Source of the DNA: Geomonas azotofigens
GTDB lineage: Bacteria; Desulfobacterota; Desulfuromonadia; Geobacterales; Geobacteraceae
Direction of reading: 5' to 3'
Length of the DNA: 64,000 bases
Assembly: GCF_018919395.1 (NCBI RefSeq)
Contig: NZ_JAHLME010000004.1
Coordinates: 62,001 to 126,000 of the forward strand
In this document: one piece after another, positions 1 to 64,000 of the stretch
Layout: every line of letters begins with the position of its first letter
Numbering within the stretch: position 1 is the stretch's first letter
Notes under the pieces: model-generated
Seen by the model: only the letters and a program-made list of their open reading frames with translations
Told to the model about the DNA's origin: nothing
Database searches by the model: none
Translations under genes and position numbers: made by a program

Positions 1-1557
1 TTCCGCCACTACGGTCGTCTCGGTTACGCCGCAGTCCCAGAGCACCACCACGAACTCGTCGCCGCCGAGCCGGGCCACCACGTCGCAGGAGCGGGTGCAG
101 TCTCCGAGCTTGCGCGCCGCCGACTGCAACAGTCGGTCCCCCACGTCGTGCCCCAGCGAGTCGTTGATCTGCTTGAAACCGTCGATGTCGAGGAACAAAA
201 GGGCCACGCTGGTGCGCGTTTTCTGGGCCACCTTGAGGACGTCCTCGATCCTGGCGTAGAGGGTACTGCGGTTGGGGAGCTTGGTGAGCGGGTCGTGGTG
301 GGCGAGGAAAAAGATGTTTTCCTCGGCGCGCTTGATGTCGGTGATGTCGAGGATGAAACCGTCCAGGCGGGATATCGCGATGCGGTTCCCCTTGCGGACC
401 CGTTGCACCGCGCAGTTGTTGAGGATCCAGCGTATCGACCCGTCCTTGTGCATGATCCGGTGCCGGATCGGGTCCTGGTCTTCTCCAGCGAAGATGCTGT
501 TGAGGAACTGGACCACCTGGTTGCGGTCCTCCTCGTGGATCATGGTGAACCACAAAAGGGGATCGCGGTAGTACTCCTCCGGGCTGTACCCGGTGATATC
601 CAGGCACTTGGGGCTGTGGTAGATGGACTTGATGTCGCCGTCCTCGAAGCGGACGCTGTAGACGTACTCGTTGATATTGCTGACGATGGTGCGACACTGC
701 TCCTCGCTTTTCAAAAGCGCTTCCTCCGCGTTCTTGCGCACCGTGATGTCGCGGATGTTGAACTGCAGCACCTTGCTCCGGTCGATACGGTAGCCGGTGA
801 CCACCACCTCGACGATGACGCCGCGGCCGTCGCGCGTGGCGAGGCGCAGGTCGTCGTTGTGCAGGTAATCCCGGTGCTGGAGCACCGCGAACTCGGCGTC
901 GCTCGCGGCGAGGGGGGTGAGGGGGGGGACTTCCCAGAGCAGCTTTCCCACCAGTTCGTCCCGTTGGTATCCCAGCATCTCGGTGAGGTAGGGGTTGACG
1001 TCGTGTATCTCGCCGGTGCCGGCGTCGACGATCATGATGCCGTCCTTGGCGGCCTCGAAGAGACCGCGGTAGCGCGCCTCCGTGATCTGCAGGGCCTTGG
1101 CGGCCTTCTCGCTTTCGGTGATCTCTATCAGGGCGAGCCTGATCTCGGAGCCGTCCCGGCAGGGGATGGCCTCGATGCGTAGCTGTTGCAACGCGTTGCC
1201 GGCGTCGGAGAGCAGGGCGTTGCAGGAGTTTCTCTGGTTCGAGGCGAGCAGGCGCTCGAAAAAGTCGGCCAGCGGCCGGCGTGAGCTCTCGCTGAACAGG
1301 TCCGCGAACGGGCGCCCGATCAGGGAGTCGCGCTCCACGCCGAGCATCTGTGCCCCGGTAAGGTTGACGGCGCGGATCACCCCGAAGCGGTCCAGGGTGA
1401 TGTGGGCAACCGGTGCATGCTCGTAAAGGTCGGCATACAGCTTGAGTTCCGCAGCGAGTTCGTTGCGGGAAAGGCGCGTGGCCTTGGCGGTTTTTTTCGA
1501 GTTGCTTTTTTCGGAACGAATCCGGGTGGTACTCTTCGTTCCTACTGCTCCGCTCAT
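1..1557 (-). CDS. PAS-domain diguanylate cyclase (GGDEF), C-terminus beyond window
   Basis: Sensor protein predicted to make cyclic di-GMP from two GTP. On the minus strand the frame is open from ATG at 1557 to base 1, giving 519 residues, and the gene runs off the window. GGAGGA lies just upstream of the ATG. After a short basic N-terminus there are about three PAS-like repeats (roughly residues 40-400), then a GGDEF domain with a perfect GGDEF motif at residues 498-502, preceded by HHDPLTKLPNR and FLDIDGFKQIND. The intact motif suggests an active cyclase. No transmembrane segment is seen, so it is probably cytosolic. Whether an EAL domain follows cannot be seen. The signal sensed is unknown. 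Confidence 0.9.
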   Translation of the reverse strand, partial: MSGAVGTKSTTRIRSEKSNSKKTAKATRLSRNELAAELKLYADLYEHAPVAHITLDRFGVIRAVNLTGAQMLGVERDSLIGRPFADLFSESSRRPLADFFERLLASNQRNSCNALLSDAGNALQQLRIEAIPCRDGSEIRLALIEITESEKAAKALQITEARYRGLFEAAKDGIMIVDAGTGEIHDVNPYLTEMLGYQRDELVGKLLWEVPPLTPLAASDAEFAVLQHRDYLHNDDLRLATRDGRGVIVEVVVTGYRIDRSKVLQFNIRDITVRKNAEEALLKSEEQCRTIVSNINEYVYSVRFEDGDIKSIYHSPKCLDITGYSPEEYYRDPLLWFTMIHEEDRNQVVQFLNSIFAGEDQDPIRHRIMHKDGSIRWILNNCAVQRVRKGNRIAISRLDGFILDITDIKRAEENIFFLAHHDPLTKLPNRSTLYARIEDVLKVAQKTRTSVALLFLDIDGFKQINDSLGHDVGDRLLQSAARKLGDCTRSCDVVARLGGDEFVVVLWDCGVTETTVVAE

Positions 1558-1805
1558 GGGCTCCTCCGTGTTGTCGGCCAAATGAGGTTTGCGGCTAGTT
1601 TCGATGCTGTGATTCCAGTGGGTTACCCGTAGGGGGGCGGTCACTCTCCTAATTGGTCCGGCGCCCCTGTCGTTATTATGATAAAAATGATAAGGGAAAA
1701 GGAGCAAAAGTGCACCGGGAATTATCGAAACAAAGGTTCATTTAGCCCCTGCAATGGGCGATATTTCAGCATGTTGCGGGGTGGCAGCCTGAAACGGGAA
1801 CGGCC

Positions 1806-3338
1806 ATGATCACCAACGACCTGGAACCATTGCCGGATAACGAGGAGAACCGTTTGCTTGCGGCGAACGTGCATCCCGAGGGGTGGTGCAACCCGCAACC
1901 CGCGGAGCGCTACAACCTTGTCGTCGTGGGTGCCGGAACCGCCGGCCTGGTCTGCGCGGCGGGCGCCGCCGGCCTCGGAGCGCGGGTGGCCCTTGTCGAA
2001 CGCGGTTTTTTAGGCGGTGACTGCCTAAACGCCGGTTGCGTCCCGTCCAAGGCGCTCCTGCGGGCGGCCCGCGCCGTCTTCGATGCCCGCTCCGGCGGCG
2101 GGTTCGGCGTGGTTGGAGGCGAAGGGGTGGGGGGCGATTTCGGCGCCGCCATGGCACGGTTGCGGAGCCTGAGGGCCGATATCAGCCGGCATGACGCGGC
2201 GCGGCGCTTCCGGGACGAACTGGACGTCGACGTCTTCTTCGGCGCGGCGCGCTTCACCGCGGCGGATCGAATCGAGGTGGCCGGTGCGGAGCTGAAATTC
2301 GCCCGCGCCGCCCTCTGCACCGGTGCCCGCGCCGCCGTACCCCCCGTTCCCGGCCTGGCAGAAGCGGGCTATCTTACCAACGAGACCGTCTTCTCGCTCA
2401 CCGAACTCCCGGCGACCCTGGCGGTGATCGGCGGTGGCCCCATCGGCTGCGAGCTGGCCCAGGCCTTCGCCCGCTTCGGGGCGCGGGTGACCCTGGTCGA
2501 GCCGGGACCGCGGCTCTTGGGGCGTGACGACCCCGATGCGGCGAGCCTGCTGTTGGAGGCTTTCCGCCGCGAAGGTGTGACGGTGCACCTGGGCACCGAG
2601 GTGATCGCCGTGGAGCGGGGCGGCGCCGGCGGCAAGGTACTGCGATTGCGGCGGCAAGGGATGCCTTTGGAGGTGGAGGTCGACACCATACTGGTCGGCG
2701 CCGGGCGCGCCCCCAACGTGGAGGGGCTCGGGCTGGAGGAGGCCGGGATAACGTACGACCGAAACGGGGTCACCGTGAGCGACACGCTGCAGACCGCCAA
2801 CCCGCGCGTCTACGCCGCCGGGGACATCTGCTCGCGCCTGCGCTTCACCCACACCGCCGATGCCCAGGCCCGCATCCTCATCGCCAACGCGCTCTTCAAG
2901 GGGAGACGCAAGAACTCCGCGCTCACCATCCCCTGGTGCACCTACACCGATCCCGAGGTCGCCCACGTCGGCATGTCCCCGGCCGAGGCCGCGGCTGCCG
3001 GCCTCGACGTGGACACCCTGACCGTTCCCTTCACCGAGGTGGACCGCGCCGTATTGGACGGCGAGGAGGGGGGCTTCGCCCGGGTGCACCTGAAGCAGGG
3101 GACCGACACCATCCTCGGCGCGACCATCGTGGCGCGGCACGCGGGTGAGATGATCAGCGAGATCACCCTCGCCATCGGCTCCGGGCTCGGCCTCATCGCC
3201 ATTGGCAACACCATCCACCCGTATCCCACCCAGTCCGAGTCGTGGAAGAAACTCGCGGACGCCTACCAGCGCCGCCGCCTCACCCCCCTGGTGCGCAGGC
3301 TCCTGGCGGCCTGGCTTTCCTGGCAAAGAAAATGGTAA
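1806..3338 (+). CDS. FAD-dependent pyridine nucleotide-disulfide oxidoreductase (mercuric reductase/Lpd-like)
   Basis: A 510-residue class I flavin disulfide reductase. Seen: FAD Rossmann motif VGAGTAG (41-47), redox pair C73/C78 in GGDCLNAGCVPSK, NAD(P) motif IGGGPIGCE near 206, and the C-terminal His471/Glu478 pair in HPYPTQSE. It lacks the N-terminal HMA domain and the C-terminal vicinal cysteines of true MerA, so mercury reduction is unlikely despite the usual family name. The next gene is a TVP38-type membrane protein. This pairing is widespread, and in some bacteria the two are fused. The pdh operon that follows has no E3 gene, so a role as dihydrolipoamide dehydrogenase is possible but unproven. 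The N-terminal extension of about 35 residues is unusual. Confidence 0.85.
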   Translation: MITNDLEPLPDNEENRLLAANVHPEGWCNPQPAERYNLVVVGAGTAGLVCAAGAAGLGARVALVERGFLGGDCLNAGCVPSKALLRAARAVFDARSGGGFGVVGGEGVGGDFGAAMARLRSLRADISRHDAARRFRDELDVDVFFGAARFTAADRIEVAGAELKFARAALCTGARAAVPPVPGLAEAGYLTNETVFSLTELPATLAVIGGGPIGCELAQAFARFGARVTLVEPGPRLLGRDDPDAASLLLEAFRREGVTVHLGTEVIAVERGGAGGKVLRLRRQGMPLEVEVDTILVGAGRAPNVEGLGLEEAGITYDRNGVTVSDTLQTANPRVYAAGDICSRLRFTHTADAQARILIANALFKGRRKNSALTIPWCTYTDPEVAHVGMSPAEAAAAGLDVDTLTVPFTEVDRAVLDGEEGGFARVHLKQGTDTILGATIVARHAGEMISEITLAIGSGLGLIAIGNTIHPYPTQSESWKKLADAYQRRRLTPLVRRLLAAWLSWQRKW

Positions 3339-3398
3339 CGCCCGGCGCGCCGATATGCTAAAACCTGCATACCCCACAGATGCAGGAGCCGCACTTTC

Positions 3399-4082
3399 AT
3401 GAACCTGAAGAAGATCCTGATACTTCTCGCCGTCGCCGCAGCGGTGGCGCTGTTCTTCCTTTTCGACCTGCAGCGTTTCCTCACGCTTGAGGCGCTCAAG
3501 GCGAACCGGCAGCTCCTGGCGGGCTACTATGCCGAGCACACGGGGACGAGCGTCGCCCTGTTCATGGCGATCTACATCCTGCAGACCGCGCTTTCCCTTC
3601 CCGGCGCCGCCATCCTGTCCCTCGCGGCGGGCGCGGTCTTCGGGGTGCTGGCCGGGACGGTCTATGCCGTCTGCGCCGCCACCATCGGGGCGACCCTCGC
3701 CTTCCTGGTCACCCGCTACCTGCTGCGGGACCTGGTTGCTGGGCGCTTCGGGGCACGCCTCGAGGGGCTCAACCGGGAGCTGGAGCGGCGGGGCTTAAAC
3801 TACCTGCTGTTTTTGCGGCTGGTGCCGCTCTTCCCGTTTTTTCTGATCAACCTCGCCGCGGGGCTCACCCGGCTGCCGCTGCGCGTCTTCGTGCTGGGGA
3901 CGCTGGTCGGCATCATCCCCGGGGGCTTCGTCTTCGTGAACGCCGGGGCGAGCCTCGCCGCCATCAACTCCCTTGGCGACGTCGCCTCGCCGCGGGTCCT
4001 CGGCTCCTTCGCCCTGCTGGGGCTGTTCGCACTGGCGCCGGTCCTCTACGGCAGGCTGAAACAGCGGCAGAATCATTTTTGA
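3399..4082 (+). CDS. TVP38/TMEM64 family (VTT domain) inner-membrane protein
   Basis: A 227-residue polytopic membrane protein. Hydrophobic segments lie at about 5-22, 46-70, 72-100, 135-160, 165-190 and 200-222. The VTT/SNARE-associated signature is visible as SLPGAAILSLAAGAVFG and LRLVPLFPFFLINLAAG, around residues 65-85 and 138-155. Members of the DedA/VTT superfamily are implicated in lipid or small-ion transport, but the substrate here is unknown. It starts 60 nt after the flavin reductase and 66 nt before pdhA on the same strand, so all five genes may share transcripts. AGGAG upstream of the ATG supports the start. Confidence 0.85.
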   Translation: MNLKKILILLAVAAAVALFFLFDLQRFLTLEALKANRQLLAGYYAEHTGTSVALFMAIYILQTALSLPGAAILSLAAGAVFGVLAGTVYAVCAATIGATLAFLVTRYLLRDLVAGRFGARLEGLNRELERRGLNYLLFLRLVPLFPFFLINLAAGLTRLPLRVFVLGTLVGIIPGGFVFVNAGASLAAINSLGDVASPRVLGSFALLGLFALAPVLYGRLKQRQNHF

Positions 4083-4148
4083 CATCCCGCAAGTGTCCGT
4101 TTACACTCTCCTAATCGCTCGGCCCACCTTTTAATAAACGAGGCGTCC

Positions 4149-5204
4149 ATGCCGGAAGTGTTACTTGCCGATTTTCAGGTCAAACGCCTGGAAGTCCTGA
4201 ACGAGAAGGGGGAGGCGGACCAGGAGTTGCTGCCGGACCTCTCCGACGCCGAAATCTGGCGCCTGTACGAGCTGATGCTGCTGGCGCGCATCTTCGACGA
4301 GCGCGCCGTCGCCCTGCAGCGCGAGGGACGCATCGGCACCTATCCCCCCATCCGGGGGCAGGAGGCGGCCCAGGTCGGCAGCGCCTTCGCCCTGGCCCAA
4401 AAGGACTGGCTCTTCCCCTCCTTCCGGGAGATGGGCGCTCACCTGACGCTGGGCTACCCGATTCCGCAACTGCTGCTGTACTGGGGCGGCGACGAACGGG
4501 CCCAGAAGGTGCCGCCAGGATTGAACATCTTCCCCTTCTGCGTCGCCGTCGGGAGCCAGATCCCGCAGGCGGCGGGAGCGGCGCTCGCCGCGCGCTACCG
4601 GAAGGACCCGGTGGCGGTGATCACCTACTTCGGCGACGGTGCCACCTCCAAGGGAGACTTCCACGAGGCCATGAACCTCGCCGGCGTCTTCAACCTCCCC
4701 CTGGTCTTCATCTGCCAGAACAACCAGTGGGCCATCTCCATTCCGCTGAAAGGGCAGACCGCCTCCGCATCCCTGGCCCAGAAAGCGATCGCCTACGGCT
4801 TTCAAGGGGTGCAGGTCGACGGCAATGACGTTTTCGCCGTGTACCGGGCCACCCGCCAGGCGGTGGAGAAGGCGAGAAGCGGCGCCGGCCCCACCTTCAT
4901 CGAATGTCTCACCTACCGCATGGCCGACCATACCACCGCCGACGACGCCGGGCGCTACCGATCCGGTGAAGAGGTGGCCTTCTGGGCCGCGCGCGATCCC
5001 ATCCTGCGCCTGGAGCGCTTCCTGGAGGGCCGCGGGCTCTGGACCCCGCAAAAACGCGAGGAGGCGGCGGCACAGGCCGCCGCCATCGTCGACGCCGGTG
5101 TTGCAGCCATGGAAGCCTCGGCCCCGCCGGTCGCATCGGAACTTTTCGACGAGGTCCTCGCCACGCTCACCCCGCGCCAGGCCGGCCAAAGGAAGGTGCG
5201 CTGA
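4149..5204 (+). CDS. pdhA: pyruvate dehydrogenase E1 component, alpha subunit
   Basis: Thiamine-diphosphate subunit of the heterotetrameric E1, which decarboxylates pyruvate and acetylates the lipoyl group of E2. The 351 residues include the TPP motif GDG (162-164) through N191/N192 in ICQNNQWAIS. The N-terminal LMLLARIFDERAVALQREGR region is typical of the alpha subunit. The start codon of pdhB overlaps its stop codon (TGATG), indicating translational coupling, and an E2 gene follows. Branched-chain 2-oxoacid dehydrogenase is the main alternative; length and motifs fit both, but pyruvate is the commoner assignment for this arrangement. Confidence 0.9.
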   Translation: MPEVLLADFQVKRLEVLNEKGEADQELLPDLSDAEIWRLYELMLLARIFDERAVALQREGRIGTYPPIRGQEAAQVGSAFALAQKDWLFPSFREMGAHLTLGYPIPQLLLYWGGDERAQKVPPGLNIFPFCVAVGSQIPQAAGAALAARYRKDPVAVITYFGDGATSKGDFHEAMNLAGVFNLPLVFICQNNQWAISIPLKGQTASASLAQKAIAYGFQGVQVDGNDVFAVYRATRQAVEKARSGAGPTFIECLTYRMADHTTADDAGRYRSGEEVAFWAARDPILRLERFLEGRGLWTPQKREEAAAQAAAIVDAGVAAMEASAPPVASELFDEVLATLTPRQAGQRKVR

Positions 5205-6166
5205 TGGCCCAGCTTAACATGGTACAGGCGATCAACCAGGCGCTGTCCCTGGAGATGGCGCGCGACGACCGGGTGCTTCTGCTCGGGGAGGACGTCGGGC
5301 GTGACGGCGGTGTGTTCCGGGTCACCGAAGGGCTCCTGGAGCGCTTCGGCAGCGAGCGCGTGCTCGATACGCCCCTGTGCGAATCGGGCATCATGGGGGC
5401 GGCCATCGGCATGGCGGCCTACGGCCTGCGACCGGTCCCGGAAATCCAGTTCCTCGGCTTCACCTATTCCGCCTTCGAACAGCTCTTCGCCCACGCCGCG
5501 CGGCTTCGTTCCCGCTCGCGCGGCCGCTACAGCTGCCCCATGGTGGTGCGCACCCCCTACGGCGGCGGCATCAAGGCGCCTGAACTGCACGAGGAGAGCA
5601 CCGAGGCGCTCTTTTGCCAGGTCCCGGGGCTGAAGGTGGTGGTGCCGTCAGGGCCCTACGTCGCCAAGGGGCTCTTGCTGGCGGCGCTGCGCGACCCTGA
5701 CCCCGTGCTGTTCCTGGAGCCGACTAGGCTGTACCGCCTGCTGCGCGAGGAGGTGCCGGAAGGGGAGTACCTGGTGGAGCTGGGGCGGGCCCGGGTGGCG
5801 CGGCCGGGAAGCTCGGTGACCGTGGTGGCCTGGGGGAGCATGCTGGAGCGGGTGCTGAAGGCGGTCGAGGGGTACGACGCCGAGGTGCTGGACCTGCTGA
5901 CACTGAACCCCTTCGACAGCGAGACGATCGTCAACTCCGTGCGCAAGACCGGGCGGCTGGTGATCGTGCACGAGGCGGCCAAGACCTGCGGCTTCGGCGC
6001 GGAGATAGCCGCTACCGTCGCCGAGGAGGCGATCCTGCACCTGCGCGCCCCCATCCTTCGGGTCACCGCGCCGGACGTGCCGGTCCCCCTGGCCAAGCTG
6101 ATCGACCACTACCTTCCGTCGGCGGAGCAGATCAGCTCCGCCCTTGACGAGGTGCTGCAGTACTGA
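5204..6166 (+). CDS. pdhB: pyruvate dehydrogenase E1 component, beta subunit
   Basis: The 320-residue beta subunit of E1, with an N-terminal pyrimidine-binding transketolase domain (about 1-180) and a C-terminal transketolase domain (about 190-315). Seen: QAINQALSLEMARDD, LLGEDVGRDGGVFRVT with the conserved glutamate expected to activate TPP, and DTPLCESGIMGAAIG. It assembles with PdhA as an alpha2beta2 tetramer in the cytosol. The ATG overlaps the pdhA stop by one base. The E2 gene starts 15 nt downstream behind an AAAAGGAG ribosome site. Confidence 0.92.
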   Translation: MAQLNMVQAINQALSLEMARDDRVLLLGEDVGRDGGVFRVTEGLLERFGSERVLDTPLCESGIMGAAIGMAAYGLRPVPEIQFLGFTYSAFEQLFAHAARLRSRSRGRYSCPMVVRTPYGGGIKAPELHEESTEALFCQVPGLKVVVPSGPYVAKGLLLAALRDPDPVLFLEPTRLYRLLREEVPEGEYLVELGRARVARPGSSVTVVAWGSMLERVLKAVEGYDAEVLDLLTLNPFDSETIVNSVRKTGRLVIVHEAAKTCGFGAEIAATVAEEAILHLRAPILRVTAPDVPVPLAKLIDHYLPSAEQISSALDEVLQY

Positions 6167-6181
6167 AAAGGAGAAGGACGC

Positions 6182-7498
6182 ATGCCTTTCGACTTCAAAC
6201 TTCCGGATCTGGGCGAAGGGATCGTCGAGGTGGAACTGCGCCGCTGGCTGGTCTCCGAAGGGGATGCGGTCGGGGAACACCAGCCGCTGCTGGAGGTGGA
6301 GACCGACAAGGCGGTGGTCGAGGTCCCCTCGCCCCGGGCGGGTGTGGTGGCCGGGTTGCGCCACAAGGAGGGGGAAACCGTCAAGGTGGGCGAGGTTCTG
6401 CTGACCTTGGCGGAGCGCGCAGCTGAACCGCGACCGCAGTCGCAGTCGCAGGGGCAGGGGCAGGGGCAGGGGCAGGGGCAGGGGCAGGGGCAGCAGCAGG
6501 GGGGGGCTCCGCGTCCGGCCTCGGTGGGCATCGTGGGATCCCTCCCGGAGGCGGAGGAGGAACCGGGCCCGGCATCTGCCGGCATGGCCGGTTCGCTCCC
6601 TAAGGCGGGGGAGGCGCCAGCCGCCACGGGCCCCGCCGAGTTCGAGGGACTGGCGACGCCGATGGTGCGCAAGCTGGCGCGCGAGCGCGGCATCGACCTT
6701 CGGAGCGTCAAGGGGAGCGGCCCGCGCGGCTGCATCAGGCCCGAGGACCTGGATCGGCAGCTTCCTCCCGCCGCCAGGGTCATGGGGGGCGCCGGGGCGG
6801 AGGAGCGGGTGCCGCTGCGCGGCCTGCGCCGCACCATCGCCCGCAACGTGATCGCCTCCCAGAGGACCACGGCCTTCGTTACCAGCATGGAGGAGGTGGA
6901 CATCACCGACATCTTCGAGATGCGCATCCGCGAGCAGGGGGAGGTGGAGTCGCGCGGCACCCACCTCACCTTCCTCCCCTTCTTCATGAAAGCCGTGCAG
7001 CATGCGCTGAAGGAGCACCCGCTCCTGAACGCCTCCGTCGACGACGAGGCCCAGGAACTGGTGTTGAAGCGGCACTACCATTTCGGCATCGCGGTGGACA
7101 CGCCGGAGGGGCTCATGGTCCCGGTGATCCGGGATGTGGACAAGAAGAGCATCATCGAGCTGGCGCAGGCGATCCAGGAGCTGGGGCGCAAGGCGCGCGA
7201 GCGGAGCATCGCCCTGGAGGAGCTGCGCGGCAGCAGTTTCACCATCACCAATTACGGCCACTTCGGCGGCACCTTCGCCACCCCCATCATCAACTGGCCC
7301 GACGTCGCCATCATGGGGTTCGGGCGCATCGTGGAGCGCCCCTGGGTGCACCGGGGCCAGATCGTCATCAGGAAGATCCTTCCTCTGTCCCTCACCTTCG
7401 ACCACCGGGCCACCGACGGCGCCGACGCCGCCCGCTTCCTGGGCAAGGTGCTCCGCTACCTGGAAGACCCCGCCCTGTTGTTCCTCGACTGCGGCTGA
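6182..7498 (+). CDS. pdhC: dihydrolipoamide acyltransferase (E2) of the pyruvate dehydrogenase complex
   Basis: Core subunit that passes the acetyl group from lipoyl-lysine to CoA. The 438 residues comprise one lipoyl domain (1-80; lipoylated K43 in ETDKAVVEV), a flexible linker, a peripheral-subunit-binding domain (about 158-195, TPMVRKLARERGID...GPRG), and a catalytic domain with H408 and D412 in FDHRATDG. The linker has a run of QG dipeptides encoded by seven CAGGGG hexamers, instead of the usual Ala-Pro-rich linker, and could vary in length between strains. No E3 gene follows; the next gene is convergent, 11 nt away. Confidence 0.93.
   Translation: MPFDFKLPDLGEGIVEVELRRWLVSEGDAVGEHQPLLEVETDKAVVEVPSPRAGVVAGLRHKEGETVKVGEVLLTLAERAAEPRPQSQSQGQGQGQGQGQGQGQQQGGAPRPASVGIVGSLPEAEEEPGPASAGMAGSLPKAGEAPAATGPAEFEGLATPMVRKLARERGIDLRSVKGSGPRGCIRPEDLDRQLPPAARVMGGAGAEERVPLRGLRRTIARNVIASQRTTAFVTSMEEVDITDIFEMRIREQGEVESRGTHLTFLPFFMKAVQHALKEHPLLNASVDDEAQELVLKRHYHFGIAVDTPEGLMVPVIRDVDKKSIIELAQAIQELGRKARERSIALEELRGSSFTITNYGHFGGTFATPIINWPDVAIMGFGRIVERPWVHRGQIVIRKILPLSLTFDHRATDGADAARFLGKVLRYLEDPALLFLDCG
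6449..6490 (+). repeat. CAGGGG hexanucleotide tandem repeat (7 copies) inside pdhC
   Basis: Seven perfect tandem copies of CAGGGG, followed by CAGCAGCAGG and preceded by CAGTCGCAGTCG. In frame it codes for alternating Gln-Gly in the linker between the lipoyl and subunit-binding domains. The six-base unit keeps frame when copies are gained or lost. Confidence 0.95.
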
Positions 7499-7509
7499 GC
7501 GGGGGCGCC

Positions 7510-8601
7510 TCAGTAATCCCTGAAGCTCATCGCCTTCTTGACCCGCTCGCGGGCCAGCGCATCCGCGGCCGCCCGGGGCGGGACGCCGGCATCCGCCGCC
7601 CTCTCCAGCACCATCCTGGTGTTGCTCCTGATCCTCTCCGCGATCGCCGCGAACGCCTCCCGCTCGTTTCGGCCGGCGTACTCCATGGCCGCCATGATCA
7701 CGCCCCCCGCGTTGGCGATGAAATCGGGCAGCACCAGGGTGCCGCGGGCGTGCAGCTGCTGTTCGGCGTCGGCGGTGCAGGGGATGTTGGCCCCCTCCAG
7801 GATCAGGCGGGCCCGGACCTCCCCGACGTTGCCCGCGTGGATGACGTCCGGCGTCGCCGCCGGCACCAGGATGTCACAGGGAACGGCGAAGATTTCATCA
7901 CGGGACAGGCGCATCCCCTTGCCGCAGTCGGCGACGCTTCCCCCTTGGCGCTTCGCCTCGACCAGTGCCGCAAGCTCCAGCCCGGCTGGATCGTGGACGG
8001 CGCCGCGGCTGTCGGAAGCCGCCACCAGCCGCGCCCCCTTGTCGAGGAGGAAGCGCGCCGCCGCCTTGCCCACGCTCCCAAACCCCTCGACGGCGACCCG
8101 TGCCCCCTGCAACTCGATCCCCGCGTATCCGGCCGCGACCTCGGCGCATTCGGCCACACCGAATCCCGTCGCCCCCAGTTGGTCCAGCGGCAGTCCCCCC
8201 AGTTCCGCCGGGAGCCCGACCGATCTCCCGGTCTCGTCGCGGATCCAGGCCATGGCCGTCTCGTCGCACCCCATGTCGGGGCCGGGGAGGTAGTCGGTGA
8301 GGTCGGCGATCATGCGCGCGAAGACCCGGAAGATCCTCTCCTTGCGCGGGCTGGTCGGGTCGGCGACGATCCCCGCCTTGGCGCCGCCGTGCTGCAGGCC
8401 GGCCGCGGCGTTTTTCAGGGTCATGGCCCGCGCCAGCCGCGCCACCTCCTCGACGCTTACCGTCGGCGACATGCGCACCCCGCCGACCGCGGGACCAAGG
8501 GCGGTATTGTCGATGACCACGAAGGCACGGATCTCTTCCTTCGGGGAATAAAGGTGGATGACCCGTGAAGGGCCAAGTTCATCGTAGTGGATCTCTGTCA
8601 T
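7510..8601 (-). CDS. Glu/Leu/Phe/Val dehydrogenase family (leucine dehydrogenase-like)
   Basis: NAD-dependent oxidative deaminase of branched-chain or aromatic amino acids. The start is placed at ATG 8601 (MTEIHYDELGP), with AGGTG upstream, giving 363 residues. The 28 residues that could be read further upstream have no family character. Seen: substrate lysine K63, catalytic K75 in HGGAKAGI, the PGPDMGCDET motif, and a Rossmann NAD motif VEGFGSVGKAAA. The length matches leucine/phenylalanine dehydrogenases (about 350-380) rather than glutamate dehydrogenase (about 420-450). It converges on pdhC. Exact substrate preference cannot be read from the sequence. Confidence 0.88.
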   Translation of the reverse strand: MTEIHYDELGPSRVIHLYSPKEEIRAFVVIDNTALGPAVGGVRMSPTVSVEEVARLARAMTLKNAAAGLQHGGAKAGIVADPTSPRKERIFRVFARMIADLTDYLPGPDMGCDETAMAWIRDETGRSVGLPAELGGLPLDQLGATGFGVAECAEVAAGYAGIELQGARVAVEGFGSVGKAAARFLLDKGARLVAASDSRGAVHDPAGLELAALVEAKRQGGSVADCGKGMRLSRDEIFAVPCDILVPAATPDVIHAGNVGEVRARLILEGANIPCTADAEQQLHARGTLVLPDFIANAGGVIMAAMEYAGRNEREAFAAIAERIRSNTRMVLERAADAGVPPRAAADALARERVKKAMSFRDY

Positions 8602-8818
8602 AGGACACCTCACCGGGTCGCTGTAGCACATTAAACAGAAGGCAATGACGTCAAATGAATCTATCACGCTCCCGGCAGGTCGCAACGCACCGCCCCTACG
8701 AACTGCGGATGTGACTGCCTGCGAGCCTTTTTTTCAGCCGTACATGGCATGGTCGCTGTTGTTTTATTTGGCGGAGATGGTAGAGTGGGGGCGCAAACTG
8801 ACTGAGAGGATCCTCCGA

Positions 8819-9655
8819 ATGGCCCACCCTTCCATAACCTGTCCCGAATGCGGACGCGCCACCGATGCCAGATACTCCTCGTGCCTTTGGTGCGGCGCGG
8901 CACTGCCGCGCTCCGGCGGGAGGATCATCGAGGTGGTGCGTGGGGACCGGGGGGGCGACCTCGTCATCAACGGCATCATCGTCGCCAACGTGCTCTACTA
9001 CCTCCTGTCGCTGCTGATCTCCAGCCGGAGCGCGCTTGGCGGTGGGATCTTCGGTTTCCTGTCCCCGGACGACAACAGCCTGGCGCTGCTGGGCGCCACC
9101 GGGACCTACCCCGTCTTCCGTTATGGCCTCTGGACGCTCGTTTCCGCCAACTACCTGCACGGCGGGGCGCTGCACATCCTGTTCAACATGATGGCGCTGC
9201 GCCAGATCGGACCGTGGGTATGCGCCGAGTTCGGCGCGAGCCGCATGTTCGTCATCTACACGGTGAGCGGCATCGCGGGATACGTCCTCTCCTTGCTCGC
9301 CGGTGTCCCCTTCACCATCGGCGCCTCGGCGGCGGTGTGCGGCCTCATCGGGGCCCTGTTTTATTTCGGCAAGAGCCGCGGCGGCAACTACGGCCAGGCC
9401 GTCTCCCGCGAGGTGAGCGGGTGGTTGATCAGCCTGGTGGTCTTCGGCCTGATCATGCCGGGCATCAACAACTGGGGGCATGGCGGCGGCATCGTCGGCG
9501 GCATCATCATGGCCAAGCTCTTGGGCTACCGGGAGCGCAGCCCGGAGGGGGGCCTGCATCACGTGGCGGCCCTGTTCTGCGTGCTCCTCACCGTCGCCGT
9601 CCTCGCCCTGGGCGCCTGGAAGGGCCTTTTGGTCCTCTCCTACCGTCATTTCTGA
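8819..9655 (+). CDS. rhomboid family intramembrane serine protease with N-terminal zinc ribbon
   Basis: A 278-residue membrane protease expected to cut transmembrane helices. The start at 8819 is chosen because GAGAGGA lies about 8 nt upstream and the encoded N-terminus is a clean zinc ribbon (C8, C11, C22, C25). The frame extends upstream to 8645 without family features. Six or so membrane helices follow. The catalytic serine is S170 in GASAA, the catalytic histidine is H221 in NWGHGGG, and the HGGALHILFNMMAL motif sits in the early helices. Zinc ribbon plus rhomboid is a recurrent arrangement, but the substrate is unknown. It is transcribed divergently from the amino-acid dehydrogenase. Confidence 0.9.
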   Translation: MAHPSITCPECGRATDARYSSCLWCGAALPRSGGRIIEVVRGDRGGDLVINGIIVANVLYYLLSLLISSRSALGGGIFGFLSPDDNSLALLGATGTYPVFRYGLWTLVSANYLHGGALHILFNMMALRQIGPWVCAEFGASRMFVIYTVSGIAGYVLSLLAGVPFTIGASAAVCGLIGALFYFGKSRGGNYGQAVSREVSGWLISLVVFGLIMPGINNWGHGGGIVGGIIMAKLLGYRERSPEGGLHHVAALFCVLLTVAVLALGAWKGLLVLSYRHF

Positions 9656-9756
9656 TCCACGACCTCCTGGTCAACCCCGCGCCGGCGCGTCGTTTTTCCC
9701 GCGCACCGCATCCCGCCGCCGACGCTCTCCCCGTCAACAAGATCCCGCCCCGCAGT

Positions 9757-9767
9757 TGGTCTGACCA
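9757..9767. promoter_or_regulatory. possible GntR/FadR-type operator (TGGT-CTG-ACCA)
   Basis: Perfect inverted repeat TGGT-N3-ACCA, 106 nt upstream of upp. The pattern fits the general GT-N3-AC core bound by FadR-subfamily GntR regulators. No such regulator is encoded nearby, so this is only a candidate. Confidence 0.3.
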
Positions 9768-9872
9768 GGTCAAACCACCCCGGTCCCGATTGGCTTTGTC
9801 TAATGCGTAACTGCTTGTTTGCAGACGTAAAATCCGGTATGGTATGACCAAAATTTTCGACGGGAGAGGCAG

Positions 9873-10502
9873 ATGAGTGTCCACGAAGTAAACCACCCCC
9901 TGGTGAAGCACAAGATTGGCCTGATGCGCGAGTCCGGTATCAGCACGAAGAAGTTCCGGGAACTCACCGCCGAGATCGCCTGCCTGCTCGCCTACGAGGC
10001 CACCAGGGATTTCCCGCTGGAGTCCCGTTCCATCACCGGCTGGGACGGCAGCAGCATCGACATCCAGCAGATCAAGGGGAAGAAGGTGACCGTGGTCCCC
10101 ATCCTGCGCGCCGGCATCGGCATGCTGGAAGGCGTCCTGGACATGATCCCCAACGCGAAGGTGAGCGTGGTGGGCCTGGCCCGGAACGAGGAGACCCTGG
10201 AGGCGCACACCTACTTCGAGCGCTTCGTGGGCAAGCTGGACGAGCGCCTGGCGCTGATCATCGACCCGATGCTCGCCACCGGCGGCTCCATGGCCGCCAC
10301 CATCGAGATGCTCAGGAAAAGCGGCTGCCGCCAGATCCGCGTGCTCTGCCTGGTGGCCGCGCCGGAGGGGCTCCAGAAGATCACCTCGGCCTATCCGGAC
10401 ATCGACATCTACGTGGCCGCCATCGACCAGCGGCTCAACGAGCACGGCTACATCCTCCCCGGGCTGGGCGACGCCGGCGACAAGATCTTCGGCACCAAGT
10501 AA
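9873..10502 (+). CDS. upp: uracil phosphoribosyltransferase
   Basis: Salvage enzyme that converts uracil and PRPP to UMP. Its 209 residues match the usual family length. The PRPP-binding loop [11 protein letters not shown] is at about residues 128-138, and the uracil-binding C-terminus ends in [25 protein letters not shown] precedes the ATG. A uracil permease gene starts 65 nt downstream on the same strand, so uptake and salvage form one transcription unit that ends at the terminator at 11881. Confidence 0.97.
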
Positions 10503-10566
10503 CACCCCTGCTGCACTCAAGCGGGGGGTGCCCCCTCCGTATCATCTTCCTAGCGAGGTCAATTGC

Positions 10567-11847
10567 ATGTCTGAAGTAAAAGATCCGGTCTGGCGCCAGG
10601 CGCTGTCCGGCGCGCAGATCCTTTTTGTCGCCTTCGGCGCGCTGGTGCTGGTTCCGATCCTCACCGGCCTGAACCCGAGCATGGCCCTGCTGGGCGCGGG
10701 GGTGGGCACCATCATCTTCCAGCTCTGCACCAAGCGCCAGGTCCCCATCTTCCTGGGGTCCTCCTTCGCCTTCATCGCGCCCATCATCTACAGCGTGCAG
10801 ACCTGGGGGCTCCCCTCGACCATGGGCGGGCTTTTCGCCGCCGGCTGGCTCTACCTCGCCTTCTCGCTCGCCATCTACCTGCGCGGCGCCGATTTCGTGC
10901 ACCGCATCATGCCGCCGGTCGTGGTCGGCCCGATCATCATGATCATCGGCTTGGGGCTTGCCAACGTGGCGGTCAACATGGCCATGGGCAAGACCGGGGA
11001 CGGCAAGGCGGTCCTCATCGATTACAACACCGCGCTCATCGTGGCCGGCATCTCGCTTGCCACCACCGCCACCGTCGCGGTGCGCGCCCGCGGCATCTTC
11101 CGGCTCCTGCCGGTGCTCTCCGGCGTCGCCGTGGGGTACGTGGTCTCCATCTTCCTCGGCCTCGTCGATTTCTCCAAGATCGCCGCCGCCCCTTGGCTCG
11201 AAGTCCCCACCTTCGTGACGCCGCAGTGGAACTGGTCCGCCGTCCTGTTCATGGTCCCGGTCGCCCTGGCGCCCGCCATCGAGCATGTCGGGGACGTGGT
11301 CGCCATCGGCGCGGTGACCGGCAAGGACTACACCGACAAGCCGGGCCTGCACCGCACCATGCTGGGTGACGGCCTGGCGGTCTGCGCCGCGGCACTCGTG
11401 GGCGGCCCTCCGGTCACCACCTATGCCGAGGTCACCGGTGCGGTCATGATCACCCGCTGCTACAACCCGGTCATCATGACCTGGGCCGCCGGCTTCGCCA
11501 TCGTGATGGCCTTCTTCGGCAAGTTCAACGCCATCCTGCAGTCCATCCCGGTGCCGGTCATGGGGGGGATCATGATGCTCCTGTTCGGCTCCATCGCCTC
11601 GGTGGGCCTGAACACCCTGATCCACGCCCAGGTCGACATGCACCGCCCGCGCAACCTGATCATCGTGTCGCTGGTGCTGGTCTTCGGTATCGGCGGGCTC
11701 AGCGTCAACGTGGCCGGCCAGCACCTGCACGGCGTGAGCCTGTGCGGCATCGCCGCCATCCTCTTGAACCTCCTGCTCCCCAAAGGGGAAGCCGCCCCGA
11801 TGGGGGGCGATGCTGTCGAGGAAGAGCCCGAGGAGACCGTAGCCTAG
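10567..11847 (+). CDS. uraA: uracil permease (NCS2 / UraA family)
   Basis: Proton-coupled nucleobase transporter of the inner membrane, 426 residues with about 12-14 hydrophobic segments. The start is placed at ATG 10567 (MSEVKDPVW), with GCGAGGT upstream. The 13 upstream codons read into the spacer. Family features: [10 protein letters not shown] near residue 65, the NCS2 signature around [17 protein letters not shown] with the substrate-binding glutamate, and [14 protein letters not shown]. Coupling with upp makes uracil the likeliest substrate. Confidence 0.93.
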
Positions 11848-11880
11848 CCTCCGGCCGACGCCTCTCGCAAAACCAACCAA

Positions 11881-11916
11881 AACGCCGTCCCGCTCTCGCA
11901 GGGCGGCGTTTTTTTT
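11881..11916 (+). terminator. rho-independent terminator after uraA
   Basis: Near-perfect 10-bp stem AACGCCGTCC / GGGCGGCGTT, loop CGCTCTCGCA, followed by an eight-T tract. Confidence 0.9.
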
Positions 11917-12245
11917 CGTGGCCTGACAATGTCGGGGCGAATAATTATTCGCCCGCCTCTCCCTCGTGGATAAAGGCCCGCGTCCCCTCCCCGGCGAGGC
12001 GCCTTTCCCCTCCCCAGGTGTTTACTTGGCGGCTCCGCGCCTGGACGCCTTTGCGTTACCCGCTTGATGCTGTCGGGTTTTGCTTGCCCTCCTGACGCCC
12101 CGTCTCAATTGCCAACTCCGCCGACATCGGTATAATCTATTCGTTTTAAATTAGAATAAATTAACCTTGTAGGCCGGCGCACCCTTTCGGTTGCCGGAAG
12201 CGAACCGCGCCCCGCGGCAGCCGGGCGCCCAAAAAGGAGGTCGTC
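11917..12245. other. intergenic region between uraA terminator and bfr
   Basis: About 330 nt without a convincing gene. The first half is GC-rich and contains GACGCCTTTGCGTTACC near 12040, which resembles one arm of the inverted-repeat element at 31104-31208. The last 110 nt are AT-rich (TTTTAAATTAGAATAAATTAA at about 12143-12163) and probably hold the bfr promoter. No clear -35/-10 pair or Fur box could be assigned. Confidence 0.5.
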
Positions 12246-12713
12246 ATGAAGGGAAACGAGAGGGTGATCGAGCAGTTGAACGTACGCCTGGCGGAGGAGC
12301 TGACCGCGATCAACCAGTACATGGTGCACGCGGAGATGTGCGAAAACTGGGGCTACAAGAGGCTGTATTCTGCCATCAGGGAGCGCGCCGTCACCGAGAT
12401 GAAGCACGCCGAGAAGCTGATCGAGCGGATCCTGTTTCTGGAGGGAAGGCCCATCGTGAGCAGGCTGGATCCGATCCACATCGGCGGGGAGATCCCGAAG
12501 ATGCACCAGTTCGACCACGCCCTCGAGGAGAGCGCCATCAAGGGGTACAACGAGAGCATCAAGCTGGCCATGGAACTGGGCGATAACGGGACCAAGGAAC
12601 TGCTGGAATCGATCCTCAAGCAGGAGGAGAACCACATCGACGACATCGAGGCCCAACTCGACCAGATCTCGCAGATGGGGGTGCAGAATTACCTGGTGGA
12701 CCAGGTCGGCTGA
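12246..12713 (+). CDS. bfr: bacterioferritin
   Basis: Iron-storage ferritin of the haem-binding type, 155 residues, expected to form a 24-subunit cage. All ferroxidase ligands of the family are in register: E18, E51, H54, E94, E127 and H130. M52, the inter-subunit haem ligand, is also present. The start is supported by AAAAAGGAGG about 7 nt upstream. It oxidises Fe(II) and stores it as a ferric mineral in the cytosol. It ends at a terminator shared with the convergent PAS gene. Confidence 0.95.
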   Translation: MKGNERVIEQLNVRLAEELTAINQYMVHAEMCENWGYKRLYSAIRERAVTEMKHAEKLIERILFLEGRPIVSRLDPIHIGGEIPKMHQFDHALEESAIKGYNESIKLAMELGDNGTKELLESILKQEENHIDDIEAQLDQISQMGVQNYLVDQVG

Positions 12714-12742
12714 CGCAGGTTGCCGGCTGGCGGATACGGAGA

Positions 12743-12776
12743 GAGGGCGCCGGGATCACTCCCGGCGCCCTCTTTT
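12743..12776 (+). terminator. terminator between bfr and the PAS gene
   Basis: Perfect 12-bp stem GAGGGCGCCGGG / CCCGGCGCCCTC with loop ATCACT and a short T tract. The PAS gene stop codon (12775-12777) lies at its edge, so the hairpin can serve both strands. Confidence 0.85.
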
Positions 12777-13227
12777 AGTGTGCGCCCTGGGCGTCCTGCG
12801 CCTTTTCCAGTTCTGCCAGGCGCGCCCGCAGCGCCTTTTCCTTCTGCCACCGGGCGCTCACGTCCCGCATCACCGCCACGGTTCCGGCGACGTTCCCCTC
12901 GGCATCCCTGATGATGGTCATGGAGAATTCGGTCGAGATGCGTGAGCCGTCCTTTTTCAGTGCGGGGGCCGCCAGCAGTTCCTTCGCGTAGCGCGTGGCG
13001 CCGGTTTCCATGACCCGGTAGTACCCCTCCCAGTGCCGGGCGCGCTGGTTCTCCGGGATGAAGATGTCGAGCGACTGCCCCAGCGCCTCCTCCGCGCTGA
13101 ACCCGAGCATCTCTTCCGCCCCCTTGTTCCAGAGTCTGATCAACCCCTCCCTGTCAGAGAAGATGATGGCGTCGTTGCAGTTCTGTACCAGCTGCCGGTG
13201 CAGCTCCTGTATATCGATATCCTTCAT
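12775..13227 (-). CDS. stand-alone PAS domain protein
   Basis: A 150-residue soluble protein made of one PAS domain (about 8-130) and a short charged helix (about 130-148, QKEKALRARLAELEKAQ). Seen: NCNDAIIFSDREGLIRLWN, GAEEMLGFSAEEALGQ, and a PAC-like end FSMTIIRDAEGNVAGTVAVMRD. No output domain is present, so it probably signals through a partner or binds a ligand. The start is supported by GGGAGGTCACC. It faces the chemotaxis receptor gene across a 211-nt divergent spacer that carries an FNR-like palindrome. Confidence 0.85.
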   Translation of the reverse strand: MKDIDIQELHRQLVQNCNDAIIFSDREGLIRLWNKGAEEMLGFSAEEALGQSLDIFIPENQRARHWEGYYRVMETGATRYAKELLAAPALKKDGSRISTEFSMTIIRDAEGNVAGTVAVMRDVSARWQKEKALRARLAELEKAQDAQGAH

Positions 13228-13279
13228 GGTGACCTCCCGTGCGGTTTTGTCTCAATAGTACCATCCCCCGTGCAACCGG

Positions 13280-13299
13280 CTCTTGACCCAGGTCAAGAG
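13280..13299. promoter_or_regulatory. FNR/CRP-superfamily-like palindrome
   Basis: Perfect 9-bp inverted repeat around a 2-bp centre: CTCTTGACCCAGGTCAAGAG. The core TTGAC-N4-GTCAA is one base per half-site away from the FNR box TTGAT-N4-ATCAA. It lies 53 nt upstream of the PAS gene and 139 nt upstream of the receptor gene, so it could act on either. Confidence 0.5.
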
Positions 13300-13366
13300 A
13301 TCGGGATGGTGCGGCGCGTGACGTGTCCGGTTTCCATTAAATATACATAATATTGAACACTGTTTC

Positions 13367-13394
13367 TAAAGATGATGTAAACAGCAGCCGATAT
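13367..13394 (+). promoter_or_regulatory. candidate sigma-28 (FliA) promoter for the chemotaxis receptor
   Basis: TAAAGATG, a 12-nt spacer, then GCCGATAT. The flagellar sigma-28 consensus is TAAAGTTT-N11-GCCGATAA, so both boxes match well and the spacer is one base long. It lies 44 nt upstream of the receptor start codon. Confidence 0.5.
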
Positions 13395-13438
13395 TCACAC
13401 TACTGACAGAGGACTCTGGGGTCCATCGGGGAGGGGTG

Positions 13439-15520
13439 ATGTTCAAGAACAAGCTGATGCACAAGATCCTGGCGATCATAGGTGTGAACCTTCTGGTGGG
13501 AAGCACCATAGTCGGTTGCCTGGCGATCTGGCTCCAATACAGCTCCACCATGAAGCTGCAGGAGCAAAACAGCCGTACCATGTCCGCGGTCATCATCGAC
13601 GAGATCAAGTCTTTCATGATGAAGGACGACTCGAAGTCGGTGCTGAACCTGGCCAAGGCAGCGAAAGAGCAGAATTTCGGCTTCGACCTGCAGATCTATG
13701 GCAAGGACGGCAAGGATCCGGTCACCGGCGCGGTCAACAAGGACGTGACCGAAAGCTTCGCCACCGGCAAAAGGATCGAGCGGCGCGAGACGGTGAATGG
13801 CCTGCACGCCCTGCGCGCGGTGGTGCCGATGAAGAACGAGCAGCGCTGTCAGCAGTGCCACGACGCCGGGGACAAGTACCTCGGGGCGGTGCTGCTCACC
13901 TCGTCCCTGGAGGGCGGCTACCAGAGCGCCGTGAAGATGATCACCATCCTGGTGGGGGCCGGTTGCGTCTTCTTCCTCTGCATGATGGTCGGGATGTACG
14001 TCTTCTTCAAGAATTCTGTGATGCGCGAGATCCTGTTCTTCTCGGAGAAGCTCAAGGACATCGCGGAAGGGGAGGGGGACCTCACCAAGGAGATCCCGGT
14101 CCGCTCAGACGACGAGGTCGGCGACCTGGCACGCCACATCAATCACCTGGTCAAAAAACTGCGCGAAACCATCACGGTGCTCTACGACCTGGCCGAGAGC
14201 ATCTCCATCTCGCTGTGCCAGGTCTCCAGCCGGGCCACGAACACGGTCGCCTCGGCCGCGGACCAAAAGCAGCGCTCCGAGGCGGTGGCGGTGGCCACGG
14301 AGGAGATGGCGGCGACCCTCAACGTCGTCGCGGGCAACACGCACCAGGCGGCGGAGTTCTCCTCGGAGGTCGACGAGGCGGCCAACCGCGGCATGGGCGT
14401 CGTGGACAGCGCCTGCAACTCGATCACCCTGATCAGGGAAAACGTGGCGCAGACCCTGGGGACCGTGCAACGGTTGGAGACCTCGTCGGCGCAGATCGGC
14501 GACATCATCGTCCTGATCGAGGACATCGCCGACCAGACCAAGCTCTTGGCACTGAACGCCGCCATCGAGGCGGCCCGCGCCGGCGAGCACGGACGCGGGT
14601 TCGCCGTGGTCGCCGACGAGGTGAAGATGCTTTCGGAGAAGACCGCCACCTCCACCAAGGAGATCGCCAAGATCATCACCAACATCCAGATCGAGAGCCG
14701 CGAGGCGGCCCGCTCCATCACCGAGGAACAGGGGCGGGTGGATGACGGCGTCGAGAAATCGGCGGCGGCTAAGGAGTGCCTGGAGCGGATCCTGGGGCTC
14801 GCCGGAGAGACGGCGCAGCTCATCAACCAGATCGCGTCCGCCACCGAGGAGCAGAGCGCAACCACCAACGAGATCGCGGAAAAGATCCACAACGTCTCCA
14901 GTTCGGCCTCCGCCGTCCACGAGGACATGCTGGAAAGCGACCGGGCCTTCACGGACCTGACCCGGGTGGCGGAACAGATCTTCTCCACGGTGGGGAAATT
15001 CAGCGTGGGGAACCGGCACGACGAGATGAAGGCTCTCGCCACCGAGCTGAGGGACAAGCTGGCGGCGACCATAGAGCAGGGGGTGGCCTCGGGGAGGATC
15101 TCCATGGCCGACCTCTTCGACCGCAACTACCGCCCCATCGCCGATACCTCGCCGCAAAAGTATCACACCGCCTTCGACAGCTTCTTCGACCAGTACGTCG
15201 GGCCGGTGCAGGAGGAGATCCTGGCGCGTGAGGGGACCATCTTCTTCGCCATCTGCGTCGACGATCACGGCTATGTCCCCTGCCACAACGTCCGCTATTC
15301 CAAGCCCCTGACCGGCGACCCCGAAACCGACAAGGTGAACAACCGGACCAAGCGGATCTTCGACGACAAGACCGGCCTCAAGGCCGCGCAGAACACCGAG
15401 CCGTACCTGCTGCAGACCTACATGAGGGACACCGGGGAGATCATGAACGACATCTCGACCCCCGTCATCCTGAACAACCGGCACTGGGGCGCGGTCCGGA
15501 TCGGCTACCTCGCCAAATAG
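13439..15520 (+). CDS. methyl-accepting chemotaxis protein with periplasmic c-type haem sensor
   Basis: Transmembrane chemoreceptor of 693 residues (GTG 13436 is an alternative start; GGGGAGGGG fits ATG 13439 better). Order: TM1 (about 8-35), periplasmic sensor with a single CQQCH haem-c motif (about residues 137-141), TM2 (about 162-190), HAMP (about 190-245), and the signalling domain with the hairpin tip [23 protein letters not shown]-terminal extension of about 150 residues ends [21 protein letters not shown]. It resembles the PAS/Cache-like tail found on some receptors and should be cytosolic. Haem-c PAS-like receptors are known from Geobacter, so redox or gas sensing is plausible. The candidate sigma-28 promoter upstream would tie expression to motility. 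Confidence 0.92.
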
Positions 15521-16008
15521 CGCGGCGCCCGGGGCGCGGGACACGGTCCCCCCGGGCGCCACCGCGTCACACCTGGGTGCCGCTCCACGAGGGGCGGCCG
15601 TCCACCCTTCATTTGTTTTATTTTTGTGTAAGACGCCCAGCCGGCAGCGGCTGCCGCCGCGGCGCGCGCCGAGGCTGGCACCCCCGGTCGCGCCGGCTCG
15701 CTCCGCCTGGGCGACCGCTACCCCTCTGTCGTGCTGGCGTCCATAGAGGGGCAGAATAGAAAGAAAAATTTCCTCCGGTGGCCGCACGCCCCCCTTCATG
15801 AAAATACCCAATTTAACAGAGTAAACCGCGCCGTCACGGGCGGGGTCCGCTTCCCCGGAGGCACGAAACAACTTTTTATTCTTGACGTGAACGGCAAGTT
15901 CAGATTAGATTGCATACTGTATACATTGCCGCGGTGTCCGCTCAACGGGCTCCCACCGCGGCGCGAGGGGATCCAGGGGGTCCCGTGGGTGGCGCTTGGG
16001 GTTTTTAG
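15521..16008. other. long intergenic region upstream of the acetate CoA-transferase
   Basis: About 490 nt with no supported gene. The first 200 nt are very GC-rich and rich in short inverted repeats. The last 130 nt are AT-richer and hold a possible promoter TTGACG-N18-TAGATT (15882-15911) overlapping the palindrome at 15909-15927. A second promoter follows at 16009. Confidence 0.5.
15909..15927. promoter_or_regulatory. candidate palindromic operator (ATTGCATAC-T-GTATACATT)
   Basis: Imperfect 9-1-9 inverted repeat, 7 of 9 positions symmetrical, overlapping the -10 of a weak upstream promoter. The GTATAC core resembles sites of GntR-family regulators. It lies about 250 nt upstream of the CoA-transferase gene. 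Confidence 0.35.
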
Positions 16009-16037
16009 TTGACTCGACGGCCCCGCTTAAGTAGAAT
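16009..16037 (+). promoter_or_regulatory. sigma-70 type promoter for the CoA-transferase gene
   Basis: TTGACT, a 17-nt spacer, TAGAAT. The predicted start near 16044 gives a 5' leader of about 135 nt before ATG 16180. Confidence 0.7.
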
Positions 16038-16179
16038 CCGGTTCTAATTTTACCTCAAACAGGGATAAAGCCGCGCCTGACAAGCCCTTTACCGCGCGGG
16101 AAATGGCGTCAAAAAACATGCGATTTGTCAGCTTTACGCTGATTTGGATGTAAACATCAAAACAAAACAGGAGGCAGAT

Positions 16180-17778
16180 ATGTCCGAGTACGGCACACTT
16201 CAAGACCGGGTACAATGCAAACAACTTTTGAACAAGGTCAAGACTCCCGAGCAGACGATAGAGTTCTTCAAGAACGGGATGAACCTTGGTTGGTCTGGTT
16301 TTACCCCGGCCGGTTATCCGAAAGTGGTGCCCATCGCCCTGGCTGACCACGTTGAGAAGAACAACCTGCAGGGCAAGCTGAAGTTCAACCTCTTCATCGG
16401 CGCTTCCGTCGGTGCCGAGACCGAAGACCGTTGGGCGACTCTGGACATGATCGACCGCCGCTGGCCGTACCAGACCGGCAAGAACATCGCCGCGGGCATC
16501 AACTCCGGCCGCATCCGCATGGGCGACAAGCACCTCTCCCTGTTCGCACAGGACCTGGGCTACGGCTTCTACACCAAGGACTCCGAGAGCGGCAAGCTCG
16601 ACCTCGCCATCATCGAAGTCTCCGCCATCAAGGAAGACGGCTCTCTGGTGCCGACCTCTTCCTGCGGCGTCATCCCTGAGATCCTGATGATCTGCGACAA
16701 GATCATCCTCGAGGTGAACACCGGACAGCCCTCCTTCGAAGGGATCCACGACCTCCTGACCCCGCTCACCCCGCCGAACCGCCAGATCTTCGGCATCACC
16801 CATGCCGGCGAGAGGATCGGTTCCACCTCGATCCCCTGCGACCCGAACAAGGTCGTCGCCGTGGTCGAGTCCAAGCTGCGTGACCAGGGTCGCGCCTTCG
16901 CCGAGCAGGATGACACCTCCGAGGCGATCGCGAACCACATCATCGACTTCTTCACCGCCGAGGTTAAAGCGGGCCGTCTGCCGAAGAACCTGCTCCCGAT
17001 CCAGTCGGGCGTGGGCTCCATCGCCAACGCCGTCATCGGCGGTCTGGCCAAAGGCCCCTTCAGCAACCTGACCGTCTACACCGAGGTGCTCCAGGACACC
17101 ATGCTGGACCTGTTCGACTCCGGCAAACTCGACGCAGCTTCCTCCTGCTCGCTGTCCCTCTCCGCAAGCCCGGGCTTCCCGCGCTTCTTCGAGAACATGG
17201 ACAAGTACTTCGACAAGATCACCCTGCGTCCGCTCTCCATCTCGAACGCACCGGAGCCGATCCGTCGTCTGGGTTGCATCGCCATGAACACCCCGGTCGA
17301 GATCGACATCTTCGCGCACGCCAACTCCACCCTGGTCGGCGGTACCCGCATGATCAACGGCCTGGGCGGCTCCGGCGACTTCCTCAGGAACGGCTTCCTG
17401 AAGATGATGCACACCCCGTCTTCCCGTCCGAGCAAGACCGACCCGACCGGTATCTCCTGCGTCGTGCCGCACTGCTCGCACATCGACCACACCGAGCACG
17501 ACCTCGACTGCGTCATCACCGAGCAGGGCCTGGCCGACCTGCGTGGCCTGGCTCCGAAGGAGCGCGCCCGTCGCATCATCGAGAAGTGCGCGCACCCGGA
17601 TTACAAGGCGCAGCTCACCGAGTACCTCAACATCGCCGAGAAGGACTGCCTGGCGAGGAAGGTCGGCCACGAGCCGCAGCTGTGGGATCGCGCCTTCAAG
17701 ATGCACCTCAACCTTGAGAAGAACGGCACCATGAAGCTCAAGAACTGGGATGTGAAGATCGACCTCTGCGAGGACTAG
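16180..17778 (+). CDS. acetyl-CoA hydrolase/transferase family; likely succinyl:acetate CoA-transferase
   Basis: Transfers CoA between succinyl-CoA and acetate. In Geobacter this reaction both activates acetate and completes the TCA cycle in place of succinyl-CoA synthetase. The start is ATG 16180 with AGGAGG 6 nt upstream, giving 532 residues; the 12 codons upstream are not family-like. Seen: the IQSGVGSIANAVIGGL motif and the expected catalytic glutamate in VYTEVLQD, and a C-terminal ITEQGLADLRGL signature. Codon use is strongly biased to preferred codons (few G-ending rare forms), typical of a highly expressed gene. Acetyl-CoA hydrolase is the alternative name for the same fold. Confidence 0.88.
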   Translation: MSEYGTLQDRVQCKQLLNKVKTPEQTIEFFKNGMNLGWSGFTPAGYPKVVPIALADHVEKNNLQGKLKFNLFIGASVGAETEDRWATLDMIDRRWPYQTGKNIAAGINSGRIRMGDKHLSLFAQDLGYGFYTKDSESGKLDLAIIEVSAIKEDGSLVPTSSCGVIPEILMICDKIILEVNTGQPSFEGIHDLLTPLTPPNRQIFGITHAGERIGSTSIPCDPNKVVAVVESKLRDQGRAFAEQDDTSEAIANHIIDFFTAEVKAGRLPKNLLPIQSGVGSIANAVIGGLAKGPFSNLTVYTEVLQDTMLDLFDSGKLDAASSCSLSLSASPGFPRFFENMDKYFDKITLRPLSISNAPEPIRRLGCIAMNTPVEIDIFAHANSTLVGGTRMINGLGGSGDFLRNGFLKMMHTPSSRPSKTDPTGISCVVPHCSHIDHTEHDLDCVITEQGLADLRGLAPKERARRIIEKCAHPDYKAQLTEYLNIAEKDCLARKVGHEPQLWDRAFKMHLNLEKNGTMKLKNWDVKIDLCED

Positions 17779-17800
17779 TCGGTCGCAGCGCAAGCAACGA

Positions 17801-17834
17801 AAAGGCCCCGCCGGCAACGGCGGGGCCTTTTTTG
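17801..17834 (+). terminator. strong rho-independent terminator after the CoA-transferase
   Basis: Perfect 13-bp stem AAAGGCCCCGCCG / CGGCGGGGCCTTT closed by a GCAA tetraloop and followed by further Ts. Confidence 0.95.
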
Positions 17835-17853
17835 TTGGCCGGCGTGGCTGTCC

Positions 17854-17923
17854 GACTGGGAAGACTGGGAAGACTGGGAAGACTGGGAAGACTGGGAAGA
17901 CTGGGAAGACTGGGAAGACTGGG
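17854..17923 (+). repeat. GACTGGGAA minisatellite, 7 full copies plus a partial
   Basis: Perfect 9-bp tandem repeat starting at 17854, 17863, 17872, 17881, 17890, 17899 and 17908, then a 7-base partial copy. It lies between the terminator of the CoA-transferase and the 3' end of xerC. Confidence 0.97.
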
Positions 17924-17930
17924 CTGGGCT

Positions 17931-17958
17931 GCGGGCTGCGGGCTGCGGGCTGCGGGCT
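17931..17958 (+). repeat. GCGGGCT tandem repeat, 4 copies, running into the xerC stop codon
   Basis: Four perfect 7-bp copies directly after the 9-bp minisatellite. The last copy overlaps the complement of the xerC stop codon (17957-17959). Confidence 0.95.
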
Positions 17959-18832
17959 AGCCGCGCGCCTTGGGGTGGGCTTTGTCGTAGACCTCCATCA
18001 GCTTGTCGATGCTGACGTGGGTGTACTTCTGGGTGGTGGAGAGCGATGCGTGGCCGAGAAGCTCCTGGATCGCCCTTAAGTCGGCCCCCGCCTCCAAAAG
18101 ATGGGTGGCGAAGGTGTGGCGCAGGGTGTGGGGGGAAACCTTGCGCATGGAGGCGATGAACAGCATGTGGCTGTCCACGATGCGCGTCACGCTGCGCCGG
18201 TTGATCCTCTTGCCGCGGCTGTTAAGAATCAGCGGCTCCCCGGCGGCGGGCTCCCCGCGCTCGGCGAGGTAAGCGGCAAGGGCTTGGCGGGCGTACGATC
18301 CCACCGGCACGATGCGCTCCTTGCCCCCCTTCCCCATGACCCGCGCCACTCCGTCGGCGAGATCGAGGTCTCCCACGTTCATCCCGGTCAGCTCGCTCAC
18401 CCTGATGCCGCAAGAATAGAGGGTTTCCAGGACCGCCCGGTCCCGAAGCGGCAGCCTGGTCCCGGCCGGCGCCTCCACCAGCGCGCTCACCTGGTCGATG
18501 TTCAGATGAAAGGGGAGGCGCTTTTCCTTCTTGGGCGTACTGACCAGTTCGGCGGGGTTCTTCTCCAGGCGCCCCTCCCGAAGCAGGAAGCGAAACAGCG
18601 CCCGGATCGCGGAGAGTTTGCGGCCGATGGAGCTCTTGGCGTGCCCCTTGTGCAACTGGGCCAGGTACTGCCTGATGGCCAGGTGGTCCACGCCCTCCGG
18701 GCGCGGCTCGCCGCGCTGCGCCAGGAAGGTGGCGAACTGCTCCAGGTCACTTTGGTAGGCGGCGAGGGTGTGGGGGGAGACGTTGCGCTCGGTCTCCAGG
18801 TAGCCGCAGAATTGCTCGATGGCGCGTTTCAT
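17957..18832 (-). CDS. xerC: tyrosine recombinase XerC
   Basis: Site-specific recombinase that, with XerD, resolves chromosome dimers at dif. The 291 residues have an N-terminal SAM-like core-binding domain (about 1-85) and a catalytic domain with the full set of active-site residues: R144, K168, H235, R238, H261 and nucleophile Y270. The family length is about 295-305. It is divergent from the DUF362 gene (61 nt between start codons). XerC is preferred over XerD because of overall length and sequence, but the two are paralogues and the label could be swapped. Confidence 0.88.
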
Positions 18833-18893
18833 GGTATGTGAATCTACCTCAGGGCGATGCCCCTTTACAACAGCTTTTGAAACGGAGGGTGAG

Positions 18894-20030
18894 ATGTATC
18901 AGGTGGCGCTGGAGCTGGTTCCGGATTACGGGCGCGAACAGATGAGGGAAGGGGTGGCCCGGCTCCTGGAACCGCTGGGCGGGATGGAGCGCTACGTGAA
19001 GCCGGGCGAGCGGGTGCTGATCAAACCCAACCTCCTTTCGGCGAAACCGGCCGAGGCGGCGGTGACCACCCACCCGGAGCTTTTGCGCGCGGTGATCCTG
19101 GAGGTGCGGCGGGCCGGCGGGGTGCCGCTGGTGGGGGACTCCCCCGGGGTGGGGAGCGGCAGGCGGGTGGCCGAGCGTTCGGGGATGATGGCCGTCATCG
19201 AGGAGACCGGCGCCGAGTTCGTCCCCTTCACCGAATCCCTTCCCGTCGCCGGTTCCGGGACCTTCAAGGAGTTCCAACTGGCGCGGCCGTACCTCGAAGC
19301 GGACCGCCTGATCAACCTCCCCAAGCTGAAAACCCACGAAATGATGACCATGACCTGTTGCGTGAAGAACCTGTTCGGGGCCGTGGTGGGGACCGCCAAG
19401 GCGGCCTGGCATCTCAAGGCGGGCGCGGACAAGGAGCTCTTCGCCGACATGCTCCTCGAACTCTACCGGCTGCGCGAGCCGGACCTGAACATCGTCGATG
19501 CCGTGGTCGCCATGGAGGGGAACGGCCCGGGAAGCGGGGACCCGTGCCAGGTCGGCGTTCTCTTGGCCGGGGACAACGCGGTCGCCGTGGACCAGGTCGC
19601 CGCCCGGGTGGCTGGCTTCCCGCGCCAGCTCCTCTACCTGGAGAGCGCCGCGCGCCGCATGGGGCTTGCCGGTTCCAATCCCGACGAGGTCGCGGTGCTG
19701 GGCCCGGACCCCGACCAGGTGCTGGAGCGCCCGCTGCGGCTTCCCCACCTGTCCGACGTCCAGTTCGGGCTCCCCGGCTTCCTGAAAAACCGGCTCAGGA
19801 ACCAGTTCACCTCCCGCCCCGAGGTCGCCCCCGGCAAGTGCGAACTCTGCAGCGTCTGCGTCAAGGCCTGCCCGCCGGCGGCGATACGGGTGCAGGGGGG
19901 AAGGCTTCGTTTCGACTACCAGCGCTGCATCCGCTGCTTCTGCTGCCGCGAGCTCTGTCCCCATGCGGCGCTCACGCTCAGGGACGGTTGGCTGCTGTGG
20001 CTCGTGAAGAAAACCGGCCGCTCCTTGTAG
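18894..20030 (+). CDS. DUF362 domain protein with C-terminal 2x[4Fe-4S] ferredoxin
   Basis: 378 residues from ATG 18894 (GGAGGGTGAG upstream); the 25 codons readable before it overlap the xerC start. The N-terminal DUF362 domain (about 1-300) shows [45 protein letters not shown] and [11 protein letters not shown]. The C-terminal domain carries two four-cysteine clusters, [11 protein letters not shown] and [14 protein letters not shown]362 proteins are widespread in anaerobes; a role in electron transfer is assumed from the clusters, and no reaction is established. No membrane segment is seen. Confidence 0.88.
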
Positions 20031-20040
20031 GTGGGGGCGG

Positions 20041-20069
20041 TTGACAAGGGGAGGGGGGGGCATTATATT
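20041..20069 (+). promoter_or_regulatory. strong sigma-70 type promoter for a micropeptide gene
   Basis: TTGACA, 17-nt spacer, TATATT: a full-consensus -35 and a good -10. It sits 10 nt after the DUF362 stop codon and drives a transcript whose only visible contents are a 24-codon reading frame and a terminator. Confidence 0.8.
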
Positions 20070-20136
20070 TTTTCCCATCCTCCGGGAACCACACAGTGAG
20101 GGATGAAAATCCAACCAGGGAAAAGGAGATCACGAC

Positions 20137-20211
20137 ATGTGGACTAACTTCTATATGATCCGTCCGGTGACCCACTGCAAGGAAGGTTGCCCTAGTTGGC
20201 CCGTCGCCTGA
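20137..20211 (+). CDS. probable 24-residue micropeptide with CX3C motif
   Basis: ATG 20137 follows AAAAGGAG with an 8-nt gap. The peptide starts MWTNFYM, has HCKEGC at residues 13-18 and ends PSWPVA. The unit has its own consensus promoter (20041) and its own terminator (20234), so it is a free-standing gene rather than a leader of the lytic transglycosylase gene that starts 258 nt further on. A 10-bp stem (20198-20207 with 20214-20223) places the stop codon in its 6-nt loop. Two cysteines, two tryptophans and two prolines in 24 residues could mean metal binding, a modified-peptide precursor, or a leader peptide. Function unknown. An untranslated small RNA is the main alternative. Confidence 0.6.
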   Translation: MWTNFYMIRPVTHCKEGCPSWPVA

Positions 20212-20223
20212 CCGCGGCGGGCT
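20198..20223 (+). other. stem-loop enclosing the micropeptide stop codon
   Basis: GGCCCGTCGC pairs with GCGGCGGGCT (10 bp including two G-U pairs); the loop CTGACC contains the TGA stop. Confidence 0.7.
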
Positions 20224-20233
20224 CCCCATGAGA

Positions 20234-20265
20234 AAAGCCCCCCGTCAACAAGCCGGGGGGCTTTT
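20234..20265 (+). terminator. terminator of the micropeptide transcript
   Basis: Perfect 10-bp stem AAAGCCCCCC / GGGGGGCTTT, 11-nt loop, T tract. Confidence 0.93.
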
Positions 20266-20468
20266 TCGTTTGGGGCGGCGGAAGCCGTCGAAAGCTAAAG
20301 TCCTGCGCCGCGGCGCCCGGTGCGAGTCAGGGGCGGAGAGTGTCGCGCGCCGCGGCCGCCCCTGCGCCTTGTATTTCTTCAAAACCCGTTTGAATTGACA
20401 ACTGTGCCAAATTCCGCTATTCTGCGCACCTGTGCGTACGCACGCCGTCACCCAAAAATAGGTATTGA

Positions 20469-21992
20469 ATGCTTAAAGTTACCCTTGTCATACTCGCTCT
20501 TCTGACCCCCTGCTTCGCCCTCGCGGCGCCCGGAGACCAGCTCCAGGAACCCGGACGCAAGGATCGTCAGACCCAGCAGCTCGCCTCGGCCGATCTCGCC
20601 CTCTCCAAGGGGCTCGGCCTCACCTCCGCCGATTTTCCCGATAACGATGACCTCGCCTCCGCCGATCCCGATGATTTCGAATTGAAGCTGCCGGAGATGG
20701 AGCTGCCGGAATCCGACATCCCGCTTACCTTTAATTCCAAGGTGGAATACTTCACCCGCTACTTCCAGGGCTCCGGCCGCGGCTTCTTCGCCAAGTGGCT
20801 CTCCAGGAGCGAGCGCTACATCCCGATGATGAAGACGGTGCTGAAGAAGGAAGGGCTCCCCGAGGACCTGGTCTACCTGGCCATGATCGAGAGCGGGTTC
20901 ATCCCGCACGCCGTTTCCGTGGCCGCCGCCGTCGGCCCCTGGCAGTTCATGCCGGCGACCGGCAAGCGCTACGCCCTCAGGATCGACCCCTGGATCGACG
21001 AGAGGCGCGATCCGCTCAAGGCCACCGTCGCCGCCGCGCTCTACCTGAAGGAGCTCTACGCCCTCTTCAACAACGACTGGTACCTGGCCGCGGCGGGGTA
21101 CAACGCGGGAGAGAACAAGATCCTGCGCGCCATCAACATGTACAACACCCGCGACTTCTGGGAGATCTCCAAGGGGAGCTACCTGGCCCGCGAGACCAAG
21201 GACTACGTCCCCAAGCTCCTCGCCGCGGCCATCATCGCGAAGGAGCCGGCCAAGTACGGCTTCGCCGACGTCGCCTACCTCCCGCCGATCGAGTTCGACC
21301 AGGTGCCGGTCCCGTCCCGCACCGACCTGGACGTGATGGCCAAGGCCTGCGGCGTCCCGATGCAGAACATCAAGGAGCTGAACCCGGAGTTGCGCCGCGC
21401 CACCACGCCGCCGGACTACCCGGGGTACCAGTTGAAGGTCCCCAAGGGAGCCGGCGTCACCTGCGCCACGGAGTACGCCAAGATTCCCGAGTCCGAGCGC
21501 TACGTCGAGCGGGTCAGGAACGTGCAGTACCGTGCCAGGAAGCGCGACACCCTCGCCTCCATCGCCCGGCGCTTCAACACCAGCCAGCAGACCATCGCCG
21601 AATTGAACAACCTGGGCAAGAAGAAGGTGAAGCTCGCCGGCCGCGTGCTGACCATCCCGGTCCAGGTGGCGTCGGCGCGTGCCGCAGCCCGTCCGGCCGC
21701 GGCGGATGCGAAGGTTGAAGCCAGGGTGGAAGCAAAGGCAGAGGCGAAGATCGAGGCCAAGGCCGCGACCCACGTGGCCAAGGCCGAGGCGGAACCCAAG
21801 GAATTGCACAAGTACTACACCGTCAAAAAGGGCGATACCCTCGCCTCTCTCGCCAAGAGGTTCAACGTAACGGCCAGGCTCCTCTCCGCCTGGAACAACC
21901 TGAAGACCCGGGTGGCCCTCAAGCCCGGCAAGCGCATCATCGTCGCCAAGTACCAGGAGAAGAAGGGCGCCCTGGTCAAGGACGAAGGCTAA
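20469..21992 (+). CDS. LysM-containing lytic murein transglycosylase (MltD-like)
   Basis: 507-residue envelope enzyme that cleaves the MurNAc-GlcNAc bond to give 1,6-anhydro ends. A signal peptide is seen at 1-20 (LVILALLTPCFALAA), without a lipobox cysteine at the cleavage site. The SLT domain (about 115-250) has catalytic E141 in LAMIESGF, then GPWQFMPATGKRYAL and YNAGENKILRA. Two LysM domains bind peptidoglycan (about 352-395 and 448-492, the second with VKKGDTLASLAKRFNV). Between them is a low-complexity Ala/Glu/Lys linker (about 415-445). E. coli MltD is a lipoprotein; this one appears periplasmic. Confidence 0.93.
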   Translation: MLKVTLVILALLTPCFALAAPGDQLQEPGRKDRQTQQLASADLALSKGLGLTSADFPDNDDLASADPDDFELKLPEMELPESDIPLTFNSKVEYFTRYFQGSGRGFFAKWLSRSERYIPMMKTVLKKEGLPEDLVYLAMIESGFIPHAVSVAAAVGPWQFMPATGKRYALRIDPWIDERRDPLKATVAAALYLKELYALFNNDWYLAAAGYNAGENKILRAINMYNTRDFWEISKGSYLARETKDYVPKLLAAAIIAKEPAKYGFADVAYLPPIEFDQVPVPSRTDLDVMAKACGVPMQNIKELNPELRRATTPPDYPGYQLKVPKGAGVTCATEYAKIPESERYVERVRNVQYRARKRDTLASIARRFNTSQQTIAELNNLGKKKVKLAGRVLTIPVQVASARAAARPAAADAKVEARVEAKAEAKIEAKAATHVAKAEAEPKELHKYYTVKKGDTLASLAKRFNVTARLLSAWNNLKTRVALKPGKRIIVAKYQEKKGALVKDEG

Positions 21993-22052
21993 CCCCGTCA
22001 ACCGCTTCCAAAAAAATCACGTGACCCGCACCACGAAAGGATAAACCAACCG

Positions 22053-22781
22053 ATGTACAACCTTCTCATTTCCGCAGGCGCAGCTATCGCAGTCTTCCTC
22101 GTCGTCATCCTCGCCGCCGGCACCTCGTACTGGTGGGCGGCGCTTCTGGGCGCCATGATCGTCTTCATGGCGAGCTTTTTGATCATCTCCCGCATCATCA
22201 CCAAGAAACTCGAGGCGATCATGGAGCCGGCCATGAAGGACATCCAGGCCCAGCGCTTCGAGAAGGGGATCCGCGACCTGAAGGCGGCGCTGCGCTACGG
22301 CAAGTGGCAGATCTACGTGGAGAGCCAGATCAACTCCGCCATCGGCATGGTCTACTTCGTCAGGCGCGAGTTCGCCACCGCCTTCCCGTACCTGGAGAAG
22401 GGTTTCTTCAAGAACTGGGTCACCATGGGGATGCTCGGCGTCACCTACATGAAGAAGAACAAGCACGACAAGATGAAGGAGACCTTCGACAAGGCGCTCA
22501 TGGCGAGCCCGAAGGAGTCGCTGCTCTACGCCCTCTACGGCTACTGCCTGAACGAGATCGGTGACAACGTGAAGGCGTGCGAGATCCTCGCCAAGGGGGC
22601 GGCGAAACTCCCCGGCGACGAGAACCTAAAGCAGAACCTGGAGCTTTTGCGCGAAGGGAAGAAGATGAAGATGAAGGGGTACGGCGAGATGTGGCTGCAG
22701 TTCCACCTGGAGAGTTTGGCGACCATCCAGAAGCAGCAGATGGCGGCCATGGGCGGAAAGCGCCGGATTATCAGAAAATAG
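22053..22781 (+). CDS. membrane-anchored TPR protein
   Basis: 242 residues. Two N-terminal hydrophobic segments (about 5-24 and 27-46) are followed by a cytosolic helical-repeat region (about 60-210) with TPR-like spacing, e.g. LKAALRYGKWQIYVESQINSA and KALMASPKESLLYALYGYCL. A basic C-terminus follows (GGKRRIIRK). AAAGGATAAACC precedes the ATG. It may be co-transcribed with the lytic transglycosylase 60 nt upstream. No specific function is recognised; scaffolding is the general role of such proteins. Confidence 0.75.
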   Translation: MYNLLISAGAAIAVFLVVILAAGTSYWWAALLGAMIVFMASFLIISRIITKKLEAIMEPAMKDIQAQRFEKGIRDLKAALRYGKWQIYVESQINSAIGMVYFVRREFATAFPYLEKGFFKNWVTMGMLGVTYMKKNKHDKMKETFDKALMASPKESLLYALYGYCLNEIGDNVKACEILAKGAAKLPGDENLKQNLELLREGKKMKMKGYGEMWLQFHLESLATIQKQQMAAMGGKRRIIRK

Positions 22782-22823
22782 CTTGTAAAGATATCTCAAA
22801 AATGCCATATTGAGCTGTTTTTT

Positions 22824-22850
22824 AAGACGGGCTTCGCTGCTCGTCTTTTT
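22824..22850 (+). terminator. terminator between the TPR gene and typA
   Basis: 9-bp stem AAGACGGGC / GCTCGTCTT (one G-U pair), loop TTCGCT, T tract. Confidence 0.8.
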
Positions 22851-22885
22851 ATTTGTAGCCGAGCCAAGAAAAGGAGCAGTAAAGC

Positions 22886-24691
22886 ATGCAGGAGAAGATC
22901 AGAAACATCGCCATCATCGCCCACGTCGACCACGGTAAGACCACTCTGGTCGACGCCATGTTGAAGCAATCCGGTGTTTTCAGGGAAAACGAGGCGATCA
23001 CCGAGCGCGTGATGGATTCCAACGACCTGGAGAAGGAGCGCGGCATCACCATCCTCGCCAAGAACCTCTCCATCCACCACGGCGACTACAAGATCAACAT
23101 CGTTGACACCCCGGGACACGCCGACTTCGGCGGTGAAGTGGAGCGCGTGCTCAAGATGGTCGACTCCGTGCTGCTGCTCGTCGACGCGCTCGACGGCCCG
23201 ATGCCGCAGACCCGCTTCGTGCTCAAGAAGTCGCTCGACCTGGGCTTGAAGCCGATCGTGGTCATCAACAAGGTGGACCGCCCCGGCGCCCGCCCCGCCG
23301 AAGTCGTCGACATGGTCTTCGACCTGTTCTGCGAACTGCAGGCATCCGACGCCCAGCTCGACTTCGCCATCTGCTACACCAGCGCCAAGATGGGCTACGC
23401 GATGCGCGAGATGGACCAGCCCTCCGAGAACATGGAGCCCCTGTTCGAACTGATCAAGGACAACGTGCATCCCCCCGAGGGGAACCCGGACGCGCCGTTC
23501 CAGCTCCTGGTCACCAACATCGACTACAACGACTACATCGGCCGCATCGCCACCGGCAAGATCTTCAACGGCAAGGTGAGCGCCGGCGAGACCGTGGCCC
23601 TCATCAAGCGCGACGGCACCATCTCCAAGGGGCGCGTCACCAAGCTTTTGGGGTACGAGGGGCTGAAGCAGGTCGAGATCCCGGAAGCCTTCACCGGCGA
23701 CATCGTCACCATCGCGGGCTTCACCGAGGTGGGCATCGGCGAGACGCTGGCCTCGGCCGAAAACCCGATGCCGCTCCCCTACGTCGCCATCGACGAGCCG
23801 ACCCTCTCCATGAACTTCATCGTCAACTCCTCCCCCTTCGCCGGGCGCGAGGGTAAGCTGGTCACCTCCAGGAACATCCGCGAGCGCCTGGACCGCGAGC
23901 TGCGCACCAACGTGTCGCTCAGGGTCGCCAACACCGCCAACGCCGACACCTTCCAGGTCTCCGGCCGCGGCGAGCTGCACCTCTCCATCCTGATCGAGAA
24001 CATGCGCCGCGAAGGGTTCGAGATGGCCGTCTCCAAGCCCGAGGTCATCATGCGCATGGTCGAGGGGGTGCGCCACGAGCCGATGGAGTACCTGGTGGTG
24101 GACGTCCCCGCCGAGTACCAGGGGGCCATCATCGAGCGCATGGGACCCCGCAAGGGGGAGATGGTCGCCATGAACCCGATGGGCGAGACCGTGCGCCTGG
24201 AGTTCATCGTTCCGGCCCGCGGCCTGATCGGGATCAGGGGCGAGTTCCTGACCGAGACCCGCGGCACCGCGGTGATCACGCATACCTTCCACAACTACGC
24301 ACCCTACAAGGGAGAGATCCCGGGAAGGAAGAACGGCGTCCTGATCGCCATGGAGCAGGGGGAGACCACCGCCTACTCGCTGGACGCGCTGCAGCCGCGC
24401 GGCATCCTCTTCCTCGGCGCCGGCGTCGAGGTGTACGGCGGCATGATCATCGGCCAGCACGCGAAGGACAACGACCTCGAGGTGAACCCCTGCAAGGGGA
24501 AAAAGCTCACCAACGTGCGCGCCTCCGGCAGCGACGACGCCATCAAGCTCACCCCGCCGCGCGTCCTCACCCTGGAGCAGGCGCTCGAGTTCATCGACGA
24601 GGACGAACTGGTCGAGGTGACGCCACAGTCCATCCGTCTGCGCAAGAAGGAGCTCGACCCGACCAAGCGTAAGCGCGCCGGCCGGGCCTGA
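22886..24691 (+). CDS. typA: translational GTPase TypA/BipA
   Basis: 601-residue ribosome-binding GTPase that assists 50S assembly and stress adaptation. Seen: G1 [10 protein letters not shown], switch region with [15 protein letters not shown]3 [12 protein letters not shown]4 [10 protein letters not shown]. These are followed by EF-G-like domains II, III and V and the TypA-specific C-terminal domain (about 490-601). AAAAGGAG is upstream of the ATG. It is a single-gene unit, with a terminator before and after. Confidence 0.97.
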
Positions 24692-24697
24692 TAGATC

Positions 24698-24738
24698 AGC
24701 CCCCGCAGCCGCGGCGTTATCGGCCGCGGGGGCTTTTT
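24698..24738 (+). terminator. terminator after typA
   Basis: AGCCCCCGC pairs with GCGGGGGCT; an inner GCCGCGGC/GGCCGC segment extends the hairpin. T tract at 24734-24738. Confidence 0.9.
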
Positions 24739-24768
24739 ATGAACTCATCGCACCTCAAGGAGGCATAC

Positions 24769-25548
24769 ATGCACTCTCGAACCCTGCGTTCCCTGGGCCT
24801 TTTCTCCCTGCTCACCCTCCTGGGCGCCTGCGCCACCGCTCCCCCCCCGGTGAAGAGCCCCGAGACCTACTTCAAGGAAGGTGAGGCCGCCTACGCCGCC
24901 AAGCACTACGAGGATGCCATCGCGCAGTTCAAAAAGGTGAAGGAGAGCTACAGTAACGCCGAGCTGAGCGCCCAGGCCGAGCTGAAGATAGCGGACGCCC
25001 ACTTCGAGAACGGCGCCTTCATCGAGGCGGCCGCGGCCTACGAGGATTTCCGCAAGCTCCACCCCAGTAACGAGAAGGCCCCCTACGCGCTGTACCGCCT
25101 GGCGCTCTCCAACTACAACCAGATCGCCGGCATCGATACCGACCAGACGGCGGTTAAGAACGCGGTGCACTACCTGGAGATGTTCCTGGCCCAGTATCCC
25201 GGTTCGGAGTACGCGGCGGACGCCAAGGCCAAGCTGGCCGACTGCCACGACAAGCAGCTCGCCTACGAGAATTACGTGGGCAACTTCTACCTGCGCACCA
25301 AGAAGTACCCCTCGGCGATCAAACGCCTGAACGAGGCGCTGCAGCGCTTCCCGGGACAGCCGGGGCTGGCCGACACCCTGTTCAACCTCGAGCAGGCCTA
25401 CCAGAAGTCGGGGGACACGGCGCGTGCCGAAGAGGTGCACAAGAGGCTCGAGGCTGAATATCCGGCGAAGGCGCGCGAGGCGAAGGGGGAGGAGGCGAAG
25501 CCCGCCGCTGGCAAGGGCGAGCTCCCCATGATCATCTTCAAGGAATAA
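24769..25548 (+). CDS. bamD: outer-membrane assembly lipoprotein, BamD-like
   Basis: 259-residue lipoprotein of the BAM complex that folds beta-barrel proteins into the outer membrane. The start at ATG 24769 is set by AAGGAGG 6 nt upstream. The signal peptide ends in the lipobox LLGAC with lipidated C21. Tetratricopeptide-like helical repeats (about 35-235) match BamD/YfiO: PETYFKEGEAAYAAKHYEDAI, FRKLHPSNEKAPYALYRLA, FLAQYPGSEYA. A basic, glutamate-rich tail follows. Other TPR lipoproteins such as CpoB-like proteins are the alternative. Confidence 0.88.
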   Translation: MHSRTLRSLGLFSLLTLLGACATAPPPVKSPETYFKEGEAAYAAKHYEDAIAQFKKVKESYSNAELSAQAELKIADAHFENGAFIEAAAAYEDFRKLHPSNEKAPYALYRLALSNYNQIAGIDTDQTAVKNAVHYLEMFLAQYPGSEYAADAKAKLADCHDKQLAYENYVGNFYLRTKKYPSAIKRLNEALQRFPGQPGLADTLFNLEQAYQKSGDTARAEEVHKRLEAEYPAKAREAKGEEAKPAAGKGELPMIIFKE

Positions 25549-25584
25549 AAAAAAGGCGCGCGCCCCGGTAGCGGGACGCGCGCC
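25547..25584 (-). terminator. terminator of the REC-PAS-GGDEF gene (minus strand)
   Basis: Long GC stem (25555-25567 with 25572-25584, one mismatch). On the minus strand it is followed by eight Ts (plus-strand A tract 25547-25554). Confidence 0.85.
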
Positions 25585-25604
25585 CTGACTGCTGACCGCC
25601 GGCT

Positions 25605-26894
25605 CTAGGCCACCAACTGGTGCTGCCTGTTGCCGGCGTTGCTGTTTTTGCGTCCTTTCTTCTGCCGGTACATGCGCTGGTCGGCCAGGCGCCAGGACGC
25701 CATGAGCTCCTCGCCGTCGTGGGCAGTGGCGGCCCCGATGGAGAGGCTCAAGGTGAGCCGTTCCTGCTCCTGGTTGCTCTGCGCGAGCTGGGCCTGGAGC
25801 CGCTCCATCGCCTCGCGCAGGGTGGTCTCGTCGGTGTTGGGAAGCAGGGCGGCGAATTCGTCCCCCCCCACGCGCGCCACCACGTCCTCGCGCCGGAAGG
25901 CGTTTTTAAGCACCTCGGCAGCGTGGCGCAGCAGTTCATCGCCGGCCGCGTGCCCCTGCTGGTCGTTGACCTCCTTCAGGCGGTCCACGTCGACCATGAC
26001 GATGCTGACCGGGAACTTGCGCCCCTTGCTCAGCCGCTCGAGCTCCTCGTCGAAGTAGGCGCGGTTGTAGATGCCGGTCAGGATGTCGTGGCTGCTCAGG
26101 TAGCGCAGCTTCAACTCGGCCTGCTTGCGCTCCGAGATGTCCAACAGCGCTCCCACCACGCCGCCGGAGCTGTTCCCGGAGTTCTTGAACGTGGCGCTGT
26201 AAAAGATCATGTCGCGACGCTCGCCGTCGGCGCAGGTGATGGTCCCCTCGAAGCTGCGCGGGCCGACCCCGTCCTGCGCCTTCTCCTCGCCGCGGTTGTA
26301 CAGGGCGGCAAGGTCCGGGGGGAGGATCTCGTAGATGCTCCTGTTGACGTGGTCGCCCGGTTTCATGCCGATCTGCTCCTCGAAGGCCTTGTTGCAGCCC
26401 AGGTACAGACCGTTGGGGTCGTTGTAGAAGATCGGGGTGGGCAAGGTGTCGATGAGTACCTGGATGAATTCCAGCTTCTCCTTCAGTTCCTGCTCATGGC
26501 GGCGGCTTTGCTGGCGCAGCGCCGCCTCGGCGATGGAGCGCTGCACCGCCGGCACCAGCCGGGCCAGGTTCCCCTTGAGCACAAAATCGTCGGCGCCGGC
26601 ACGGATGGCCGCGGCGGCGGCCTCCTCGCCGACCTTCCCGGAGATCATCAGGAAGGGAATGTCGCGGCCGCGCTCCTTGAGTATCTGCAGCGCCTTCAGA
26701 CCGCTGAAGCCGGGCATCACGTAGTCGCAGATGATGACATCCCACGGGGATGCCTCGAGCGCCTCGGTCAGGGCCTGGGCGCTGTCCACCCGCTGGCTGT
26801 GGACGTCGAATCCCCCCTGCTCGAGCTGGATCACGATCAGCTGGGCATCGTCTGGGGCGTCCTCGACGATCAGGACTCTTAAAAGTCTCTTCAT
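25605..26894 (-). CDS. response regulator with PAS and GGDEF domains
   Basis: 429-residue predicted phospho-regulated diguanylate cyclase. The start is ATG 26894 (MKRLLRVLIVEDAPDD); the 23 codons upstream lack REC features. REC domain (1-125) with acidic pocket E11/D12 and phospho-acceptor D57 in VIICDYVMPG, PAS domain (about 155-275), then GGDEF domain with intact GGDEF at 343-347, preceded by SHDILTGIYNRAYFDEELE. Cyclic di-GMP synthesis is expected. No cognate kinase gene is adjacent. It converges with the bamD-like gene. Confidence 0.92.
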   Translation of the reverse strand: MKRLLRVLIVEDAPDDAQLIVIQLEQGGFDVHSQRVDSAQALTEALEASPWDVIICDYVMPGFSGLKALQILKERGRDIPFLMISGKVGEEAAAAAIRAGADDFVLKGNLARLVPAVQRSIAEAALRQQSRRHEQELKEKLEFIQVLIDTLPTPIFYNDPNGLYLGCNKAFEEQIGMKPGDHVNRSIYEILPPDLAALYNRGEEKAQDGVGPRSFEGTITCADGERRDMIFYSATFKNSGNSSGGVVGALLDISERKQAELKLRYLSSHDILTGIYNRAYFDEELERLSKGRKFPVSIVMVDVDRLKEVNDQQGHAAGDELLRHAAEVLKNAFRREDVVARVGGDEFAALLPNTDETTLREAMERLQAQLAQSNQEQERLTLSLSIGAATAHDGEELMASWRLADQRMYRQKKGRKNSNAGNRQHQLVA

Positions 26895-27274
26895 GTGCGG
26901 TTTTCTCCGACAAAACAGGGGATTGTGGCACCGGACACCGGAAATTGTAATCGACGCCGACACGAAGGCAAGCGCGTGCCGGAGGGGGGCAAAAACCCCG
27001 ATCGACGGCGCTATCGGCGCGAGGGGCCGCCTGCACCGTGTTCATGAAAACACCTATCGGCAATTGGCAGCGCGAACTAAAGAAATTAATTTTTTATCAT
27101 TATTTTTAATCAGCGCAACACGCGTGCAACATTAATTTACGGTTTGACGTTGCGGCGTCAAAGCCGCTGCGTGTATAGTTCTCATGAAGATGTCGGCGCG
27201 GGGGCGCCCCGTACCGGGGGCGCTGCTACGGCACGCTCATGACGAGGGCGCGGTCGCGTCATTAAGGAGAGAGG
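26895..27274. other. divergent intergenic region between the REC-PAS-GGDEF and rlmL-like genes
   Basis: About 380 nt. It contains an AT-rich block (about 27076-27140) and, further right, TTGACG (27144-27149) and TATAGT (27174-27179). Their 24-nt spacing is too long for a normal sigma-70 pair. No gene or RNA is recognised. Confidence 0.4.
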
Positions 27275-28399
27275 ATGAAGCAATATTTTTTCGCCACCAC
27301 CGCCAAGGGCGTGGAAGAGGCGCTGGCTGCCGAGCTGGTGAGGCTGGGGATACCCGAGGTGAGCGCCGAGAGCGGCGGCGCCCGCTTCGGCGGCGGGATG
27401 GAGGCGGCCTACCGGGCCAACCTCTGGCTGCGCACCGCGAGCCGGGTGTTGATGACGCTGGCCGAGTTTCCCTGTGAAACCCCGGATGAGCTGTACCGGG
27501 GCGTGCGGGGCATCTCCTGGGAGCGCTTCCTGACCCCGGCGCTCACCCTCGCCGTCGACTGCAACCTGAGGGACTCCGCGCTCACCCATTCCGGCTTCGT
27601 GGCCTTGAAGAGCAAGGACGCCATCGTGGATGCCCTGCGCGACCACTACGGCAGCCGCCCCAGCGTGGACACCAAGGACCCGGACCTGCGCGTCAACGTG
27701 CGCCTGTTCAAGAACCGCTGCACCTTGAGCCTCGACCTCTCCGGCGAACCGCTGGACCGGCGCGGCTACCGTCTGGACCGGCACGAGGCGCCGCTCAAGG
27801 AGAACCTGGCGGCGGCGCTGGTGGAGCTCTCCGGCTGGGACGGCAGCACGCCGCTGGTCGATCCCATGTGCGGCACCGGGACCATCGCCATCGAGGCGGC
27901 ACTGAAGGCGCTGCGCATCCCCCCCGGGCTGAACCGCCGTTTCGGGTTCCAGCGCTGGCAGGGTTTCGACCGCGCGCTCTGGGACCGCATCCAGGCCGAG
28001 GCGCGCGCCGGCATGCTGGACCGGCTCCCGGCGCCGGTGCAGGGGACCGACCTGTCGCACTCCGCGGTGGGGATGGCGGCGCAGAACGCCAAGCGCGCGG
28101 GGGTGCTCGAGCACCTGGTGCTGGGCAGGCTCCCCATGGCCGAACTGACGCCCCCCCCGGGGCCGGGAGTGCTGATCATCAACCCTCCCTACGGCAAGAG
28201 GCTCGGCGAGCAGGAGGAACTGCGCCCGCTTTACAAGGAGATCGGCGACACCCTGAAACAGCGCTGCAAGGGGTACACCGCCTACCTCTTCACCGGCAAC
28301 CTGGAGTTGGCCAAGTCGGTCGGCCTGAAGGCGACCCGCAGGATGGTGCTCTATAACGGCCCCATCGAGTGCCGCCTGCTCAAGTACGAGATGTATTAA
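27275..28399 (+). CDS. THUMP-domain class I SAM RNA methyltransferase, RlmL-like
   Basis: 374-residue predicted 23S rRNA guanine-N2 methyltransferase, related to the N-terminal half of E. coli RlmL (m2G2445). An N-terminal ferredoxin-like/THUMP module (about 1-160) is followed by a Rossmann methyltransferase fold with the SAM motif VDPMCGTGTIAIEAAL and catalytic IINPPYGKRLGE (motif IV NPPY). AAGGAGAGAGG precedes the ATG. The exact target base is inferred from the family only. Confidence 0.88.
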   Translation: MKQYFFATTAKGVEEALAAELVRLGIPEVSAESGGARFGGGMEAAYRANLWLRTASRVLMTLAEFPCETPDELYRGVRGISWERFLTPALTLAVDCNLRDSALTHSGFVALKSKDAIVDALRDHYGSRPSVDTKDPDLRVNVRLFKNRCTLSLDLSGEPLDRRGYRLDRHEAPLKENLAAALVELSGWDGSTPLVDPMCGTGTIAIEAALKALRIPPGLNRRFGFQRWQGFDRALWDRIQAEARAGMLDRLPAPVQGTDLSHSAVGMAAQNAKRAGVLEHLVLGRLPMAELTPPPGPGVLIINPPYGKRLGEQEELRPLYKEIGDTLKQRCKGYTAYLFTGNLELAKSVGLKATRRMVLYNGPIECRLLKYEMY

Positions 28400-28430
28400 G
28401 ACCGTCGGTTTCTGTCATTAAAATAGAAGC

Positions 28431-28459
28431 TTGACACGCTAATCCTTTTACTATATGTT
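28431..28459 (+). promoter_or_regulatory. promoter of the tRNA gene
   Basis: TTGACA, 17-nt spacer, TATGTT (TATATG with a 15-nt spacer overlaps it). The predicted start is about 10 nt upstream of the tRNA 5' end. Confidence 0.65.
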
Positions 28460-28474
28460 TTAATTTCGCTTTTC

Positions 28475-28551
28475 GGGCCTATAGCTCAGTTGGTTAGAGC
28501 TACCGGCTCATAACCGGTCGGTCCCAGGTTCGAGTCCTGGTGGGCCCACCA
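28475..28551 (+). tRNA. tRNA with CAT anticodon (tRNA-Ile2 or elongator tRNA-Met)
   Basis: 77-nt cloverleaf with encoded CCA. The acceptor stem GGGCCTA pairs with TGGGCCC (one wobble). Anticodon stem ACCGG/CCGGT encloses loop CTCATAA, anticodon CAT at 28509-28511. The T arm contains GGTTCGAGTCC. A CAT anticodon can mean Met, initiator Met, or Ile2 (lysidine-modified by TilS). The initiator is excluded by the paired first acceptor base pair and by the absence of the three-GC anticodon stem. The anticodon arm GGCTCATAACC looks more like Gram-positive tRNA-Ile2, but this is not decisive. Confidence 0.93.
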
Positions 28552-28626
28552 CCTTACAAATTAGGATGATGTGGGGATGCCCTTAAAGCACCTGGTCAGA
28601 CGAAAAAATACACTTCAAGTGGGGAG

Positions 28627-28659
28627 AAAGAGTGCACACCAAGCGGTTGCACTCTTTTT
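28627..28659 (+). terminator. terminator downstream of the tRNA
   Basis: Perfect 10-bp stem AAAGAGTGCA / TGCACTCTTT, 11-nt loop, T-rich tail that runs into the start of the next gene. Confidence 0.88.
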
Positions 28660-28671
28660 CTTTTGAGCGTG

Positions 28672-29790
28672 ATGATAACTCCGAGACTTTCCGATCTAGT
28701 TGGAATAACTGGCAAAATCGCCCCAATTCACTTCGCTGAATCCTGGGACAACGTGGGGCTGCAGCTTGGCGACCCCGTCGCGCCGGTTTCCCGGATCATG
28801 GTGGCGCTCGATCCCGGCCGTCCCGCCATCGAGGCCGCCATCGAGGCCAGCTGCCAACTCCTGGTCACGCATCATCCGTTCATCTTCTCCCCGCTCAAAA
28901 AGATCACCGCCGCCGACGAAACCGGCCGCCTCACCATCCTCGCCATCAAGCACGACCTCGCCATCATCTCCCTGCACACCAACCTCGACATCGCCCAAGG
29001 GGGCGTCAACGACCTTCTGGCCGGGCGCCTGGGACTCCAGGGGGCGCAGCCTTTGAAGATCACCGGTGGCGAGGAGTCCGTCAAGATGGTCCTTTTCGCG
29101 CCGCGGGGCTTCGAGGAGAAGCTTTTGTCCGCGCTCTCCCCTTTCATGCCCCTGATCGGCAACTACCGCGACTGTTCCTACCAGGTCGAGGGGACCGGGC
29201 GCTTCACACCGCTCGCCGGCGCCAGGCCGTTCGTGGGCGAGGTCGGGGCGGGGCACGCGGAGCCGGAGAGCAGGCTCGAGTTCCTGATCCTGAAGGAGCG
29301 CATCGGCGCCGCCGTGACCGCCCTCAAGGGGGCGCACCCCTACGAGGAGCCCGCCTACGACCTGTACCCGGTATTGAACCAGGGGGCGCCGCGCGGCCTG
29401 GGGCGCATCGGGACGCTGGCCGCCCCGGTGTCCGCGGGAAGCCTCGCCAAGGAGGTCCGGGAACGCCTGGGCGCCGCGGGGGTGCGGCTGGTGGGAGATC
29501 CGGAGCGCCAGGTGAGGAAGGTCGCCGTCTGTGGCGGCTCGGGCGTTTCGCTGCTGCATGATGCGGCCCGCAAGGGTGCCGACGTCCTGGTGACCGGGGA
29601 CGTGAAATACCACGAGGCGCGCGAGGCCGAGGCCCTCGGGGTGGCGCTGCTCGATGCCGGGCATTTCGCCACCGAGCGGCTCATGGTGCAGGGGCTCGGC
29701 GCGCAGTTGAAGGAAGTCCTCGCGGCACGCCGCTTCGAGGCGGAAGTAGTTGAATACCAAGGGGAGCAGGAGCCTTTCAGCTTCTGGTGA
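28672..29790 (+). CDS. Nif3-like dinuclear metal-centre protein (GTP cyclohydrolase 1 type 2 family)
   Basis: About 372 residues from ATG 28672; TTG 28663 and GTG 28669 are in-frame alternatives. No Shine-Dalgarno is visible because the start lies only 13 nt after a terminator T tract. Metal-binding motifs: LVTHHPFIF, SLHTNLDIAQGG and the C-terminal LLDAGHFATE. The length shows the inserted PII-like domain (about 125-230, YRDCSYQVEGTGRFTPL) typical of YqfO-type members. Biochemical role is uncertain across the family. A zinc-ribbon gene follows closely, a common pairing. Confidence 0.88.
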   Translation: MITPRLSDLVGITGKIAPIHFAESWDNVGLQLGDPVAPVSRIMVALDPGRPAIEAAIEASCQLLVTHHPFIFSPLKKITAADETGRLTILAIKHDLAIISLHTNLDIAQGGVNDLLAGRLGLQGAQPLKITGGEESVKMVLFAPRGFEEKLLSALSPFMPLIGNYRDCSYQVEGTGRFTPLAGARPFVGEVGAGHAEPESRLEFLILKERIGAAVTALKGAHPYEEPAYDLYPVLNQGAPRGLGRIGTLAAPVSAGSLAKEVRERLGAAGVRLVGDPERQVRKVAVCGGSGVSLLHDAARKGADVLVTGDVKYHEAREAEALGVALLDAGHFATERLMVQGLGAQLKEVLAARRFEAEVVEYQGEQEPFSFW

Positions 29791-29837
29791 GACCTCTGCT
29801 CTTTAAGCACATAAAAAGGTAGTTGGGGAGGCGGATT

Positions 29838-30551
29838 TTGCGTAACAAACTGAAGGCGTTATACGAATTGCAGGAGATCGATCTGAGGATCGACGGGCTG
29901 GACGGCGAGAAGGCGCAGCTGGTGAGCGAGTCCCAGGCGCTGGACGCAAAGCTTGCGGAGGCGCGCGAGAAGATCGCGGCGCGGCGCGAGGAAGTGGCTG
30001 CGCTTGAGGAGGAGAAGGGGGGCCTCGAGGCCAACCTCGCCTCCGAGAACGACAACATCAACCGTTCCGAGTCGCACCTCAAGGAGATCAAGACCCAGAA
30101 GGAGTACCAGGCGGTCTCCAAGGAGATCTCCGGCGCCAAGAAGCTGATCGCCGAGCTGGAGGAGCAGATCCTGCAGAAGATCAACGCCATCGAGGAGATC
30201 AACGGCGACATCGCCAAGCGCGAAGCCGACCTTGTCGAGCTCGAAGGCAACGTGGCGGCGCAGCAGGCCGAGGTGCAGCAGAAGGTGGAGGCCCTGGAAG
30301 GGGGCATCGCCAAGGATGCCGCCACCCGCGAGGAGACCATGAAGATCATTCCGGCCTCCGTGATGAAGCGCTACAGCAGGCTGCGCGACCAGCGCAGGGG
30401 TGTCGCGGTGGTCGAGGCCAAGGAAGGGAACTGCATGGGGTGCAACATGCACCTGCCGCCGCAGCTCTACAACACCCTGTTCCGTGCCGACGACGTGCTG
30501 ACCTGCCCGCACTGCCAGCGCATCCTGATCATGAAGCAGGAAGTGGAATAG
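29838..30551 (+). CDS. coiled-coil protein with C-terminal C4 zinc ribbon
   Basis: 237 residues. The start is placed at TTG 29838, since GGGGAGG lies 6 nt upstream; TTG 29823 is the furthest possible start. Residues about 5-180 form a long antiparallel coiled coil rich in Glu, Lys and Ala. The C-terminus has two CXXC pairs (CMGCNMHL and CPHCQRIL), the zinc ribbon of the CT398/FlgZ-like family. Proposed roles in the family include nucleic-acid or sigma-54/flagellar interaction; none is established here. It ends 11 nt before the RNase P RNA. Confidence 0.85.
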   Translation: MRNKLKALYELQEIDLRIDGLDGEKAQLVSESQALDAKLAEAREKIAARREEVAALEEEKGGLEANLASENDNINRSESHLKEIKTQKEYQAVSKEISGAKKLIAELEEQILQKINAIEEINGDIAKREADLVELEGNVAAQQAEVQQKVEALEGGIAKDAATREETMKIIPASVMKRYSRLRDQRRGVAVVEAKEGNCMGCNMHLPPQLYNTLFRADDVLTCPHCQRILIMKQEVE

Positions 30552-30562
30552 AAAAAGCTTTT

Positions 30563-30987
30563 GGCCGAAGCAGACCAGATGGTCGCCGTTCCCCTAGCCT
30601 CGTGCGAAGGGGGAGGGAGGAAAGTCCGGGCTCCACAGGGCATGGTGCTGGATAACGTCCAGCGGGGGCAACCCCAGGGAAAGTGCCACAGAGAGAAGTC
30701 CGCCCACCAAAACCGAAGCTGAAGGGGCTCGTCCCCCGAAGCCTTGGCGCACGTGGGTAAGGGTGAAAGGGTGAGGTAAGAGCTCACCGGGTTCGGCGGC
30801 GACGCCGGATGCCAGGTAAACCCCACCAGGAGCAAGACCAAATAGGGAAGCGTTAAGGACGGCCCGTCCGTGCTTCCGGGTTGGTTGCTTGAGGGTGTCG
30901 GTAACGGCACTCCTAGATGAATGACCATCACCCGCCTCCGGGTAACCGGCTGCGGGAACAGAACCCGGCTTACGGTCTGCTTCGGCC
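30563..30987 (+). ncRNA. rnpB: RNase P RNA component
   Basis: Catalytic RNA that removes tRNA 5' leaders. The P1 helix is perfect over 14 bp: GGCCGAAGCAGACC at 30563-30576 pairs with GGTCTGCTTCGGCC at 30974-30987. Conserved cores are visible: GAGGAAAGTCCGGGCTCCAC near 30615, a GGTAAGGGTGAAAGGGTG segment near 30755, GAGGTAAGAGCTCACC, and the 3' ACAGAACCCGGCTTA block at about 30958-30972. The bacterial A-type layout fits. It begins 11 nt after the zinc-ribbon gene, so its promoter lies within that gene or it is processed from a longer transcript. Confidence 0.97.
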
Positions 30988-31103
30988 AATATATAAAAAC
31001 TGCTCAACGTTCAAGGTTCAACGTTCGCCATCCGCCCCCTTCGGCCATCTGCCCGGCGGCGGGCGGACGACTCGTGAATCTCGAGCCTGGAACAATGGAA
31101 TCC

Positions 31104-31208
31104 AAACGCAAAGCCGCGGAGCCGCAAAGAAAACCCGGAACCTCGGAACTTCGAGTTTTTGCACTCCCCGTTTTTCAGTCGTCTCTGCGTCTTGGCGCCT
31201 TTGCGTTA
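31104..31208. repeat. imperfect inverted-repeat element, about 105 bp
   Basis: The left arm at 31104-31131 (AAACGCAAAGCCGCGGAGCC...) and the right arm at 31182-31208 (…GGCGCCTTTGCGTT) are near complements. The region between rnpB and the element also contains short repeats of the type GTTCAAGGTTCAACGTTC (31010-31030). This looks like dispersed intergenic DNA, possibly a MITE-like or REP-like element. Confidence 0.6.
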
Positions 31209-31233
31209 AAAAAACGGTTTGTAACTGTAGACC

Positions 31234-31265
31234 CGCCTTCCGGTCGCCCTGGACGGCGTTTTTTT
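31234..31265 (+). terminator. possible weak terminator before the cysteine-cluster gene
   Basis: CGCC-T-TCC pairs with GGA-C-GGCG, followed by seven Ts. The internal mismatch and short stem make this uncertain. Confidence 0.4.
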
Positions 31266-31283
31266 ATGTTGCACGAGGTTGGC

Positions 31284-31778
31284 GTGGCCGATTGGGATCA
31301 TGAATGGCAGGAGGCGGTGGGCAGGGTGACGGCGGCGTTCGAGCGGCTCCCCGCTGCCGTCCGAGGTGAGCTTGCAGGGGGCGCCCGCGCCATGGTGGCG
31401 CACAAGGAGGCGATGCAGCGGCTGGTCGCCCGCGTCGATGCCGCCACCCATTGCGCCGGCTGCGGCGGCGCCTGCTGCGTCAAGGGTAAGTACCATTTCA
31501 GCGCCGTGGACCTGCTGGTCTACCTGGCTACCGACAAGCCGCTCTTCACGCCGCGCTTCGACAACGGGCTCTGCCCTTTCCTGGGCGAGCCGGAGTGCCT
31601 GATCCCGTCGGGCTACCGTCCCTTCAACTGCATCACCTTCAATTGCGACCTCATCGAGGACCAGCTGACGCGGGACGAAGTCTCCCGCTTTTACCGGATG
31701 GAGCAGGAGCTTGCCGCCCGCTACGCCGACATCCGCGGCCTTTTTCCGGCGCGGAGCATGGACGGCTCCCTGCTTTGA
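31284..31778 (+). CDS. YkgJ-type cysteine-cluster (zinc/iron-chelating) protein
   Basis: 164 residues if begun at GTG 31284, where ACGAGG gives a ribosome site. ATG 31266 is in frame but lies directly after a T run with no such site. Cysteine motif CAGCGGACC (CxxCxxxCC), then CPFLGEPECLIPSGYRPFNC and a last cysteine in FNCDLIED. This matches the YkgJ/CxxCxxxCC family, predicted to bind zinc or an iron-sulfur cluster. Function is unknown. It is followed 19 nt later by an unknown small gene, probably co-transcribed. Confidence 0.78.
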   Translation: MADWDHEWQEAVGRVTAAFERLPAAVRGELAGGARAMVAHKEAMQRLVARVDAATHCAGCGGACCVKGKYHFSAVDLLVYLATDKPLFTPRFDNGLCPFLGEPECLIPSGYRPFNCITFNCDLIEDQLTRDEVSRFYRMEQELAARYADIRGLFPARSMDGSLL

Positions 31779-31797
31779 CCGCAAAGGAGAAGTGAAC

Positions 31798-32124
31798 ATG
31801 GTGACGACCATCAATGACATCGTGCTGGTGCACATCGACAACAAGCCCGCCTTCTACGCCAGGATCGAGGACATCACCCCCGACGCGAAGCCAGGATGGT
31901 GGCAGGTGCAGCTGTTGGTGCTCACCGTACCGCTCCAGGTCTACCACTGGATCCTGGACGAGAGCCAGGTGAACGGCGCCCCCTTCACCATGTCCGGCAC
32001 GCCGATCATGCTCGAGAAGGTGGTCTCCCCGGAGCCGCCCCAGAAACCGGTGGCGCCGGTCGACAAGGGGGCCGGGCAGAAGAAGGGGAACGTGGTTTCC
32101 CTCTTCGACAGGAAAAAGAATTAA
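31798..32124 (+). CDS. conserved-looking hypothetical protein, 108 aa
   Basis: Start at ATG 31798, with AAAGGAGAAG 7 nt upstream. No family recognised. It is a compact, beta-rich N-terminal domain (about 1-80: IVLVHIDNKPAFYARIEDI, WWQVQLLVLTVPLQVYHWIL, TMSGTPIMLEKV), then a Pro/Lys-rich tail ending SLFDRKKN. There is no signal peptide or membrane segment. The clean ribosome site and neighbour spacing support a real gene. Confidence 0.75.
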   Translation: MVTTINDIVLVHIDNKPAFYARIEDITPDAKPGWWQVQLLVLTVPLQVYHWILDESQVNGAPFTMSGTPIMLEKVVSPEPPQKPVAPVDKGAGQKKGNVVSLFDRKKN

Positions 32125-32140
32125 TGATGTCGCATCCTTC

Positions 32141-32178
32141 CGGGCGGGGTCACCAGGACCCCGCCCGTCGCGTTTTTT
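32141..32178 (+). terminator. terminator upstream of the dcw cluster
   Basis: Perfect 11-bp stem CGGGCGGGGTC / GACCCCGCCCG, loop ACCAG, then six Ts beginning 5 nt after the stem. Confidence 0.8.
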
Positions 32179-32315
32179 CCTCCGTTCTCCGCGATACATT
32201 TTAATTTACCCCGGTTCACTCCCCGCTTTTTCCACTTCTTGCCACCGGTTCCCGTCCCCCCGCTTAACTCACTGGAAAACCTCCCAAAAATTCCCTATTT
32301 GCCGCTAATTTTGCC

Positions 32316-32344
32316 TTGACATCAAAGGTGGCCTCCCGTATAGT
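32316..32344 (+). promoter_or_regulatory. mraZ (dcw cluster) promoter
   Basis: TTGACA, 17-nt spacer, TATAGT, among the best promoter matches in the window. The predicted start near 32351 coincides with the first operator repeat. Confidence 0.88.
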
Positions 32345-32355
32345 TCGTGCACGAA

Positions 32356-32380
32356 AGTGGTATGTAGTGGTATAAAGTGG
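32356..32380 (+). promoter_or_regulatory. MraZ-type operator: three AGTGG repeats at 10-bp spacing
   Basis: AGTGG occurs at 32356, 32366 and 32376, exactly one helical turn apart. The first and third are extended to AAAGTGG. MraZ of E. coli binds TGGG-type direct repeats at 10-bp spacing, and mycoplasma MraZ uses AAAGTG(T/G). The position, between the -10 and the mraZ start codon, fits autoregulation of the cluster. Confidence 0.75.
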
Positions 32381-32400
32381 CAACGAGTGCCGGGGAAACC

Positions 32401-32883
32401 ATGTTCAGAGGGAAGTTCGACACGACCATCGACGCCAAGGGGCGCACCAGCATTCCCGCGAAATTCCGCGAGGTTTTGGTGGACAGCTTCGGCGACGAGC
32501 GCTTCTTCCTCACCAAGAGCATTCCGATGCGACTGGGGGGGGAGCAGATGAGCTACGGTCTCGTCATCTATCCCCACAGCGAGTTCCTGGCCCTCGAGGA
32601 GCGGCTCAAGGACGGGGGCGACCTGGGCTTCTCCGTCGAGCAGCTCGCCGCGTTGCGCCGCACCGTGCTGGTTCCCGCGGTCGAGTGCACCGCCGACAAG
32701 CTGGGGCGCATCCTGGTGCCGCCCGACCTGAGAAAGACCGCGCAGCTGGAGCGCGAACTCCACTTCGTGGGCATGCAGAAAAAGATCGATATCTACAGCC
32801 AGGCCGTCTGGGCCAAGGTCTGCGAGCAGGACGAGCAGAACTTCCCGCTCGACTCGCCGGGGCTCGCGGCGCTGGGCCTGTAG
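32401..32883 (+). CDS. mraZ: transcriptional regulator MraZ
   Basis: DNA-binding autoregulator of the division/cell-wall cluster, 160 residues with two SpoVT/AbrB-like repeats. FRGKFDTTIDAKGRTSIPAKFRE marks the first and ADKLGRILVPPDLRK the second. ATG 32401 is preferred (CGGGGAAA upstream). GTG 32377 would add 8 residues but overlaps the third operator repeat. The next gene begins immediately after its stop codon. Confidence 0.95.
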   Translation: MFRGKFDTTIDAKGRTSIPAKFREVLVDSFGDERFFLTKSIPMRLGGEQMSYGLVIYPHSEFLALEERLKDGGDLGFSVEQLAALRRTVLVPAVECTADKLGRILVPPDLRKTAQLERELHFVGMQKKIDIYSQAVWAKVCEQDEQNFPLDSPGLAALGL

Positions 32884-33822
32884 ATGGCGGACTTCCATCA
32901 CATATCGGTGCTCCCGAACGAGGTCCTCGAGCTGCTCGCCCCCAAGGCCGGCGGCGTCTACGTGGACGGCACCCTGGGAGGCGCCGGCCACGCCGGCCTG
33001 GTGCTCACCGCGAGCGCGCCGGACGGCGTCCTGATCGGCTTCGATCGCGACGCGGAGGCGATCGCGGTGGCCCGCGAACGGCTCGCCCCGTTCGGCGACC
33101 GGGTCCGCCTCTTCCAGAGGAACTTCTCCTCGATAGCGTCCACCCTGGCCGAGACCGGGGTGGACGCCATCGACGGCTTCGTCCTCGACCTCGGGGTCTC
33201 CAGCCACCAGCTGGACAAGGAGGAGCGGGGCTTCAGCTTCCAGGCCGACGCCCCCCTGGACATGCGCATGGACAGAAGCTCCGGCGCGAGCGCCGCTGAT
33301 CTGGTCAACACCCTCCCCGAGGGGGAGCTGTTCCGCATCATCGCCGAGTACGGCGAGGAGCGCTGGGCCAAGCGGATCGCCTCCTTCATCGTCAAGGCGA
33401 GGGAAGAGGCCCCCATCGAAACCACCATGCAGCTGGTGGACATCATCAAGGGGGCGATACCCAAGGCCAAGTGGGAGGAGCGGCTGCACCCGGCGACCCG
33501 GACCTTCCAGGGGCTCAGGATCGCGGTGAACGAGGAGCTGAAGAGCCTGGAGGACGGGCTTGCCGACCTCCTGAAGCTCCTGAAGCCTGGAGGGCGCGGT
33601 GCGGTGATCTCCTTCCACTCGCTGGAGGACCGCATCGTCAAGGAGGCCTTCCGCGACGCCGCCGCCGGCTGCACCTGCCCCAGGGAACTCCCGATCTGCG
33701 TCTGCAACCGGGTACCGCGGTACAAGGTGCTGACCAAGAAGGCGGTCAAAGCGGGGGATGAGGAACTGACCGCGAATCCGCGCTCCAGGAGCGCACGCCT
33801 TAGAGGCATCGAGAAGCTTTAA
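32884..33822 (+). CDS. rsmH: 16S rRNA (cytosine1402-N4)-methyltransferase
   Basis: SAM-dependent methylation of C1402 in the decoding centre. The 312 residues match the family. Seen: [16 protein letters not shown] loop [27 protein letters not shown], the DMRMD motif in [21 protein letters not shown], and [13 protein letters not shown]. The ATG directly abuts the mraZ stop, so the two are translationally coupled. Confidence 0.97.
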
Positions 33823-33836
33823 CAAGAGGTAGCACT

Positions 33837-34172
33837 ATGGCACAGAGCAAAGTTGCCTACGGCAAGGTCGCCGCACCGGTACGAACCGGCGCGGTGGTGA
33901 GGGAAAACTGGATCAGCTTCCGGTACCTGACGGGGGTCATGGTCCTGCTCACGCTGGTCTCCATCTTCCACGTCTGGTCCCGGGTCGAGGTGATCAACCT
34001 GAACCTGAGGATCGGCGAGGCCAACAAGCAGTTCCGGGACCAGCAGCAGGAGAACAAGCGCCTCAAGGTGGAGGTGGCGTCCCTGAAGGCGCCCGCCCGC
34101 ATCGAGGCGCTCGCCAAGGGTGAGCTCGGCATGGCGCTCCCCACCGACCAGCAGGTGGTCCTGGTCAAGTGA
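33837..34172 (+). CDS. ftsL: cell division protein FtsL
   Basis: 111-residue bitopic protein: cytosolic N-terminus (1-32), one transmembrane helix (about 35-55, YLTGVMVLLTLVSIFHVWS), then a periplasmic coiled coil (about 60-98, LNLRIGEANKQFRDQQQENK). It bridges FtsQ/FtsB and FtsW/FtsI in the divisome. Sequence identity in this family is low; the call rests on topology, size and position between rsmH and ftsI. Its stop overlaps the ftsI GTG start. Confidence 0.88.
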   Translation: MAQSKVAYGKVAAPVRTGAVVRENWISFRYLTGVMVLLTLVSIFHVWSRVEVINLNLRIGEANKQFRDQQQENKRLKVEVASLKAPARIEALAKGELGMALPTDQQVVLVK

Positions 34173-36127
34173 TAGACAAGTGGGAGAAATGGGCCCGGGT
34201 CCGCATGCGCTTCGTGGCTCTGCTCTTCGTCGGTTTCTTCATCGCGGCAACCGGGCGCGCCTTCTACCTGCAGGTCGTGGACAACGACAAGCTGGTGAAG
34301 ATCGCCGAGAAACAGCACCAAAAGAGCATCCTGCTCACGCCCAGCCGCGGCGGGATCTACGATCGCAACAACGCGCCCTTCGCCGTTTCCATCGAGATGG
34401 ACTCCTGCTACGCGGAGACCAGGAACATGGAGAACATCCCGGAGGCCGCGACGCAGCTGGCGCCGGCCCTGGGCTGCTCCAGGGAGGAACTCGAGGCCAA
34501 GCTCAAAGCCGCCAAGAACTTCGTCTGGCTGGCACGCAGGATGCCCCCCGAGCAGGCCAAGAAGGTGAAGGCGTTGGAACTGGAGGGGGTCGGCTTCGTC
34601 AAGGAAAGCCGCCGCTTCTACCCCAACTCGCAGGTCGCCGCCCACGTGATAGGGTTCACCGGTCTTGACCCCAGCGGCCTGGAAGGGGTCGAGAAGAAGT
34701 ACGACAACATCATCCTCGGCAACACCGGCTACCTGGTCACCGAGCGCGACGCCCTCGGGCGCGACATCGCCCTCAAGAAGGGGAGCGAGGGGAAGGCGGG
34801 TTCCAAGGGGAGCAACGTCGTCCTCACCCTGGACAAGAACATCCAGTACATAGCCGAGAAGGAACTCACCAAGACCATCGAGAAAAACGGCGCCAAGGCC
34901 GGCATCGCGATCGTCATGGAGCCCGACACCGGGCGGGTGCTGGCCATGGCCAACTACCCCTCCTTCAACCCGAACAACGTGAAGGAACTCACCCCGGGGA
35001 CGATCAGGAACCGCGCCATAGCCGACAGCTTCGAGCCCGGCTCCACCTTCAAGATCTTCCTGGTGGCGGCGGCGCTGGAAGCGGGGGTGATCCGTCCCGG
35101 GGACAGCTTCAACTGCGAGAACGGCTCCTGCAACATGTACGGCAGGACCATCCACGACACGCACAAGTACGGTGCCCTGACCGTACCGCAGGTCCTCAAG
35201 TACTCGAGCAACATCGGTGCCGCCAAGATCGGCCAGAGGCTCGGCTCGCAGCGCCTGTTCACCGCGCTCACCGGCTTCGGGTTCGGCGAGAAGAGCAGCA
35301 TCGACCTCCCCGGCGAAGTGTCCGGCATGCTCCGCCCGCAGGAGAAGTGGTACGGCATCGACCTCGCCACCATCTCCTTCGGCCAGGGGGTGACCGCCAC
35401 CGCCCTGCAACTCACCGCCGCGGTTTGCGCCGTCGCCAACGGCGGCAACCTGATGAAGCCGTACCTGGTGGACCGGATCGTGGACGACGAGGGAGTCGTC
35501 CTGCAGCAGTTCGGGCCGCAGGTGAAGAGAAGGGTGATCTCGCCCGAGACCGCGAAGACCGTCGCCCGGATGCTGGAGGGGGTCGTGGCCGAGGGGGGTA
35601 CCGGCACCGGGGCCGCGGTCGACGGCTACCGGGTCGCGGGCAAGACCGGCACCGCCCAGAAGGTCGAGGGGCGCAGCTACTCGGCCAGCAAGCGCATCGG
35701 CTCCTTCGTGGGGTTCGTGCCGGTCGAGAAGCCGCGGCTGGCCATCATGGTGATGGTGGACGAGCCGACCGCCAACGTCTACGGCGGTGTGGTCGCGGCG
35801 CCGGCCTTCAGCGCCATCGCGCAGCAATCCCTGTGCTACCTGAACGTCCCGCCGGACAAGAGCGTCAAGAAGAAGCCGGCACCCGCACCCGAGAAGGCCG
35901 CGCCGGAGCAGGCGGTGGTCGAGGGGGTGACGGTGGAAGGGGCGGACGCCGGGGCCATGCCCAACTTCCGCGGCATGAGCATGAGGCAGGTGCTGAGGGT
36001 CATGGAACAGCGCGGTCTCAACGTCAAGTTGCAGGGGAGCGGACGGGCGGTCGAGCAGAACCCGCCGCCGGGAGCCCGCATCACCACGCAGGATCAGGTC
36101 TGGGTACGCTTCGTGCCGTCGGCCTGA
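34169..36127 (+). CDS. ftsI: septal peptidoglycan transpeptidase FtsI (PBP3/PBP2x-like) with PASTA domain
   Basis: 652-residue membrane-anchored class B penicillin-binding protein that crosslinks septal peptidoglycan. GTG start overlaps the ftsL stop by 4 nt. Features: N-terminal helix (about 10-32), pedestal domain, and transpeptidase domain with SxxK nucleophile S292/K295 in PGSTFK, SxN in YSSN, and AGKTGTAQ. It ends with one PASTA domain (about 590-652, MPNFRGMSMRQVLRVMEQRG), more like Gram-positive PBP2x/SpoVD than E. coli FtsI. Confidence 0.95.
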   Translation: MIDKWEKWARVRMRFVALLFVGFFIAATGRAFYLQVVDNDKLVKIAEKQHQKSILLTPSRGGIYDRNNAPFAVSIEMDSCYAETRNMENIPEAATQLAPALGCSREELEAKLKAAKNFVWLARRMPPEQAKKVKALELEGVGFVKESRRFYPNSQVAAHVIGFTGLDPSGLEGVEKKYDNIILGNTGYLVTERDALGRDIALKKGSEGKAGSKGSNVVLTLDKNIQYIAEKELTKTIEKNGAKAGIAIVMEPDTGRVLAMANYPSFNPNNVKELTPGTIRNRAIADSFEPGSTFKIFLVAAALEAGVIRPGDSFNCENGSCNMYGRTIHDTHKYGALTVPQVLKYSSNIGAAKIGQRLGSQRLFTALTGFGFGEKSSIDLPGEVSGMLRPQEKWYGIDLATISFGQGVTATALQLTAAVCAVANGGNLMKPYLVDRIVDDEGVVLQQFGPQVKRRVISPETAKTVARMLEGVVAEGGTGTGAAVDGYRVAGKTGTAQKVEGRSYSASKRIGSFVGFVPVEKPRLAIMVMVDEPTANVYGGVVAAPAFSAIAQQSLCYLNVPPDKSVKKKPAPAPEKAAPEQAVVEGVTVEGADAGAMPNFRGMSMRQVLRVMEQRGLNVKLQGSGRAVEQNPPPGARITTQDQVWVRFVPSA

Positions 36128-36141
36128 CCCATGGGGGAACA

Positions 36142-37656
36142 ATGAAACTAAAACAACTTCTGGCCTGTGTCCCCGGCGCCAAGCTGACCGGTGACGATGC
36201 CATCGAGATAGGGGCGCTCTGCTACGACTCGCGGCAGGTGACGCCAGGCGCGCTCTTCTTTGCCCTGCGCGGGGTGAAGAGCGACGGAACCGAATTCGTT
36301 TCATCCGCTGTAAAGGGGGGGGCGGTCGCAATTATTGCGGACCGCCCCTGCGCCGTTGCCGGGGTAACCTGCGTCGAGGTCCCGGATGCGCGCCGCGCCA
36401 TGAGCCTCATGGCCGCCGTCTTCTACGGCACCCCCACCGGGGAGATCCCGCTGGTCGGCATCACCGGGACCAACGGCAAGACCACCACCACCTACCTCGT
36501 CGAGGGGATAATGGAGCGCGCCGGCATCCCCGCGGCGGTGCTCGGCACCATCAGCTACCGCTTCGGCGAGACCATCATCCCGGCCCCGAACACGACGCCG
36601 GAATCGGTGGACCTGCAGCGCATCCTCCGGGAACTGGTGGACCAGGGGGCGAAGGGCGCGGTGATGGAAGTCTCCTCGCATTCGCTGGAGCAGCGCCGTG
36701 CCGACGGCTGCATCTTCGACGTCGCCATCTTCACCAACCTGACGCGCGACCACCTCGATTACCACCTCGACATGGAGTCCTACTACCAGAGCAAGCTCCG
36801 GCTCTTCACCGACCTGTTGACGCCGAACGTGCACAAGCCGCTGCGGCGCGCCGTGGTGAACCTGGACGACCCGTACGGGGCGCGCATCGCGGCCGACTCC
36901 GCGGCGCCGGTGCTCACCTACGCGGTGAACGGCCCGGCCGACCTGAGCGTCGCCGAGGTGAACTTCTCGGTGCACGGCATCCGCTGCCGCCTCAACTCGC
37001 CGGTGGGTGAGATCAACATCAACTCCGACCTCCTGGGTCGCTTCAACCTGTACAACATGATGGGCGCCGTGGGCGCCGGCCTCGCGCTGGGCATCCCCAA
37101 GGAGGCCATCGAGGCGGGCATCGAGGGGCACAAGAAGGTGCCGGGTCGCCTGGAGCGGGTGCCCAACGACCAGGGGATCATCGTGCTGGTCGACTACGCC
37201 CACACCGGCGACGCCCTGGAGAACGTCCTCTCCACCATAGCCGAGCTGAAAACGGACCGGATCATCACCCTCTTTGGCTGCGGCGGCGACCGCGACAAGG
37301 GAAAGCGCCCGGTGATGGGGGAGATCGCCGCCCGCTACAGCGACCTCGCCATCGTCACCTCGGACAACCCGCGCACCGAGGATCCCGAGGCGATCCTGGC
37401 CGACGTCAGGGCCGGCATCCCGGCGGGCATGAAGGAGTACGGCCTGGAGGAGTTGGAGGGGGGCTTCCGGGAGAAGGGGTTCGCCACCATCGAGTCCCGG
37501 CGCACCGCGGTGCGCGCCGCCATCCTGGCCGCGCGCCCCGGCGACATCGTGCTCCTGGCGGGGAAGGGCCACGAGGATTACCAGATCGTCGGCACCGAGA
37601 AATTCCACTTCGACGACCGGGAAGAGGCGGCCGCCGCGCTGAAACTCAGGGCGTAA
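36142..37656 (+). CDS. murE: UDP-MurNAc-tripeptide synthetase (meso-diaminopimelate ligase)
   Basis: Adds the third stem-peptide residue to UDP-MurNAc-L-Ala-D-Glu. 504 residues from ATG 36142; the frame continues upstream into ftsI without homology. Seen: ATP loop [13 protein letters not shown], the carbamylated-lysine region around SYYQSKLRLFTDLL, and DNPRTEDP, the DNPR motif that marks meso-DAP rather than lysine specificity. It lies 14 nt after ftsI. Confidence 0.96.
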   Translation: MKLKQLLACVPGAKLTGDDAIEIGALCYDSRQVTPGALFFALRGVKSDGTEFVSSAVKGGAVAIIADRPCAVAGVTCVEVPDARRAMSLMAAVFYGTPTGEIPLVGITGTNGKTTTTYLVEGIMERAGIPAAVLGTISYRFGETIIPAPNTTPESVDLQRILRELVDQGAKGAVMEVSSHSLEQRRADGCIFDVAIFTNLTRDHLDYHLDMESYYQSKLRLFTDLLTPNVHKPLRRAVVNLDDPYGARIAADSAAPVLTYAVNGPADLSVAEVNFSVHGIRCRLNSPVGEININSDLLGRFNLYNMMGAVGAGLALGIPKEAIEAGIEGHKKVPGRLERVPNDQGIIVLVDYAHTGDALENVLSTIAELKTDRIITLFGCGGDRDKGKRPVMGEIAARYSDLAIVTSDNPRTEDPEAILADVRAGIPAGMKEYGLEELEGGFREKGFATIESRRTAVRAAILAARPGDIVLLAGKGHEDYQIVGTEKFHFDDREEAAAALKLRA

Positions 37657-37809
37657 AAAAAGGTTCCCTTTTCCTTTATTTTGCGGCACATTAGTCAGTT
37701 TCGACCAGACCTGCTCCTCCCGGGACTGAAGGCGCCACCCCGCCTTGCCAGGGAAATCAGAATAAGGGACGCATCAAGCGTCCGGCAGCACAAGGAAACA
37801 AGGATCCAG

Positions 37810-39219
37810 ATGGCGATGTTCACGCTTAAAGAAATAGCCGAGGCAACCGGCGGCAGGATGATCGGGGAGGCGCAGGCCGTGGTGGCCGACGTCTGCACCG
37901 ACTCGCGCCAGGTGGCCCCGGGAGAGCTGTTCGTGCCGCTCGTGGGAGAGCGCTTCGACGGCCACGACTTCATCGCCGCCGCGGCCGGGCGCGGGGTCAC
38001 CGCGTTCCTCATGGCCGAGAGCTGGCACGCCGAGCACGGCCTTCCCGCGGGCGCCTGCGCCGTGACCGTCAAGGACACCCTGCGCGCCCTGGGGGACCTG
38101 GCCGCCTGGCACCGCCGCCGCTTCGACCTCAAGGTGGTTGCGGTGACCGGCAGCAACGGCAAGACCACCACCAAGGAGATGCTGGCGCGCATCCTGGCCC
38201 AGACCGGCCCCGGGTTGAAGACCGAGGGGAACCTGAACAACCTGATCGGCCTGCCGCTCACCCTGTTCCGGCTCACCGGCCGCGAGCGCTGGGCCGTGGT
38301 CGAGATCGGCATGAGCGAGTTCGGCGAGATCGATCGCCTGGCCGAGATCGCCGAGCCGCAGGTGGGAATCATCACCAACGCCTTTCCGGCGCACCTGGAG
38401 ACCCTGGGGAGCGTCGAGGGTGTGGCGCGCGCCAAGGGCGAGCTCTTCCTGCGCCTGAAGGAGGGCGCGGTGGCGGTCTACAACGTGGACGATCCCCTCA
38501 TCTCCGCCTGCCCGACCCACTTGAACGTTACCCGGCTCACCTTCGGCCTGCGCGGCGCGGAGGTCTCCTCCGCCTCCATCAAGAGCCTGGGGAAAGAGGG
38601 GGAGAGCTTCACACTGCGCCTTCCCGACGGCGAGGAGCCGGTGATACTCAAGGCCTACGGCCGGCACAACATCTACAACGCCCTGGCCGCTGCGGCCGCG
38701 GCGCACGCGCTCGGCGTGCCCGGCCAGGTGATCCGCCAGGGGCTCGAGGAGTTCACCCCCTACGACAAGCGCTTCCAGCTCGAGGACGTGGCCGGCGTGA
38801 CGCTCATCGACGACAGCTACAACGCCAACCCCGCCTCCATGGCGGCCGCCCTCACCACCTTGAAGGACGTGGCCGGCGGCGGGAGGTGCGCAGCGGTCCT
38901 GGGCGACATGCTGGAGCTTGGTCTTGGCACCGAGGAGGCGCACCGGGAGCTGGGGCACAAGGCGGCGGCGAGCGTCGAGCGGCTCTTCCTTTTGGGCGAG
39001 TTGGCCGCTGAGATCGAGCAAGGCGCGCTCGAGGCGGGGCTCCCCGCCGAGCGGATCCTCCACGCGGCGAGCCACGAGGAACTTTCCACCGCGCTGATTG
39101 CCTGGCTCGAGCCCGGCGACTGCGTCCTCTTCAAGGGGTCGCGCGGCATGAAGATGGACAAGGTGGCGACGACGGTAAAAGAGGCGCTGGCACCCACGAA
39201 ACAAGGGGGGCATGACTGA
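37810..39219 (+). CDS. murF: UDP-MurNAc-tripeptide:D-Ala-D-Ala ligase
   Basis: Completes the UDP-MurNAc-pentapeptide. 469 residues from ATG 37810 (AAGGA 6 nt upstream; ATG 37816 is a close alternative). The 43 readable upstream codons have no family features. Seen: the N-terminal MurF fold ([20 protein letters not shown]), ATP loop [27 protein letters not shown], and [11 protein letters not shown]. The 153-nt gap after murE is the widest in this half of the cluster. The mraY start overlaps its stop. Confidence 0.95.
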
Positions 39220-40295
39220 TGCTGTACCATCTGCTGTATCCGCTCGCCTCGGACTACAAACTTTTTAACGTCTTCAAATACCTGACCTTCCGCACCATCT
39301 ACGCCATGATCACGGCGCTGGTGCTCTCCTTCATCGTGGGCCCCTGGGTGGTCAGGAAGCTGGAAGGGCTGCAAGCGCGCCAGGTGATCCGTACCGACGG
39401 GCCCGAATCGCACCTGAAGAAGCAGGGCACCCCCACCATGGGCGGGGTGTTGATCCTGGTCTGTATCATCGTGCCGACCCTCTTGTGGGCCGACCTGAAG
39501 AACGTCTTCATCTGGCTCACCCTGCTCATCATCGCCGGTTACGGCGTGCTCGGTTTCGTGGACGACTACAAGAAAGTGGTGGAGAAGAACCCGAAAGGGC
39601 TCTCGCCGCGCCAGAAGATGTTCTGGCAGGTGATCCTGGCCGGCGGCGTCGGCATCTTCCTCTACAACCTCCCCGGCTTCTCGACCGAGTTGTATTTCCC
39701 GTTCTTCAAGAGGCTGCATCCGGAATTGGGCATCCTCTTCATCCCGTTCGTGACCCTGGTCATCGTGGGCGCGAGCAACGCGGTGAACCTGACCGACGGC
39801 CTCGATGGTCTGGCCATAGGTCCCGTGGCCATCAACGCCGCGACCTACATGCTGTTCTGCTACATCGCCGGCAACGCGCGGCTCTCCGGCTACCTGCAGA
39901 TCCCGTACGTCCCGGGCGCCGGCGAGTTGGCCGTCCTGTGCGGCGCCATGGTGGGCGCGGGTCTTGGTTTTCTCTGGTACAACAGCTACCCCGCCGAGGT
40001 CTTCATGGGAGACGTCGGCTCGCTGTCGCTGGGGGGAGGGCTCGGCACCCTGGCGGTACTCACCAAGCAGGAGATCCTGCTGGTCATCGTCGGCGGCGTG
40101 TTCGTGGTCGAGGCGCTCTCGGTCATTTTCCAGGTGGGTTCCTACAAGTACCGCGGCAAGCGGATCTTCCGCATGGCGCCCATCCATCATCATTTTGAAT
40201 TGAAGGGGGTGGCCGAGCCGAAGATCATCGTCCGGTTCTGGATCATCACCATCATCCTGGCGCTGGTCGCTATCTCGACCCTGAAGATGCGCTAG
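39219..40295 (+). CDS. mraY: phospho-MurNAc-pentapeptide transferase
   Basis: Integral membrane enzyme (358 residues, about 10 helices) that moves phospho-MurNAc-pentapeptide onto undecaprenyl phosphate, giving lipid I. Seen: [20 protein letters not shown] with the conserved aspartates, [10 protein letters not shown], and the His-rich loop [12 protein letters not shown]. One-base overlap with murF (TGATG). Confidence 0.97.
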
Positions 40296-40311
40296 AGGCA
40301 AAGAAGGTCAT

Positions 40312-41673
40312 ATGGAATTAAAGGACAAAAAAATACTGGTGGTAGGCCTGGCGAAGACCGGCGTCGCCGTGACCCGCTTCCTGGCGGAGCGCGGGGCCCA
40401 GGTCACGGTCACCGACATGCGCGACGACGAGGCCCTGCAGGATGTCCTCGACGAGCTTGCCGACCTCGACCTCTGCCTGGAGCTTGGGCGCCACGTCCCC
40501 TACAGCTTCCTGATGGCCGACCTGATCGTGGTCTCCCCCGGCGTTCCCATGGACATCAAGCCGCTGGAGATGGCGCGCGCCCAGAAACGCCGCGTGGTAA
40601 GCGAGGTGGAACTCGCCTCCTGGTTCATCGAGGCCCCCATGGTCGCCATCACCGGCACCAACGGCAAGACCACCACGACCACCCTGACCGGCGAGATCTT
40701 CAAGGGGTGCGGCTTCGACACCTTCGTCGGCGGCAACATCGGCAACCCCTTGATCGAGCTTGCCATGAGCGGTGAGCGGGTCGAGCGCGTCGTGGTCGAG
40801 CTCTCCTCGTTCCAACTGGAGGGGATCGAGAGCTTCCGCCCGCACGTCGCTGTGCTTTTGAACCTGACCGAGGACCACCTGGACCGCTACCACAGCTTCC
40901 AGGAGTACATCGACGCCAAGCTGCGCATCTTCGAGAACCAGGGGCCCGATGACTTTGCGGTACTGAACATCGACGACCCGCTCGTCGCCGCCTGCGCCTC
41001 CAAGCTGAAAGCGCGCCTCTTCCCCATGAGCCGTTTCCACGAGCTCCAAGAGGGGATCAGCTACCGCGACGGCTTCATCACCTTCGCCCACGACGGCAAG
41101 GTGCTCCGTTTCGGCACCGACGGCTTTAGGCTCAAGGGGGTGCACAATCTGGACAACATCATGGCCAGCATGGCGTCCACCCTCCTCATGCGCTGCGACG
41201 GCGACTGCGCCTACGGGACCGTGAAGGAATTCAAGGGGCTGCCGCATCGCATGGAGTTCGTCGAGGAAGTGAACGGCGTCGCCTACTACGAGGACAGCAA
41301 GGGGACCAACGTCGGCAGCGTGGTCAAGTCCCTGGAGAGCTTCGATTCCGGCATCACCCTGATCGCCGGTGGCAAGGACAAGGGTGGCTCCTACGAGCCG
41401 CTGGCGAAACTGGTCTCGGAGCGGGTCAGTCACCTGGTCCTGATCGGCGAGGCGCGCGAGCGCATGCACCAGGCGCTGGGCGATCTCACCGACACCCACT
41501 TCGCCGACACCCTGGAGGAGGCGGTTGCTACCGCCCGCAAGCTGACCAAGCCCGGCGGCGTGGTGCTCTTCTCGCCAGCCTGTTCCAGCTTCGACATGTT
41601 CAAGAACTACGAGGAGCGCGCCGAGCGCTTCAAGGCGGCGGTACGCGCTGCCAAGGAGGAAGCCAAGGCGTGA
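40312..41673 (+). CDS. murD: UDP-MurNAc-L-alanine:D-glutamate ligase
   Basis: Adds D-glutamate to UDP-MurNAc-L-Ala. 453 residues: UDP-binding N-terminal Rossmann domain ([22 protein letters not shown]), ATP loop [35 protein letters not shown], and a C-terminal domain with [25 protein letters not shown]-type sequence around residues 310-330 and [19 protein letters not shown] near the end. The downstream ftsW GTG overlaps its stop. Confidence 0.97.
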
Positions 41674-42773
41674 GGCGGCTGGAGGGGTACGACATGATCG
41701 TGCTGATGATGGCGGTGATCCTCACCTGTTTCGGTGTGGTCATGGTCTACTCCGCGTCCTCCGTAATGGCGGCCAAGAAGTTCCACGACGGTTTCTTCTT
41801 CCTGAAACGGCAGTCCCTCTACGCGCTGATCGGCTTCATCGGCATGGGGCTCGCCATGCACGTCGACTACCACGTCTGGAAGAAATGGGCGGTACCGCTC
41901 TTTCTGGGCACCTTCTTCCTGCTCCTGTTGGTGTTCGTCCCGGGTATCGGGGGGACCGCCAAGGGGGCGTCGCGCTGGATCCGGCTCCCCGGCTTCAACT
42001 TCCAGCCCTCCGAGCTCGCCAAGGTGGCGCTGATCATGTACATGGCCTATTCGCTGGAGAAGCGTCAGGAAAAGCTGAAGCAGTTCATGTCCGGCTTTTT
42101 CCCGTACATGCTGATCCTCGGGGTCTTCATCGCCATCCTCCTGGCGCAGCACGACATGGGGGCGGCGCTCACCATGCTGGTGGTGGCCATCGTCATGCTC
42201 TTCGCGGCGGGCACCAAGGTGCAGTACATCCTGGGGATGGGGCTCGTGGCCATGCCCGGGGTCTGTTACCTGGTCTTCACCAAGGCCTACCGCATGCGGC
42301 GCATCACGGCGTTTCTGGATCCGTGGCAGGATCCCACCGACGCCGGGTTCCAGATCATCCAGTCCTGGCTGGCCCTTGGGACCGGCGGCTTCTTCGGACA
42401 GGGGCTCGGCGAAGGGAAGCAGAAACTGTTCTACCTCCCCGAAGCGCATACCGACTTCATCCTTTCCGTGCTCGGCGAGGAGATGGGGTTCATCGGGGTG
42501 GTCGTGATCGCCTCGATGTTCCTGTTGCTGGTGCAAAGAAGCATCCGGGTCGCCATTTCCGCCGAGGACAGCTTCGGCCGCTTCTTAGCCTTCGGCATCG
42601 CAACCTTGCTCGGCCTGGAGGCCTTCATCAACATGTCCGTGGTAACGGGGCTCTTGCCTACCAAGGGGATCGCGCTCCCGTTCCTGAGCTACGGCGGCAG
42701 CTCGCTGATCATCTCGCTCTGCGCGGTGGGTGTCCTGCTCAACGTCTCCACGCGGATGAGGGGGGCGTCATGA
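41670..42773 (+). CDS. ftsW: septal peptidoglycan glycosyltransferase FtsW
   Basis: SEDS-family membrane protein of 367 residues, about 10 helices, that polymerises lipid II together with FtsI. GTG start overlaps the murD stop by 4 nt. Seen: [32 protein letters not shown], the long periplasmic loop with [23 protein letters not shown], and [15 protein letters not shown]. RodA is the paralogue, but the dcw position decides for FtsW. Confidence 0.95.
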
Positions 42774-43849
42774 GGCTGATTATCGCGGGAGGCGGCACCG
42801 GGGGGCATCTCTTCCCGGGGATAGCCGTGGCCGAGGAGTTCCTGGCCCGCGGCCCGGAGAACGAGGTCCTCTTCGTGGGGACCGAGCGCGGCATCGAGGC
42901 GCGCCTGCTGCCCAAGCTCGGCTACAAGTTGGAGCTGATCTCCGCCAGCGGCATGAAGGGGATGGGGACCGTCAAGAAGCTCATGAGCGCCGGACGCCTG
43001 CTGTACGGCTACTCGCAGTCCAGGAAGATCCTGAAGAGCTTCCAGCCCGACCTGGTGCTCGGCGTCGGCGGCTACGCCTCAGCGCCCATGCTCCTGGCCG
43101 CGCGCGGCATGGGAGTCCGGACCTTCATTCACGAGCAGAACGCCGCTCCCGGCCTCACCAACAAGGTGCTGAGCCGGGTGGTCGACGGGATCTTCATCTC
43201 CATGGAGGAGGCAGCCAGCTTCTTCCCGGGCAAGAACACCCAGATGACCGGCAACCCGATCCGCAAGGAGATCCTCTGGAGCTTCCAGGAGCAGCGGACC
43301 AGGACCACGGGCGACACCTTCAGCCTGCTGGTCTTCGGTGGCAGCGCCGGTGCCCAGCGCATCAACAGCGCCATGCTGGAGGCGCTCCCGCACCTGGGAG
43401 AGGTGAAGCACAAGCTGCGCATCACCCACCAGACCGGTGAGAAGGACGTGGCGCGGGTGCGCGAGGGGTACCAGTCCCAGGGTGTCCTGGCGCAGGTGCT
43501 CTCTTTCATCGACAACATGTCCGCCGCCTACGGCGCGGCCGACCTGGTGCTCTGCCGGGCCGGGGCGACCACCATCGCCGAGGTGACCGCCTGCGGCAAG
43601 GGGTGCATCTTCATCCCATATCCCTATGCGGCCGACGATCACCAGAGGAAGAACGCCGAGTCGCTGGTGAAGCGCGACGCGGGGCGGATGATCCTGGAAG
43701 AGGACCTGACCGGCGAGCACCTGGCCGCCGAGATCTTGAACCTGATGAATCACCCGGAAGAGGTGGCCGAGTTGGAGAAGAACGCCAGGTCGCTGGCCCA
43801 GCTCGACGCCGCCCAGGCCATCGTCGCGGCCATGGTTTTGAAAGACTAA
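42770..43849 (+). CDS. murG: lipid II synthase (UDP-GlcNAc transferase MurG)
   Basis: Peripheral membrane GT28 enzyme that adds GlcNAc to lipid I. 359 residues from ATG 42770, overlapping the ftsW stop (ATGA); the open frame upstream lies inside ftsW. Seen: IIAGGGTGGHLFPGIAVAEE, GVGGYASAPMLLAA, HEQNAAPGLTNK, FGGSAGAQRIN, and the donor-site CRAGATTIAEVTACGKGCIFIPYP. Confidence 0.97.
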   Translation: MRLIIAGGGTGGHLFPGIAVAEEFLARGPENEVLFVGTERGIEARLLPKLGYKLELISASGMKGMGTVKKLMSAGRLLYGYSQSRKILKSFQPDLVLGVGGYASAPMLLAARGMGVRTFIHEQNAAPGLTNKVLSRVVDGIFISMEEAASFFPGKNTQMTGNPIRKEILWSFQEQRTRTTGDTFSLLVFGGSAGAQRINSAMLEALPHLGEVKHKLRITHQTGEKDVARVREGYQSQGVLAQVLSFIDNMSAAYGAADLVLCRAGATTIAEVTACGKGCIFIPYPYAADDHQRKNAESLVKRDAGRMILEEDLTGEHLAAEILNLMNHPEEVAELEKNARSLAQLDAAQAIVAAMVLKD

Positions 43850-43861
43850 CTGACGTTCTAA

Positions 43862-43875
43862 GTTCTACGTAGAAC
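43862..43875. repeat. perfect 14-bp palindrome between murG and murC
   Basis: GTTCTACGTAGAAC, immediately before the AAGGAG ribosome site of murC. It could be an RNA hairpin or a remnant of a short dispersed repeat (TTCTAAGTTCTACG precedes it). Confidence 0.6.
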
Positions 43876-43894
43876 ATGTTTTAAGGAGTTTTAA

Positions 43895-45280
43895 GTGTAC
43901 GGAAAGATAGAGCGGATACATTTCGTCGGCATCGGCGGCATCGGCATGAGCGGGATCGCGGAGGTGCTGCTGAACCTGGGCTACAAGGTCTCGGGCTCCG
44001 ACCTGAAAAGCTCGGACACCACCCAGCGCCTGGAAGGGCTCGGGGGGGAGATCTTCATCGGCCACGCCGCGGAGAATGTGGCCCATGCTGACGTGGTGGT
44101 CATCTCCAGCGCCGTGCACGAAGACAACCCGGAGGTCATCGAGGCGCACCTGAAGCTGATCCCGGTGATCCCGCGCGCGGAGATGCTGGCCGAGCTGATG
44201 CGCATGAAGTACGGCGTCGCGGTCGCCGGCACCCACGGCAAGACCACCACCACCTCGATGGTGGCGACGCTCCTCGCCAAGGGGGGCATCGACCCGACCA
44301 TGGTCATCGGCGGCAGGCTCAATTCGCTCGGGACCAACGCGCGCCTCGGGCAGGGGCAGTTCCTGGTGGCAGAGGCGGACGAGTCCGACGGCTCCTTCCT
44401 GCTCCTCTCCCCGACCATCGCCGTGGTGACCAACATCGACGCCGACCACCTCGACTTCTACAGCGGCATCGAGGAGATCAAGGACACCTTCGTCGAGTTC
44501 ATCAACAAGGTTCCTTTCTACGGCCTGGCCGTGCTTTGCCTCGATAACGGCAACATCGCCGACATCCTGCCCAGGGTGAAGAAGCGCTTCACCAGCTACG
44601 GCCTGTCGGCACAGGCTGACTTCCGCGCCACCGACGTGCGCCTGTCCGGTTTCTCCACCAGCTTCGTGGCCCACCACAAAGGGGTGAGGCTGGGCGAGAT
44701 CAGCTTCTCCATGCCCGGCGCGCACAACGTGCTGAACGCCTTGGCCTCCATCGCCGTGGCCATGGAACTGGACATCCCGTTCGAGACCATCCAGGAAGGG
44801 TTCAAGGCCTTCGGCGGCGTCGGGCGCCGCTTCTCCCTGAAGGGAGAGGTGGACGGCATCATGGTGGTCGACGATTACGGCCACCACCCGACCGAGATCA
44901 AGGCGACCCTGGCCGCGGCCAAGGCCGGCTTCGCCGAAAACCGCCTGGTGGTCGTGTTCCAGCCGCACCGCTACTCGCGCACCAAGGAGCTCTTCGAGGA
45001 CTTCGTCAAGGCGTTCCACGACGCGGACGTCCTGATCCTCACCGACATCTACGCGGCCGGCGAGGCCCCCATCGAGGGGATCACCGCCGAGTCGCTGGCG
45101 GCTCGGGTCAGGAGGCACGGCCAGAAGGACGTCACCTGGATCCCGGAGCGCGACCAGCTCTGCGAGCACCTGGAGCGGGTGCTGGCCCCGGGCGACATCC
45201 TGCTCACCCTCGGCGCCGGCAACGTCTGGCAGGTGGGTGAGGCCATGCTTGAGCGCCTGAAGGCGGCGGGGGATAAGTGA
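43895..45280 (+). CDS. murC: UDP-MurNAc:L-alanine ligase
   Basis: First Mur ligase, adds L-alanine. 461 residues from GTG 43895, with AAGGAG 8 nt upstream. Seen: [20 protein letters not shown] loop [57 protein letters not shown]-type sequence at about residues 306-335, and [13 protein letters not shown]. The murB GTG start overlaps its stop. Confidence 0.97.
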
Positions 45281-46182
45281 CCTGGTCCCGTGCCGATCTG
45301 GAGCAGGCAGCGCAAGGGATGAGGGGGACCGTCCTGTGGGACGAGCCCATGTCCCGGCACACCTCGCTCAGGGTTGGCGGACCGGCGGATCTCTACCTGG
45401 AACCGGCGGATCTCGATGACTTGGAGCTGGCCCTGGCGCGGATCCGCTCGGCGGGTATCCCGTACCTGGTCATCGGCGGCGGCTACAACCTCCTGGTCCG
45501 CGACGGCGGCATCAGGGGATGCGTGGTCTCCCTGAAAGGGTTGAACACGATGGAGCCGCTGCCGGGCGCGCGGCTCGAGGTCGGCGCCGGGGTCACCAAC
45601 CAGGCCCTCACCCGCTTTGCGGCGCAACAGTGCCTGGGAGGGGTCGAGTTCCTGAGCGCCATCCCGGGGAGCTTCGGCGGCGCACTGACCATGAACGCCG
45701 GCGCCCACGGCGGCGAGACCATGCAGCGGGTCGAGCTGCTGACCACGCTGCGGGACACCGGGGTGCTGGTCCGGAAACGGGACGAACTGGAGTACGGCTA
45801 CCGCTTCCTCAGGCTGGAGCCGGGCGAGATCGTGCTGGGTGCGAGGCTGAGACTGGACCCCGTCGAGCGCCGCCTGATCGAGGAGAACATCCAGGAGTAC
45901 GTCACCAAGCGCGGTGGCCAGCGGGTCGGCTTTCCCAACGCCGGATCGTTCTTCAAGAACCCCCCCGGCGAGAGCGCCTGGCGCCTGATCGACGAAGCCG
46001 GACTGCGCGGCTGGATGATCGGGGGAGCCCAGGTCTCCGAGGTGCACACGAACTTCCTGGTGAACAAGGGTGGCGCCACGGCAGCCGACCTCCTGACCCT
46101 GGCCGAGCTGATCAAGCTCCGGGTGCAGGAGAGTTCCGGGGTGGAGCTCGAAGAAGAAGTGAGGATCGTCGGCGAAGGATAG
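45277..46182 (+). CDS. murB: UDP-N-acetylenolpyruvoylglucosamine reductase
   Basis: FAD enzyme that reduces enolpyruvyl-UDP-GlcNAc to UDP-MurNAc. 301 residues from GTG 45277, a 4-nt overlap with murC. Seen: [17 protein letters not shown] loop [36 protein letters not shown], and [14 protein letters not shown] with the proton-donor serine. The length and missing insert fit the short type II MurB. Confidence 0.97.
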
Positions 46183-46246
46183 TTAAACTCCCTCACCCGC
46201 GGAAGTAAAAGCAACGACAGCAGCATCGAGAAAAGGACGTAACACG

Positions 46247-47164
46247 ATGACCGTAGAGGACCTGAAAACCAAGAAGATCGCCGTGCTGATGGGGGGGCTT
46301 TCCGCCGAGCGCGAGGTGTCCCTGAACAGCGGCAAGGCCGTGCTCGCCTCCCTCACGCGCCAGGGCTTCAACGCCGTCGGCATCGACGTCGGGCGCGACC
46401 TGGCCCAGCGCCTGGCCGAGGAGCAGGTGGAACTCGCCTTCATCGCCCTGCATGGCCGCTTCGGCGAAGACGGTTCGGTCCAGGGGCTCCTGGAACTGAT
46501 GGCGATTCCCTATACCGGTTCCGGCGTGCTCGCCTCGGCGCTCGCCATCGACAAGATCGCCGCCAAGGTGATGTTCGCCGCCGCCGGATTGAAACTCGCC
46601 CCCTACCAGGTGCTGCGTCGCGGCGAGGAACTGAAGCTTGAGAATCCCCTCCCGGTGGTGGTGAAGCCCTCCAGGGAAGGGTCCTCGGTCGGCGTCAGCA
46701 TCGTAAAAGAGCCCGGGCAGATGGAAAAGGCGCTGGCGGAGGCCTTCCGCTACGACTCCGAGATCCTGGTCGAGGCCTTCATCAGCGGCAAGGAAGTCCA
46801 GGTCGGCATTCTCGACGGCCGCGCCATGGGCGCGATAGAGATCGTCCCGAAAAACGAATTCTACGACTACGAGGCGAAGTACACCGACGGCGGCGCCGAG
46901 CACATCCTCCCCGCCCGCCTGCCGGAGAACGTGTACCAGGCGGTCTTGAAGGAAGGCGAGAAGGCCCATGCCGCCCTTGGCTGCGACTGCTACAGCCGCG
47001 TCGACTTCCTGGTCAACGAGGCCGGCGAGTGCTACCTCCTCGAGGTGAACACCCTGCCGGGCATGACCGACCTGAGCCTGCTGCCGGAGATCGCGCGCGG
47101 CTCGGACATCGATTTCGATCAACTGGTGGTGCGCATCCTTTTGGCCGCATCGCTCAAGATCTAA
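46247..47164 (+). CDS. ddl: D-alanine:D-alanine ligase
   Basis: ATP-grasp enzyme that makes D-Ala-D-Ala for MurF. 305 residues; AAAAGGA precedes ATG 46247. Seen: [64 protein letters not shown], and the metal/adenine-binding C-terminus with [17 protein letters not shown]. The tyrosine in the YTGSG loop predicts D-Ala-D-Ala rather than D-lactate specificity by analogy with characterised Ddl enzymes, but this is inference. Confidence 0.96.
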
Positions 47165-47176
47165 AAGACAGGTCAA
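47128..47176. repeat. placeholder superseded by next entry
   Basis: Coordinates inverted in error; see the inverted repeat at 47176-47228, where the left arm is 47176-47192 and the right arm is 47212-47228. Confidence 0.01.
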
Positions 47177-47228
47177 GGTTGAGGTTAAGGTTTAGATAGC
47201 GTCTCAACCTCAACCTTAACCTCAACCT
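47176..47228. repeat. perfect 17-bp inverted repeat between ddl and ftsQ
   Basis: The left arm AGGTTGAGGTTAAGGTT pairs perfectly with the right arm AACCTTAACCTCAACCT across a 19-nt spacer. The arms are built of GGTTGA/GGTTAA units. No T tract follows, so a standard terminator is unlikely. It lies in the 120-nt gap between ddl and ftsQ. Confidence 0.85.
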
Positions 47229-47284
47229 GATGTATCGCCGGATGCTATTTGTTGCATTGAAATTCAATCTAGACGGTAACTGCC

Positions 47285-48109
47285 ATGCGCGATCTGCACG
47301 CCAAAAAACAGAGGGTGCCCCACAACAGGGTCAAGAAGCCGCCCAAGGAGCGTAAGCCCATCAACTGGGGCCCCATCCTCAAGTGGCTCTCCCGGGGAAT
47401 AGGCGCCTCGGCCATATGCGCCGTCGCCGGTTTCGGCGGCTGGAAGGCGTACCACCTTGTCTCGCGCACCACGCTGCTCCGTCTGGAAACCATCGAGGTC
47501 TCGCCGCTCAAGAAGGTGTCCCGTGACGAACTGATCACGCTTGCCGGGGTGAGGCCCGGCGACTCCATGCTGGGGCTCGACCTGAAGACGGTCATGGCGC
47601 GACTCGCCAAAAACCCCTGGCTGGAACAGGTCCAGGTGCGCCGCTACTTCCCGCACACGCTTTCCATCACCGCCTCGGAAAGGACGCCGCAGGCCGTGGC
47701 CAACGTCGGCTGCCTTTACTACCTCGATGAAAAAGGGGTGCTGTTCAAGTCCCTTGCCGAGGGGGACCGGCTCGACTTCCCGCTCATCACCGGCATTGCG
47801 GAGGAGGACCTGGCCCAGGACCCCAAGGGGAGCCAGGAAGCCCTGAAGAGCGCGCTGCAGCTGATCGGCACCCTGAAGTCCGGCAGCGTGTTCAGCCTGG
47901 CGGATATCTCGGAGATTCATTACAGCAAGGGGTACGGCTTCACCCTGTTCACCATGCAGGGGGGCGTTCCGGTGAAACTGGGCAACGGCGACTTCAGCCA
48001 GAAGCTCGCGCGCCTGTCCAACATCTACCGCGACCTCAAACCGCAGATGCACGCGTTGGATTACATAGACCTCGATTACATCGACAAAATCATAGTGAAA
48101 AAAGTGTAG
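47285..48109 (+). CDS. ftsQ: cell division protein FtsQ
   Basis: 274-residue bitopic divisome protein. Basic cytosolic N-terminus (1-35), one transmembrane helix (about 38-60, GIGASAICAVAGFGGWKAY), periplasmic POTRA domain (about 65-135, LRLETIEVSPLKKVSRDELI, LAKNPWLEQVQVRRYFP), and an FtsQ beta domain to about 265. It links FtsL/FtsB with the divisome. Position before ftsA confirms the call. Confidence 0.93.
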   Translation: MRDLHAKKQRVPHNRVKKPPKERKPINWGPILKWLSRGIGASAICAVAGFGGWKAYHLVSRTTLLRLETIEVSPLKKVSRDELITLAGVRPGDSMLGLDLKTVMARLAKNPWLEQVQVRRYFPHTLSITASERTPQAVANVGCLYYLDEKGVLFKSLAEGDRLDFPLITGIAEEDLAQDPKGSQEALKSALQLIGTLKSGSVFSLADISEIHYSKGYGFTLFTMQGGVPVKLGNGDFSQKLARLSNIYRDLKPQMHALDYIDLDYIDKIIVKKV

Positions 48110-48124
48110 GAAAAGGGGGGGAGC

Positions 48125-49363
48125 ATGTCCGCAACCAGAAGGGATAACCTGATCGTCGGCCTGGATATAGGCACAACCAAGATCTGCGCCATCGTCGGCA
48201 ACGTCACCGAGGACGGTATCGACATCGTCGGTATCGGCACCAGCCCGTCCAAGGGGCTCAGAAAAGGGGTCGTGATCAACATCGAGAGCACCGTCTCCGC
48301 GATCAAGAAGGCGATCGAGGAGGCCGAGCTGATGGCCGGCTGCGAGATCAAGTCGGTCTACGCCGGTATCGCGGGCGGCCACATCAAGGGCTTCAACTCC
48401 CAGGGTGTCATCGCCATCAAGAACCGCGAGGTTTCCCCCGAGGACGTCAAACGGGTCATCGAGGCCGCCAAGGCCATCGCCATCCCGATGGACCGCGAGG
48501 TGATCCACATCCTCCCCCAGGAATTCATCATCGACGACCAGGACGGCATCCGCGAGCCGCTGGGGATGAGCGGCGTCAGGCTGGAGGCCAAGGTGCACAT
48601 CGTCACCGGCGCCGTGGCCAGCGCCCAGAACATCGTCAAGTCCTGTAACCGCGCCGGGCTGGAAGTGGCCGACATCGTGCTCGAGCAGCTCTCCTCCTCC
48701 GAGGCCGTGCTCTCCGCCGACGAGAAGGAACTGGGCGTCGCGCTGGTGGACATCGGCGGCGGCACCACCGACATCGCCATCTTCGTGGACGGCGCCATCA
48801 AGCACACCTCCGTGCTCTCCCTGGGCGGCAACCATCTCACCAACGACATCGCCGTCGGCCTCAGGACCCCCATGGCCGAAGCCGAGCGCATCAAGCAGAA
48901 GTACGGCTGCTGCCTCTCCTCGCTGGTCGGCAAGGACGAGACCATCGAGGTCCCGAGCGTGGGCGGCAGGAAGCCCCGCATCCTCTCCCGCCAGCTCCTG
49001 TGCGAGATTCTCGAACCGCGCGTCGAGGAGATCTTCACCCTGGTCAACCGCGAGATCGTGAAGAGCGGCCTCGAGGACATGATCGCCTCGGGCGTCGTGA
49101 TCACCGGCGGCTCCACAATCCTGGAAGGGATGCCGGAACTGGCCGAGCAGATCTTCAACCTCCCGGTGCGCCGCGGCCTGCCGCAGCGGATCGGCGGCCT
49201 CACCGATGTCGTGAATTCGCCGGTTTACGCGACCGGTGTGGGCCTTGTGGTCTACGGCTCCAAGAACGTCGGCGTGCACGAGTTCCCGACCCAGCAAAGT
49301 GACGAGACGGTCTTCCGTCGGGTGAGCCGCAGGATGAAGGATTGGTTTGGCGAGTTCTTCTAA
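48125..49363 (+). CDS. ftsA: cell division protein FtsA
   Basis: Actin-like ATPase of 412 residues that tethers FtsZ to the membrane. Seen: phosphate-1 LDIGTTKICAIVG, the SHS2/1C region (VYAGIAGGHIKGFNSQG), phosphate-2 VDIGGGTTDIAIFVDG, adenosine motif VITGGSTILEGM, and a C-terminal amphipathic membrane-targeting helix (RRVSRRMKDWFGEFF). It starts 15 nt after ftsQ with a G-rich ribosome site. Confidence 0.97.
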   Translation: MSATRRDNLIVGLDIGTTKICAIVGNVTEDGIDIVGIGTSPSKGLRKGVVINIESTVSAIKKAIEEAELMAGCEIKSVYAGIAGGHIKGFNSQGVIAIKNREVSPEDVKRVIEAAKAIAIPMDREVIHILPQEFIIDDQDGIREPLGMSGVRLEAKVHIVTGAVASAQNIVKSCNRAGLEVADIVLEQLSSSEAVLSADEKELGVALVDIGGGTTDIAIFVDGAIKHTSVLSLGGNHLTNDIAVGLRTPMAEAERIKQKYGCCLSSLVGKDETIEVPSVGGRKPRILSRQLLCEILEPRVEEIFTLVNREIVKSGLEDMIASGVVITGGSTILEGMPELAEQIFNLPVRRGLPQRIGGLTDVVNSPVYATGVGLVVYGSKNVGVHEFPTQQSDETVFRRVSRRMKDWFGEFF

Positions 49364-49364
49364 A

Positions 49365-49386
49365 AAAACACAACATATAGTGTTTT
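49365..49386. repeat. short AT-rich inverted repeat between ftsA and ftsZ
   Basis: AAAACAC / GTGTTTT, perfect 7-bp arms around AACATATA, directly after the ftsA stop codon. It could attenuate or stabilise the ftsA-ftsZ transcript. Confidence 0.5.
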
Positions 49387-49474
49387 AGGGCTTCCATTAT
49401 CAGGGCAAACGTAGTATAAAACCGGCTAATATTTTTACCGCCGCCGGGGGGCGCGATAATAAGGGGGGTAGTTC

Positions 49475-50629
49475 ATGTTCCATTTCGATGAAAGCATCGA
49501 TCAGACTGCGAAGATAAAGGTGATAGGCGTTGGTGGTTCCGGCGGGAACGCGGTCAACACCATGATGGCTGTGGGCATCGCAGGGGTCGATTTCATCGTT
49601 GCCAATACTGATGCACAGGCGCTCAGGATGTCGAAAGCGCCGGTCAAGATACAGATCGGAACCCAGCTCACCAAGGGTCTCGGTGCGGGCGCCAACCCCA
49701 ACGTCGGCCGCGACGCAGCCTTGGAGGACAAGGACAAGGTAGTCGAGGCGCTGAAGGGCGCCGACATGATCTTCGTGGCCGCCGGCATGGGCGGCGGCAC
49801 CGGCACCGGCGCCGCCCCGATCATCGCGGAGATCGCCCGCGAGCAGGGCGCGCTCACCGTGGGCGTGGTCACCAAGCCGTTCACCCGCGAAGGGCGTCAG
49901 CGTCTGGCCAAGGGTGAGGACGGGATCAAGGAACTCAAGAAGCACGTCGACTCCCTGATCGTGATCCCCAACGACAGGCTGCTGGGTCTCGCCGGCAAGT
50001 CCATGTCCATCCTGGACGCCTTCAAGCCTTCCGACGACGTGCTGCGCCAGGCGGTGCAGGGCATCTCCGACCTGATCACCCAGTCCGGCCTGATCAACGT
50101 CGACTTCGCCGACGTCAAGTCGATCATGAGCGAGCGCGGCATGGCCATGATGGGCATCGGTCTGGGCAACGGCGAGAACCGCGCCGTTGACGCGGCCCTG
50201 AAAGCCATCTCCAGTCCGCTGCTGGAAGATATCGACATCTCCGGCGCCAAGGGCGTCCTGGTCAACATCTCCGGCTCCTCCTCCATGACCATGGACGAGT
50301 TCGACGCGGCGAGCAAGGTGATCCACGAGAAGGTCCACGAGGATGCCAACATCATCGTCGGTCTGGTCATCGACGAGAACCTCGGTGAGACCATCAAGGT
50401 CACCGCCATCGCCACCGGCTTCGGCGACCGTTTCGACCTCGAGAAGGGGCGTCACGAGATCAAGAACGTGAGCACCCTGGTCAAGCCGCAGCCCGAGGTG
50501 AACCGCGAGATTCCGACCTACATCCGCGCCAAGCAGGAGCGTGAAGTCTCCAGGCAGCAGCGCAGTTTCCTGATGGACGACGAGGATCAGTACGATATCC
50601 CGACCTTCCTCAGGAAGTCGGTCGACTAA
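49475..50629 (+). CDS. ftsZ: cell division protein FtsZ
   Basis: Tubulin-like GTPase that forms the Z ring. 384 residues: [17 protein letters not shown], the GTP signature [10 protein letters not shown] at about residues 105-114, T7-loop region [11 protein letters not shown], a short linker, and the conserved C-terminal peptide DIPTFLRK that binds FtsA and other partners. AAGGGGGG lies before the ATG. The 111-nt gap from ftsA suggests it may have an extra promoter. It ends the dcw cluster at a strong terminator. Confidence 0.98.
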
Positions 50630-50653
50630 CACCGAGTAGACAGAAGAAACGAC

Positions 50654-50687
50654 AAGGCCCGGCCCCGCGAGGGAGCCGGGCCTTTTT
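50654..50687 (+). terminator. terminator after ftsZ
   Basis: Stem AAGGCCCGGC / GCCGGGCCTT with an inner CCC-GCGA-GGG hairpin and a five-T tract; it ends the dcw cluster. Confidence 0.93.
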
Positions 50688-50786
50688 CTTTTAAAAGCAA
50701 ATCTCACCTAATCTCCAACCAATCCCTAAAGCATTCGCAGATTTACCCGATAGGTGCACAATGGCCCTTTAAAGTAAGGTCGCCCT

Positions 50787-52979
50787 TTGTCGCACGTACA
50801 GTCGGAGCTACCCTTGTCGATCGACGATCAGCCACTCTACAACAGCAAGATCATCAGTATCTTCGTGAGCCTCCTGCGCAAGAAGTATCCGCACGTCGAC
50901 GTGCCGGAACTGCTGCGCTACGCGGAGATAACCCCTTACGAGCTCAGCGACGAGGGGCACTGGCTGACCCAGCGCCAGGTGGACCGCTTCCATGCCCGTA
51001 TGACCCAGGTGGTTGGGAAGGACATCTCCAGGGAAGGGGGGCGCTACGCGGCCTCCGAGGCCGCCCACGGCATGATGATGAAGTACACGTTCGGGCTGAT
51101 CGGACCGGCCAACACGCTGCTCGCCATCGGCAAGTGTTCCGGCAACTTCAGCCGGTCCGGAACCTACTCGGCGACCAAGCTGGCCGACAACAAGGTGGAG
51201 ATTACCGTCGTGCCGCACGAGGGTGTTGAGGAACAGCCCTACCAGTGCGAGAACCGCATGGGCCTCTTCGAGGCGGTGGTAATGCTGTTCAACTACCAGT
51301 CCCCCGACATCGAACACAACGAGTGCATCTTCCAGGGGGGCGAGTGCTGCCGCTACATCGTCTCCTGGAAGAAGACGCTCTACGCCACGGTGCGCAGCGC
51401 GAGGAACCGGCTCATCCCCATCGCGCTCGTCGCCTACGCGCTGTCGCAGCATTTCTGGCAGGTGGGGCACCTCGTGGAAGTCCTCACCTCCCTCGCCTTT
51501 TTCGCCCTGGGGAGTTCCTACCTGGCACAGCGGCTGGAAACCCGGGAATTCGTCACCGCACTCGCCCAGGTGAAGGAGTCGACCGAGCAGGTGCTCGCGC
51601 AGATGGGGGTCAACTACAACAACGCGCGCATGGTCAACGAGGTCGGCCAGGCGCTCAGCAAGCAGGCGGGCATCAGCGACGTGCTGGGCAACGTGATCAA
51701 GGTGATCGAGAAGCGGCTCGGTTACGACCGTTGCGTCATCATGCTGGCCGACGCCAGGAAGTCGCGTCTCACCTTGAGCACCGGCTACGGGTATACCGAC
51801 GAGCAACGCGATGCGCTTCTCCAAACCTCCTTCGACCTGACCGCTCCCGACACCCAGGGCGTTTTCGTCACCTGCTTCCGTGACAACCAGAGCCGGTTCG
51901 TGAGCGACTTCGCCGATGTGGCCCACCTGCACACGCCGCGCAGCGTGGTGTTGTCGCAGGAACTGGAGGCGCGCTCCTTCATCTGTTGCCCCATCGCCTG
52001 CGATGGCGAGGTGCTGGGGATCCTGGCCGTCGACAACAAGAAAACGCAGCGCCCGCTGATGCAGAGCGACCTGAGTCTCCTGACCGGGATCGCACCGGTC
52101 ATCGGCATGAGCCTGCGTAACGCCATCCACCTCGAGCGGGAGCGGCGCATGTCCGAGCAGATCCGGCAGTCCCAGAAGATGGAATCCGTCGGCGTACTGG
52201 CGGGAGGCATCGCGCACGACTTCAACAACCTGCTGACCGGCATGATGGGGTTCGTCGCGCTGGCCCAGATGAAGCTGAAAAAAGACGACCCGGCCCAGGA
52301 GTACCTGGAACAGGTGCTGAACGCGGCGGAGCGGGCCGCTTCGCTCACCCAGGGCTTGCTCGCCTTCAGCAGGAAACAGGTCAACCATCCAGAGCCCGTC
52401 AACCTGAACCAGGTGGTCGACCACCTGCGCAAGCTCCTGAGCCGGCTCGTAACGGCGAAGATTACGCTGCACATCGAGCTGTGGCCGGAGAAGCTGGCGG
52501 TCGTGGCGGACTCCGGGCAGATCGACCAAGTCATCACGAACCTTGTCAACAACGCACGCGACGCCATGCCGGAAGGGGGGACCCTCACCATCTGCACCAG
52601 CTTGATGGAGATGAACGAGGAGTGGATCGACCAGCGCGGGTATGGGAGGCAGGGGAGCTACGCGGTGATCTCGGTGACCGATACCGGCACCGGCATCGAC
52701 GAGGCGACCAAGGCCCACGTGCTGGAACCGTTCTTCACCACCAAGGAGGTCGGCAAGGGGAGCGGGCTGGGGCTGGCCATCGTCTACGGCATCGTCAAGC
52801 AGCACGAAGGGTACGTGGAAATCGACAGCACCCCCGGCATCGGGACCACCCTCAACGTCTACCTCCCGCTCCTCACCGGCGCGGCCGCGGCGGGAGTTCC
52901 CGAACTGAGACACGCCGACACCGGGGCCCCGGCGGTCACCGTGTTCAGCCGTCCAGAAAGCCGACCCACTTCACCCTGA
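50787..52979 (+). CDS. GAF-domain sensor histidine kinase with novel-looking N-terminal sensor
   Basis: 730 residues from TTG 50787 (TAAGG upstream); TTG 50814 with GGAG 6 nt upstream is an equal alternative. Order: N-terminal domain (about 20-195) with a V4R-like Cys motif ECIFQGGECCRYIVSW, two hydrophobic segments (about 206-245), a coiled linker, GAF domain (about 290-450), HisKA with phospho-acceptor H477 in GGIAHDFNNLLTG, and HATPase with NLVNNARDAMPEGG, DTGTGID and GKGSGLGLAIVYG. No receiver domain is attached and no response regulator is adjacent. The N-terminal ligand is unknown. Its 3' end overlaps the convergent dnaE2 by 35 nt. Confidence 0.88.
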   Translation: MSHVQSELPLSIDDQPLYNSKIISIFVSLLRKKYPHVDVPELLRYAEITPYELSDEGHWLTQRQVDRFHARMTQVVGKDISREGGRYAASEAAHGMMMKYTFGLIGPANTLLAIGKCSGNFSRSGTYSATKLADNKVEITVVPHEGVEEQPYQCENRMGLFEAVVMLFNYQSPDIEHNECIFQGGECCRYIVSWKKTLYATVRSARNRLIPIALVAYALSQHFWQVGHLVEVLTSLAFFALGSSYLAQRLETREFVTALAQVKESTEQVLAQMGVNYNNARMVNEVGQALSKQAGISDVLGNVIKVIEKRLGYDRCVIMLADARKSRLTLSTGYGYTDEQRDALLQTSFDLTAPDTQGVFVTCFRDNQSRFVSDFADVAHLHTPRSVVLSQELEARSFICCPIACDGEVLGILAVDNKKTQRPLMQSDLSLLTGIAPVIGMSLRNAIHLERERRMSEQIRQSQKMESVGVLAGGIAHDFNNLLTGMMGFVALAQMKLKKDDPAQEYLEQVLNAAERAASLTQGLLAFSRKQVNHPEPVNLNQVVDHLRKLLSRLVTAKITLHIELWPEKLAVVADSGQIDQVITNLVNNARDAMPEGGTLTICTSLMEMNEEWIDQRGYGRQGSYAVISVTDTGTGIDEATKAHVLEPFFTTKEVGKGSGLGLAIVYGIVKQHEGYVEIDSTPGIGTTLNVYLPLLTGAAAAGVPELRHADTGAPAVTVFSRPESRPTSP

Positions 52980-55900
52980 GCGTCGCCACGCCGAACTCCT
53001 CCTCGACCACCCCCTTCAACAGGTAGGGGCGGCGCTGCGAGAGCTTACGGCAAAAGCGCGCGTAGACATCGGGGAAAAAGGTGGCGTCGAAGATCGCCGT
53101 CACGTCCTCGAAGGAGACGAATTCCATCGGGCGGCCGTGCTTGTCCTCCACCGTCTTGGTCGTGATCCACCATCCCACCATGGTCACCCACTGACCCGAA
53201 TGCGTGATCAACTCCGAAGCCTTGATGGGGCGGTGCCGCTGCCACTGGGCCTTGTACAGGGCGAGCGGGTGCCGGGAGGCGAGAAAACCCAGCGCCTCCA
53301 CCTCCTGCCGCAACACCGTTTCCGCGTCGTAGGGGGGCGGCGTGGGGAGCTCGGTGTTCTGCTCGAAGAGGAGCGCCGTCGCCTGCTGCTGGAAATGGAG
53401 CAGTTCCCACAAGAGCGCCGGCCGCCTCTGTTCCCCCTCCAGGACGTCGAAGCATCCCGCCTTCACGAGCCGCTCCGCATCCGCCCGCTGCACGTTAGCC
53501 CGGCGCAGGAAGTCCCGAAACGACGTGAACGCCCCGTGCTCGCGGCGCTCCTTGAGAAGGCGCTGCGCCCCCTCCCGGGTCAGCCCGTCGATCTGCATCA
53601 ATCCGATGCGCAGCGTTTTCTCGAAGCCGGTGTAGTGGTAGTCGCTCTCGTTGACGTCCGGCGGCAGGATGGCGAGCCCGAGCCTTCGCCCCTCCGAGAT
53701 GTAGGCGAAGGGGGAGTAGTAGCCACCCTGGTTGGAGATGACCGCGGCGATGAACTGGGCGGGGTGGTTCGCCTTCATGTAGGCGGCCTTGGCGCTCAAC
53801 AGTGCGTAACTCGCCGAATGCGGCTTGCAGAAGGAATAACCGGCGAACGATAGGATCTGGTCCCAGATCGCGTCCAGCACCGGACCGGTGACGCCGCGCT
53901 CCTTCCCTCCCGCCATGAACTTGGCGCGGAAGTCCTCCAGCCGCTTGCCCCGGTGCTTCTTGGTGATCACCTTCCTGAGCTGGTCCCCCTCGCTTGCCGA
54001 GAAGCCCGCGAGCTCCATGGCGATCTGGGTGATCTGCTCCTGGTAAATGGCGATCCCCAGCGTCTCCCCCAGGACCGGCTCCAGGAGCGGGTGCAGGTGC
54101 GCCCATTTCTTTCCCTGCATGCGGGCGATGTATTCCTGGATGAAGCAGTTCGCGGCCGGCCGGATGATCGAGGAGGCCTGCACCAGCACCTCGAAGAGGT
54201 CGATGGCGAAGGTCTCCGCCGGCGCGGTGGAACTCCAGATCTTTCGCAAGAGCAGGCGCACCGAGGGGGATTCCAGGTAGAAGCAGCCGATGGTGAGGCC
54301 GCGGCGCATCAGGCTCTGCGTCCTGTCGTCCTCAAGCGGGCGCCAGCTCGCGTAGTCGATCTCTATCCCCTTTTGCTCCTGCACCGCCGCCATCGCGTCG
54401 CGGATGACGGCCAGCGAGCGGTTGCCCAGGATGTCGATCTTCACGAGCCCCGCGTCCTCGGCCTGGTCCTTTTCCCACTGGATCAGCGGCAGCCCCTTGT
54501 GCGAAATCTCCACCGGGACGTACCTGCGGATCTCGTCGGGGACGATGACGAGCCCCCCGCAATGCAGCGAAAGGTGGCGCAACTGGCCGTTCAGGCGGCG
54601 CGCCGTGGCAAGGATCTCCTGCCAGTCCGGCGAGAGCGTTTCCCCCTGGAACAGCGGGTGCGCCGCCATCGCCGCCGCGGTCTGCTCCGCCCGCCAGAAA
54701 CCCGAGATCCGCTCCGTCATCTCCTTGATCTCGAAGTCCGGCAGCCCGTACACCTTGGCCACCTCGCGCAGGGCCGATCTCCCCTTGAACCCAACCTGGT
54801 TCGCCACCATCGCGGCGCGTCTGGCGCCGTAGCGGGCGAAGGCGAAATCGAGGATGGCGTCCCGCTCGTCCCACGGGAAGTCCACGTCGATGTCGGGCGG
54901 GTCGCTGCGCCCCTCGTTTAGGAAGCGTTCGAAGAAGAGGTTGTGGCGGATGGGGTCGACGTGGGTGATGCCGAGGCAGTAGGCGACCAGGGACGCCGCC
55001 GCGCTCCCCCGGCCGCAGGTGCGTTGGGACTGCTTGGTGATTTCCTCCACCACCAGGAAGTAGTGGGCGAACCCCTTGTCGCGGATGATGGCCAGTTCCT
55101 TTTGCAGGCGCGCCTCCACGTTGGGGGCGATCGAGCCGTAGCGCCAGAGCGCACCTTCCCGGGCGCGGCGGTTGAGCGTCGTGAAGGCGTCGTCGTTGCC
55201 CAGTCCGCGGAAGGCGGGGAAGATGGTGCGGGAGAAATCCCACTCCCTGCGGCACATCTCAGCTATGCGCCGTGAGTTTGTCAGCGCCTCCGGGCAGTGC
55301 GGGAAGAACTCCGCCATCTGCGCCGCGTCGTAGAGCGCGTCCGATTCCGAAGCCGTCTGTTCCGGCGTCAGCCGTGACAGTTTCGTGTTGAGGTCGATGG
55401 CCCGCAGCACCCGGTGCAAGTGGAAGTCGCTGAGTAAAGGGGACTGGCTCCGCCAGGTGCCTGTCCCCTTTCCCTCTTGGGCTATGGCGTTGGCGTCGGC
55501 AGCATTGGAGTGAGGGGGACAGGCACCTGCGGAGCCAGTCCCCTTCGCAGCGCGCAGCAGTGCCCGTGCCGTCGCCACCGCCGGCAGCCTGAGTTCCCGC
55601 GATACCGCCAGTGCCCGGTGCATGTCGTGTCCCGGCGACAGCTCCACGAAGAGCCCCTCCGCGGAGGTCCTCTTGAGGTGCGAGAGCAGGCGCCGGTCGT
55701 CGCTCAAGACGATCACGCCGTGCCGGTAGCGGGAAAGCGCGTGGCAGAGGTCGAACGACTTGTCGCAGTGGAGGTCGGACAGAAGCCGCGAGATGTTGGC
55801 GTACCCTTCCTGGTCGGCAGCCAGGAGCACCGCGCGGTTTTGCTCCGTCACCGCCTCACAGCCGATGAGGGGCGAGATCCCCGCCTCGCGCGCCGCGTTG

Positions 55901-56049
55901 AGGAACCGCGGCACCCCGTAGAGCCCGTTGCGGTCGGTTATGGCGAGCGTGTCGAACCCCAGCCGCACCGCCTCCGCGCAAAGCGCCTCCGGCGGCAGCA
56001 CCCCCCAGTTGGGGGAGAGGGAAGAATGTACGTGGAGATGGACGAACAT
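52945..56049 (-). CDS. dnaE2: error-prone DNA polymerase III alpha subunit DnaE2 (ImuC)
   Basis: 1034-residue translesion C-family polymerase, from ATG 56049 (MFVHLHVHSSLSP). PHP domain (about 1-210), polymerase core with DPPDIDVDFPWDERD (about 383-397), fingers, tandem HhH region and an OB-fold near the C-terminus. Family members rely on ImuB to reach the clamp. Odd: residues about 169-205 are encoded by a palindromic DNA element that is in frame; the flanking VATARALL and DFHLHRVLRAIDLN look normal. It is the last gene of the lexA-imuB-dnaE2 set. DnaE1 is excluded by length and context. Confidence 0.95.
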   Translation of the reverse strand: MFVHLHVHSSLSPNWGVLPPEALCAEAVRLGFDTLAITDRNGLYGVPRFLNAAREAGISPLIGCEAVTEQNRAVLLAADQEGYANISRLLSDLHCDKSFDLCHALSRYRHGVIVLSDDRRLLSHLKRTSAEGLFVELSPGHDMHRALAVSRELRLPAVATARALLRAAKGTGSAGACPPHSNAADANAIAQEGKGTGTWRSQSPLLSDFHLHRVLRAIDLNTKLSRLTPEQTASESDALYDAAQMAEFFPHCPEALTNSRRIAEMCRREWDFSRTIFPAFRGLGNDDAFTTLNRRAREGALWRYGSIAPNVEARLQKELAIIRDKGFAHYFLVVEEITKQSQRTCGRGSAAASLVAYCLGITHVDPIRHNLFFERFLNEGRSDPPDIDVDFPWDERDAILDFAFARYGARRAAMVANQVGFKGRSALREVAKVYGLPDFEIKEMTERISGFWRAEQTAAAMAAHPLFQGETLSPDWQEILATARRLNGQLRHLSLHCGGLVIVPDEIRRYVPVEISHKGLPLIQWEKDQAEDAGLVKIDILGNRSLAVIRDAMAAVQEQKGIEIDYASWRPLEDDRTQSLMRRGLTIGCFYLESPSVRLLLRKIWSSTAPAETFAIDLFEVLVQASSIIRPAANCFIQEYIARMQGKKWAHLHPLLEPVLGETLGIAIYQEQITQIAMELAGFSASEGDQLRKVITKKHRGKRLEDFRAKFMAGGKERGVTGPVLDAIWDQILSFAGYSFCKPHSASYALLSAKAAYMKANHPAQFIAAVISNQGGYYSPFAYISEGRRLGLAILPPDVNESDYHYTGFEKTLRIGLMQIDGLTREGAQRLLKERREHGAFTSFRDFLRRANVQRADAERLVKAGCFDVLEGEQRRPALLWELLHFQQQATALLFEQNTELPTPPPYDAETVLRQEVEALGFLASRHPLALYKAQWQRHRPIKASELITHSGQWVTMVGWWITTKTVEDKHGRPMEFVSFEDVTAIFDATFFPDVYARFCRKLSQRRPYLLKGVVEEEFGVATLRVKWVGFLDG
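55437..55545. repeat. palindromic element inserted in frame in dnaE2
   Basis: The left arm (55437-55468) and right arm (55515-55545) are complementary over 31 bp, with a single extra C in the left arm. Arms read AAGGGGACTGGCTCCGC...GTGCCTGTCCCC; the middle of about 46 nt is unrelated. The reading frame stays open through the element. Confidence 0.95.
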
Positions 56050-56061
56050 CAGGAAACCTAA

Positions 56062-56215
56062 TTGACAGGGATAAAAGGGATACAAGGGATGAACACGGGC
56101 TCCGCCCCCGGAGGGGGAGGGCCAGGGAGGGGGAGGTTTAAGGACTAGGCCGTTAGGTGTTGACCAGACGTCTGGTTCTTGCCGTTATCCCTTTTATCCC
56201 CTTTATCCCTGTTAA
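56062..56215. repeat. inverted-repeat element between imuB and dnaE2
   Basis: Left arm 56062-56090 and right arm 56187-56215 match as complements at 26 of 29 positions; arms are built of AGGGATAAA units. Between them lie a GC-rich stretch and the perfect 14-bp palindrome ACCAGACGTCTGGT (56163-56176), a possible operator for dnaE2. Confidence 0.85.
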
Positions 56216-56219
56216 TGCC

Positions 56220-57470
56220 TTAGTTTTTAGTGACGGTCATGTACTTATTCTGCTCCGGATCCCATTTCGGCGGCGCCTCGCTGGCGAGGGTCACTTCCCG
56301 GCGCGCCGCCAGTCCCTTCCCCCAGCGCACCGCGTTCCGGCCATGCTTATCCCTGAGCTGATCCAGCGTCTCCTGCAGGTCGCTCTCCTTCCTGGACACC
56401 TGCGTCGGCTCGGCCGCGAAGAGATCCATCTGCCCCGCATCCTGTGCCACCTCGTCGCAGCTGAGCCGCAACCCCTTGACCCGCTGACGCCTCTTGCAGG
56501 TGGCGAAGAACAACTCCTCCACGGCCGCGAGCAGCGGCAGATCCAGTGAGACCGGCACCGGCAATACCTTCTTTCCCTGCTGACTGACCCCGTCCGCGTA
56601 CATCACCGAGAGCGTGATCTTGCGCGCCCCCTTGCGCAGACGCCGCAACCTCAGGCCGCATCCTTCCACCAGCCGCAGCAGCTCCGAAAGCAAGATGGCG
56701 TCGTCGTTCTCCTCCTGCTCCAAAAGCCCTTCCTCGACGATCTCCGTCGACATGCGCGGCGGCTGCACGGGAGAGCGGTCGATGCCGCAGGCCCGGTCGT
56801 GCAAGAGGGGCGCGAACGGCCCCACGGCCAGCCGCAGTTGCGGTACCGAGAGCGCCGCGACCTCTTGCACCAGTTTCAGGTTGAGATCGCGAAAGAGGAG
56901 CGTCTGCCGCGACTCCCCCACGCCGGGCAACACCGACACCGGGAACGGCGCCAGGAAAGGACGCTCGGCGCCGTGGAAGACGTCATATACTCCCGGCTCC
57001 CGCATGGTGTCCGCCGCGACCCGCGACACCAGCTTGTTGCCACCCGCGCCGGCCATGGCCTCCAGCCCCAACTCACCCGCTATCGACTTCTCCAGGCGCG
57101 CCGCCACGTCGCGCGCCGGGCCGAAGAGTCTTCTCGACGCGGTCACGTCCAGGAAAACGCGCCCCGCTCCTAGTTCCACGATCGGAGTAAACTCCGCCGA
57201 TAGCTCCATGAGGGCTTGACTCCCCTTGGCCATCAGGTGCGGATCCGGCGCGATGACGATGAGCGACGGACAGGACCTGCGCGCGTGATAGATCGGCGTC
57301 CCCACATGCACCCCTTCGGCGGCAGCTTCCGGCGAGACCGCTTGCAGCAGCGCGCGTTCCGAGTTGAGCGGCGCCACCGCGACCGGGCGCCCGCGCAGCT
57401 GCGAATGGATCACCCGTGCCAGCGCGATGGGAAAGGCGGGCACCGTTATGTGGAGGATTTCCCGGTCCAC
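56220..57470 (-). CDS. imuB: ImuB-like catalytically inactive Y-family polymerase
   Basis: 416-residue DinB-fold protein that connects DnaE2 to the sliding clamp. The palm acidic residues of active Y-family enzymes are missing: the usual IDMDAFF is ITVPAFP (residues 8-14), and the SxDE segment is replaced by ELGAGRVFLDVT (99-110). Little-finger domain about 235-330. A clamp-binding pentapeptide QMDLF is at 347-351. These features match ImuB rather than DNA polymerase IV. The start lies inside the 3' end of lexA (25-nt overlap), so the genes are coupled. Confidence 0.9.
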   Translation of the reverse strand: MDREILHITVPAFPIALARVIHSQLRGRPVAVAPLNSERALLQAVSPEAAAEGVHVGTPIYHARRSCPSLIVIAPDPHLMAKGSQALMELSAEFTPIVELGAGRVFLDVTASRRLFGPARDVAARLEKSIAGELGLEAMAGAGGNKLVSRVAADTMREPGVYDVFHGAERPFLAPFPVSVLPGVGESRQTLLFRDLNLKLVQEVAALSVPQLRLAVGPFAPLLHDRACGIDRSPVQPPRMSTEIVEEGLLEQEENDDAILLSELLRLVEGCGLRLRRLRKGARKITLSVMYADGVSQQGKKVLPVPVSLDLPLLAAVEELFFATCKRRQRVKGLRLSCDEVAQDAGQMDLFAAEPTQVSRKESDLQETLDQLRDKHGRNAVRWGKGLAARREVTLASEAPPKWDPEQNKYMTVTKN

Positions 57471-58099
57471 TTGCGATAAAACCTCATGGAGCCCACCAGC
57501 ACTCCCCTGATATGAAACTCATCCTCTTCGGTAACCGTGATAGGGCTCATGGCCGAGTTGGCCGGCAGCAGCTGGATCGTGTTCCCCTTGCGCAGGTACT
57601 TCTTGATGGTGATCGAGCCGTTCACCTCCGCGATCACCGTCTGGCCGTTCTCCGCGACCGCCTGCGGATGCACCGCCACGTAATCGCCGTCCATGATCCC
57701 CATCTCCACCATGGAATCCCCGCGCACCTCGTAGACCACGTTTCCCGGTCCCGCCATGGCCGAGGGAACCTCGATGGCGTCCGCCAGTTCGTAGGCGTGC
57801 ACCGGTTGCCCCGCCGCCACGATCCCGACCAGCGGCAGTTCCATCCGTTCCGACGGCGCAATGGCCGATCCGGCGATTTCCGCCGCCGGATGCGCCGGAG
57901 CCGACAGTTGCAATCCTCGTTTCGCGTTCGAGCGGCGCGCCAGGTGCCCGTGTCGCTCCAGCGAGCGGAGGTAATGCTGCACCGTTCCCAGCGACTCGAA
58001 GCCGCACCCCTGCGCGATTTCCAACTGCGAAGGCTGGTACCCGTGGCGACTCACGAAATCCAGAATGAAATCAAGCACCCTCTTCTGTTTAGGTGTCAT
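57446..58099 (-). CDS. lexA: LexA-type SOS repressor (second-type, cassette-linked)
   Basis: 217-residue autocleavable repressor. The second ATG (58099) is chosen because GGAGGT sits 4-5 nt upstream; ATG 58111 lacks a ribosome site. N-terminal winged helix (TPKQKRVLDFI...GTVQHYLRSLERHGHL), cleavage site A96-G97 in VAAGQP, catalytic S129 in GDSM and K166 in TIKKYL. RecA-stimulated self-cleavage should derepress imuB and dnaE2. The HTH segment differs from E. coli LexA, so the operator is expected to differ. Whether this is the only LexA in the genome cannot be seen. Confidence 0.93.
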   Translation of the reverse strand: MTPKQKRVLDFILDFVSRHGYQPSQLEIAQGCGFESLGTVQHYLRSLERHGHLARRSNAKRGLQLSAPAHPAAEIAGSAIAPSERMELPLVGIVAAGQPVHAYELADAIEVPSAMAGPGNVVYEVRGDSMVEMGIMDGDYVAVHPQAVAENGQTVIAEVNGSITIKKYLRKGNTIQLLPANSAMSPITVTEEDEFHIRGVLVGSMRFYRKWTGKSST

Positions 58100-58137
58100 C
58101 CCCACCTCCATCCCATTGCACTTATATCAACCTCTTT

Positions 58138-58155
58138 GAGGGACGATTGCCCCTC
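58138..58155. promoter_or_regulatory. palindrome in the lexA leader (possible LexA operator)
   Basis: GAGGG-N8-CCCTC lies between the lexA promoter and its start codon. It is the only symmetrical sequence of note in the leader, so it is a candidate for autoregulation. It does not match the GGTT-N2-C-N4-G-N3-ACC box reported for Geobacter sulfurreducens. Confidence 0.35.
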
Positions 58156-58168
58156 GATCAGGAATGGG

Positions 58169-58197
58169 AGGATACTCGCAAGTTTGTCGTAAGTCAA
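58169..58197 (-). promoter_or_regulatory. promoter of lexA-imuB-dnaE2 (minus strand)
   Basis: On the minus strand: TTGACT (58197-58192), 17-nt spacer, TATCCT (58174-58169). Predicted start near 58162, about 60 nt before the lexA ATG. Confidence 0.75.
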
Positions 58198-58318
58198 GGG
58201 GCAGCCGAAGGCCAGCAGGAGGAGGAGGGGGGGGAGGAGGAAGAGCAGATGGTAGATGGTAGATAGTAGGAGAGGATGAAACTCCGTACGAGTCGACGCG
58301 ACTGGGAAGGAGTGAAAT

Positions 58319-58843
58319 GTGTCAGCGGCAACAGAGCGCGGGAAGAAAGCTCATAAGAGGTTGGATACGGCAGTTCAACGCTTTACGGACGCGGGAGCCC
58401 GAGCCATTTCCGGATCGCATCCAGTCATCCAGCGGGAGATCATCTACCGCCTCCTGACGGGGGACCAGGGAGAACGGCTGCGCCAGATAGCATCTACCGG
58501 CAGCCAGAGCAGTCAAATAGCGCGTGCCATTGATTGGCTAAAGGGCAATTTCAGCAACCCTCTGCGGATCGAAGATCTGGCGAACAAGGTCAACATGAGC
58601 ACCTCGACATTCCACCATCATTTCCGGACCCTGACCGCCATGAGCCCGCTGCAGTACCAGAAAATGCTGCGCCTGAACGAGGCCCGGCGCCTGATGCTGG
58701 CTGAGCGCCTCGATGCTACAACGGCAGCTTTCAACGTGGGGTACGAGAGTGCTTCCCAGTTCTGCCGCGAGTACGGCCGTCTCTTTGGTGCACCTCCCTT
58801 GAGGGACATCAACAGGCTGCGGCAGACATCTGCCGCAGCCTGA
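58319..58843 (+). CDS. N-terminally truncated AraC-family regulator
   Basis: 174 residues from GTG 58319 (GGAAGGAG 8 nt upstream). The AraC-type double HTH is complete (about 70-165: DWLKGNFSNPLRIEDLANKVNMS, FHHHFRTLTAMSPLQYQK, AFNVGYESASQFCREYGRLFG). Family similarity begins at about residue 34 (HPVIQREIIYRLLTG), which in full-length AraC_N-type regulators is the end of a much longer sensor domain. So about 100 or more N-terminal residues are missing. It is likely a gene remnant, but could still make a ligand-independent DNA-binding protein. The upstream DNA is G-rich low complexity. Confidence 0.75.
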   Translation: MSAATERGKKAHKRLDTAVQRFTDAGARAISGSHPVIQREIIYRLLTGDQGERLRQIASTGSQSSQIARAIDWLKGNFSNPLRIEDLANKVNMSTSTFHHHFRTLTAMSPLQYQKMLRLNEARRLMLAERLDATTAAFNVGYESASQFCREYGRLFGAPPLRDINRLRQTSAAA

Positions 58844-58903
58844 GAAATTCAGCGGGAGCCGATGCGTCTTTTGTACCTGTAGAGCAGCAGACTCAGCAAG
58901 TCT

Positions 58904-59977
58904 CTATGCTTCCGCGTTGAACACGCAAGCGGTCCCATTCGGCTTGAAACATCTGTTGCAGGAAATGCAAAGCGCGCGACGGCGGTCTCCTCCTTGCCAG
59001 CGTTCAACCAGGTTGGGCTCGCGGATCAGCGGCCGGGACAGGGATACTGCGGTGACCCCCGTGCGCTGGATAAATTCGGTCATGGCGTCGAAGTCGCGGT
59101 TTCCCCCAACCGCGATCACCGGAACCGGGAGCTCCTGTGCGAGGTGCTCGGCAGACGAGCCAAAGTACCCCTCTTCCTTTCGGCAGGGACCCGCGCTCGG
59201 CGGTGACGCCGCATATCCTCCGCTGACCTCAATGGCGTCTATCCCCAGTTCGACGAGCCTTCTGCAGACAAACCGGCACTCATCGAAGGTCATCCCCTGT
59301 TCAATAAAGTCTTCGCTGTTGATCTTGATCAGTACTGGGTACGCCGGTCCCACCTTTTCGCGTACCGCGCAGTAGGTTTCGAAGAGCGCCCGCCCCCTGT
59401 TCTCGATGGAGCCGCCGTATTCGTCGCTGCGGCGGTTGTAGTAGGGAGTCAGGAACCGGCTCAGCAGATACCCGTGCGCCATGTGCAGCTGAACCCCGTC
59501 GAATCCGGCCTGCTTCGCTCTCAGGGCCCCCGTTGCGAAGTCCTCCTGCATGCGGGCGATCTCCTCCCGGCTCATTTCCCGTGGCGTTTTCTCAAAGGCA
59601 ACATCTTTGACGGCACTGGGACCCCAAATTTTTTTGTCCCCTGCAGGGGAGTAGCACTGTGACCCCAAAAAGGCGAGTTGGAGGATAATTGCGGCTCCGT
59701 GGTTGTGCACCGCGTCCGTCATGGTCCGGTACTCGGCGATGAAAGAATCGTCGCGGAAGGACATCTGGCCGCTTTCCAACTGCTCCGCATCGCTCACCGA
59801 GGTGAGACCGGTGATGATGGTCCCCACCCCCCCCTTAGCGAGATCCTCGTAAGTCTTGTAGAGTCTTGCAGTGGGGTGCCCCTTGTCGTCGGAGAATCCG
59901 TCGTAGGTGGCTGAGCGAAAAAAACGGTTCTTCAGCTTCATTCCGGCAATGGTGATCGGGTCGAACAGAGTCTTCAT
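58904..59977 (-). CDS. NADH:flavin oxidoreductase (Old Yellow Enzyme family)
   Basis: 357-residue FMN TIM-barrel reductase that acts on activated alkenes, quinones or similar electrophiles. Seen: DPITIAGMKLKNRFFRSATYDG, the barrel segment FDGVQLHMAHGYLLSRFLTP with catalytic His, RRSDEYGGSIENR, and a phosphate-binding VSLSRPLIREPNLV. The C-terminus has a Cys cluster CISCNRCFKPNGTAC, but it lacks the large FeS/FAD extension of dienoyl-CoA reductases. It lies downstream of the 4Fe-4S gene in a putative operon behind a TetR operator, as in NemR-NemA type systems. Confidence 0.9.
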   Translation of the reverse strand: MKTLFDPITIAGMKLKNRFFRSATYDGFSDDKGHPTARLYKTYEDLAKGGVGTIITGLTSVSDAEQLESGQMSFRDDSFIAEYRTMTDAVHNHGAAIILQLAFLGSQCYSPAGDKKIWGPSAVKDVAFEKTPREMSREEIARMQEDFATGALRAKQAGFDGVQLHMAHGYLLSRFLTPYYNRRSDEYGGSIENRGRALFETYCAVREKVGPAYPVLIKINSEDFIEQGMTFDECRFVCRRLVELGIDAIEVSGGYAASPPSAGPCRKEEGYFGSSAEHLAQELPVPVIAVGGNRDFDAMTEFIQRTGVTAVSLSRPLIREPNLVERWQGGDRRRALCISCNRCFKPNGTACVFNAEA

Positions 59978-60032
59978 TTTTCCCTCCTGGGTTCATTGTT
60001 CCGTTAACTTTGCCGGCACATGAACCTGGCGT

Positions 60033-60800
60033 TTAATTTCTGAGGCCAATCGGGCACACCGAGAAGCAGCGAAAGCAGTAATATTGATAGCCAATGGAAC
60101 CTGCCTGGTACAGGCTTAAGTACTCCGGACTTTGGAGCATCGCCTTCTGCTCGTCGCGGGTCGCATCACCATAGCGGGACCAGAAAGCGATATTGGCCCC
60201 CATTCCGAATGGCTGACTCTTTCCTAGACATTTCCGCACATCAGTCTTTCCCGCATCGTTGAGTGCACCTGCAGGGCAGTTGCTCACGCACAGTCCGCAG
60301 TCGGTGCAGGAATTGATTTCCACGGGCACATCCGGCGCAAGTTCAAGTTTGGTAAGTATTGCCGTGAAAATCACCCTGGTCCCGAAGCGAGGATGAACAA
60401 CCAAATTGTGGCGGCCAAAGGTGCCTAGTCCCGCGGCGACAGCGGCATGACGCAACGACACTTCACCTACTCCGATCTTTCCGGGGGTGTTGAAATCCAT
60501 CGGATATCCGACTGGAACGGTCATTGCGGGGCTGCCGAGCGTACCTTCCACAAAGCGGCCCATACGGTAACAGGCGGAACGGGAAAATTCCATGAGATCG
60601 AGCCTGGCGCTCATTGCCATCTGCGGACTTGGGCTTTCACATGCCGCGAGTTCCCGAAACGCCATGACGATCATGGATCTGGCGCCGGGGAATAGAGACT
60701 CAATTGAAGGAGAGTTGGGACTGCGATAGTCACAGACCGATGCGAACCCAACATCATCTACACCCCACCCAAGGGCTAAATCGCGTATGCGTTCTTTCAT
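60033..60800 (-). CDS. 4Fe-4S double cluster protein, epoxyqueuosine reductase-like
   Basis: 255 residues from ATG 60800 (AGGAG upstream). The N-terminal part resembles the QueG/DUF1730 fold (GARSMIVMAFRELA, GLGTFGRHNLVVHPRFGTRVIFTAILT). The first cluster is CTDCGLCVSNCPAGAL; further cysteines occur at KCLG and YCFRCFSVCP. It is shorter than QueG (about 350) and lacks its HEAT-like tail, so tRNA queuosine synthesis is unlikely. Such proteins are common near reductive or detoxification enzymes in anaerobes. It probably donates electrons to or matures the neighbouring OYE, by inference from position only. Confidence 0.82.
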   Translation of the reverse strand: MKERIRDLALGWGVDDVGFASVCDYRSPNSPSIESLFPGARSMIVMAFRELAACESPSPQMAMSARLDLMEFSRSACYRMGRFVEGTLGSPAMTVPVGYPMDFNTPGKIGVGEVSLRHAAVAAGLGTFGRHNLVVHPRFGTRVIFTAILTKLELAPDVPVEINSCTDCGLCVSNCPAGALNDAGKTDVRKCLGKSQPFGMGANIAFWSRYGDATRDEQKAMLQSPEYLSLYQAGSIGYQYYCFRCFSVCPIGLRN

Positions 60801-60820
60801 CTCTACTCCTCTCAACTATT

Positions 60821-60832
60821 TAGACCGGTCTA
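60821..60832. promoter_or_regulatory. TetR operator in front of the 4Fe-4S/OYE operon
   Basis: Perfect palindrome TAGACCGGTCTA, 21 nt upstream of the 4Fe-4S gene start. It shares the 11-mer TTAGACCGGTC with the site in front of the tetR gene. Confidence 0.8.
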
Positions 60833-60859
60833 TGTAGTGGTGGGCGCAAAAAAAACTTA

Positions 60860-61453
60860 TTATCCTTCTCGCTGAGAGAGAAAGACATTGAAATATAAGT
60901 GGATGAAATCTTTTAATGGCTGTGCGGACTTTTTCACCTTTGAGCGAAGCAGTGCTCCCTGGAATGACGAAATCAGGTTTTCCGCCAGCATTTCAACGTT
61001 TATTTCTGCGGGAATGGTATGCGCATCCTGTGCTTGCAGGAGTAATTCTGACAACCCCTTTGTCCAGTTTTGCAGAGATTGCTCAAGGCGTTGCCGAACG
61101 TTCTCGAAATGGTCGGACATCTCCAGGCCCAGGTTGCCAAGCAAGCACCCCTTGGAGCAATCATTACTTTCAAATATGGCGATGATGGTTTCGAAGCTCT
61201 TTTTGACACGTTCCAGCGGTGGTAAAGAGTCGTCGGCCAAAATGGGATAGAGGACTTCCATCCTGTCCTCGACAAATTTATCGATAATGGCAAGGCCGAA
61301 TTCTTCTTTGCTGGAGAAGAAGTTGTAAAAAGAACCCTTTGGGATCTTCGCCTGCTTCAGAATCGTCTCAACACCGGTAGCACTAAACCCCTTGCTTAGC
61401 ACGAGGTCGAGCCCGACCTGGACGATGTCATCTTTGTTGTGAATTCGTTTCAT
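60860..61453 (-). CDS. TetR/AcrR family transcriptional repressor
   Basis: 197-residue regulator. N-terminal HTH (about 8-55: VQVGLDLVLSKGFSATGVETILKQAKIPKGSFYNFFSSKEEF at 12-53) and a TetR_C ligand domain. Cysteines at residues 99 and 104 in NDCSKGCLLGNLGLEM are of interest because NemR-type repressors sense electrophiles through cysteines. It is transcribed in the same direction as the downstream 4Fe-4S and OYE genes. Matching palindromes lie in its own promoter and in front of the next gene, so it should repress both. Confidence 0.92.
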   Translation of the reverse strand: MKRIHNKDDIVQVGLDLVLSKGFSATGVETILKQAKIPKGSFYNFFSSKEEFGLAIIDKFVEDRMEVLYPILADDSLPPLERVKKSFETIIAIFESNDCSKGCLLGNLGLEMSDHFENVRQRLEQSLQNWTKGLSELLLQAQDAHTIPAEINVEMLAENLISSFQGALLRSKVKKSAQPLKDFIHLYFNVFLSQREG

Positions 61454-61461
61454 GGCATCGG

Positions 61462-61490
61462 ACTTTAGACCGGTCAGTCTAATGTGTCAA
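61462..61490 (-). promoter_or_regulatory. tetR promoter with operator in the spacer
   Basis: Minus strand: TTGACA (61490-61485), 17-nt spacer, TAAAGT (61467-61462). The inverted repeat TTAGAC-N6-GTCTAA (61465-61482) covers the spacer and -10, so bound repressor would block RNA polymerase. Confidence 0.8.
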
Positions 61491-62873
<1,383 letters not shown>

Positions 62874-62875
62874 TT

Positions 62876-63703
62876 ATGAGCAACGTAATCGTAGTTATCG
62901 GTGCCGGATCGATCGGTCAGGCTATAGCGCGACGGGTCAGCGTCGGCAAGCACGTCCTGCTGGCCGATCTGCGCCGGGATAATGTCGAGGCGGCTGCGAA
63001 GGTCCTCGGCGATGCCGGATACAAGGTGAGCACGGCAATCGTCGATGTATCCTCGCGTGACTCGGTTCACACCCTGGTCGAGACGGCCACCGCGATCGGC
63101 CCCGTCTCCGGTGTCATTCATGCCGCTGGTGTTTCCCCCTCTCAAGCAGCACCGGCTACCATCCTCAAGGTTGATCTGTACGGCACGGCGCTGGTGCTCG
63201 AGGAATTCGGCAACGTGATCGTGCCTGGCGGAGCAGGGGTGGTAATCGCTTCCCAGTCCGGTCACCGCCTCCCGGCTCTGACTCCCGAGCAGGACAAGGC
63301 GTTGGCGACAACCCCTACCGAGGAACTGCTCGCTTTGCCGATGCTCCAGCCGGACCAGGTGACTGACCCCCTCCACGCCTACCAGATTTCCAAGCGCGGC
63401 AACTCGCTGCGGGTCATGGCTGAGGCCGTGCGGTGGGGCAAGCGTGGCGCACGGGTCAACACGATAAGCCCGGGCATCATTATCACTCCTCTTGCTAATG
63501 ACGAACTCACCGGTCCGCGTGGCGAGGGCTACCGCCGCATGATCGAGCTCTCTCCGGCCGGGCGTGCCGGAACCCCGGATGAGGTGGGGGCGGTTGCTGC
63601 TCTGCTGATGGGGCCGGACGGGACCTTCATCACCGGTAGCGATTTCCTGATGGACGGCGGGGTCACGGCCTCTTACTGGTTCGGCGATCTGGCGCCGAAG
63701 TGA
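62876..63703 (+). CDS. short-chain dehydrogenase/reductase (SDR)
   Basis: 275-residue NAD(P)-dependent oxidoreductase. N-terminal cofactor loop VIGAGSIGQAIARR (GxGxxG with the spacing of some atypical SDRs), VSGVIHAAGVSPS in place of the usual NNAG, catalytic Y169 and K173 in AYQISKRG, INTISPGIIITPL-type segment and a C-terminal GSDFLMDGGVTASYW. AGGAGC precedes the ATG. Probably co-transcribed with the aldo/keto reductase. Confidence 0.9.
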   Translation: MSNVIVVIGAGSIGQAIARRVSVGKHVLLADLRRDNVEAAAKVLGDAGYKVSTAIVDVSSRDSVHTLVETATAIGPVSGVIHAAGVSPSQAAPATILKVDLYGTALVLEEFGNVIVPGGAGVVIASQSGHRLPALTPEQDKALATTPTEELLALPMLQPDQVTDPLHAYQISKRGNSLRVMAEAVRWGKRGARVNTISPGIIITPLANDELTGPRGEGYRRMIELSPAGRAGTPDEVGAVAALLMGPDGTFITGSDFLMDGGVTASYWFGDLAPK

Positions 63704-63778
63704 GCGCAGGGCTCGCTGCCCTCGCAACCGAACGACATCTTCATTACTGCATCTAAAAAAACTTTCAGGAGAACCAAA

Positions 63779-64000
63779 GTGAACAATTTCATTTTCAGCA
63801 TTCCCACCACCGCTTACTTCGGAAAAGGGCAAATTGAGATCCTCGGCGAGACCATCAAGACCCATGGTGGCTCAAAGGTGCTGTTGGCGTATGGCGGCGG
63901 GAGCATCAGGCAAAACGGCATCTACGAGGCGATCCTCCAGCAGTTTCGCAAAGCCGGTCTCGCCCATGTGGAGTTGAGCGGGATTCAGCCGAACCCGCGG
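63779..64000 (+). CDS. iron-containing alcohol dehydrogenase, N-terminal part only
   Basis: The frame is open from GTG 63779 (CAGGAG upstream) to the window end, giving 74 residues. The N-terminus NNFIFSIPTTAYFGKGQIEIL and LLAYGGGSIRQNGIYEAIL match NADPH-dependent butanol/aldehyde dehydrogenases of the YqhD/BDH group. The metal ligands lie beyond the window. It is the third oxidoreductase of the presumed operon. Confidence 0.82.
   Translation, partial: MNNFIFSIPTTAYFGKGQIEILGETIKTHGGSKVLLAYGGGSIRQNGIYEAILQQFRKAGLAHVELSGIQPNPR

Follow-up and report, generated by a model that had tools for sequence, protein, structure and literature searches.

A palindrome pair of a dispersed REP family read in frame within a variable loop of DnaE2 in the Geomonas group

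Palindromic repeats that lie within protein-coding genes are known from several bacteria. A literature search on same-site in-frame palindromes returned Di Nocera et al. 2013 (PMC3733652) as its top match; the relevant parts of that paper describe coding genes that contain REPs, dnaE2 being one of those named, propose that loops tolerate such repeats, and speculate on mutators. The same source describes TIRs with the sequence GGGGWSAS beside Y1 transposases, as well as one case of insertion at about the same site, in recB of two Xanthomonas species. In-frame REPs have further been described inside tnpA_REP genes (PMC6006769), and single-strand hairpin recognition and cleavage have been shown for other TnpA_REP proteins (PMC8266576). 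The RPEs of Rickettsia, elements of about 150 bp each carrying a conserved peptide, are found in many genes (PMC10969869). Palindromes go unmentioned in the passage of PMC3919608 on the DnaE families; further related papers are PMC8049555 and PMC3116915.

The locus described here lies within the dnaE2 gene of Geomonas azotofigens, in a window of 64,000 nucleotides, the term denoting the whole stretch of DNA that was analysed. Its palindromes, referred to below as family A, resemble the REP/REPIN and RAYT (REP-associated tyrosine transposase) systems in being short and imperfect with conserved mismatches, in occurring in many copies and in inverted pairs, and in bracketing a Y1 HUH transposase gene, but they differ in that no GT[AG]G foot stands at a fixed position and in that the spacer of the dispersed REPIN is not present in the dnaE2 pair. 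The end of the family A arm, GGGGACAG, fits GGGGWSAS and is present in the copies flanking the Y1 transposase gene, a likeness which, together with the dispersal of the repeat, extends to the TIRs of TIRYT genes, the TIR families of Di Nocera et al. 2013 being compared with family A by consensus motif alone. With the RPEs (PMC10969869), family A shares translation in frame inside protein genes; in contrast, it consists of approximately 30-nt units beside a RAYT and is found here in one clear gene, the two being compared by description only. The dnaE2 REPs noted in PMC3733652 share both the gene and the kind of insertion, whereas here a single loop is affected across a 15-genome clade by two families, with 21-91 residues at the site and with frozen arms, the place of insertion within the gene not entering into this comparison.

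In-frame REPs in dnaE2 were therefore already known in 2013, while the clade-wide use of one site by two families and the frozen arms appear to be new. No report of a single loop with two unrelated palindrome families across a clade was found in a search that excluded most subscription papers and the 2013 supplement, nor one of frozen REP arms inside a gene, again with most subscription papers outside the search. Literature linking "REP-associated tyrosine transposase" with Geobacter, or naming Geomonas in connection with REP or palindromic elements, was likewise not found, and four repeat 13-mers retrieved only papers unrelated by title (dog, kiwifruit, pig).

The palindrome pair and its host gene

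The features of the locus, in window coordinates, are the following.

52945..56049, minus strand: dnaE2, homologue of DNA polymerase III alpha of the second, error-prone type (domains, Foldseek, models)
55423..55560, minus strand: expanded linker from the VATARA segment to HLHRVLRAI, 138 nt or 46 codons, against 24 nt or 8 codons in eight relatives
55515..55543, minus strand: family A REP of 29 nt, coding strand GGGGACTGGCTCCGCAGGTGCCTGTCCCC, within the peptide KGTGSAGACPP
55469..55514, minus strand: 46-nt spacer separating the two REPs, DNA local to dnaE2 that differs from the spacer of the dispersed ~110-nt REPIN
55439..55468, minus strand: family A REP of 30 nt, coding strand GGGGACAGGCACCTGGCGGAGCCAGTCCCC, within the peptide KGTGTWRSQSP
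56220..57470, minus strand: imuB-like Y-family polymerase homologue, upstream of dnaE2 (context)
57446..58111, minus strand: lexA (context; TIGR00498, 164.5 bits, cut-off 110.95)

The dnaE2 frame occupies 52945-56085 on the minus strand, where the ORF tool places the start at TTG 56085 and the first likely ATG is at 56049. The protein has Pfam matches over cut-off to PHP, DNA_pol3_alpha, finger and HHH_6, its structure leads in Foldseek to bacterial Pol III alpha structures, and the superfamily model TIGR00594 is the sole model passed at its cut-off. The NCBI error-prone polymerase model PRK05672 is not passed (587.9 bits, below the cut-off of 939), and the Pol III alpha model PRK05673 gives a higher score of 622.3 bits, which is also below its own cut-off of 1002. 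The gene is called dnaE2 on account of its neighbours, its domains and the presence of a separate DnaE frame of 1162 residues in the same genome (G000:C11). The residues D386, D388 and D539, which we take to be the catalytic aspartates, are invariant across 42 DnaE2 sequences. The imuB-like gene matches DNA polymerase IV models, at best with 146.8 bits and always below their cut-offs, and owes its name to its place in the order lexA, imuB-like gene, dnaE2 of the 4.97 Mb host genome. The rest of dnaE2 is under purifying selection: over the 428 codons downstream of the insert, the median dN/dS is 0.107 in genes with the insert (105 pairs) and 0.149 in those without it (28 pairs). A pseudogene is ruled out by the frame, open in all 15 of the enlarged genes, by the dN/dS of 0.107 and by the invariant core residues.

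The sequence-only reading of this DNA had described two arms of 31-32 nt, complementary apart from one extra base. This is confirmed for 55437-55468 (32 nt) and 55515-55545 (31 nt), which pair as two inverted repeats of 17 nt (I1) and 15 nt (I2), each at 100%. The two REPs are thus inverted relative to each other around the 46-nt spacer, and the RNA of 55420-55560 folds with -97.2 kcal/mol (z -8.89), a value reached by none of 200 dinucleotide shuffles. An imperfect palindrome is also formed by each arm on its own, GGGGAC-T-GGC-T-CC..GG-T-GCC-T-GTCCCC, whose two mismatches read T:T on one strand and A:A on the complementary one; this inner palindrome was detected by the inverted-repeat search in the first arm (I3) and by reading the sequence in the second. 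A chance palindrome is ruled out by the inverted repeats, the z-score of the fold and the copies in the genome against none for the control. As also claimed, the ORF translation runs uninterrupted through the insert, the codons of the REP pair being residues 169-204 counted from ATG 56049. That the extra length is an insertion holds as well, and the earlier estimate of about 36 added residues was slightly low, the net gain over the 24-nt empty site being 38 codons (114 nt).

Whether the insert is a surface loop had been named as a point for structure prediction. The AlphaFold model of DnaE2 has a mean pLDDT of 88.4, and its only segment of at least 3 residues under 50 is 171-201, that is, the insert. 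In the model of the G. paludis protein, which has the longest insert and an overall mean pLDDT of 84.9, the low segment covers 171-250. The insert is probably a disordered loop.

Dispersal of the repeat and an associated transposase gene

If the repeat were a dispersed element, its arm was expected to recur elsewhere in the genome, and this is the case. Over the whole genome, exact matches number 51 for the half-site GGGGACTGGCTCC and 35 for the half-site GGGGACAGGCACC, the two of each in the window included, and the reversed-pattern controls have none. Full family A palindromes number 36 in the genome (control 0), and they are present in all 19 genomes of the genus with 2-250 copies each (reversed control 0). 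The exact half-sites fall at 54 places (56 rows, two of them duplicated), at two of which the full palindrome is missing. Family A is a short palindrome with many copies, apparently located mainly outside genes, the location being covered in part: 43 other ORFs of at least 200 residues span half-sites, and of the 20 scanned with Pfam four have a match, in three of which the REP lies outside the matched domain. Interruption of a conserved gene was demonstrated at a single one of the 54 places, that in dnaE2. In the fourth ORF with a Pfam match, which encodes a 2-oxoacid dehydrogenase E2 (acyltransferase; L177:1412-2746, C12:698894), a degenerate family A copy, read in frame, falls in the linker that joins the E3-binding domain to the catalytic one.

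Family A poses little obstacle to translation: of the 59 distinct copies in the loci analysed, 54 are open in all six frames, compared to 34% of the 30-mers of the window. A longer REPIN form, about 110 nt in length and with a conserved spacer of its own, is likewise dispersed. This form, with the inner sequence GCGGAATGGAGCGTTCGGCTA in L003 (L003:1500-1610), occurs throughout the REP-rich Geomonas genomes and is distinct from the dnaE2 pair. Since its spacer is absent from the dnaE2 pair, that pair would have arisen either from two insertions or from a rearranged unit. For the dnaE2 pair, a mobile spacer is ruled out by the 21-nt core of the spacer in the window, which at up to one mismatch is confined to dnaE2 in the 19 genomes; matches to the core at three mismatches mean little, as the reversed control also gives about ten.

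The host genome has four Y1_Tnp matches, one of which is a 197-aa ORF flanked by family A copies (L191:2320-2913, minus strand), with full REPs at 2211, 2288 and 2977 on both sides, so that REP copies bracket a Y1 HUH transposase gene at this locus. The ORF scores 82.6 bits against the NCBIfam model NF047646 for REP-associated tyrosine transposases (cut-off 80), matches the TnpA_REP structure 4er8 by sequence (E 2e-5), and contains the HFH motif and presumably the catalytic tyrosine. On the 5′ side of the gene (L191:2943-3005), a truncated GGGGACAGGCACC unit is accompanied by a shortened REP, and on the 3′ side there are two full REPs, the nearer of which adjoins the stop codon; all have one orientation. 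Relatives of this RAYT with at least 78% identity are present in three of the 19 genomes (the host genome, G021 and G023), and all three are bracketed by full family A copies, compared to one of 17 other loci from the same search that has a full copy, 1.3 kb away. Three further relatives with 52-58% identity have GGGGACWGG-type sequence near both ends, and full family A is absent from them. A close relative (at least 78%) is also absent from the REP-rich genomes G020 (182 copies) and G012 (143), for whose repeats kinship of the RAYT would offer no explanation.

By eye, the GT[AG]G foot of canonical REPs is at no fixed position in family A; GT[AG]G or C[TC]AC occurs within 12 nt on either side of seven of the 34 exact copies in the host genome, the two of the window not among them. 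Neither a target-site duplication nor a site of cleavage was established for the family. Judged by these features, family A, with GGGGACAG ends and without a fixed GTAG foot, behaves as a putative element of the REP/RAYT type and not clearly as an RPE.

One loop and two palindrome families across relatives

The insert was expected to be missing from relatives, and eight of the 23 genomes with a readable site indeed have exactly 24 nt there. The other 15 have 63 to 273 nt (21-91 residues), all multiples of 3 and stop-free in frame. The 23 genomes are those with a strong match among 48 searched; of the remainder, 23 have matches of E 1.1e-9 or weaker, which were taken as replicative DnaE, and two have no match. 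At the protein level, the stretch between T160 and R213 measures exactly 14 residues in 34 of 42 aligned DnaE2 sequences and 27-97 residues in the other eight. The aligned proteins range from Geomonas to Nitrospira, Acidobacteria and Neomarinimicrobiota, and the eight long ones belong to the Geomonas group (alignment A1 took in 41 of 80 loci, and A2 33). When the insert is left out of the dnaE2 tree, all 15 genes with an enlarged loop fall into one clade with a support of 100/99, which requires one change of state; in six of the 23 rows the sequence upstream of the insert is missing, and support is weak for some branches that lie outside this clade. On the explanation favoured below, and with the same high confidence as that explanation has as a whole, the loop had been enlarged before the 15 Geomonas-group genomes diverged from their common ancestor.

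What the enlarged loop contains differs among these genomes. Exact family A is present in seven of the 15 inserts (G000, the host genome, and G020, G023, G012, G021, G028 and G019). A second palindrome, family B, is found with at most one mismatch in eight (G011, G028, G013, G014, G015, G012, G021 and G025). Three inserts have both families and three have neither, namely G022, where B is degenerate, G016 and G017. Family B consists of CCCTCACCCCnnCCCTCTCCC followed by a GGGAGAGGG-like arm, encodes a peptide such as ALTPTLSQRERG, and differs from family A in sequence; it is dispersed in 18 of the 19 genomes (control 0), and its copies are open in five (15 of 16) or four frames. The insert of G021 has three family A copies. 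In G025 (L079), two family B copies, one of them degenerate, stand 60 nt apart, which could be either a local duplication or a double insertion. The fewest changes on the tree are three for family A and five for family B. The proposal that a dispersed mobile palindrome had inserted in frame in dnaE2 is upheld, with the amendment that more than one event is involved: two unrelated families have occupied the loop within the 15-genome clade, and the dnaE2 site is a recurrent landing pad.

The dnaE2 spacer in the window also partly matches the sequence flanking family B in sister genomes: for G012 and G015 its score exceeds that of every one of 500 shuffles, and P is about 0.2 for G022 and 0.9 for G025 (45 comparisons, P uncorrected). 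This suggests that the REPs may bracket the remnant of an older insert. One loop in one clade thus presents an empty site outside the clade, enlargement, two families, extra copies, decay and loss, with the frame kept in 15 of 15 genes, and since so many stages are seen together it is a good place for studying how new protein segments arise from mobile DNA.

Frozen arms and competing explanations

The arms in dnaE2 are frozen at the nucleotide level in the four species G000, G020, G012 and G021. Fourfold sites are invariant in the REP codons (0 of 16 variable), whereas in the dnaE2 codons on either side 127 of 286 are variable (binomial P 8.3e-5, the frozen-arm P values treating sites as independent and the flanks as neutral). 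Variable codons amount to 1 of 22 in the REPs, 10 of 14 in the spacer and 250 of 583 in the flank, and in the single variable REP codon the change affects a base that adjoins the palindrome without belonging to it. The invariance of the REP codons is matched by none of 384 same-shaped windows downstream (lowest 2), and among 127 such windows upstream the lowest number of variable codons is 6. A fifth REP pair, that of G023, carries a single substitution in one of its arms and is not part of the four-species count. The four species have in common the 29/30-nt asymmetry and a diverged spacer, in which nonsynonymous changes outnumber synonymous ones, and because both are shared, the REP pair appears to be inherited.

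An orthologous intergenic REP provides a control, which is a single locus, a second one not entering the count, with orthology taken from match positions and with G028 left out, its copy being identical to that of the host genome. In the four species 2 of its 30 positions are variable, compared to 0 of 59 in the dnaE2 arms (Fisher P 0.11), and its variation, too, is lower than that of the fourfold sites in dnaE2 (P 6.8e-6). Two (G011, G019 and G023), three (G016) or four (G015) differences are seen in other relatives, the REP-rich G023 (70 copies) having the same number as the REP-poor G011. As the intergenic REP is nearly as frozen, homogenisation or a family-wide constraint is likelier than a role specific to dnaE2. 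In addition, exact family A is present in dnaE2 in seven of nine genomes with at least 20 copies and in none of six with fewer (Fisher 0.007, kinship ignored), and this dependence on genomic copy number points to the family and not the gene, although the tie is loose, family A being absent from the dnaE2 of G013 (64 copies) and G014 (57), and the intergenic REP having changed to the same extent in G023 as in G011.

Taken together, the insert very likely consists of two family A REPs, members of a dispersed non-autonomous RAYT-associated family, lodged in a surface loop of the PHP region of DnaE2. The RAYT would move family A by single-stranded transposition, selection would remove out-of-frame insertions, and the loop would be reused because it is tolerated, in the sense that "insertion begets insertion", and not through target specificity. 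The frozen arms would then reflect either homogenisation by conversion or re-copying from genomic REPs, or a hairpin constraint on all copies, and a homogenisation or constraint acting across the whole family is the likeliest cause.

The arms could alternatively have been re-inserted or converted recently in each species, their identity then marking recent arrival instead of slow change. This would explain the freezing without selection, and family A is abundant in the same genomes; re-insertion, however, fits poorly with the shared asymmetry and diverged spacer and with a spacer core found only in dnaE2, which makes this reading rather unlikely. Conversion of the arms alone, within an inherited pair, may have occurred and forms part of the favoured explanation. 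It is improbable that the insert is adaptive, with a hairpin in mRNA or DNA or the extra peptide tuning the output or activity of DnaE2, whether as an attenuator of a mutagenic SOS polymerase or along the lines of the mutators considered by Di Nocera et al. 2013. The synonymous invariance of the arms in the four species would suit such a role, as would the strong fold of the genes with a REP pair (z -5.1 to -7.7 in five genomes) and the remark in PMC3733652 that many of the genes carrying REPs function in DNA synthesis and repair. The hairpin, on the other hand, is not kept across the clade, the other 10 of the 15 enlarged genes having a fold z between -1.6 and +0.9 (six genomes entered this comparison without the 30-nt upstream flank, the same six that are incomplete in the tree); the sister G011 has no family A at the site, the intergenic REP is nearly as frozen, and the presence of family A follows its genomic copy number.

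A lineage-specific protein insertion of the ordinary kind, retained for the residues it adds and palindromic only incidentally, would account for the frame being kept in every enlarged gene and is otherwise barely credible, as the same DNA recurs dozens of times elsewhere in the genome (control 0), the peptides vary widely among species, the spacer is free to change, mostly at nonsynonymous positions, and the loop has very low predicted confidence in AlphaFold. The differing peptides and the codon variation led us to reject it. A narrower idea, and a long shot, is that the dnaE2 hairpin is held at the nucleotide level because it acts in the SOS-induced transcript or in ssDNA at stalled forks and feeds back on the polymerase. 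If true, a domesticated transposase substrate would double as a regulator of mutagenesis, and the loop would be a refuge for such elements in a coding gene. Thanks to the frozen arms, one can test directly whether REPs are maintained through copying and conversion or because their hairpin is under selection, since the synonymous sites of the gene supply a clock that intergenic REPs lack.

A further repeat is found next to dnaE2. In the gap between dnaE2 and the imuB-like gene (56066-56211), inverted ends CAGGGATAAAAGGGATA / TATCCCCTTTATCCCTG flank a G/C-rich repeat, and these features mark a candidate third dispersed miniature element. Its end motif has 56 matches in the host genome at up to one mismatch (control 0) and is present in 17 of the 19 Geomonas genomes, the control giving one match each in G015 and G018.
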